A DNA stretch of 35,584 nt from a virus: the IMG/VR virus record IMGVR_UViG_3300042453_002007, positions 1 through 35,584 of that record; one strand, given 5' to 3'. Under the pieces are notes generated by a model. The model made no database searches. It had not been told where the DNA came from and saw only the letters and a list, made by a program, of their open reading frames with translations. A program made the translations under genes and the position numbers. Position 1 is the stretch's first letter. Each line of letters starts with the position of its first letter. Of the stretch, positions 1 to 35,584 are shown piece after piece.

Positions 1-364
1 CTTTCAAAAGCAGTTCTGCAATCTCTTCATCGCTCAACAAATCAGGCTCTTTGAAATCCGCTTCAATTGCTTCTTTCGCTCTAGCACGACATTGAAATCG
101 TGCTTTGCAAAATCTGCAATGTTCACCTGCTACAAACTCACCTTCGCCGTTGATGGCGAGTTGTGCTTTTTCTCGCAGTTCCGTTTCTGCCCAAACCGCT
201 AATTGTTCAAGCGAGTACTCGTCAGTGCTGATGTGATGAAGCCTCGGCTGATTAATCGTCACTCGGATGGTTTCGATGTCGTACAAATCTCGAAACTGCG
301 ACCAAGCGCCGAGTGCATAAAGCGCTAACTGTGTGTTGCCCTTTGCTTCGACTTGTACACCTTT
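1..364. repeat. Imperfect terminal repeat, copy 1 (partner 35221-35584)
   Basis: Bases 1-364 align without gaps to 35221-35584 with 22 substitutions (about 94% identity). Positions 1-126 and 239-343 are identical; mismatches cluster at 127-238, with three more at 344-359. Both copies are in frame in DUF2800 coding sequence and differ at only 5 of 121 residues, so most changes are silent. This is selected variation between two real alleles, not read error. Either the contig overlaps itself across related phages or the window spans two related elements. Confidence 0.95.
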
Positions 365-814
365 GCCAAATTTCAAATCAATCACTTCGAGCGTGTTCCC
401 GTAAATGAGCACCACATCGCCTGTTCCAAATCCTTCTGGAACCCACTCGCTGAAATCCACTCGCTGTTCGAGCATGACGAGTGAATCGGGATGATCGGCA
501 CGAATCTGCTTAATCCGTCCCTGCACGAACGCCACATAACTTTCAACCGCTTCGTAATTGTCCGCCGTGGCAAAGTCACTGCTCATTTTCTCGTCAAGCT
601 GACGCGTAAACAATTTCAAGTCCATTTTGAATAGGTAATCTTTCAAGAGCAGTTCTGAATACTCGTGCGCCCACGTTCCTTCTTCAGCGAACGCCGATGT
701 CGTATTAGGGAACTGCGACTCAAGTTGTGCGGATGGCGTACAAGTCAGCCAGCGCTTCGAACCGCTTGCGGACAGTTTCGCGTGTGCACGTCCTGCGTGC
801 TTCTCGGTGGTCAT
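1..814 (-). CDS. DUF2800 family PD-(D/E)XK nuclease, N-terminal part (runs off the window)
   Basis: This is the amino-terminal 271 codons of a phage DUF2800 protein, a predicted RecB/Cas4-like nuclease of the replication-recombination module. The start ATG (814) overlaps the upstream stop as ATGA. Visible are an early cysteine (C25), a nuclease signature with D133 and D146-L-K148 in VIDLKFGKG, and a cysteine cluster C233, C236, C242 in CRFCKARFQC. One early plus three late cysteines is the pattern of the iron-sulphur nucleases of the Cas4/AddB type. The frame leaves the window at base 1. Continued from 35221 it would add 120 residues, giving 391 in total. The family assignment is recognition by eye; substrate and activity are inferred. 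Confidence 0.85.
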   Translation of the reverse strand, partial: MTTEKHAGRAHAKLSASGSKRWLTCTPSAQLESQFPNTTSAFAEEGTWAHEYSELLLKDYLFKMDLKLFTRQLDEKMSSDFATADNYEAVESYVAFVQGRIKQIRADHPDSLVMLEQRVDFSEWVPEGFGTGDVVLIYGNTLEVIDLKFGKGVQVEAKGNTQLALYALGAWSQFRDLYDIETIRVTINQPRLHHISTDEYSLEQLAVWAETELREKAQLAINGEGEFVAGEHCRFCKARFQCRARAKEAIEADFKEPDLLSDEEIAELLLK

Positions 815-1167
815 AGTGCTTCTGCCTGCGCAAGCAGTTCTGCATACTTATCAGCAGAGACTTCAGTGAGTTTCGTCGCGCCCATCGCAGCAATCAGATT
901 CTTAACTTCGGCTTGCTTACCGCTTTGTGAGAGCTGCGCTAACTTCGCTCTTACTTCTTCTAGCGTTGTGCTAGGCTTGTCCAATTTAACAGGTTCGGCT
1001 TTCGTTTCTTTTTTGGCTTTCGGTGGTTTCTCTGCTTCGACTTCTAATTTCTCAATCGTCGCTTCTACATCTGCTGGTTTGACTGCGCCTGTCTGTAAGG
1101 CCACCGTCAAAGCTTGCATGGCCTCGATGAGTTCTGGTGCTTGAATAGTGATTGTGATGTTGTTCAT
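811..1167 (-). CDS. Hypothetical early phage protein, helical, Lys/Glu/Ala-rich
   Basis: A 118-residue protein with a good ribosome site (AAAGGAGC) ahead of its ATG. It has a hydrophobic N-terminal helix (about 1-30), a charged Lys/Pro/Glu linker (about 45-65) and a helical C-terminus. There are no cysteines and no membrane segment. It is translationally coupled to the DUF2800 gene through an ATGA overlap. Small proteins of this kind often precede DUF2800 in Bacillota phages, so a role beside the nuclease or SSB-like protein is plausible, but no function is recognised. Confidence 0.8.
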   Translation of the reverse strand: MNNITITIQAPELIEAMQALTVALQTGAVKPADVEATIEKLEVEAEKPPKAKKETKAEPVKLDKPSTTLEEVRAKLAQLSQSGKQAEVKNLIAAMGATKLTEVSADKYAELLAQAEAL

Positions 1168-1218
1168 GAGCGTTGCTCCTTTTTTTGTGTTATACTAATC
1201 GTAAGTTTTCTCCTTCAC

Positions 1219-1255
1219 GACTGGTTTCCGCGGCAACGGAGATCAGTCATTTTTT
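1219..1255 (+). terminator. Stem-loop with plus-strand U-tract
   Basis: GACTGGTTTCCG pairs with CGGAGATCAGTC (12 pairs including two G-U), followed by six T on the plus strand. No plus-strand gene ends here. It overlaps the stop codon of a minus-strand early gene, and on the minus strand no T-run follows. It may stop antisense transcription, or be an RNA structure in the early transcript. Confidence 0.45.
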
Positions 1256-1413
1256 ATAATCGCGTCGAGCCGAACGTAGTCCTTTTCAATCATTTTCTCA
1301 ACGCCATCTCGGTAGCCTTTGAAGTAAGCTCTGTTGACCAAATCTCTCGTAGCAATGGTGATAAACAGGATGTTAATGGTCAGCAGAATTAAAATGGCAA
1401 TCCATACAACCAT
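1243..1413 (-). CDS. Small single-pass membrane protein
   Basis: A 56-residue ORF whose ATG (1413) overlaps the previous stop as TGATG. Residues 2-22 are a continuous hydrophobic helix (starts MVVWIAILILLT), followed by a basic amphipathic tail. It is tightly coupled to the membrane ORF at 1413-1553, so the two are probably made in fixed proportion. Function is unknown. Early-region membrane peptides in phages can act in host takeover or exclusion, but nothing here proves that. Confidence 0.65.
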   Translation of the reverse strand: MVVWIAILILLTINILFITIATRDLVNRAYFKGYRDGVEKMIEKDYVRLDAIIKND

Positions 1414-1553
1414 CACTCGTCATCACCCCCCTCGATAATCCATCCGTATTTGATAATGTCGCGAATTAAAAATGCGCCAAGCAGTGCAATAATGGCCATG
1501 AAGTAAATCGAGTAGCCATCGCTCATCAAATCCGTCCAAATAAACTCCAACAT
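1413..1553 (-). CDS. Small single-pass membrane protein
   Basis: A 46-residue ORF with a strong ribosome site (CTGGAGGTGAG) ahead of ATG 1553. It has a short acidic N-terminus, a transmembrane helix at about residues 15-32 (FMAIIALLGAFLI) and an acidic end (EGGDDE). It lies between the 1583-1768 ORF and a second tiny membrane gene. The 72-residue ORF on the same strand at 1423-1641 is in another frame and looks like a shadow. Function is not recognised. Confidence 0.7.
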   Translation of the reverse strand: MLEFIWTDLMSDGYSIYFMAIIALLGAFLIRDIIKYGWIIEGGDDE

Positions 1554-1582
1554 GTTTCTCACCTCCAGTTATGAATCTCGTT

Positions 1583-1768
1583 TTATTTTTCTTTCCAAAA
1601 ACGAAGCGAACCGTCTCTTTGCATACGTTTGTACATTTCAAAGGTCATTGGAACGGTGCGATCTAGCGCTTTAGCCATAGAGCGAACGCCGTCCACATCA
1701 TAAAATCGTGCTAAATACATCATTTCAAGTGTCGTCCAGCCGTACTGTGATCTTTTTGAATTACGCAA
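1583..1768 (-). CDS. Small putative DNA-binding protein, SANT/Myb-like pattern
   Basis: About 61 residues, carrying YGWTTLEMMYLARFYDVDG followed by SMAKALDRT. This W-T-x-x-E and Y-x-x-x-G spacing with a second helix resembles the small helix-turn-helix proteins of phage early regions. I place the start at TTG 1768 because GGAG lies 8 bases upstream. The in-frame GTG at 1777 sits directly on that ribosome site and is unlikely. It is downstream of the Cro-like gene in the early operon. The DNA-binding role is inferred from pattern only. Confidence 0.7.
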   Translation of the reverse strand: MRNSKRSQYGWTTLEMMYLARFYDVDGVRSMAKALDRTVPMTFEMYKRMQRDGSLRFWKEK

Positions 1769-1898
1769 CGACCTCACTCCATGTGTCGAGTATCACCATC
1801 TGCACAAATCTCTCGAATGAGATTCCGTAGCGCGTGCTGATGTTCCAGTGACAAAAGTACCTGCCGAGCTTCTCTAACTTCGTGTCGTCGATTCTCAT
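1761..1898 (-). CDS. Tiny early ORF (45 aa), overlapping in another frame
   Basis: ATG 1898 has GGGAGG eight bases upstream. The product starts MRIDDTKLEKLGRYF and continues with ISTRYGISFERFVQMV, a natural-looking amphipathic composition. It overlaps most of the 1774-1947 ORF in a different frame and runs a few bases into the next gene. One of the two overlapping ORFs may be spurious, or both may be used. No family is recognised. Confidence 0.5.
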   Translation of the reverse strand: MRIDDTKLEKLGRYFCHWNISTRYGISFERFVQMVILDTWSEVVA

Positions 1899-1947
1899 GT
1901 TGAAGTTCCTCCCTCATTGCGTTTTGAAGATGTTGGTTAAATGTCAT
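1774..1947 (-). CDS. Tiny early ORF (57 aa), charged and helical
   Basis: ATG 1947 follows a very strong ribosome site (GGGGAGGTGA). The product is rich in His, Glu and Arg and is predicted to be one long helix (starts MTFNQHLQNAMREELQ). Its 3' part overlaps the 1761-1898 ORF in another frame. It lies in the early operon directly after the 1986-2168 gene. No known family is recognised. Confidence 0.55.
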   Translation of the reverse strand: MTFNQHLQNAMREELQHENRRHEVREARQVLLSLEHQHALRNLIREICADGDTRHME

Positions 1948-1985
1948 TTTGCATTCACCTCCCCAGCTTGTCCGATTGGCAACTC

Positions 1986-2168
1986 TTACGAGTTGCTTGC
2001 TTTTTGAACCAACTGATGAGGTTGGCCAGTGGCCATTTCTGCCAGTGCCAACTTACATCGGTCTGGTAAATTGGTCTCTGCTGGGTTAATCGAAATCAAT
2101 TCCCCATCCACTCTTTTGTAATGCCCCACAATTCGAAGCGGTTCAGCTTGTTTTCTCGATCTACCCAT
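1986..2168 (-). CDS. Hypothetical small early protein
   Basis: A 60-residue basic protein (starts MGRSRKQAEPLRIVGHY) with a strong ribosome site (GAAAGGAGGG) ahead of ATG 2168. It is the first gene downstream of the probable early promoter at 2233-2261. No domain is recognised. Position and size would fit an accessory regulator, but that is only context. Confidence 0.65.
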   Translation of the reverse strand: MGRSRKQAEPLRIVGHYKRVDGELISINPAETNLPDRCKLALAEMATGQPHQLVQKASNS

Positions 2169-2232
2169 TTCGCATCCCTCCTTTCAGATGTTTATGCTCG
2201 ACAGAGTGTGTATAAATCAACATTTCGTGTCA

Positions 2233-2261
2233 ATAATATAAAAGCAACGAATTGTTGACAA
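2233..2261 (-). promoter_or_regulatory. Early promoter, minus strand
   Basis: TTGTCA (2261-2256), a 17-base spacer and TATTAT (2238-2233) match the sigma-A consensus at 5 of 6 positions in each box. Two CAACA-type operator half-sites lie at its edges: one overlaps the -35 (2253-2257) and one lies just downstream (2218-2222). It would start transcription of the small early genes just behind the Cro-like gene. Confidence 0.65.
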
Positions 2262-2265
2262 ATAC

Positions 2266-2451
2266 TTAAAAAAATAACTCGTCAAGCGAGCTGTTAAACA
2301 AATCTGCAATTTTTCGCATCAATTCGATTCGAGGCTGACGCTTCTTTGTCTCATAATGCGAATAGGTCTGCACTCTGATTCCAAGCTGATCTGCAACTTG
2401 TCTTTGAGTCAACATCATTTTTTTTCTTTTTTGTCGAAGCGGACTCTCCAT
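2266..2451 (-). CDS. Cro-like XRE-family regulator
   Basis: A 61-residue helix-turn-helix protein with the core TQRQVADQLGIRVQTYSHYE (about 15-34), close to a whole HTH_3 domain with almost nothing else. Start ATG 2451 is chosen because AAGGGAG precedes it. The frame stays open upstream for 58 more codons, but that stretch holds the promoter and operators. It is divergent from the repressor at 2643, the classic Cro/CI arrangement, and heads the early operon. Its role as the lytic-side regulator is inferred from position. Confidence 0.85.
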   Translation of the reverse strand: MESPLRQKRKKMMLTQRQVADQLGIRVQTYSHYETKKRQPRIELMRKIADLFNSSLDELFF

Positions 2452-2484
2452 TATGTCACTCCCTTCAGTTGATGTTACAAACAA

Positions 2485-2513
2485 ATTATAATCCACAAAT
2501 TGTTGCATTGCAA
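2485..2513 (-). promoter_or_regulatory. Promoter of the Cro-like gene
   Basis: TTGCAA (2513-2508), a 17-base spacer and a perfect TATAAT (2490-2485). The spacer contains a TGTTG operator half-site (2501-2505), so a bound repressor would cover the promoter. The leader to ATG 2451 is about 30 bases. Confidence 0.7.
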
Positions 2514-2642
2514 GACCATTTTCGACAATAATCAACATTTTGTTTACAACATTTTTCGACAAATTGGAATACACTATTTGTTGCTCGTAAAATTTATCAA
2601 CATATTGTATACTTATAAGACACATTATAAGGATGTGATTTT

Positions 2643-3002
2643 ATGGTTGGTGAAATGATTCGAAAACTAAGAACTCAAAAAGGTTGGAGACAATCAGAGT
2701 TAGCCGAACGGATGGGTATATCGAGGCAAGCCTTATCAAATTATGAGTTGAATCGCCGAGATGTAGATAATGATTTATTGAAAAGATTTGCTGAAATATT
2801 TAACGTGCCTGTAGATTTTATTTTGCAAGTAGAAATTAAAAATGTAAGCCTTGAAGAACTAGAAAAAATATTTGAATATGAAATTGACATTTCTCTAGAT
2901 GAATTTGAAAAAAAACACAAATTACTCGTCGATGGAAAGATCCTCAATCGGAAAGAAATTCAAGCTATTCTGGCTTTCATCAGATTCCATCGATCTCAAT
3001 AA
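2643..3002 (+). CDS. Phage repressor, XRE family, without peptidase domain
   Basis: A 119-residue protein with an N-terminal helix-turn-helix (GWRQSELAERMGISRQALSNY, about 14-34 with flanking residues) that would hold the lytic promoters off during lysogeny. The ribosome site AAGGATG precedes ATG 2643. The C-terminal part (about 65-119) is acidic then helical, ending in a segment of the LLVDGKILNRKEIQAIL type that is common in short Bacillota repressors. No S24/LexA-type self-cleavage domain is present and the length leaves no room for one, so inactivation must work by another route. Its last 81 bases are overlapped antisense by the ORF at 2922-3077. Confidence 0.85.
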   Translation: MVGEMIRKLRTQKGWRQSELAERMGISRQALSNYELNRRDVDNDLLKRFAEIFNVPVDFILQVEIKNVSLEELEKIFEYEIDISLDEFEKKHKLLVDGKILNRKEIQAILAFIRFHRSQ

Positions 3003-3077
3003 TTCTTGTAGTTGTTTATATGTAATATTATTTCTTTTATAAAACTCTTCTGAAAAATGTTCTAAGTTAAAAACCAT
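2922..3077 (-). CDS. Candidate SOS-induced small antirepressor, antisense to the repressor
   Basis: A 51-residue acidic ORF (starts MVFNLEHFSEEFYKRN) with a proper ribosome site (GGAGG, 9 bases before ATG 3077). It lies on the minus strand and overlaps the repressor 3' end. A LexA box and an extended -10 promoter sit immediately upstream. Small LexA-controlled antirepressors that bind a non-cleavable repressor are known in Salmonella prophages. Here the repressor also lacks a peptidase domain, so the same logic fits. No sequence match to a known antirepressor is claimed. Its transcript would also be antisense to the repressor mRNA. Confidence 0.6.
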   Translation of the reverse strand: MVFNLEHFSEEFYKRNNITYKQLQELLRSMESDESQNSLNFFPIEDLSIDE

Positions 3078-3107
3078 TCCAAAATTCCTCCACAATTAGA
3101 TATGCGT

Positions 3108-3138
3108 AGTATACCACATGAATACGAACTTGTGTTCG
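3108..3138 (-). promoter_or_regulatory. LexA (SOS) box with extended -10 promoter
   Basis: CGAACTTGTGTTCG at 3125-3138 is a perfect palindrome in its outer arms and matches the Gram-positive LexA/DinR box CGAACnnnnGTTCG. Reading minus, 11 bases downstream is TGGTATACT, an extended -10 (TATACT at 3113-3108). The box covers the place of the -35, so LexA would block the promoter. The transcript would start near 3101 and enter the 2922-3077 ORF. The box lies 55 bases before the integrase start on the other strand and might affect that gene too. Confidence 0.75.
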
Positions 3139-3192
3139 CTTTTCGGAAAAAAAATTTCCATTTTATACTTATTTATAAAGCAGGTGCAGAAA

Positions 3193-4620
3193 ATGAATGT
3201 TGCAGCTTATGTGCGAGTTTCAACAGAAGAACAGGCCGAGAAAGGAAACTCGATTTTTGAGCAACAAGAGCGTTTGACTGCTTATTGTAGGGCGATGGGT
3301 TGGGAACCTCCAACCTTCTTCGTAGACGATGGATTTAGTGCCAAAAATTTAAAACGGCCGGCCATTGCCGATTTAATCAAACGCGTTCGCAAAAAAGAGT
3401 TCCAGATTGTGCTTGCGACAAAGCTGGATCGCGTTTGTCGTAACCTGCTTGATCTGCTTCAACTGGTAGATGTTCTTGAACAATATGAGTGCAGTTTTGT
3501 TTCAGCTTCCGAATCGTTTGATACTTCAACGGCTGCTGGTAGGATGACGCTTAATCTGCTTGGTATGTTCGCACAATTTGAACGTGAGCGCATTTCAGAG
3601 CGTGTGAAGGATAATATGATTTCCCTTGCTAAAAACACTGACAAGGCACTGACTAGGCCTTGTTTTGGTTACGTTTTAATAGATGGGAATTTTGAGATTG
3701 ATGAAGTAGAAGCAGAACACGTTCGTTTCATGTTTGACCAAGCGGAGCAAGGCCGAGGGACAAGATATATTGCAAAGTTATTAAACGAGAAAGGAGTAAA
3801 AACAAAACGAGGTAAGTTATGGGATTCAGTAAATGTCAAAAGACTTATGATAAACGAAACTCTAACGGGTTCAAAAGTGTTCAATCGTCGTAAAAATCTG
3901 AAAGGGAAAGTTCAGATCCGAGACGCCAACGATTGGATAGTCAAAGACAATAGCCATCCAGCCATTATCTCAAAAGAACAGTTTGATTTGGTGCAAAAGA
4001 TTTTTAACAGTCGCAAACCCACTCGAACCAGAGCGGAAAGTGAAACGTATTTATTGACTGGAATCATTTATTGCAAATACTGCGGCGGACGAATGAAAGG
4101 AAATACGGCTCGGCAAAAACACGGAACGTATCACAATTATCTTTGCTCAAAATATGTACTCGGTTACGGATGCCAAAATCATTCTGTCAATCGTGACCGA
4201 ATCGAACAATTGGTGATTGAACAAATCAAGCAATTAAGCCAATTTAGCGACGTGGAAATCGAGAATGTTGTCGGGAAGTCCCGTTCGGCACAAGACGAGA
4301 TTCAAGCAATAGAAACGGCCTTGTCAAAAATAAATAAACGAATGCAAAAACAGATTGAAGCGTATGAGAATGATTTGATTTCCATGCATGATTTAAAAAT
4401 GGCACGCGAGCGTATTGATCAAGAACGTCAGCACTTGGAATTGACGTTAGATGAATTGAAATCAAAAGAAGTAAATGCCGCTCAATTTCGCAAAACCATT
4501 TCAAGCCAGCTGGACGATGTTTCAGGAACAGACCGTATAAAAGCAAAAAAATCGATGCCACTACTCATCGATCAAATCATAGTAGAGGCGCCGAACATCG
4601 AAATTATATGGCGTTTTTAG
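3193..4620 (+). CDS. int: Large serine integrase (site-specific recombinase)
   Basis: A 475-residue large serine recombinase that inserts and, with a directionality factor, excises the phage. The resolvase domain holds the nucleophile Ser10 in AAYVRVSTEEQ, the catalytic-domain stretch KLDRVCRNLLDLL (77-89) and FERERISERVKDNM (129-142). It is followed by a recombinase domain (about 150-260), a zinc ribbon with C294, C297, C318, C327, and a coiled coil (about 365-430) typical of this class. Start ATG 3193 is chosen because the reading begins with the canonical catalytic N-terminus. The longer frame from 3118 would translate the LexA box. A probable attP follows directly behind the stop. Confidence 0.95.
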   Translation: MNVAAYVRVSTEEQAEKGNSIFEQQERLTAYCRAMGWEPPTFFVDDGFSAKNLKRPAIADLIKRVRKKEFQIVLATKLDRVCRNLLDLLQLVDVLEQYECSFVSASESFDTSTAAGRMTLNLLGMFAQFERERISERVKDNMISLAKNTDKALTRPCFGYVLIDGNFEIDEVEAEHVRFMFDQAEQGRGTRYIAKLLNEKGVKTKRGKLWDSVNVKRLMINETLTGSKVFNRRKNLKGKVQIRDANDWIVKDNSHPAIISKEQFDLVQKIFNSRKPTRTRAESETYLLTGIIYCKYCGGRMKGNTARQKHGTYHNYLCSKYVLGYGCQNHSVNRDRIEQLVIEQIKQLSQFSDVEIENVVGKSRSAQDEIQAIETALSKINKRMQKQIEAYENDLISMHDLKMARERIDQERQHLELTLDELKSKEVNAAQFRKTISSQLDDVSGTDRIKAKKSMPLLIDQIIVEAPNIEIIWRF

Positions 4621-4629
4621 CATATTTCC

Positions 4630-4661
4630 AAAAGTATGTAAGGGTCACCTTTTATGCTTTT
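4630..4661. other. attP: Candidate attP
   Basis: Directly after the integrase stop lies an imperfect inverted repeat: arms 4630-4643 and 4648-4661 pair at 11 of 14 positions around the centre GTCA (4644-4647). Serine integrase attP sites are short imperfect palindromes around a dinucleotide crossover, and commonly adjoin the integrase gene. No T-run follows, so it is a weak candidate for a terminator. The core dinucleotide cannot be fixed without attL or attR. Confidence 0.5.
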
Positions 4662-4739
4662 AGACAAACAGATTTTCATTGCTTAAAAAATTGATTTAGT
4701 TTATTCTAATTTTACCATAATTTGAAGGAGTTGAGTGAT

Positions 4740-5300
4740 GTGGGTGAAAAAAAGTTAGCCAAGTTTTTACTGGTTGGAATTGTAGGTTTTGTGTTTTTCA
4801 TTATTGTGATTTCAGCCGTTGTATCCGTACTTGAAGAATCAGATACAACTGTAACAAAAAAACAAGAAGCCGTTGAAGTGAAAAAAGAAAGGGAGGTTTA
4901 TCCTGCTCTCATTTTAAAAGCGATTAAAAATCTAGAAACAAGCAAAGAGACAAAAACGGTTCGCTATCAATTATTCGATCAGGAAGTAATCAAAGTCATT
5001 CAGTACAAACCGACCGATGAAGATTTAGAGTTTTATAAAAAATTTGTTTTTGCAGATTATGAAAAAATGACTTTTGATTATGTGCAAACTTTAAACGATG
5101 AAGAACTGCTAAAAATCATATTTCGCAATCGGCCTGTTGATTTGTATTATGTCCATCGTGAAATGTACGGCGATCCGCTTGGCGGTCTCGCTTATAACGT
5201 TATTCAAATTGCAAAAGAACAATATGAAGGAACTCTCAATCAAGAGAATTATGATATTTTCAAAATGACAATGGATAAGCATTTTGAAAATATCGAATAA
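4740..5300 (+). CDS. Membrane-anchored extracytoplasmic protein, possible lysogenic conversion gene
   Basis: A 186-residue protein with a lysine-bearing N-terminus, one hydrophobic helix (about 8-29) and then a soluble, charged, helical domain, so it is probably anchored with the C-terminal part outside. Start GTG 4740 is chosen from AAGGAG nine bases upstream; TTG 4722 precedes that site, and ATG 4738 is in a frame that stops at once. It is AT-rich, in the same orientation as the integrase, and lies between attP and a convergent terminator. Genes in this place are often expressed from the prophage and change host surface or superinfection. No family is recognised. Confidence 0.75.
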   Translation: MGEKKLAKFLLVGIVGFVFFIIVISAVVSVLEESDTTVTKKQEAVEVKKEREVYPALILKAIKNLETSKETKTVRYQLFDQEVIKVIQYKPTDEDLEFYKKFVFADYEKMTFDYVQTLNDEELLKIIFRNRPVDLYYVHREMYGDPLGGLAYNVIQIAKEQYEGTLNQENYDIFKMTMDKHFENIE

Positions 5301-5307
5301 CACAAAA

Positions 5308-5340
5308 AAACCCTACCGACTCAATTGGTCAGTAGGGTTT
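5308..5340. terminator. Convergent bidirectional terminator
   Basis: AAACCCTAC (5308-5316) pairs perfectly with GTAGGGTTT (5332-5340), with further pairing inside the loop. On the minus strand it is followed by a run of T (complement of the A-tract 5304-5310); on the plus strand by TCTTATTTT. It separates the membrane-protein gene from the endolysin gene and ends the late transcript. Confidence 0.85.
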
Positions 5341-5343
5341 CTC

Positions 5344-6027
5344 TTATTTTAGGCCACTCAATTTTTTAACAATAACAATCAAGCGGTCCATCTCTTTTTT
5401 CATTTTATCATCTTGGCGGGCTTGTCCTTCGATATGCTTCTCGTTCAGTATTTTGATAATAACCTCCGCATCAGCAACCGATAGCGGACTCTTGGATTCG
5501 TTCGCCACGGCCACTTTGACGGGTGCAGGTGCAGGTTCTGCCATTGGTGCTTTTGGCTTTTTCGGCTCCATCGCTTTTTTATCATATTCAAACAACTTAT
5601 ACTGCTCAATAATCCTGATCAGCAACTCGGTATACTTTGGATCAGTCGCGTATCCAGCCAATCGAATCTCACGAGCAGCCGTCTTGTAATCTTTAGCAGC
5701 AATCACCTTGGCGTACCTTGGTTTCATCAACAAATCATTGTGATCCTGAATCGAACCTTCAAATGATGGATAGGCGCGAAACTCGGCATTGACGAATGTC
5801 TCTTTACCATTATATACTTCGCGCGTTTTGAATACTTTGCCTTTGCCTTTAAACTTGCCTTTAATACCGAACAGATTATTCGTCTGTTTAGTCAAACCTG
5901 ACTTGCCCCACCCCGATTCTAGTATCGCTTGAGCAATCGTGATACTAGGCAGCACCTTCGAACGAACGTAATCACTCACCGCAAACTTGGCCACGTCCTC
6001 GATGAATTTCTTATTGTCTGGGTTCAT
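5344..6027 (-). CDS. Endolysin, glucosaminidase (GH73/FlgJ-like)
   Basis: A 227-residue lysin. The N-terminal domain (about 5-145) carries AQAILESGWGKSG with likely catalytic Glu37, then TNNLFGIKG, EFRAYPSF and a C-terminal YATDPKYTELL, the hallmarks of the mannosyl-glycoprotein endo-beta-N-acetylglucosaminidase/FlgJ family, which cuts peptidoglycan glycan. A Pro/Ala/Lys linker (about 155-180) leads to a short helical C-terminal domain that is not a LysM or SH3 repeat. Start ATG 6027 is chosen from GGAGAGG before it; it overlaps the holin end by 17 bases. There is no signal peptide, so release depends on the holin. Confidence 0.88.
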   Translation of the reverse strand: MNPDNKKFIEDVAKFAVSDYVRSKVLPSITIAQAILESGWGKSGLTKQTNNLFGIKGKFKGKGKVFKTREVYNGKETFVNAEFRAYPSFEGSIQDHNDLLMKPRYAKVIAAKDYKTAAREIRLAGYATDPKYTELLIRIIEQYKLFEYDKKAMEPKKPKAPMAEPAPAPVKVAVANESKSPLSVADAEVIIKILNEKHIEGQARQDDKMKKEMDRLIVIVKKLSGLK

Positions 6028-6448
6028 CTTTATCCTCTCCCCCATCGTCGGCAGGGCCACCCTTCTCTTTTAATTGCTGGAGAAACCCGCTGATGAAAGC
6101 GGGTAGGGGAACACCAAGCTGACCAAGATTTTCAATGACCGAAATGCCTTCGCGCGACAAATAAAAGTAAATCGCAAGCGTTCTAAACACGGGTACATCT
6201 TGCGCGGCGAGGTTATCAAACATCGTCGCAATCCCGATCACGACAAGAATGGCCGACTTGCGAATGCCGCCCCAGTACATCACTTCGGAATTGACCCGTC
6301 GTTTGCGAATGGCTGCGGCTAGTCCTGTAAGGTAGTCAAGAATCATAAAAACGATTAAAAACTGTAACAACGAATCCCACCCCCCTAGTAGCGCTGAAAC
6401 CGATGTACCTAGGATGGAAAATATCGAACTGAAAGTTATTGCCTTCAT
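6011..6448 (-). CDS. Holin, TcdE/phage holin 4 family
   Basis: A 145-residue membrane protein with at least three hydrophobic segments (about 5-20, 27-47, 65-82), the family stretch DYLTGLAAAI, then MYWGGIRKSAI and an amphipathic C-terminal region with a charged tail. It fits the toxin-secretion/phage-lysis holin family of Bacillota. It would permeabilise the membrane so the endolysin encoded just behind it can act. Its start overlaps the preceding structural gene as ATGA. Confidence 0.9.
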   Translation of the reverse strand: MKAITFSSIFSILGTSVSALLGGWDSLLQFLIVFMILDYLTGLAAAIRKRRVNSEVMYWGGIRKSAILVVIGIATMFDNLAAQDVPVFRTLAIYFYLSREGISVIENLGQLGVPLPAFISGFLQQLKEKGGPADDGGEDKDEPRQ

Positions 6449-6840
6449 GATGCCACCTCCACGTCGTACTCAACGTGCAAGTCCACTTCAATCTCACTCA
6501 CGCCAGCCGTAGTGGTCGGTGAGTCGATTTCAATGGTCAGTGAATTCGAGAAACTCAAGTTACATGCACTCGGAGCCGTTACGAAGTTATCCAGATCGGG
6601 CGCGATCCACTGAACGCCTGAAACGCCGCCGTTGTAATCGAACGTGATGGTGCTCGTCTGAGCAACACCATCAATCAGCACTCTGAATTGTTTGTCTAGC
6701 AGCGATGCTACCTTGAGTGATACCAATCGTCCTGACTTGTCAGCAGCACTGAACACGGTGGTTGTGAACGCTGGCACCTCTATAATTTGATAATCACTCG
6801 TCCGAACCACTTTTGTTTTACGTACCGTTGAAATTCCCAT
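6445..6840 (-). CDS. Hypothetical tail-tip-associated structural protein
   Basis: 131 residues, mostly beta-strand-like, without cysteine or membrane segment. It lies between the last tail genes and the holin, and is coupled at both ends (overlapping its neighbours by one to four bases). Its composition (Thr/Ser/Val-rich with short repeated strand patterns) is that of an appendage or baseplate-decorating protein. No named domain is recognised. Confidence 0.7.
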   Translation of the reverse strand: MGISTVRKTKVVRTSDYQIIEVPAFTTTVFSAADKSGRLVSLKVASLLDKQFRVLIDGVAQTSTITFDYNGGVSGVQWIAPDLDNFVTAPSACNLSFSNSLTIEIDSPTTTAGVSEIEVDLHVEYDVEVAS

Positions 6841-7178
6841 TACAAGGTCACCTCCACGCCGCTGATTTGAACCGTCAGCGCACTGGCAGTACCTTGTTTC
6901 AAAAATACCTTCTCGCCATCATTCAGTACTTCATTAATTTCAAATAACAACACGTCTCGGCCATTCACTGTTACTTCATTTGCGAAATAATTGAAATTAC
7001 CCGAAGTGCTGGCCGTGCCTGTAATGATGGTAACGGTCGCAGCACTAGCCGTCGTGTTCGTGACACGGATGTGTTTTAACACAGCCCGCTTGCCTGCGCC
7101 GACTGTATAGGCTGTGGTCCATCCTGTTCCAGCAGTCGGTTGGCCATGATACATTTTGACTGGTTCTAAACTTGCCAT
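6840..7178 (-). CDS. Hypothetical tail-associated beta-sandwich protein
   Basis: 112 residues starting MASLEPVKMYHGQP. ATG 7178 is chosen from GGGAGG nine bases upstream rather than the frame opening at 7199. The pattern VLKHIRVTNTTASAATVTI and later short strands suggest a single beta-sandwich, a type often found among minor tail or head-decoration proteins. It lies in the tail-tip block. The role is inferred. Confidence 0.7.
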   Translation of the reverse strand: MASLEPVKMYHGQPTAGTGWTTAYTVGAGKRAVLKHIRVTNTTASAATVTIITGTASTSGNFNYFANEVTVNGRDVLLFEINEVLNDGEKVFLKQGTASALTVQISGVEVTL

Positions 7179-7180
7179 TC

Positions 7181-7387
7181 TTAAAAACCTCCCATCCAAG
7201 CGAGTAATTGCGCGTCAAACACACCGCGCTCAAGTTTATTTAAATTTGTCGAGCTGATTGGTGTGCCGACATTCGTGATCGTCCCAGGATTTGGTGTCAA
7301 TGTCACATCTGTGCCTGACTCTCCCGATTTAATAAATCGATTGGGAAACTCGACCGTGCGATTGGTCCAATTCGTTGTCTCGTACAT
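7181..7387 (-). CDS. Small tail-tip protein with fibre-type N-terminal motif
   Basis: 68 residues with WTNRTVEFPNRF and LTPNPGTITNVGTPISSTNL followed by NKLERGVFDA. This is recognisably the short domain found at the N-terminus of Bacillota phage tail-fibre or baseplate upper proteins. Here it stands alone, so the larger fibre part is missing or encoded elsewhere (the fibre block at 19655-24855 is a candidate partner). Confidence 0.75.
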   Translation of the reverse strand: MYETTNWTNRTVEFPNRFIKSGESGTDVTLTPNPGTITNVGTPISSTNLNKLERGVFDAQLLAWMGGF

Positions 7388-7741
7388 TTAGCTCACCTCT
7401 TTGACTTCAATTTCAAAACTAATCGTGAGCGACTGCGTACTGTCTTTGGTGATGTTCGCGCCACCACTTTGAAATAACTCACCGAGTCCCGCGCTAAGAA
7501 TTGAAGGTGCGCCAAACAAACCGATTTCCGTTATCGTTCCGTTACCTTCGGTTTCATCTAAAAACATGTCTTTCAAAAGTGCATTTCCGTCAATCACACC
7601 GAGTGTAATTGGCTTGCGGTACAACTCGTCTGTCAGCTGTGTATCGCTAACCGACGGGGCCGTACCCGTGCCAACACCCGCAGCGGTCAGTTCCGCATCG
7701 AGTAGCGCCAGCACTCTGTTAATGCCTGATGTATGAATCAT
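7388..7741 (-). CDS. Tail-tip structural protein, hypothetical
   Basis: 117 residues with a TEIGLFGAPSILSAGLG segment and strand-rich C-terminus ending in ISFEIEVKEVS. Similar proteins occur next to tail-fibre genes in phages of Gram-positive hosts and form part of the tail tip. It is arranged head to tail with its neighbours in the late operon. The precise family is not certain. Confidence 0.7.
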   Translation of the reverse strand: MIHTSGINRVLALLDAELTAAGVGTGTAPSVSDTQLTDELYRKPITLGVIDGNALLKDMFLDETEGNGTITEIGLFGAPSILSAGLGELFQSGGANITKDSTQSLTISFEIEVKEVS

Positions 7742-7752
7742 TTTCGTTCACC

Positions 7753-7968
7753 TCACAGATAACTGTTAGAAGCGGTAACCGCTCCGAACAGTGGGTTCGT
7801 GTCACCACAGATTCTATATTGATGTAAATCGTATGTTATTTTGACGCTAATCCCGAGTGCCGCGTAATTCTTAATAATTCGCGTCACCGTCTGATCGTAG
7901 TCGGCCTGTTCTAATTCGAGCGCGGTCACGCGCTTAAACAAATTGCCAACGTCCTTCTCACCACTCAT
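7753..7968 (-). CDS. Small hypothetical tail-region protein
   Basis: 71 residues: a charged helix at the N-terminus (starts MSGEKDVGNLFKRVTALE) followed by a short strand region. Its ATG overlaps the stop of the hub-like gene (TGATG), so it is translated with it. Function is unknown; by position it is a minor tail or assembly protein. Confidence 0.65.
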   Translation of the reverse strand: MSGEKDVGNLFKRVTALELEQADYDQTVTRIIKNYAALGISVKITYDLHQYRICGDTNPLFGAVTASNSYL

Positions 7969-9152
7969 CAGTTATCGACCTCCTCAATATTGAAACTCGC
8001 CATGATATCCTCAGGTGAGAAGTTCACATCAATTTGCATGATGCGCCAGTATGAGTTGACATTGAACTTTGGCATGATAACCCGTGTCACTTCGCCGACA
8101 CTGACTTGCCACGAGCGCGAATTGAAATTTGCTTTACGAATAATGTTTCTAACGCGCTTTAGCTCGGCTCGCGCTCGACTTCGGGCCGCTAATTTGTCTG
8201 TGATTTTTTGGTCGACAACAGCCTTCTCATACAGGCCGTATGTAGCGACACTATTGGAATCCTCGAAATAATCAATGACCTGCACGGTCGGATTATAGCG
8301 CAGTTTCAACGTTGTAAATGGTGGTAGATTGCCAGTCACACGTTTGAGCACTTTTTGTTTTTTGTTATACACATAATCTGAACTCGCTTCGTCACCGTCA
8401 TCGAGTTCAATCGTTTTGCTCACGCCGTTCTCGAACACTTCAGGATAATTCGGATCGTAAGCGATGGAGTAAAATTGATTCAGTCCATCACCTGTAAAGT
8501 TCTGTTCAATCACGTTTGGGCTTGCCTGCTTCGCACCGATGATCCAAATGCGATTGCACAAGTCCATCGCCGTTGATTCGAGACCAAACGAATTTTGAAC
8601 AATTCGCTCTGGCGTATAATCGATGGTGGCGTAGCCGTCTAATTCTAAGAAGAACGAGAGACGGTCATAAGCATCGACGTTCCAGTAGGCACCTGTAATC
8701 TCCGCGAGTTTTTCAAGAATGCTAGAAAACGTTTCATAATTGAATGCGATCTGCTCAATCTGTCCGCTTACTTCTTCGACTTTCGTGACACCAAGCCACG
8801 GCGCGTACTTGTTCCGAATCGCAATGATTATCTCTCTAGCTGTCTGATTCTCAAACGCTTCGGTCACGATGATTCGCTGAAGTTTGTCTGTCTGATCCAC
8901 ACAGTTCAGGCTCGTCAATTTCATCGTTTGGTCATACGAATCCGATTGGTTTTTAATAATGCCTGAAAAACAAAGGACACCATCAACGGATAGCGTAATG
9001 GTGTCCATGCAGTACGTATCGAACAGATTCTTACACTCCAAATCCAGTGTTGCGGATGACTCTCCGAGTGCGCGGGACCAATCCGCCGACAAGACGTTTG
9101 CGGTAATATTAATCGTTTCCGTAATCGTTGTAATCTGAACCACGTAACTCAT
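7968..9152 (-). CDS. Tail hub/baseplate protein (gp27-like)
   Basis: 394 residues. It begins with a strand-rich domain typical of phage tail hub proteins (TLDLECKNLFDTY...ITLSVDGVLCFSGIIKN), then a segment like TAREIIIAIRNKYAPW and FSSILEKLAEITGAYW, which is common in Siphoviridae hub and prophage tail-endopeptidase-type proteins. It follows the tape measure directly, where Dit/Tal proteins usually sit, but no separate Dit is seen. It would close the tail tip. No peptidase or lysozyme motif was noticed. Confidence 0.8.
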   Translation of the reverse strand: MSYVVQITTITETINITANVLSADWSRALGESSATLDLECKNLFDTYCMDTITLSVDGVLCFSGIIKNQSDSYDQTMKLTSLNCVDQTDKLQRIIVTEAFENQTAREIIIAIRNKYAPWLGVTKVEEVSGQIEQIAFNYETFSSILEKLAEITGAYWNVDAYDRLSFFLELDGYATIDYTPERIVQNSFGLESTAMDLCNRIWIIGAKQASPNVIEQNFTGDGLNQFYSIAYDPNYPEVFENGVSKTIELDDGDEASSDYVYNKKQKVLKRVTGNLPPFTTLKLRYNPTVQVIDYFEDSNSVATYGLYEKAVVDQKITDKLAARSRARAELKRVRNIIRKANFNSRSWQVSVGEVTRVIMPKFNVNSYWRIMQIDVNFSPEDIMASFNIEEVDN

Positions 9153-11452
9153 GTTACCGCACCTCGCATTCGGAGCGTGCCGCCAAAGTGTTCAAACGTC
9201 TTTTTGGCAATCGTCTTTCCGTCGAGTTGCATGATGAGTGTTGTTCCTGCGCCCATGTCGTTTGTCACACTTGGGCTGACATCGGGAACGGTTAGCATGG
9301 AGTTCATCTGCGCTTGCACATCTGGAGTGCCTGCTTTCATGGCGGCTGTGATCGGACCGGCGAAATCGAGCTTATCGAGATCGGATAGCGGACCTACCTT
9401 CGCTGGCGAGAATGGTAAGAAGTCTCGAACCTTCTTGGCAATGTCTTTTACCGCATCGGTGACTCCACCTGCCGCATCTTTTATTCCTTTTACGAGCGCA
9501 TCGATGAATCCTTTGCCCGCTTCTAAAAACGTGTCTTTCATTTTGCCTAAAAATTCACCAATATTACCAACCACTTTTGAAACCGTTTCTTTTATCGCGT
9601 CCCATGCACCCTTCCAGTCACCTTTTAATACTTTTGAGACTGTTTTTATAATGCCCTTAATGATGTCCATAGCCGTTATAATGACCGTTTTAATGATATT
9701 GAAAATAACAGTTACATACGTTTTAATAAACGTGAACACGTATTTGAAAATAATTATAATAATAGATAAAGCGACTTTTATAATGGCTGTCCACACTGCC
9801 ATTGCAATTTTTATATAGGTTCCAATCCTTGAAAACACCCACTCAAAAACTGCTTTAAGTTTCTGCATTTTTGAATCGCCTTCACCGCTGATGTTACCGA
9901 ATAAACTTGAGATGGTGTTCCAGAGTTCCTCAAGAACAGGTTTGACCATTTCCCAAATACTCATCAGATTTTCTTTGAAAGATTCCCAAACTGATTTAGC
10001 AATGGGGACGATTACATCGATGGCCGTTTGAATGATATTTTTAATCGCAGTCCAAACGGTATCGACGGCTTTTCTAAACGATTCGTTTGAGTCGTACAAT
10101 TTTTTAATTCCATAAGCCAGTGCTGCGTAATACGCAATAATTAATACAACGGCCGCAATGATGGCGAGAACGGGCCACAGCACCGCCCATTGAACGGCAA
10201 CCAACCCACCGAGCGCCCCGACAAGAATACCGACAACTGCAATCATGCCCGTAAACAATGCCGTCAAAGCGGCACCTACTGCAATAAATTTTTTAACAGG
10301 TTCTGGTAGAGAATTGAACCAATCGGCCATTTCACCTAATTTGTCCGCAATTGTTTTAATTGCTGGGACAAGCGAATCACCAATTGAAATCATGAAATTA
10401 TCAAATGTAGCTTTTAATATTTTCATGGATCCGTTGAAATTGTCCAATTTCTTTTTTGATACATCCTCAGCCGTAGTTTTGCTCATTTCATTTTTCATTT
10501 TCCGAACGCCTTCTGCGCCCTCTTTATATAAAATGGCAGCCGCTCTTACGGCGTCGGAACCGAAAAGAGTTTTCAAAGTAGATTGTTGTTGTGCGGCACT
10601 CATGCCTTTCAACGATTGTTGTAAAACGCCCGCGATTTGATCGAGCGATTTTAAATTACCTGCCGAATCGTAAAAAGCATTAGCGCCGTCCTTTGTAATA
10701 ATGCCCAATTCTTTTGCCAAAGTGATTTGACCTTTAGTCGAAGGTTGCAAGTTCATAAGCATAGTCTTGAGTGACGTACCTGCATCTGAACCTTTCAAAC
10801 CGTTTTGAGCAAAGGCAGCGAGCGCAGCACTCGTATCAACGAACGACATGCCGACCATGCTCGCTACGGCAGACACTTGGCTCAACCCAAATTTCATCTC
10901 TTGAACCGATGTCGCAGAGGCATTGGCCGAGCCTGCTAAAATGTCGGCTGCATCAGCGACCGACAAATTATCTTTCTTAAATGAATTCAAAACAGTAGAA
11001 GCAATTTCAGCAGCCTCTGCCAATTCCAATTCTCCAGCAGTCGCCAAGTTGAGCGCACCTTTTAAGCCCCCGTCGAGAATAGCTTCCATCGATACGCCTG
11101 CTTTGACAAGTTCCTCAATGCCTTGTGCCGCTTCTGTTGCGCCATATCCGCTCTTGCCCATTTCAAGCGCTACTTTTTTGAATTCTTCCATCTGCTCGGC
11201 TGTTGCACCTGATACGGCACTAATTTTGGACAATCCTTCTTCAAAATCTGCCGCTTTTTTAACCGCATAGCCTAGACCGCCCGCAATCGCAAGCGACACG
11301 GCGCCGAATGCCATGCCGATTTGCGTGCCTGCCTCTTGGACTTGCGTGCCAAGTCTGCCGAATTGACGATTCAAATCATTCATTTGCCTTTCAAAATCGG
11401 TTAAATCGACTCCGACTCTGACTAATAAACTACCAATCGATTCCCTAGCCAA
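9149..11452 (-). CDS. Tail tape measure protein (TP901 type)
   Basis: 767 residues; sets tail length and passes into the host envelope during DNA entry. The N-terminal half has the TP901 family core, with stretches such as DFEEGLSKISAVSGA and SVADAADILAGSANA. A hydrophobic central zone (about 385-455) has several membrane-like helices, followed by long amphipathic helices and a small C-terminal domain. At about 0.15 nm per residue the tail would be near 115 nm, so this is a siphophage. It is coupled to the hub gene by a 4-base overlap. Confidence 0.95.
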   Translation of the reverse strand: MARESIGSLLVRVGVDLTDFERQMNDLNRQFGRLGTQVQEAGTQIGMAFGAVSLAIAGGLGYAVKKAADFEEGLSKISAVSGATAEQMEEFKKVALEMGKSGYGATEAAQGIEELVKAGVSMEAILDGGLKGALNLATAGELELAEAAEIASTVLNSFKKDNLSVADAADILAGSANASATSVQEMKFGLSQVSAVASMVGMSFVDTSAALAAFAQNGLKGSDAGTSLKTMLMNLQPSTKGQITLAKELGIITKDGANAFYDSAGNLKSLDQIAGVLQQSLKGMSAAQQQSTLKTLFGSDAVRAAAILYKEGAEGVRKMKNEMSKTTAEDVSKKKLDNFNGSMKILKATFDNFMISIGDSLVPAIKTIADKLGEMADWFNSLPEPVKKFIAVGAALTALFTGMIAVVGILVGALGGLVAVQWAVLWPVLAIIAAVVLIIAYYAALAYGIKKLYDSNESFRKAVDTVWTAIKNIIQTAIDVIVPIAKSVWESFKENLMSIWEMVKPVLEELWNTISSLFGNISGEGDSKMQKLKAVFEWVFSRIGTYIKIAMAVWTAIIKVALSIIIIIFKYVFTFIKTYVTVIFNIIKTVIITAMDIIKGIIKTVSKVLKGDWKGAWDAIKETVSKVVGNIGEFLGKMKDTFLEAGKGFIDALVKGIKDAAGGVTDAVKDIAKKVRDFLPFSPAKVGPLSDLDKLDFAGPITAAMKAGTPDVQAQMNSMLTVPDVSPSVTNDMGAGTTLIMQLDGKTIAKKTFEHFGGTLRMRGAVT

Positions 11453-11489
11453 TGCGCCTCACCTCTTTTCGCGCCATATAGTAAAAAAG

Positions 11490-11511
11490 AGCCGAGCAGA
11501 TTCACTCGGCT
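11490..11511 (-). terminator. Hairpin with U-tract between tail chaperone and tape measure
   Basis: Reading minus, AGCCGAG pairs with CTCGGCT around an eight-base loop and is followed by a T-rich run (CTTTTTTAC). The stem contains the stop codon of the frameshifted chaperone. Because tape measure genes lie downstream, it probably acts as an attenuator that lowers tape measure output relative to tail tube protein. Confidence 0.65.
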
Positions 11512-12130
11512 TTTCTCTTTTTCATTTTCTCTTTCAATTGTTCAAACTTAGCATTTTTATCTTCTTGCGTCATCGACTTGGACTTGCCCAGCAATTGCTG
11601 AACCGTCACTTTTTTCTTTAAGTGAATGTTCATCAAATGCGCGGTCATCCAAGCGGTGCGTTGCATTTCAAGTTCTTGTCGCAGCTCGTATCCTGACATC
11701 ATTTCTGAAAACTCACCCATTGTCAGTTCCCAGAACTCGTCAGGTTTTAATTGAAGCAGACCAAAACCAATCTGTTTGAGTTTTGCCCAATCCCAATTAG
11801 AATCGGTCTGCTCGGTTAGTTTTTTTCTTGTTTGACCTCACCAAAAAACAGTTGAATGGCTTGACCGATTTTTTCCATGACAATCTGAATCGACTCGCCT
11901 TCCATCATCAGTTCTTCCGCTTTTTCAACGGTCCAATCTTGAATGTTTTCATGGATCAGCCCCGCCCAAAACAGAATAATCATTTCCGTGATGCCCACAT
12001 TGTCACCGCTCAATTTACTAAGCGGAGCGCCCAATTCTTTTTCAATCAGGCGAGCGGCACGGAAATCGATTTTCAGATGGCGCGTTTTGTCTAATTGAAT
12101 TTCTACAAATCCTCTGTCACGCAATTTCAT
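11502..12130 (-). CDS. Tail assembly chaperone, long form by -1 frameshift (gpGT-like)
   Basis: Reading the 11816-12130 gene into the -1 frame at the slippery heptamer A AAA AAC (11825-11819) continues, without a stop, through LTEQTDSNWDWAKLKQIG and FGLLQLKPDEFWELTMGEF into the 72-codon ORF at 11502-11720. The fused product is 209 residues. The extension motif LQLKPDEFWELT is the typical T-domain pattern of tail chaperones, which bind the tape measure and tail tube protein during assembly. The short form is made without slippage. The 629-base span plus one re-read base equals 210 codons, which confirms the frame arithmetic. Confidence 0.9.
11816..12130 (-). CDS. Tail assembly chaperone, short form (gpG-like)
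   Basis: 104 residues: an N-terminal strand pair (VEIQLDKTRHLKIDFRAA) and a helical bundle with EKELGAPLSKL, as in tail chaperone family proteins of TP901-1-like phages. It sits between the major tail protein and the tape measure, the usual place. Translation ends at TAA 11818-11816, which directly follows the slippery sequence, so most ribosomes make this form and a minority make the GT fusion. Confidence 0.88.
   Translation of the reverse strand: MKLRDRGFVEIQLDKTRHLKIDFRAARLIEKELGAPLSKLSGDNVGITEMIILFWAGLIHENIQDWTVEKAEELMMEGESIQIVMEKIGQAIQLFFGEVKQEKN
11819..11825 (-). other. Programmed -1 frameshift site A AAA AAC
   Basis: The zero-frame codons are GAA AAA AAC TAA, so the heptamer is in the correct X XXY YYZ phase. 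Slipping back one base makes the next codon CTA and opens the T reading frame. The stop codon directly after the heptamer is the usual arrangement in tail chaperone genes. Confidence 0.9.
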
Positions 12131-12148
12131 AAAAAGCGCTCCTCACTA

Positions 12149-12571
12149 TTAAGCTGTGAATTGTTCTAGCTCGCCTGTACCACGAAACGACACGGATACG
12201 GAAACGGCGTCGTCTGGCGTTGGGTTGATTTCCCAAGACGTGACAAACGCATCGCCTTTATAGCCGATGTTTCCAGTGCCTGTTTTTGGTAACAATTTAA
12301 TTTTGATTTTTGCACCGTCAACCAGCGCTTCATACAAATTTTCTTGACCGACGTTCGTCGGAACGTGAAGTGCTTCGATATCGACGTTCCATTCTTTTAA
12401 ACCAGGGATGTACTCAGACCATCCACCACTGTCGAAGCTAGTAGCCTCGATTTCGTTCTGTGAAATACTAAGTGTTGCGTCGCGTCCTTCGCCAATGACT
12501 TGGTAGCTAGTGCCGCCGTCAACGGAAAGAGAAACTTGCGCATTAAATCCTGCAATTGCTGAAGTTGCCAT
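12149..12571 (-). CDS. Major tail protein (tail tube, TP901-1 type)
   Basis: 140 residues: begins MATSAIAGFNAQVSLSVDGG and carries the family signature of alternating strands with EIEATSFDSGGWSEYIPGLKEW (split here as read, residues about 38-59), then SFRGTGELE near the end. It polymerises into rings that form the tail tube around the tape measure. It lies just upstream of the chaperone pair. The family is well conserved and the length is normal. Confidence 0.93.
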   Translation of the reverse strand: MATSAIAGFNAQVSLSVDGGTSYQVIGEGRDATLSISQNEIEATSFDSGGWSEYIPGLKEWNVDIEALHVPTNVGQENLYEALVDGAKIKIKLLPKTGTGNIGYKGDAFVTSWEINPTPDDAVSVSVSFRGTGELEQFTA

Positions 12572-12584
12572 TTGTCATGACCTC

Positions 12585-12980
12585 CTAATTTTGAATAAGT
12601 AATCGAAAACGTAAAATGAGATGTCTCGTAATTCCGTCGATGTCTCGTAAGGTTTCGCTTGATTCAAAAAAACAAGCGACCGAACCAAACGACGGAATGT
12701 CCAAATGTTGTTGCGCGAGCAATCGAAAAATATCGGACGAGATCTCATGCCCTTCTTTAAATCCTTTATACCGCGACCAAACATGAACGTTGAAGAACAC
12801 TTCCTCGCCCATTCGATTGAAGGTTGTAAATTGATTCGAGTACCCATCGCCAATCGTGATGTACGGGAACTTCTGAGGCTCTGGATGTGCGTCGAACACA
12901 CCACTAATTTTTGAAGATAGCTGCGCATCATTTTTGAGCAGGTCATAGAACATTTCTTGAATGGCAAGCTGTGCCGACAT
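12585..12980 (-). CDS. Tail terminator/completion protein, DUF3168 family
   Basis: 131 residues: an N-terminal helix (IQEMFYDLLKNDAQLSSKI), FPYITIGDGYSNQFTT, then FNVHVWSRYKGFKEGHEIS, the usual DUF3168 pattern with a conserved W-S-R stretch. These proteins cap the tail tube so that the head can join. It sits between the gp10-like gene and the major tail gene, as in HK97-like phages. The overlapping 130-codon ORF at 12575-12967 in another frame is a shadow. Confidence 0.9.
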   Translation of the reverse strand: MSAQLAIQEMFYDLLKNDAQLSSKISGVFDAHPEPQKFPYITIGDGYSNQFTTFNRMGEEVFFNVHVWSRYKGFKEGHEISSDIFRLLAQQHLDIPSFGSVACFFESSETLRDIDGITRHLILRFRLLIQN

Positions 12981-12982
12981 GA

Positions 12983-13348
12983 CTAGACCTCCCCGAGAAT
13001 TCTTCGCAATTTTTGTTCATATTTTTCTTTCTGACCCTGAAACGCAGGTTCAATAAATGGTTTTGGCGAAGCGCCTGTTACTGCGGACCCGTTCTCGACG
13101 ATATGCGCATAAGGCGCTACTGCCCGAACGAACGCTGTCAATTTGTCATCAGCGTATTTTACAGAAATCGATTTGCGAAGTCGGCCTGTCACAACAGGCG
13201 CACGACGTTTGGCATTTCTGCGAATGTTATTCGCTGTGTTTTTCACAAGCGCACGCATGGCTGCGATTTTCCGTACTTCCCAACGTGAGACCCTAACCTC
13301 TAAATCCGCTAAACCTCTTAATTCCAATTCCAATCGTGGACTTGCCAC
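12983..13348 (-). CDS. Head-tail joining/neck protein, HK97 gp10-like
   Basis: 121 residues: LVKNTANNIRRNAKRRAPV followed by TGRLRKSISV and YAHIVENGS, then PKPFIEPAF. This set of motifs is the hallmark of the HK97 gp10/tail-component family. It is basic, as usual, and is placed between the head closure gene and the DUF3168 gene. It acts at the head-tail interface. Confidence 0.93.
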   Translation of the reverse strand: MASPRLELELRGLADLEVRVSRWEVRKIAAMRALVKNTANNIRRNAKRRAPVVTGRLRKSISVKYADDKLTAFVRAVAPYAHIVENGSAVTGASPKPFIEPAFQGQKEKYEQKLRRILGEV

Positions 13349-13654
13349 TTAAATCACCTCCGTGCGTTTGACACACGTCAATTCAACCCACTCGCCATAT
13401 TCAGAGTGGGTTCGTAAAACGTCATACATTTTACCTTCCCATCTGACATGGCCTTCACCAGAATAATCAACATTACGCATTTCCAAACTGATTTCAGGTT
13501 TCAAACCGATGGCATGTGCCTTATAGAACTCAGTTCGTTTGACAGACTTCTGGTTGCAGAAAACAGTTCGTGAAACTTCTGTCACTGTGTAACCGCCTGC
13601 GCCGTCTGGCGTTTCAATCAATTCGACCAACTCTGCAACATCGCGAAACATCAT
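13349..13654 (-). CDS. Head closure protein (SPP1 gp16-like, head-tail joining family)
   Basis: 101 residues: ETPDGAGGYTVTEV near the N-terminus and a C-terminal strand pair around VRWEGKMYDVLRT, the pattern of the phage head-tail joining family (small OB-like barrel). It overlaps the preceding connector gene by four bases. It would plug the connector after packaging. Position and motif agree. Confidence 0.88.
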   Translation of the reverse strand: MMFRDVAELVELIETPDGAGGYTVTEVSRTVFCNQKSVKRTEFYKAHAIGLKPEISLEMRNVDYSGEGHVRWEGKMYDVLRTHSEYGEWVELTCVKRTEVI

Positions 13655-13935
13655 GTGTAATCACCACTCAGTGTTAGGTGTGTTTTAAGTCGGTCAAACG
13701 CCATGAGTAGCCGATCAGCGTCTGGATTATCCCAGCCGAAGTGCGCTTTCACATAAGTGATAATCGCACGTTTTGCGAGCACGTCATCATCGTCATTTAC
13801 TCTTGAGGCAAGCACGCCCGACAGGATTAAATCCTGCCGAGCCGCTGCAATCAAATCTGTAATCTCACCGTCGAGTGCCGTGTGCGACACTCTCAGCGCG
13901 ATCTTCACATCGTCGAGCATCGCCATAAGGCTCAC
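13651..13935 (-). CDS. Head-tail connector, HK97 gp6-like
   Basis: 94 residues, all helical: SLMAMLDDVKIALRVSHT then EITDLIAAARQDLILSGV and RAIITYVKAHFGWDNPDA. This is the phage gp6-like connector/DNA packaging family, which forms a ring below the portal. Coupled by overlaps to both neighbours in the normal order portal, capsid, connector, closure. Confidence 0.9.
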   Translation of the reverse strand: MSLMAMLDDVKIALRVSHTALDGEITDLIAAARQDLILSGVLASRVNDDDDVLAKRAIITYVKAHFGWDNPDADRLLMAFDRLKTHLTLSGDYT

Positions 13936-14126
13936 TCTCCTTTTGCATTCGTAAGTGCAGCTGAAGCAGGGATCAAAACGATGTTCAATCCCGACTTCTC
14001 TGCTTCGTATCGAAGTTTGTCCGATAGATTTTTGTGTTCTTCATCGCTCAATTTGAAAATAGCTTTGAAATAGACAATGCCGTTTTCTTCTTTGAGTTTC
14101 ACTACTTTTTCTCGTACACGGCCCAT
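13932..14126 (-). CDS. Small hypothetical head-region protein
   Basis: 64 residues with GAGGTGATTTCGGC ahead of ATG 14126. It has a strand pair (KVVKLKEENGIVYFKAIF) and then a charged helix (SDEEHKNLSDKLRY). It lies between the major capsid gene and the gp6-like connector, where head decoration or small accessory proteins occur. No family is recognised. Confidence 0.7.
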   Translation of the reverse strand: MGRVREKVVKLKEENGIVYFKAIFKLSDEEHKNLSDKLRYEAEKSGLNIVLIPASAALTNAKGE

Positions 14127-14143
14127 GCCGAAATCACCTCAGA

Positions 14144-15361
14144 TTAAGTCGCTGCTACTTTTTTCACACGAACGAAACCTTTATGCGATGCTACGTTACC
14201 GCCTGCCCAGATGGACGCGCGATATGCCACTTGGCCTGTGCGGAATTTGAAATCACGGCTTTCTTCAACCGTCAAGTTGGAGAAGATCGGCATTTCATAA
14301 TTGACAGGTACGCCATAAGCCATGCAGTACGTGTCTGTCGCAGTACCAGCTACGGATAATGCAGGTGCAGCAGAGTTAATGATGTAAGGCACGTTGAACG
14401 AACCTGCGCTGGAAATCGTTCCAGTGTTACCACGCGGATTGATGGTGTACAATTTGCGACCTTCGTTATCACGGATGGAAGCGAATGCTGCTAGGTCCTT
14501 TTTACTCAAGAACAAGGTTGCTACACCCTCGACTTCCTCGTCGCCGCCGTAGGCGAAAACGATGTCGTCAAGCGTGTCGGCATCGATTGCACTGATACCT
14601 AAATCAGTAGAAGTTGGGATCACGTTAGTAGGCGCATTGAAAATACCTACAAAGCTGTTTGTGCCATTTCCAGTCAAGATCATTTTGGAGATTTTTTTGC
14701 GGATTGCGGTTTGAATGTTTTGTGCAACATACGATTGATACGCTACGTTTGGCAATTTCAAAGCCTCATCTGTGATTTCTGTGTAAGCTGTGATTTTGAC
14801 TTTGTTGATATCGACATAATCAAACTCAGGATCAGTCTCGTGGTAGTTACCAGTCTCAGCGGTGTAATCGCCTTCGCCGTAACCTTTGACGAAGCCTTTG
14901 CGGTAGGACTCGCCACCGTTCAATACCACTGCGTTTACTACGTCGATTGTTCCAGATACCTCACCAAAGCTATCGTTTAGGGAAGTCGAGTATTTTTTCT
15001 CGATGACCAAATCACCACTTGCAATCGTTACGGCACGAAGCTCAGGGAGTTCGTTGATGGCAAACGTTACGGATTTACCTGCTTTCAAATCGGCGCCGCG
15101 TTGCTCAATCAATTGTTTTACTTGTTGTTCTTTGTTTTCCACTTTTAAGCCCTCCTCAGGTTTGTCAATTTTGCGTACTTCCAATTTTCCAGCGTTCAAG
15201 TCTTGTGCAACTTGTGCTTTTTCAACCAAAAGCTGGCGCTCTTCGACAAGTGCTTTCGCCTCGTCTTTTGCAGTGCGTACTTCTTCGATGGACTGTGACT
15301 CGGCCACAATAGACTCAAGCTCAGCCATGCGCGTTTCAATTTCCTGCATGCGAATATCCAT
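14144..15361 (-). CDS. Major capsid protein, HK97 fold
   Basis: 405 residues. The first about 80 form a coiled-coil delta domain (MAELESIVAESQSIEEV and onward) that acts as built-in scaffold and is removed by the protease encoded just upstream. The rest has HK97 landmarks such as SFGEVSGTIDVV, AYTEITDEALKLPN and the C-terminal WAGGNVASHKGFVRV. The ribosome site GGAG precedes ATG 15361 and contains the protease stop. It forms the icosahedral head. Confidence 0.95.
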   Translation of the reverse strand: MDIRMQEIETRMAELESIVAESQSIEEVRTAKDEAKALVEERQLLVEKAQVAQDLNAGKLEVRKIDKPEEGLKVENKEQQVKQLIEQRGADLKAGKSVTFAINELPELRAVTIASGDLVIEKKYSTSLNDSFGEVSGTIDVVNAVVLNGGESYRKGFVKGYGEGDYTAETGNYHETDPEFDYVDINKVKITAYTEITDEALKLPNVAYQSYVAQNIQTAIRKKISKMILTGNGTNSFVGIFNAPTNVIPTSTDLGISAIDADTLDDIVFAYGGDEEVEGVATLFLSKKDLAAFASIRDNEGRKLYTINPRGNTGTISSAGSFNVPYIINSAAPALSVAGTATDTYCMAYGVPVNYEMPIFSNLTVEESRDFKFRTGQVAYRASIWAGGNVASHKGFVRVKKVAAT

Positions 15362-15367
15362 GTTTTT

Positions 15368-15976
15368 CTAAACTCCTTTCACTTGTGTGATAAATTGAAA
15401 TTTCTCTTTTTCGAGTTCAAGCAACGAGGCACTCTCCAGCGCTTTTCGTTCTTCCTCAGCCACCGCCGAAAAATAACTACGTGCGGAAATCGATGTATCG
15501 TCATACGCTGGCAGTGATACCACACTGACATCGTAGAGACGTTGAATCTTTTGGATTTTTCGAGTACGGGATTGCTTGTCGAATTGGTCTTCTGCAATCG
15601 AGAACGCAAACGACATTTTGTCGAGATACCCGCCTTGGATTTCTTCATACAGCTTCCGACCTTCTTCCGTGCCATCAAGTCGAGCACGAACAAATAACCC
15701 GCGATCATCGACCGCGAGTTGAAGGGTTTTATTACGTGTACGCGCAACGACCTTACCCGTGTGATTGTAATTTAAGATCACATCGCGAACGTCTGCCGCG
15801 TCGAACGCACCGCGCTCAATGGTTTCTTTATACTGAACGCCGTCGAACTCATAAAGCACAGTCGGCGATTCAAACACAGCTGCGTAACCTTCCACCCACG
15901 AACCACCGTCCTCGCTTTCGGACAAGCGGAATTCTGCAAAACTGCGATACTCTCTATCCTTGAGTTGGATTGCCAT
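15368..15976 (-). CDS. Prohead protease, HK97 (U35/S78) family
   Basis: 202 residues starting MAIQLKDREYRSF. ATG 15976 is chosen because GGAGGTG lies ten bases upstream; the open frame from 16048 lies inside the portal gene. Motifs: WVEGYAAVFESPTVLYE, the conserved ILNYNHTG with the likely catalytic His, and FAFSIAEDQF with the likely Ser region. It overlaps the portal end by 23 bases. It cleaves the capsid delta domain during maturation. Confidence 0.92.
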   Translation of the reverse strand: MAIQLKDREYRSFAEFRLSESEDGGSWVEGYAAVFESPTVLYEFDGVQYKETIERGAFDAADVRDVILNYNHTGKVVARTRNKTLQLAVDDRGLFVRARLDGTEEGRKLYEEIQGGYLDKMSFAFSIAEDQFDKQSRTRKIQKIQRLYDVSVVSLPAYDDTSISARSYFSAVAEEERKALESASLLELEKEKFQFITQVKGV

Positions 15977-17234
15977 CTGACACACCTCCATCTGTTGGAG
16001 CAGGCGCTGCGGGTTCCGCTGGCGGTTGCTCTTGTTGTTGCTTGCCAAGTTGATACTGATTGGCGATGTCTTTGTCCACGAAATTCAAAGACATAATAAA
16101 CTTGTCGCCACCATCAATCGGCGGTAAATTGAACACTTCGAGTCCTTGGTTGATGGACATCATGCCACGATCCATCAGCATTTGCACCACTTCAATTTTC
16201 GTTTTGTTACTCGCATATTGAAGTCGGTTCGACTCAAAGATAATCTCGTTTCCGTACTTCTTCTGCCCGTCGCTAAACAGCTTGCTCGTAAATTCCAAAC
16301 TCATTTGAATCGCAAGCGGTTCGATGACGGACTCATAAAACGAGTTCCATTGGTCCTCGTTATACTCCGATTTCACAATCGGTTCCGACACGTTGAAATA
16401 CTTATACACCTTGGACTCGATGATTGACATCTGCTCAGCCGTCACCATTTTGGGTTCAGGCTTCAAATCCGTGAACGTCGCTCTGGAGTCGATGGCCGCA
16501 ATCCCGCCTTGCTTCGTCATGTCGAAAAACTCGTTGACGAATCGCTCTCGCGAGTTCTTCAAGTCCGAGTCACTGAGCATGACGTTAAAGCTAAGCAATC
16601 CGCGTAAATATGCCGACGACTTGATGGCATTGATAATGCCTTCGTCTGTCGTGTGAACCAATTCGAGAATCTTTTGCAGGGCGTCACCGTTCTGATCTCC
16701 GTACATTTCGTGCGTATGAAAATAGCGACGCAAGTGGATCACTTCGCTATAAGGAAGTGTCAATTTGTCGCCGCCTAAAAAATGAAACTGCACGTAGATT
16801 TGGTTGTTGTGTTCAAGCAATTCGAGACGATTGAAATCAATCGGATAAATCGCTCTCACGTTGCCCATCGGGTCGCGGTCCCAGAACGCGAACGCATTGT
16901 TTTTATAGTGCAACTGGCTGAGCAGTTTGTAATAAAACGAATATGCATCCATGTGCGGATTGGGCCGAACTGACAACAGATAATCGACCGGACTGCTCAT
17001 CTTCATGATCTGACCGTTGACGCGCCTGATGTGCTTGGGCTTGAGCTTCGCACCGTTTCGCGCTATCGCGTCCACTGACGTTCGCGCCGCCGCGTACTCG
17101 TAAGCGTTCCCGCTTGGGTCCGTAAAGTGCGGCGTGAACCCGTTCATCAACTTTAACAACTGCCTCGGCTGTTGCGGGTCCATTTGTTGTTTGGCTTTTC
17201 CAAAAATCATTTGAAATAGCGACCGCTTTTCCAA
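15954..17234 (-). CDS. Portal protein, HK97 family
   Basis: 426 residues, start TTG 17234 with GGAGGTGAG upstream. Portal landmarks: AAARTSVDAIARNGAKLKP, MDAYSFYYKLLSQLHYKNN, EVIHLRRYF and YFNVSEPIVKSEYNEDQWN. It forms the 12-subunit ring through which DNA enters and leaves. The C-terminal 35 residues are a Pro/Gln/Ala-rich tail. Between terminase large subunit and protease, as expected. Confidence 0.95.
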   Translation of the reverse strand: MEKRSLFQMIFGKAKQQMDPQQPRQLLKLMNGFTPHFTDPSGNAYEYAAARTSVDAIARNGAKLKPKHIRRVNGQIMKMSSPVDYLLSVRPNPHMDAYSFYYKLLSQLHYKNNAFAFWDRDPMGNVRAIYPIDFNRLELLEHNNQIYVQFHFLGGDKLTLPYSEVIHLRRYFHTHEMYGDQNGDALQKILELVHTTDEGIINAIKSSAYLRGLLSFNVMLSDSDLKNSRERFVNEFFDMTKQGGIAAIDSRATFTDLKPEPKMVTAEQMSIIESKVYKYFNVSEPIVKSEYNEDQWNSFYESVIEPLAIQMSLEFTSKLFSDGQKKYGNEIIFESNRLQYASNKTKIEVVQMLMDRGMMSINQGLEVFNLPPIDGGDKFIMSLNFVDKDIANQYQLGKQQQEQPPAEPAAPAPTDGGVSDGNPTQG

Positions 17235-17245
17235 ACGCTCACCTC

Positions 17246-18904
17246 CTATCCACTAATGAGCGCTTTGTAGTCGCCCATTTTTTCAAAAAGTACCGTGTAT
17301 GCAATGATGAGTGATACCGTCCCGTCAATTCGCTGGCGAGAATTCGCACCCTTAATCGGGCGGATGTTATCGTTCTCGTCGCGTTTCACGGACGTGTTCG
17401 TCAAACACCATTTCAGCACAGGATTGTTATTGTAATTGACGTTCTTCAAATCGAGTTCGGCCGCGAGTTCCTTCATCGGTTGGCTCATCGTCCGTGCGCC
17501 CTGCCGTACTTCAATCATCGTGAAACCGCGGTTCTTCATTTCATCCACCCAGTACGCCGCGTTCCATGGATCGTAACCAATCCAGAGTGGACGGATACTG
17601 AATTTTTGAATGAGTTCGATGAACCAATTCGTGACATCTGTATAATTCACTTTGTTGCCTTCAGACAATTTGACGAATCCACGTTCGACCCAACGGTCGT
17701 ATGGAATCTTGTCCTCTTTGATTCGCCGTTCGACCAAATCTTCAGGGATGAAGTATTTTTGCAACACGAACTTGCGTCCGTCTGGTTTCATGATGAGAAG
17801 TGTCGCGCAGCTCAAGTCGGTCGTGCTCGATAAGTCCACACCACCGATTGCATAACTGTCGCAAAGCTCGTCCATCGTGAACGTTGCTTCGTTATTCACT
17901 TGGTCAAACGTCAGCCAAGTGCCTGCAACGGTTTCTCTCACGTTAAAATCTTTTGTTAAAACCGTTGGCAGGAAGTCGGGATCGGCTTTCGCCCGCTCGA
18001 CATTGGCTGCGAGTTCGTCATATGACTTGATCGTGCCAAGACCAGGATTGGCCTTTTCCCACATGCGAAAATCGGTCCATTCCGTTTTGTCGTCGAGTTC
18101 ATAAATGAACGCCATAAACCGTTCATCTTTCTCTTGACCATCGAGCACGTTGCAAGCGTAAGCATAAAGCGAATCGTAAATGCCTTCGCGCACGAAACCC
18201 GCCGTCGTGATGACATCGAGAAGCGGTTGCTCGCGGGCTGGCATGGATTGTTTCATGACGTCGAACAAGTTGCGGTCCTTCCAAGCATGAACCTCGTCCA
18301 TGATGACGTTGTGTGCGTTCAAACCGTCCAAACTGTTCGAGTCGCTGGCGAGCGGTTCGAACTTACTGAATGTGGGTGAGAAGTACAAGTCGGTTTTGCG
18401 TTTTCGAATATGCTTGCTGAGCGCTGGCGATTGGTTAATCATGTTTACCGCTTCTGAAAAGACCAATTTCGCTTGGTCCTTTTTCGTCGCGACCGAATAC
18501 ACTTCGGCTCCGCCCTCGCCGTCCGCTATCAACATGAAGTTACCTGTCGCAGCCTTCTCCGTAGACTTGCCATTCTTACGAGCAACGAGCGTGAACACTT
18601 CTCGGCAACGTCGCATACGTGTGTGCTGATGAATGAATCCGTACACCGCTTGCAACTTTGCCTTCTGAAACAGTTCGAGTTGCACAGGCTTTCCAATCCA
18701 TCTGCCTTTCGAATGTTTACAGAAATGCTCGATGAACTGAATCGGCCTTGTGGCCAAGTCCAAATCAAAAACCCACGGTGGCCGTGGGTTGTCCAGTTCT
18801 TCTATGATTCGTGCATACTGTTGTTTCAACCGACGGCACGCAGCAATCTCGCCTGATTGAATTTTACCCCAGTACTCGCGGATGTAATTTACTTGCGCGT
18901 CCAC
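17246..18904 (-). CDS. terL: Terminase large subunit
   Basis: 552 residues, start GTG 18904, overlapping the small subunit by 16 bases. The ATPase domain has a Walker A-like loop VARKNGKS (about 107-114) and a Walker B with VIMDEVHAW. The nuclease domain begins at AIGGVDLSSTTDLSC, with the first catalytic Asp, and ends near SRQRIDGTVSLI. This motor cuts concatemers and pumps DNA into the prohead. The protein type (phage terminase-like, P27-type partner) is typical of cos-packaging HK97-like phages. Confidence 0.95.
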   Translation of the reverse strand: MDAQVNYIREYWGKIQSGEIAACRRLKQQYARIIEELDNPRPPWVFDLDLATRPIQFIEHFCKHSKGRWIGKPVQLELFQKAKLQAVYGFIHQHTRMRRCREVFTLVARKNGKSTEKAATGNFMLIADGEGGAEVYSVATKKDQAKLVFSEAVNMINQSPALSKHIRKRKTDLYFSPTFSKFEPLASDSNSLDGLNAHNVIMDEVHAWKDRNLFDVMKQSMPAREQPLLDVITTAGFVREGIYDSLYAYACNVLDGQEKDERFMAFIYELDDKTEWTDFRMWEKANPGLGTIKSYDELAANVERAKADPDFLPTVLTKDFNVRETVAGTWLTFDQVNNEATFTMDELCDSYAIGGVDLSSTTDLSCATLLIMKPDGRKFVLQKYFIPEDLVERRIKEDKIPYDRWVERGFVKLSEGNKVNYTDVTNWFIELIQKFSIRPLWIGYDPWNAAYWVDEMKNRGFTMIEVRQGARTMSQPMKELAAELDLKNVNYNNNPVLKWCLTNTSVKRDENDNIRPIKGANSRQRIDGTVSLIIAYTVLFEKMGDYKALISG

Positions 18905-19251
18905 GATTTGACTACCGCCATCAATTCGTCCTTCTCGTCTGCGAGTTGACTCGCGGGAATGAGATCGACTAGTTGCTTACATGCCGCTGCGTAGTTCTTA
19001 ATCGTTGAATTGTAAATCCGTACCGCAGGCCGTTCTCGCTCGTACACAATCTCTTTTTGTTGGCTAAACATTTCCGAGTAGCCGTTTTCAAGAATGTCAC
19101 GTTCCAAATCCTCTAGCGTGATTTGCATGAAGGCGATACGTCGAGCTACGTTGTTTGCTAATTGCTTTTTCTCGTCAGGTACTTTGACTAGAATCTTTTT
19201 AAGTCGTTGCAGTTCCTTTTTAATTCGTTGGTCAACGGTTGGTTCTGCCAT
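18889..19251 (-). CDS. terS: Terminase small subunit, P27 family
   Basis: 120 residues starting MAEPTVDQRIKKELQRLKKI. ATG 19251 is chosen from AAGGAGGTGA upstream. Segments such as ARRIAFMQITLEDLERDILENG and IYNSTIKNYAAACKQLVDL match the P27-type small subunit, which recognises the packaging site and guides the large subunit. The GC-rich probable cos region lies immediately upstream. Confidence 0.88.
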   Translation of the reverse strand: MAEPTVDQRIKKELQRLKKILVKVPDEKKQLANNVARRIAFMQITLEDLERDILENGYSEMFSQQKEIVYERERPAVRIYNSTIKNYAAACKQLVDLIPASQLADEKDELMAVVKSWTRK

Positions 19252-19283
19252 GCAAATCACCTCCTTCGGCAATTGGAATTCAA

Positions 19284-19370
19284 GGGGGGACGGGATTTTT
19301 TGTTTCGAATTGTGCGCATGGGGGGACGGCGGTCACGCGCAGAGCGCCTCGACCGAGCAGGCCGGGGGGC
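19284..19370. other. cos: Candidate cos/packaging region, GC-rich with G6 runs
   Basis: A compact GC-rich stretch unlike its surroundings lies between the HNH and small terminase genes. GGGGGGACGG occurs at 19284-19293 and again at 19320-19329, and a third run of six G lies in GGCCGGGGGGCC (19360-19371). In HNH/P27 terminase phages the cos site is usually here, with a short GC-rich overhang. The exact cut cannot be read from sequence alone. Confidence 0.5.
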
Positions 19371-19371
19371 C

Positions 19372-19680
19372 TCAACGGGCGCTTGAAACGTCGCCGTTCT
19401 CGTCGAAGCGAAGTCCTTTGGCCAATGCCTTACGTCCCATGTGCTCATCGTTGTGACAGTCCTGACACAGATACTCTAAGTTGTCATGACTCAGTGCAAT
19501 CATCGGATCGTGTATGTTTGTCTCGTTCAAATATATTTTGTGGTGGACAATCTTTCCGCCACCCGAACAACGTTCGCACAGTCCATGAACCTTAGCAATA
19601 TAACTCGCCCTTACTTGCTTCCACGCTTTACTCGTATAGAATCCGCGAGCAAACTCACGCATACAGATAGGCCCAACCAT
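19372..19680 (-). CDS. HNH endonuclease (packaging-associated)
   Basis: Up to 102 residues; the start may be ATG 19680 or the internal ATG 19662 (MREFARGFYTSKAW), as neither has a clear ribosome site and both overlap the fibre gene end. It has CERC, the HNH His pair in IVHHKIYL, the Asn in HDNLEYLC, and CQDCHNDEH, so a beta-beta-alpha-metal fold with a four-Cys zinc site. HNH proteins beside terminases help make the specific cos cut during packaging, which fits its place next to the G-run region. Confidence 0.92.
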   Translation of the reverse strand: MVGPICMREFARGFYTSKAWKQVRASYIAKVHGLCERCSGGGKIVHHKIYLNETNIHDPMIALSHDNLEYLCQDCHNDEHMGRKALAKGLRFDENGDVSSAR

Positions 19681-22255
19681 AAAGCGTTCCGCTTGTTAGG
19701 TTGGCGCGTAATCTCAATTTGTTCTTAGTTGTTCCAAGTGTCAGCGTGGTTAGCGTATCAGGATTCAGTGGTTGCCAATTCACTCCATCGTCTCTAGTAA
19801 ACTCGAATGTGACGGTGCCTTGATACTCGGCCACAACGATCACGGAATTCACAACCGTAATCTCTGAGGTTTCAAGCGCACTGGTCACTGTACCTGTACC
19901 TGTAATCGTGTCACCAGTTAAGGAAACCCCTGCGCCTAATGTCACACCATCACCATTCGAGAAGGTATCCACCATCATGTTTGTCCAGCTTAATCGTTGA
20001 GCCGTAAGTAACGTATTCAGTTGCAAGGTTGTTTTCATTAGGTTGACATTGAGAATCACTAAGTCAGACTGCTGAGCCACGTTGCCTGCAACCACTGAGT
20101 AATTCTGAATGCGTGGACTGAAACCAGACGAACCATCTGGAATGGCAATCACAGCTTTGACTTTGAGTTGGTTTCCGATCGTGGAAAACAAATAATCTTG
20201 GCCAAGCGTGATCTCGTAATAATTAGCGCCGTTGTTATTCGACGCGAACCAAGTCACGCTGCCATCAATGCCGTTTGAACCGTTACCAAGTGTTATGTCT
20301 GCACTCAAATTTACTTTCGCGACCGTGCGATCGCTAATAATCGTGTTGGAGTAGAACTCACCAGTGGAGTTCGATGTGGGAACGGAAACCGAGTAATCAG
20401 ATAACGTCGTAACTGCTGACGTACCGTTCAACGCTGATAACGTAAACCGCAGCTGCACACGATCTTTCTTCGTTGAACCAATGGTCACGATAGTATTTCT
20501 TAAATCAATTGATTCTGACGAATCATACACTGTCACCCAATTTGATTCGCCTGTGTTTGAAACGTTTGATTGTCGGATTTCAATTTTCGTATTCGCCGTG
20601 TAATTGCCGAATTGGACTCCAGCAAATAAGTCAGCAGGATTTCCAGTTTCTTTTTCGTAAAAGAGCGAGATGGTTCCACTGCGATTTTCAAACACGGGAT
20701 AGGCAAGATTGAAATTCTGTACGGCATCATTTGGCAATATTCGTTGTTGCAACACGCCGCCCGTTGCACCAGATGTCGCTCCATCAGATAAACGAATTTT
20801 GGTGTAAAACAAACGATTGTAAGCATTCGATTCAGCTACCGTGTAAGACAAGTAGCCGTGTGTTAAATCGTTTGTAACAGCCGTGAGGCCTGTCGGAATG
20901 GTACTCGATAAATTAATTGCTGATGGCGCATATTGCGATTGCAAAGTGAATGCTGGATTCAATCGAGCGTGTTCAAGTATAGTGCCACCGTTTCTCACAT
21001 TTAGCACTACTAAATCCGAACCGTCTAACACGCATTCAACATTTCCGTTCGAAGTTTCAGATAAAATTGTATTAGCTTGTGATTGCTCACCGTAAGCTGG
21101 CGATGTCCCAATGGAATATCTCTGCGCTCTCAGCGCATCTGCCGTTCCATTAAACGCAGATAAAACCACCACTTGGTTTTGTGCAATCGTGCTCTCTACT
21201 AACTTCACATTCATTACCGTTGCGGAACTTGTACCCATTGTCAATTCGCGGTGGTTCACTACATTTGAATTGTTTGTGCAGTTGTAAGCTAATAAAAAAT
21301 GCCGCGAAGCAGAATTGATGTGATATACCACATGGAATCTGTTATATTCACGGTCGATTAATGTATCGAGCGAATTAATGGTTACCGCCACGTTGTAATA
21401 AAATTCAGTTATTGTGGTGATGACAGCATTTGATTTGTTAATTTTATAAACGCAGATTCGATTGTTTGTCGTGGCAACTCCGCCAATATATCGCCAGCAA
21501 GCAAGCCACACATTTCCGTCATTGTCGATTTTAGCTGACAGTGTTCGAAACACAGACGGTGTCATTGCTGATGTTGCAGTATTATTGGTGCCGAGTTGAA
21601 AGACGTTATGAACGACTTGATTGTTTGATGTGTTTATTGCATAGCCGTACACGTTACCCCAACCCACCTGCGTTTGATAAAAATACCAACGTGTGTCAGT
21701 GTCCGCAACAGTGTAATGATTGAACTGATTATCAGTCATACCCGTAATAGAGTAATTCGTCTCGTTGCTAAACGTGAACGCTGTCGGTGCGCTAAACGTA
21801 GCACTAACCTGCGCTTGCGTAGCTGCGTTCACTGTGAGTGCTTTAGTAGTAAACACACCTGTTTGTAGAGTCACATTTTGAACATCACCTGACGAGTACG
21901 TGATATTACTCGATTGGTCTGATTGAACATCCGTGTTCATGTTTGAACTTGCCGCCACGGTTTGTGGATTGATGGCCACATAACTCTCGCCGCCGCTTGT
22001 GATTCGTGCCACGTTCACTAAACTGTTCGTTTCGATAAAATTACTATTGTCAAAGTTATCTGTAAACGATGTTAGAATACTCGCCGCCTGATTCTCAAGT
22101 GTTTCCACTCGAGCCTCCAGCGCTGGATCAGAGCCTCCGCCACTGCCAATATTGTCGTCAACATATTTTTTTGTGGCCGCATCCGAATCTTGAACAGGTG
22201 TTCCAAGTCCTGTTACTTTGTTTCCTTTTACATCAATATTTTTATAAAAATCCAC
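19655..22255 (-). CDS. Large tail fibre/receptor-binding protein
   Basis: 866 residues, start GTG 22255 with GGAGG before it. The N-terminus has GNKVTGLGTPVQDSDAATKK and YVDD, the common phage fibre anchor repeat, then a short Gly-rich hinge and a coiled-coil-like segment. The body (about 90-500) is strand-rich with repeated blocks and resembles a beta-propeller or beta-helix shaft; this is only an impression. The end carries two copies of a W/F-x-S-x-N-x-G sandwich module; one is also the end of the 23488-24855 protein. It probably sets host range. Confidence 0.8.
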   Translation of the reverse strand: MDFYKNIDVKGNKVTGLGTPVQDSDAATKKYVDDNIGSGGGSDPALEARVETLENQAASILTSFTDNFDNSNFIETNSLVNVARITSGGESYVAINPQTVAASSNMNTDVQSDQSSNITYSSGDVQNVTLQTGVFTTKALTVNAATQAQVSATFSAPTAFTFSNETNYSITGMTDNQFNHYTVADTDTRWYFYQTQVGWGNVYGYAINTSNNQVVHNVFQLGTNNTATSAMTPSVFRTLSAKIDNDGNVWLACWRYIGGVATTNNRICVYKINKSNAVITTITEFYYNVAVTINSLDTLIDREYNRFHVVYHINSASRHFLLAYNCTNNSNVVNHRELTMGTSSATVMNVKLVESTIAQNQVVVLSAFNGTADALRAQRYSIGTSPAYGEQSQANTILSETSNGNVECVLDGSDLVVLNVRNGGTILEHARLNPAFTLQSQYAPSAINLSSTIPTGLTAVTNDLTHGYLSYTVAESNAYNRLFYTKIRLSDGATSGATGGVLQQRILPNDAVQNFNLAYPVFENRSGTISLFYEKETGNPADLFAGVQFGNYTANTKIEIRQSNVSNTGESNWVTVYDSSESIDLRNTIVTIGSTKKDRVQLRFTLSALNGTSAVTTLSDYSVSVPTSNSTGEFYSNTIISDRTVAKVNLSADITLGNGSNGIDGSVTWFASNNNGANYYEITLGQDYLFSTIGNQLKVKAVIAIPDGSSGFSPRIQNYSVVAGNVAQQSDLVILNVNLMKTTLQLNTLLTAQRLSWTNMMVDTFSNGDGVTLGAGVSLTGDTITGTGTVTSALETSEITVVNSVIVVAEYQGTVTFEFTRDDGVNWQPLNPDTLTTLTLGTTKNKLRLRANLTSGTLYGWAYLYA

Positions 22256-22280
22256 GAGCCTGCCTCCTTTCATAACAAAG

Positions 22281-22309
22281 AAGCGCCAGTCACAGACCAG
22301 CGCTTTTTG
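22281..22309. terminator. Stem-loop with T-run between two fibre genes
   Basis: AAGCGC (22281-22286) pairs with GCGCTT (22300-22305), with inner GTC/GAC pairing. On the plus strand TTTTT follows; on the minus strand, the gene direction, only CTTTG. It probably partly ends late transcription between the fibre genes, or stops antisense transcription. Confidence 0.55.
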
Positions 22310-22323
22310 TTGGATTTATAAAA

Positions 22324-23211
22324 TTATACTGAGATCACATATTTTAATTGGAATGTGCTACCTGTGTTATTCGATGTGGAAATCGTTACAGCACTTGCGC
22401 CAACAGTTACATCTGCGAATACTTGATTGCCAGACGCGTCAAACAATTGAACAATGGCGTTTGCTCTTAGAGTGTCATTTAAAGTCGTTGTCGAAACCGC
22501 TTGCGAATGCGCATTTGTCGGTACAGTGTAAGTTCCGACAATTTGACGAGAAGCGGTTGTAATATCTGTAATTGGAAGTGTAGCAGCCGTTGTAAACGCA
22601 TTAACTCCATCAGCTTTCAAATATCCAGCAGTAAATGTCGTAGCACCCGTTCCACCTTTTGCAACGCTAACAGTGCCAAGTTTTAAACCATCGCCGTCCA
22701 CAGTAAGTGGTTCACCAGTTGCTGGTTTCACAGCTACCGTACCACTAATGATCGTAATACCATTACCCGCCGTTAATGCGCCAGTATCAGAAAATTGTGT
22801 CCAAGTGTTTGCTGAGCTTAACACATAACCTTTGCCAGCATTGTCACCCGATTCGACAAATGTGAATGCGCCAAGTGATAAGGTTGCACCTGTGCCGACA
22901 GTTGCGTCAGCTGCACGACTCCACGCGCCAGAAGCTACTACGTAAATCCCATTATCAGCAGCAGTCGCTTGGTCTTTAACCAAAACGCGATCATTCGCAG
23001 CAACGGTTACACCGCCAATCGATGCACCTACACCAGAAAGTGTAACAGGGCCTGTCGAAGTGGTAACAACAGAACCTTTTACATCAAGGCCACTCGCTAC
23101 GCTATCGACATACGCTTTAGATACTGCGGATGTTCCGTCAGTGGGTGTTGCTGGTAAACCTGTAATTTGATTCGAATTCATTTGGAGTTCAGTGTAAAAT
23201 TTTGTCGCCAT
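22324..23211 (-). CDS. Tail fibre-like structural protein
   Basis: 295 residues. The N-terminus has the fibre anchor repeat (NSNQITGLPATPTDGTSAVS then KAYVDS). The body has VAANDRVLVKDQATAADNGI and VAKGGTGATTFTAGYLKA, stretches found widely in phage appendage proteins. Ala/Thr/Val-rich with regular strands. By composition it is a trimeric fibre shaft or a collar protein. It is the third gene of the five-gene appendage block. Confidence 0.8.
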   Translation of the reverse strand: MATKFYTELQMNSNQITGLPATPTDGTSAVSKAYVDSVASGLDVKGSVVTTSTGPVTLSGVGASIGGVTVAANDRVLVKDQATAADNGIYVVASGAWSRAADATVGTGATLSLGAFTFVESGDNAGKGYVLSSANTWTQFSDTGALTAGNGITIISGTVAVKPATGEPLTVDGDGLKLGTVSVAKGGTGATTFTAGYLKADGVNAFTTAATLPITDITTASRQIVGTYTVPTNAHSQAVSTTTLNDTLRANAIVQLFDASGNQVFADVTVGASAVTISTSNNTGSTFQLKYVISV

Positions 23212-23239
23212 TTTTAAATACCTCTCTTTGTTTTAATTT

Positions 23240-23473
23240 TTAATTTAAATAGACAGCACCCGATATCGGAGTGCTGAATGTCAAAGTTACCTGATTGTTG
23301 TTGTCATATTTCAAATCGCCGAAAATAAATTGGCCGTCTGCATTAACCGCTGTCACAGCTGGACGTTTATTCAAATTGTGCGTGATTGTCCAAATCAGTG
23401 TCGGTGTTAAAAAATTGATGATAGTTGTTTGACCGGAGGAATTGGGTGTGGCCGAAATATATTGTTGTCCCAT
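23240..23473 (-). CDS. Small tail appendage protein, stand-alone C-terminal domain
   Basis: 77 residues. The core WTITHNLNKRPAVTAVNADG, followed by QFIFGDLKYDNNNQVTLTF and a YLN end, is a domain that usually ends larger phage tail proteins. Here it is a separate gene. It probably binds the end of one of the neighbouring fibres. Its own interaction partner is unknown. Confidence 0.75.
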   Translation of the reverse strand: MGQQYISATPNSSGQTTIINFLTPTLIWTITHNLNKRPAVTAVNADGQFIFGDLKYDNNNQVTLTFSTPISGAVYLN

Positions 23474-23487
23474 TTTTTTGCACCCTC

Positions 23488-24855
23488 CTAAACTGTTGAA
23501 TTAAAAAGCAAAGCCCAACCAAAATTCCAAGACCACGCTTTAAGATTCACTCGAATTTTGAAACTAGAACCACTTGGAATATTCGTCAAAGTATCTAATG
23601 GAATGTTTGTCCAACTTGTTCCATTATTTCGACTGTATTCAAAAGTAATGTCCGGATCGCCTAATGTTGGTGTACCCATTAAAATACAAGTTGTTGCGGT
23701 AGTTGGAAACCCAATTATTGTTGGACTTGTAATTTTTCCATTGTTGTCTGTTTCAGAACCCCGTGCTCCATATCCGTAATAAAGTTGCGCCCCGCCACTT
23801 GCAACTGCTTCTGTGCCATCAAATACGGTGTAATCATCAAAATAAACTTTATTAAAATTTTGACGTTGAGCTTCATCGATAGCGTAAGATCGTAATGCTT
23901 TTTGAGCATTCATGTAAATATTAAAAAAGTTATTATAATGTTGCAGAGAAAATTCATCTAACATTTGCGAAACATTGTTTTTTGATTCCGACATCGAGTA
24001 TTTAAGCAACATCGTGTTTTCCGCTGCGTACCCCAAACCGTAAGCGTCGTTTGAACCGTAGTCAATTGTTGAACCATTTTGTAAATCTACTTTCCATTTT
24101 GGAGGAAATGAATTGACATAAAAAATTGACCTAGTGCCAATTCCTTTTACCGTAGAAAAGTATGTGTTTTCAGAATGGTATGATTTTACGCCGTCAAATG
24201 TAATAGCTTTATAAAAATAAGAATTTTTAAACCAAAGCTGATTTATTTGATTTGTGTTGCCATTAGCATATAAAGTGCCGAATATGACAACATCTTCAAA
24301 ATACATTTTACCTTCGCTAGAACCTTTTGTTTGAAAATCAGCAACAATACCATACGGAGAATTATGTCCGTTAGAAGTGTTTTCTTGGGTGACAACAAGA
24401 GACAAACTTTTAAATCCACATCTATTATCACCGGTTTGATTCCAAGAGGTATGCAATGTTATTGATGTACAGGTCAATCTAGTAACCAAGCCCTCACCAA
24501 GTATAAAAACATTTGGTTTTATAGCAATTGTCGTTTCTAAATAAGAACCCGGTGCAAGTTGAATAGCATACCGTTTTGAAAACGAAGCATCCGTAATTGA
24601 ATTCATAGCAGCAGATATTGTTGCAAACGGTTTTGTCAACGATCCATTTCCAGTTGTGTCGCTACCACTAGGTGCAACATATTTTGTCTGGATGAGTGAG
24701 GTATCACTACCAATTTGAGAAATGCCTGTACCAGTCCCAAAAAACAATTCCTTGGTGTCTTTCGCAATTAAAAGTTGACCATCTGGAGCGAATGATGGAA
24801 GGTTCGCTTTGTTCCCGCGTTTTTGTTGCATCGTAACATTTGGTGAAAGTGCCAT
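23488..24855 (-). CDS. Tail spike-like protein with beta-helix
   Basis: 455 residues. A short anchor with KANLPSFAPDGQLLIAKDTK and ELFFGTGTG is followed by YVAPSGSDTTGNGSLTKPF and ATISAAMNSI, the typical start of a pectate-lyase-type right-handed beta-helix. The helix region runs to about 280, with many Asn/Gly turns. Residues about 385-455 are a C-terminal sandwich module also seen in the 19655-22255 protein. Such spikes bind or degrade surface polysaccharide; no catalytic site is visible to me. Confidence 0.82.
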   Translation of the reverse strand: MALSPNVTMQQKRGNKANLPSFAPDGQLLIAKDTKELFFGTGTGISQIGSDTSLIQTKYVAPSGSDTTGNGSLTKPFATISAAMNSITDASFSKRYAIQLAPGSYLETTIAIKPNVFILGEGLVTRLTCTSITLHTSWNQTGDNRCGFKSLSLVVTQENTSNGHNSPYGIVADFQTKGSSEGKMYFEDVVIFGTLYANGNTNQINQLWFKNSYFYKAITFDGVKSYHSENTYFSTVKGIGTRSIFYVNSFPPKWKVDLQNGSTIDYGSNDAYGLGYAAENTMLLKYSMSESKNNVSQMLDEFSLQHYNNFFNIYMNAQKALRSYAIDEAQRQNFNKVYFDDYTVFDGTEAVASGGAQLYYGYGARGSETDNNGKITSPTIIGFPTTATTCILMGTPTLGDPDITFEYSRNNGTSWTNIPLDTLTNIPSGSSFKIRVNLKAWSWNFGWALLFNSTV

Positions 24856-25145
24856 TAGAACGTCCCCCCATCAATCGAACCAATGATGCGAATGTTGAGA
24901 CTTCCATCACTGTTCACCGTCATGCGATATGCATCTTCTGGAGTCGTTGCTTGACCGTTCTTAATCTCGACCGCTCCGATCTGCACGTCGGACGCATTCA
25001 ATGTCACGTCCACGTCGCCGATGTCCACTTTCAATTTAGCATCTGTACCTGTACCCGATATGGTGTCTGCAATGTTCTTTACGTTACCGCTCGAGTCAAT
25101 CGTGCCACCATAACCTGGTTGGTACTCATTGATATTGATTGTCAT
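24855..25145 (-). CDS. Small appendage-associated protein, first gene of the late operon
   Basis: 96 residues starting MTININEYQPGYGGTI. ATG 25145 is chosen from AAGGGGATG before it. It carries VDVTLNASDVQIGAVEIKNG, a strand pattern found in small proteins next to phage fibre genes. Its stop overlaps the start of the spike gene. It may be a fibre chaperone or connector; there is no direct evidence for either. Confidence 0.7.
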   Translation of the reverse strand: MTININEYQPGYGGTIDSSGNVKNIADTISGTGTDAKLKVDIGDVDVTLNASDVQIGAVEIKNGQATTPEDAYRMTVNSDGSLNIRIIGSIDGGTF

Positions 25146-25260
25146 GTTTCTCATCCCCTTCTTAAAAAATTCCAAATACTGAAGTCACCGAGGCCCCCGC
25201 CCACAATGCCCATGCCGACAATCGCGTCGATAAAAGTGACTATTTTTCCCCATACAAAAA

Positions 25261-25276
25261 ACCGCCCGAAGGCGGT
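25261..25276 (-). terminator. Strong intrinsic terminator in the late leader
   Basis: Reading minus, ACCGCC TTCG GGCGGT forms a perfect six-base stem with a UUCG-type loop and is followed by six T (25261-25256 complement). It lies between the end of the early operon (25416) and the first late gene (25145). It would end early transcription, but it also lies downstream of the probable late promoter. Confidence 0.9.
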
Positions 25277-25347
25277 CGATGTATCAACGCTTTTTAATTG
25301 TCAAAGTTCTAGTGTCTAGGTATGTGCTGCATAGAAGTGCTTGTGGG

Positions 25348-25409
25348 TTTATACCCACGATATCAGTTTAACATGTCCGAAAACGCCAAAACGGACATGA
25401 AACGGACAT
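25348..25409 (-). promoter_or_regulatory. Probable RinA/ArpU-dependent late promoter
   Basis: Reading minus: three copies of ATGTCCG or its complement (25409-25403, 25398-25392 and, inverted, 25379-25373), then TATAAA (25353-25348). The inverted copy lies exactly where a -35 box should be, 18-19 bases from the -10, and no TTGACA-like box is there. The two direct copies are 11 bases apart. The -10 lies in a perfect palindrome, GTGGGTTTATACCCAC (25343-25358). This layout suggests an activator-dependent promoter. Confidence 0.6.
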
Positions 25410-25415
25410 TTTTAT

Positions 25416-25859
25416 TTAGCGCCACCCCATCAAGGCGGCAATGGCATATATGATTTCTGTTTTCCAACGTCGGACTGTTCTGTCGGTGACGTTGAGTTTT
25501 ATGGCAATTCCAATTGGTGTCAGCGTTTGAGGTTTGGTCCAGTAAGCAAGTTGAACCAACTGCTTTTTCTCATCGTCAAGTCTAGAGTACACGTACTCAA
25601 TCACATCGACAATCTGCGTCATGTGTTGCAATTCAATATCCATCCCAAGCGCAGTGCCCTTCTGTCCTGTCGGATCACTAATCGTGTTTGACTTTCCACC
25701 ACCGATGTTCGTGTCCGTTTCCTTGTGCTTAAATAAAATTTCTTCTCGGCGTAAAGCAATTCGATTTTTGGTTTTATGGTAACTCTCTAATTCCTCTTCG
25801 ATGTGTTTCCATGTTCGACTGGATAATCTGAATTCTTCAAAGTGATGTTGTTCCAACAA
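25416..25859 (-). CDS. Late transcription regulator, RinA/ArpU family
   Basis: 147 residues, sigma-like in style. It has a helical N-terminal region (HFEEFRLSSRTWKHIEEELE), a middle with TDTNIGGGKSNTISDPTG, as seen in the RinA group, and a C-terminal helix-turn-helix (LTPIGIAIKLNVTDRTVRRW). RinA activates late packaging genes in Staphylococcus phages. Here the gene is the last of the early operon and the repeats at 25373-25409 lie directly downstream, so they are its likely targets. Activity as an activator or antiterminator is inferred. Confidence 0.85.
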   Translation of the reverse strand: MLEQHHFEEFRLSSRTWKHIEEELESYHKTKNRIALRREEILFKHKETDTNIGGGKSNTISDPTGQKGTALGMDIELQHMTQIVDVIEYVYSRLDDEKKQLVQLAYWTKPQTLTPIGIAIKLNVTDRTVRRWKTEIIYAIAALMGWR

Positions 25860-26267
25860 TCAAACCTCCTCGATTTGGATTTCGACTCTAGGTTCTCGGC
25901 TGTAATACTTCGAGATGAACAGAACGACGACTTGACTGTCATCGACATATGCGATTCCGTTCAATGCGTCCTTAATTGCTTTAACATAATTATCAACATC
26001 GGGTTTCAGTGTCGGTTTTAAATATCCCTGCTCCGCTTGCGTTTGTTTTACCTTTGACCATGATTTTGGAATACCTCGATAAATGTCTACGGTCATTTTG
26101 ATCGGACCCATCAATCGTTGCTTGATTTTATCAAACGCCACCAAACGAACACGCTCTTTATAACTTCGGGATTTCTGCGGATCGTAAGCTCTGACAAATC
26201 CGTTTCGTGTCGAGAACCTCGGTCTGCCTTGTGCTACGGGTTCACCGTCAATCGTCAATTGAATCAT
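25860..26267 (-). CDS. rusA: RusA-type Holliday junction resolvase
   Basis: 135 residues, start ATG 26267 in a TGATG overlap with the upstream stop. RusA landmarks: IDGEPVAQGRPRFSTRNG at the N-terminus, and LKPDVDNYVKAIKDALNGIA then YVDDSQVV, with the catalytic aspartates. It resolves branched DNA made by phage recombination or replication before packaging. It lies in the replication block, in the usual place before the late regulator. Confidence 0.93.
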   Translation of the reverse strand: MIQLTIDGEPVAQGRPRFSTRNGFVRAYDPQKSRSYKERVRLVAFDKIKQRLMGPIKMTVDIYRGIPKSWSKVKQTQAEQGYLKPTLKPDVDNYVKAIKDALNGIAYVDDSQVVVLFISKYYSREPRVEIQIEEV

Positions 26268-26590
26268 CACAACCACCCCCGATCTGCTTTGTACCGTTCA
26301 ATCTTTTTCCGATGGTCTTGGTTGGCTTGGTCCAGAATATCACTTACTTTATCAGCCACCTCACGTTCATCAATGCTGAATGGCTTGGCCTTCACACACA
26401 GCAATGTGACATACGCTTGAACGATGTCTTGCAGTTCGTGAAGCATTCGTTCAGGTTCCGATTCGCTAAACAGTTCTTTCCGAAACTCGTTATACTCTTC
26501 AACCACTTTGTCGTACTGCTCTCGCTCCGTCGTGTCGATGTGCAGGATTGGAAAATGGAGCGTAACGTATTGATGTCTACTCTGTTTCAA
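26267..26590 (-). CDS. MazG-like nucleotide pyrophosphohydrolase
   Basis: 107 residues, start TTG 26590 with GGAGG nine bases upstream. The EExxE...ExxD metal-binding signature of the MazG/all-alpha NTP-PPase fold is seen as VVEEYNEF and later HELQDIVQAY, so it may hydrolyse non-canonical dNTPs or (p)ppGpp-like nucleotides. It overlaps the upstream ORF by 14 bases. Phage MazG-like proteins are common in replication modules. Substrate is unknown. Confidence 0.72.
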   Translation of the reverse strand: MKQSRHQYVTLHFPILHIDTTEREQYDKVVEEYNEFRKELFSESEPERMLHELQDIVQAYVTLLCVKAKPFSIDEREVADKVSDILDQANQDHRKKIERYKADRGWL

Positions 26591-26762
26591 TCTGCTCCGC
26601 CTCCATCCGTTCCATGAGTTCCGTCAAATGTTGATACGCGAATAAGTATGCTTCGTGCAACTGATCACCTTTATAAACTTTTAATTGCATTCGGTACGTC
26701 AATCGCAGCACGTTCAAATGATGCAATAACGCTTTTTTATCCTCGCCCGTGATAATCAACAT
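26577..26762 (-). CDS. Small hypothetical protein of the replication block
   Basis: 61 residues with AGGAGG ahead of ATG 26762. All-helical and charged (starts MLIITGEDKKALLHHLNVL), without cysteine or membrane helix. It is translationally close to the DUF3310 gene and the MazG-like gene. No family is recognised. Confidence 0.7.
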   Translation of the reverse strand: MLIITGEDKKALLHHLNVLRLTYRMQLKVYKGDQLHEAYLFAYQHLTELMERMEAEQIETE

Positions 26763-26763
26763 G

Positions 26764-27306
26764 TCAGTCCTCCTGTAAATCGACTAATCGATTCAAATAC
26801 CACCCTGCCTTTTGTAAATCCTGTTTGCCATTTTTGTTTTTGAACCTCCAAGTATACTTTAAGACGTTCGCCACGCACACGGCTTCTTGAGGTGACAGAC
26901 CATTGACGGCTGCCATGATCGCATCGATACACTCAATGCCTCCAGCTGTGTAATGTGGTGGGTGCTCGACCATGTTTTTTTCAATGGTACGCAAATCTAA
27001 TTCGTTCATTTCATGAAGTATTACAGGATTTGCTCTGATGACTTCTTTCGATAAGTTTTCAAAACCATCTACTTTAATTTTTGCTGGTCGTCCTCTTTTT
27101 TTCTTCTCCAAAATATTTACACACCTCGCACATCGATATTTGGCATTCAAAATCTCATCGTCGGTATAGGACTTGTACTGCTCAATCGGCATTTCACAAA
27201 TCCGACCACAGTAGTCGCACTCGAAAAACTCAAACCGTTTCATTTCATCTTTTCGTTTACGTTGATGAGTCACTTTCAAATTATCAATCAATCGCGCTCT
27301 GTCCAT
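26764..27306 (-). CDS. DUF3310 (SaV-like) protein with N-terminal zinc motif
   Basis: 180 residues. ATG 27306 is chosen since GAAGG lies six bases upstream; a later ATG at 27243 (MKRFEFFECDYCG) is possible. Residues about 30-65 have CDYCGRIC and CARCV, a probable zinc site. The C-terminal part (about 110-180) is DUF3310: HPPHYTAGGIECIDAIMAA and VLKYTWRFKNKNGKQDLQKA then WYLNRLV. DUF3310 is common in phages; its function is not known. The two parts may be a fusion of two genes. Confidence 0.85.
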   Translation of the reverse strand: MDRARLIDNLKVTHQRKRKDEMKRFEFFECDYCGRICEMPIEQYKSYTDDEILNAKYRCARCVNILEKKKRGRPAKIKVDGFENLSKEVIRANPVILHEMNELDLRTIEKNMVEHPPHYTAGGIECIDAIMAAVNGLSPQEAVCVANVLKYTWRFKNKNGKQDLQKAGWYLNRLVDLQED

Positions 27307-27473
27307 CGCTTGCCTTCTTTGCACTCTCTTTTAAAGAATTGAAACTTCTTTAATTCTTCTTCCGTGATCGGTCTGACCGTCACTTCTGAATTGACGGGCT
27401 TTTGCCGAGCGGCTTCGATTCGATAATTCCGATGTTGCAAAGTTGGTTTTCCAAATTCCGCAATTTTTATCAT
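27288..27473 (-). CDS. Small hypothetical protein of the replication block
   Basis: 61 residues (starts MIKIAEFGKPTLQHRNYR), basic, no domain recognised. Its ATG overlaps the helicase stop (TGTATGA), and its end overlaps the DUF3310 start. It is a typical small accessory ORF in the chain of coupled early genes. Confidence 0.7.
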   Translation of the reverse strand: MIKIAEFGKPTLQHRNYRIEAARQKPVNSEVTVRPITEEELKKFQFFKRECKEGKRWTERD

Positions 27474-28864
27474 ACAGATACAGCCCCTCTCTTATTTTTC
27501 AATTTTGCTTTTACTGCATCCAAAAGTGCATTCTGCACATTCGCTTTATTTTTTAAGGCATGTAGCACGGTCTCGTCGATTGTGTCTTCAGCGATGATGT
27601 GATGCACAATCACCGATTGTTCTTGGCCCTGCCTGTGCAGCCGTGCGTTTGCTTGCTCGTATAACTCGAGCGACCAAGGCAGGCCGAACCATATGATGAT
27701 ATTACCGCCTGATTGCAAGTTCAGACCATGCCCTGCAGCAGCAGGATGTGCGGCCAATACACTAACCTTACCTTCGTTCCACAATCGAATATCCTCTGAC
27801 GTTTCCAATTTCCGCGGAGCATAACCTGCCAATCGTTTTTTAATCCGTGCCCAATCGTGCTGATAATTGTAAAACACCAACACAGAATGACCGTTGGCAG
27901 CCTCAACCAATTCTTCTAGTGCGTCAAGTTTCGATTCGTGGAAGTTTTGTGCTAGGCCATGCGTATCATACACAGCGCCATTGGCCATCTGGAGCAATTT
28001 GTTCGACAAGACCATCTTATCTTTGACGACGATCTCGCTTTGCTCTAATTCAAACAACATGTCTCGCTCCAACATCTCGTAATACTCTCGCGATTTTTTG
28101 TCGAGTGTCACTTTGACTACACGGTCAATCCGATCAGGAAGCGTGAGCCAATCCTGCGCTCGCATCGAAATAGCATTTCGACTGATTTTCATATAAATGT
28201 CATTCTTCGAGTTTTTGTTTTTGAATCGCCACTCCAACACAATCTGTTTGCCGTTCTTCTCAATCGTCCGGCCCGCGATAAAGTGTTCAGCTACGAACAT
28301 GCTGTATGATCTGCCAAGCGATATGCCCCCATCGACTAAATACATCTGACTCCACAGGTCCATCAGTCCGTTCGGCGTCGGCGTTCCAGTCAGTCCCACT
28401 CGGTACCGAACCGAACCGATCATGGCTCCCAGTGCTTTGAACCGCTTCGAGTTTTGACTTTTGAATCCTGATAGTTCGTCAATCACGATCATGTCGAAGT
28501 CGTGATTGCCTTGCCGAGATAACCATTCCACATTCTCACGATTGATCACGTAGATGTCCGCTTCAGCTCGTAGTGCTTTCAGTCGCTTCGCTTCCGTGCC
28601 GAGTACTTTACTGATTCGGATGTGTTTCAAATGCTCCCACTTCTCGCATTCTCTTGACCATGTATCTTCAGCCACTCGCAGTGGTGCAATCACCAAGACC
28701 TTCTTGATCTCGAATCGGTTAAACATTAGGTCGTCAATGGCGGTCAGGGTGATGACTGTTTTGCCTAGGCCAGGTTCTAAAAAGAGAGCCACCCGTCGTT
28801 GCTCAACGATTCTTTCGATTGCATAGGTTTGATAATCATGCGCTATAAATTCGATGTTGCTCAC
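27470..28864 (-). CDS. SNF2-type DEAD-like helicase
   Basis: 464 residues. It has the motif I loop LFLEPGLGKT (GLGKT at 32-36), motif II DEL (129-131), LTGTPTPNGLMDLWSQM (motif III), and ARLHRQGQ (motif VI) near residue 405. These are the marks of SNF2-family DNA translocases found in phage replication modules. It may remodel forks or recombination intermediates. The start GTG 28864 is the first in-frame start, but its ribosome site (GAGG) is closer than usual. The iteron region lies directly upstream. Confidence 0.93.
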   Translation of the reverse strand: MSNIEFIAHDYQTYAIERIVEQRRVALFLEPGLGKTVITLTAIDDLMFNRFEIKKVLVIAPLRVAEDTWSRECEKWEHLKHIRISKVLGTEAKRLKALRAEADIYVINRENVEWLSRQGNHDFDMIVIDELSGFKSQNSKRFKALGAMIGSVRYRVGLTGTPTPNGLMDLWSQMYLVDGGISLGRSYSMFVAEHFIAGRTIEKNGKQIVLEWRFKNKNSKNDIYMKISRNAISMRAQDWLTLPDRIDRVVKVTLDKKSREYYEMLERDMLFELEQSEIVVKDKMVLSNKLLQMANGAVYDTHGLAQNFHESKLDALEELVEAANGHSVLVFYNYQHDWARIKKRLAGYAPRKLETSEDIRLWNEGKVSVLAAHPAAAGHGLNLQSGGNIIIWFGLPWSLELYEQANARLHRQGQEQSVIVHHIIAEDTIDETVLHALKNKANVQNALLDAVKAKLKNKRGAVSV

Positions 28865-28878
28865 CTCACTTTTTGTCT

Positions 28879-29112
28879 TGTGACGTGTGACGGGTTGTGA
28901 CGGGTATTTTGCACTTTAGTTAAAACTTTCTATTAATCTATTACTCTATGTCTTTGTATATATCTCTTATATATATTTATATTTTTAATTTATTTATCTA
29001 AAAGTAAGAGAAACCCGTCACAACCCGTCACAAACAGTTCTTAAACCCTTGTATTACTTGGCATTGAAGCTGTGACGGGTGCTCGTCACAAGAGTCGTCA
29101 CAACCCGTCACA
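28879..29112. other. ori: Candidate replication origin: iterons around an A+T-rich core
   Basis: Nine copies of TGTGACG or its complement lie in two clusters. Left: 28879, 28886 and 28896. Right: 29013 and 29023 as ACCCGTCACA, 29071 as TGTGACGGGT, then 29084, 29096 and 29103. Six are the full decamer TGTGACGGGT, some in exact 10-base tandem. Between the clusters (28906-29010) is a very A+T-rich stretch without a gene. It lies between primase-helicase and SNF2 helicase genes. Iterons around an A+T-rich unwinding element are the classic origin layout. This is the only large non-coding stretch of the replication block. Confidence 0.72.
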
Positions 29113-29113
29113 A

Positions 29114-31516
29114 TCAGTTCAAAAAATCATCATCAATCTCTTGCTGGCAATCAAAGATAAGATGTCGCCATAAACGGCTCTTTCCATGCCTGAATTCATA
29201 AACCATCGGGTAAACGACTCGAACTCGCTGGTTGAAGTTCGCTTGATTGACAGGATGGACGCCCCAATCGGTGCAGGCAGATCGATACGCATTGTACAAT
29301 TCCTGCTTCTTTACCGTGTCATTTCCACTACCAACCTCGCACCGTTCACGTAAGAAGTGATACACCGAATCTGACTTCTCACGGTAGTCTTGCACCTTTT
29401 CACGAACAATTTTTGATTCCGAGAATCCACCTTGCTTTCGAAGTCGCTTCAATCCTTCAAGCGCCCAGTTGAGTATTCCACTCATTTCCGAATCGCTGAA
29501 TAACTGAGACCTAAGTTCTCGGTCATTGAACTTATTTGGGAATGGAACGATCACCCAGCGCCGATGAAATCCGTCAGAGTTGTCTCGGCTTGATGGTAAT
29601 TCGTTGGCCGAGAATACCAATTTGGCTCTGTTGTTAAAACTGAACGCCGCTTTGTGCTTTTCTTCTGCTTGAATGCGGTCGCCTGATGTAAGTTCTTTAA
29701 ATAAAGAACTATCCTCAATCAATCGGTTTGGAATGTCTGAGTGCAGATTGACCATTTTGCCAAACAAACTAGCCGCTGCAAATCGATTATCGCTTAGCGT
29801 TTGAAGGGCCACGTTTGAAGCATTTTGCTCCCCAAAGAATGTTTGCATGACTGCGATCAAAGTTCCTTTTCCGTTCTGTCCTTCTCCGTAAAATAAGAAT
29901 GATTTTTCATATTGCATGGTGTTTGATAAGCAATACCCAAATGTCTCTTGAAGAATTGGAATACATTCTTCAAAGGTGACGGACTTCAAAAACTGTTTCA
30001 GTATTGGACAGTCGGCTTGCGGATCATAAACTACGGGCAGCTGCATAATCGTCCGAAGCTCTGGTGTATGTTCTACAAATTCCATCGTGTCTAGCTTGAT
30101 AAGTCCATTTTTGACATTCAGATAATTACCCATTGATGTTGCTTCATCTGGTGACACTTTAGGCAGTGTGTTTTTCATATAGTGCATGGTTTCAGCTAAA
30201 CGTCTTGTTACGAATTCATCTTTTAAGGCGAGCGTTGTTTTAAGTTTGAAATCATCTTCATAGTTTCGATAAGTGCCTTCGTTATATAAATAAAGCTCTT
30301 CACGTAGCACAAACGCGTGCTTCTTGCTCAAATACCATTCGGCCATCATTCTCGGAATAAACTTACCTTCCAAATTGAAAAAGTTTTTTTTGCGTTGGTC
30401 ATCGGTAAGGTCTTCAGGAAGGATGTCAAACTGCTTGTCCAATTCGGCAATCCGTTCTTGCTCCGCTTTCTCTTTTGTTTGAGGGTCATTCAGAGCTAAA
30501 TTCATCATGGCTTTAAAAGATGGCAATTTCTCGGTGTCACCGTCCGGCTTGTCCTTGTCGAGTTCCCCGAACAAGTGAAGCCGTACCAAATCAAACGCAT
30601 TGCACGATTGACCTTGAATCGGGTCCGTACTATGGAACGAATACGCAAACAAATCGTCAAACGTAATCATCCCCCCGCTCGTCGTTCCTTCGGCAAAAGT
30701 GTACCGATTATCAGCTACCTGTTCGTACCGATCTGCAAGGAACGTCTCAATGGCTTCGTGAATGTCATACGTTCTGCAAAATACGCCGATCACACCTTTT
30801 TTCTCATGCGGGTGCTGCTGTTCTTTTAACCGTTCCGTGATCGCTTTCGTTTCTCTTGACGATTGTGGCCATTCCGCTCGATTTGTCCAATCCTTATATA
30901 ATGCTAAAATCTCGTCGGGATTGGCCCACTCTGCGTCGTAGACTTCTGAAAGAAACTCGCCGTCATTTGATGTGCTTGGCATGTACATCAAGCGATTGAT
31001 TTCATACGTTGTATCATCAAATACTTCAATCCCAACAACGTTTGCAATTTTACGTGAGATGGCCTCATACTCATCAGGACTAACCGCTCTGGTTAGCGGG
31101 ATCAGGATGCGGAATCTCGGTTTGCTTGGATGATGCTTATGTGTGGTGTAATAAACGAATCCGAAACCTAGCACCATTTTTAAGGTTTCGAGGATCGCCT
31201 TTAAGTTTGTGCCGTGATCCACGTCCAGAGCAATCACCGTGCGACTTAAAATGTCATTCCGACCCCTGCGCCCGTTCCGCACGGTCCCTCCGACAAAACC
31301 GCCTACGTCCTTAATGTCATCTTGTTTGTCCTTGGACATGGCCATGTACTCGGCAAAGGTCTCTGACGTTCGTTTCGTTCGCAGAACCTTCTCGCACAGC
31401 TCGCTCCACTTTATGGTCTGATTAACCCACTGGATTGCTTTTCGACTTTTGCCAAAAGCGATTTGTACCATACCGTCATGTTGCAGGTGAAGTTTCTGCT
31501 CCGTTTTTGTTGACAA
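29114..31516 (-). CDS. Primase-helicase: PrimPol-like N-terminus and D5/SF3 helicase
   Basis: 800 residues from TTG 31516, chosen because AAGGGGTG lies just before it; an open frame continues to 31558. The N-terminal part (about 90-185) has the primase-type core ALDVDHGT (96-103) and PRFRILIPLTRA. The C-terminal half has the Walker A FYGEGQNGKGT (542-552) of SF3 helicases, then FAAASLFGKMVNLHSD and KELTSGDRIQAEEKHKAAF. It should open the origin and prime synthesis, and the iterons directly behind its stop are the likely binding site. Confidence 0.92.
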   Translation of the reverse strand: MSTKTEQKLHLQHDGMVQIAFGKSRKAIQWVNQTIKWSELCEKVLRTKRTSETFAEYMAMSKDKQDDIKDVGGFVGGTVRNGRRGRNDILSRTVIALDVDHGTNLKAILETLKMVLGFGFVYYTTHKHHPSKPRFRILIPLTRAVSPDEYEAISRKIANVVGIEVFDDTTYEINRLMYMPSTSNDGEFLSEVYDAEWANPDEILALYKDWTNRAEWPQSSRETKAITERLKEQQHPHEKKGVIGVFCRTYDIHEAIETFLADRYEQVADNRYTFAEGTTSGGMITFDDLFAYSFHSTDPIQGQSCNAFDLVRLHLFGELDKDKPDGDTEKLPSFKAMMNLALNDPQTKEKAEQERIAELDKQFDILPEDLTDDQRKKNFFNLEGKFIPRMMAEWYLSKKHAFVLREELYLYNEGTYRNYEDDFKLKTTLALKDEFVTRRLAETMHYMKNTLPKVSPDEATSMGNYLNVKNGLIKLDTMEFVEHTPELRTIMQLPVVYDPQADCPILKQFLKSVTFEECIPILQETFGYCLSNTMQYEKSFLFYGEGQNGKGTLIAVMQTFFGEQNASNVALQTLSDNRFAAASLFGKMVNLHSDIPNRLIEDSSLFKELTSGDRIQAEEKHKAAFSFNNRAKLVFSANELPSSRDNSDGFHRRWVIVPFPNKFNDRELRSQLFSDSEMSGILNWALEGLKRLRKQGGFSESKIVREKVQDYREKSDSVYHFLRERCEVGSGNDTVKKQELYNAYRSACTDWGVHPVNQANFNQRVRVVYPMVYEFRHGKSRLWRHLIFDCQQEIDDDFLN

Positions 31517-31554
31517 GTTTTCACCCCTTAATCTTTGAACTGTTTTTGACCGAA

Positions 31555-35584: not shown

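Follow-up and report, generated by a model that had tools for sequence, protein, structure and literature searches.

How prophages of Gram-positive bacteria sense DNA damage when their repressors cannot be cleaved is poorly known. The question is raised by the window, i.e. the whole 35,584-nt stretch of virus DNA analysed here, in which the gene of a short repressor meets tail to tail a 51-codon open reading frame (ORF) that an earlier note had proposed to be an SOS antirepressor. A LexA-controlled inactivator gene in this arrangement would offer a simple and testable answer for one class of such prophages. The ends of the 35.6-kb virus record (positions 1-364 and 35221-35584) overlap by 364 nt at 94% identity, and the record is therefore read as the near-closed circle of a temperate phage, assembled from at least two mixed strains.

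The lysogeny module consists, in order, of a cro-like gene (minus strand), operator-like palindromes, the repressor gene (plus strand), the 51-codon ORF (minus strand), a LexA box and a serine integrase gene (plus strand). Its GC content is about 31%, compared with 44% for the whole record, a contrast that suggests exchange of an AT-rich lysogeny module. According to the ORF list and a family search, the first gene of the leftward early operon encodes a Cro-like Xre protein of 61 aa (2266-2451, minus strand). A motif search located the palindrome CAACAWWTTGT repeatedly around cro and the repressor promoter (2218-2608), and a family search identified the integrase (3193-4620, plus strand) as a large serine recombinase. 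Behind cro, the early operon encodes a 60-aa protein (1986-2168, minus strand) that belongs to no NCBIfam family and is found at the same place in the integrase relatives L002-L005, L008, L010, L011 and L017-L020. Directly after the integrase gene, at the usual site of a lysogenic conversion gene, a 192-aa protein with an N-terminal hydrophobic segment is encoded (4722-5300, plus strand), for which no significant family match was obtained.

The repressor (2643-3002, plus strand) is an Xre/ImmR-like protein of 119 aa, assigned by profile and structure-database sequence matches. That is, its helix-turn-helix (HTH) resembles that of ICEBs1 ImmR (E=3e-9), and the protein matches the 129-aa regulator 9sf2 along its full length. 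It had been described as lacking an S24 domain, which is borne out: in profile searches with positive controls, no Peptidase_S24 match was found in the repressor or anywhere in the record, and no ImmA metalloprotease (Peptidase_M78, PF06114) was found in the record at E≤10. By these profiles, the known route of self-cleavage is closed to the repressor, and the record encodes no known inactivator. No close repressor relatives were found in IMG/VR, and AlphaFold modelled the repressor too poorly for the model to be used. The 11 closest relatives of the integrase, which come from Paenibacillus, Cohnella and IMG/VR phages and are about 50-65% identical in the best segment, have an S24 repressor gene directly before int and lack a LexA box. 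This phage therefore has a LexA box and an ORF where the cleavable domain is missing.

The promoter elements named by the earlier note were all recovered. Direct reading and a motif search placed a perfect Gram-positive LexA box, CGAACTTGTGTTCG (CGAACN4GTTCG), at 3125-3138; it is the sole perfect match in the 35,584-nt window, where about 0.03 would be expected (35,584/4^10), and relatives with two mismatches occur there in a number at chance level. The minus strand reads CGAACACAAGTTCG-N11-TATACT with TGG ahead of the -10, followed inside 50 nt by GGAGG and ATG. The extended -10 TGG-TATACT (3116-3108, minus strand) is thus 11 nt from the box, which places the box at about -37 to -24, over the -35 hexamer of a leftward promoter with a predicted start near 3101. 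The ribosome-binding site (RBS) GGAGG (3091-3087) and the ATG (3077-3075) open the ORF in the direction of this promoter, and its stop ends at 2922. When the sequence following the box was subjected to 20,000 dinucleotide shuffles, 0.43% of them yielded a suitably spaced extended -10, 0.065% yielded a Shine-Dalgarno (SD) motif with an ORF of 50 codons or more, and none yielded the two together (0/20,000). From this geometry and these chance tests, predicted LexA control of the promoter reading the 51-codon ORF is well supported. In IMG/VR, the pattern LexA box-N9-13-TGNTATAMT was found in only seven records, corresponding to three independent places, all within other genes. The composite-promoter matches L179-L185 were rejected as parallels owing to this location, and the exact-box matches L187 and L189 were rejected as chance.

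The motif search detected no CAACAWWTTGT palindromes near the LexA promoter, so that the SOS promoter does not appear to be under the control of the repressor. On the minus strand, no terminator was found from the ORF stop to the repressor start and on to cro, and the leftward transcript could therefore extend further antisense; its RNA folding is unremarkable (z -0.75).

The ORF itself (2922-3077, minus strand; ORF list) would encode an acidic protein (pI 4.4), which AlphaFold models as two helices with modest confidence (pLDDT 66), too weakly for fold searches. The description of the ORF as antisense to the repressor gene was right in that the overlap is real, but overstated, as the two genes are convergent and, by their coordinates, share only 81 nt at the 3′ end of the repressor gene (2922-3002). 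Homologues of the 51-aa product were found neither in IMG/VR nor in phage and plasmid records, 396 Paenibacillaceae genomes or the PDB, and there is thus no evolutionary evidence for protein-coding status. The L098 match (E=0.008), located in a frame of 393 aa, was dismissed as chance. The product has no significant Pfam, PHROGs or NCBIfam family and no DinI/Tum family match, and residues 14-40 have a weak, sub-threshold HTH-like resemblance to DUF6471 (E=0.003). Antirepressor small ORFs (smORFs) of Vibrio phages are also reported to be without homologues (PMC10432266), so that orphan status is no strong argument against function.

The reading that we favour, with a probability of roughly 0.55, is that LexA derepression releases a small orphan antirepressor which takes the functional place of ImmA and leads to induction. 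In the lysogen, the 119-aa repressor would keep the leftward early operon off from cro onward via the CAACAWWTTGT operators, and host LexA, occupying 3125-3138, would block the leftward promoter at 3108-3116. Upon DNA damage LexA would be cleaved and the promoter would fire, yielding a short-leader mRNA from which the 51-aa acidic protein would be translated; this protein would then induce the phage by inactivating the repressor, to which it would most likely bind directly. It would stand where ImmR-type modules have ImmA and the closest integrase relatives have the S24 domain, and the 51-codon gene is probably what brings the virus out of dormancy. We prefer this reading because box, promoter, RBS and ORF line up, a combination not expected by chance; because S24 and ImmA are missing from the record and LexA boxes recur in the same slot; and because predicted boxes in that slot drive ImmA (seven loci) or small convergent ORFs (L274, L226, L123 and L132). 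The S24 repressors and missing LexA boxes of the 11 closest integrase relatives, the joint change of ORF and repressor behind a conserved leader in L123 and L132, and the lack of the operator motif at the LexA promoter also speak for it. Counted against it are the orphan status of the ORF, the obligatory antisense overlap, the modest structure model, the nearness of the box to the integrase gene and the boxes found at the integrase elsewhere. The proposal that the ORF is an SOS antirepressor is partly supported, by the S24-less repressor, the predicted LexA control and the recurrent slot; translation of the 51-aa product, its binding to the repressor and its role in induction are putative.

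The recurrence of boxes was assessed with relatives of the repressor sought at E≤1e-9 in 399 Bacilli genomes, whose fetched flanks gave 58 usable loci; a LexA box was called when at least nine of the ten positions of the GAACN4GTTC core agreed. There were 8 boxes at 0-600 bp from the repressor stop on its 3′ side, which amounts to 34.4 kb, whereas the remaining flanks, 141 kb in all, had 2 (Fisher P=7e-5). When all fetched loci were pooled, covering 165 short non-S24 Xre proteins and with the window included, 15 boxes were counted in 97.8 kb of the 3′ bin against 6 in 286 kb elsewhere, with 1-3 boxes in each equal control bin, and a LexA box was present in the 3′ bin of none of the S24 repressors (0/22). 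The P value was still 0.002 in a conservative count that excluded the window, related pairs and doubtful sites, L040 (box inside immA) and L031 (box without a clear target) being left out. Predicted LexA boxes repeatedly occupy the stretch directly 3′ of short non-cleavable repressors. The full-length Bacilli matches L190-L206 represent a Paenibacillus gene of the chromosome, next to a large ORF resembling glutamate synthase, and were rejected as phage loci. Chromosomal orthologues likewise overwhelmed a second search for the repressor, made in Paenibacillaceae.

What these boxes would drive differs among the comparison loci, in all of which LexA sites were assigned from sequence only. L222, L240, L245, L250, L262, L266 and L268 each have a box 17-42 nt ahead of a Pfam-confirmed ImmA gene that follows a short ImmR-like repressor gene, which suggests that the ImmA anti-repressor protease is under direct LexA control there. 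L274 comes very close to the arrangement seen in the window: a box, an N11 spacer and the extended -10 TGGTAAAAT (TGG-TAAAAT), with the same box-N11-TGG spacing, precede an RBS and an ORF for an acidic protein of 65 aa, which runs towards the repressor gene. L226 has the order of the window, i.e. repressor, convergent ORF (73 aa), LexA box and serine integrase. No homologues of the L226 and L274 convergent ORFs were found in the other genomes or phages searched. In L123 and L132, a LexA box and a conserved leader precede unrelated small ORFs (PHROG 27026 and 19170, respectively) that are convergent with two unrelated short repressors, so that the leader is common and ORF and repressor differ together. 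The small convergent ORFs of these four loci are mutually unrelated. In L006 and L275 the LexA-linked ORF near the short repressor encodes an HTH protein. The regions L123:3580-4427 and L132:2328-3106 look like a swapped ORF-repressor cassette behind the common LexA leader.

LexA-like boxes were also observed directly before integrase genes, at L137:1056-1069, L146:4160-4173, L158:1101-1114 and L226:2720-2733 as well as in L275; in L137, L146 and L158 the box is at the integrase RBS, behind ImmR-ImmA. This suggests that integrase expression may be SOS-controlled in several prophages, and it bears on the window, where the box lies upstream of the integrase gene, 55 bp away, and at about -51 to -38 relative to a candidate integrase -10, TATACT (3164-3169, plus strand; direct reading). 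The box could then mainly control the rightward integrase promoter and time excision to the SOS response, the leftward ORF being incidental. We regard this as unlikely, since the box sits exactly over the leftward -35 but upstream of the integrase -35, whereas it adjoins the integrase RBS in the other phages; moreover, the S24-type relatives of the integrase have no LexA box, and the prophage would be left with no visible SOS switch for its repressor. It is similarly improbable that the leftward SOS transcript rather than a peptide silences the repressor, by antisense RNA pairing or transcriptional collision, perhaps reading into cro and the early operon. The obligatory 81-nt overlap and the stretch between ORF stop and cro, in which no minus-strand terminator was found, would fit such a role, but a good RBS and a 51-codon ORF, a combination reached in 0.065% of shuffles, would be superfluous, and occupied operators would hinder read-through. 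Furthermore, the parallel loci overlap by 4-6 nt (L226 and L274) or not at all (L123 and L132), and yet all four retain an RBS and an ORF. Both alternatives, the main rivals of the antirepressor model, are compatible with it, and control of the integrase and control of the ORF are not mutually exclusive.

The small SOS-induced protein encoded by the ORF might also be real but serve a different purpose, for example as a toxin, as a Cro-like partner or in modulating the SOS response or division of the host. The HTH-like resemblance of residues 14-40, although below the cut-off, and the HTH proteins of L006 and L275 point in this direction; we nevertheless give it little credence, as the ORF adjoins a repressor otherwise without an inactivator in the record and related modules hold ImmA in the same slot. 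Least credible of all is that a LexA-like palindrome and an ORF arose by accident in AT-rich sequence. The missing homologues and the low GC content of the region (about 31% versus 44%) would be compatible with chance, but no shuffle in 20,000 reproduced the joint arrangement, the box-promoter pattern occurs at only three independent places in all of IMG/VR, and LexA boxes recur in the same slot of other phages.

The antirepressor reading has precedents, of which the earlier note had named the small LexA-controlled antirepressors of Salmonella prophages. These are established: Gifsy GfoA, GftA and GfhA and Fels-1 FsoA act on short non-self-cleaving repressors, and induction needs LexA cleavage (PMC3121763). 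The window resembles them in pairing a LexA-controlled small ORF with an S24-less short repressor, as predicted here from sequence alone. It differs in that the antirepressor of Gifsy is encoded outside the immunity region, behind a homologue of dinI (PMC3121763), whereas the ORF of the window runs towards the repressor gene and shares its 3′ end, in a phage of Gram-positive type; no sequence relation was detected, GfoA/GftA and the 51-aa product being set apart via family profiles rather than by one-to-one sequence comparison. In coliphage 186, LexA likewise represses a phage gene, tum, and the Tum protein inhibits the repressor of that phage (cited in PMC12637031). The window shares with it a LexA box at the gene of a candidate repressor inhibitor and departs in genome position and host group, with no homology seen with the DinI/Tum profiles.

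ImmA is the known anti-repressor of ImmR, and for ICEBs1 ImmA, activation by RecA or RapI is described (PMC11841131), in the case of RecA without a settled mechanism. As in the ICEBs1 module, an ImmR-like repressor gene is followed in the window by an inactivator gene (here a candidate) and then int, but ImmA is absent and the slot holds an ORF of predicted LexA control on the opposite strand. The TF-smORF modules of Vibrio and Aeromonas phages also employ phage-specific small proteins without homologues to inactivate the cognate cI, driven by a phage transcription factor and independently of SOS (PMC10432266). The small protein of the window is similarly an orphan and a candidate repressor inactivator; in contrast to those modules, LexA control is predicted, and the divergent neighbour is the integrase gene, with no transcription factor gene adjacent. 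By analogy, the window is a candidate functional counterpart of the Salmonella antirepressors in a Gram-positive-type phage, set apart from them by the convergent layout and the orphan protein.

More tentatively, and with somewhat less than even confidence, Firmicutes phages and elements with short non-cleavable ImmR-like repressors may have in common a LexA-controlled 'SOS slot' immediately downstream of the repressor gene, filled by interchangeable inactivators that are either ImmA or small convergent orphans changing along with the repressor. The window would then carry one such orphan antirepressor, and LexA-ImmA would be a direct SOS link in some modules. In the open-access literature, to which the search was confined, we found neither ImmA under LexA control nor a small LexA-controlled antirepressor of a Gram-positive phage described, and the wider predicted pattern was not found there either. 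As the boxes recur in the slot, often before ImmA, the prediction is general and can be checked in model strains. A further variant was observed in L208 (repressor on the plus strand), where a prophage-encoded LexA-like S24 protein (2272-2799, minus strand) is convergent with the short repressor, and a LexA-like box, AGAACAAACGTTCC (2844-2857), lies just upstream.
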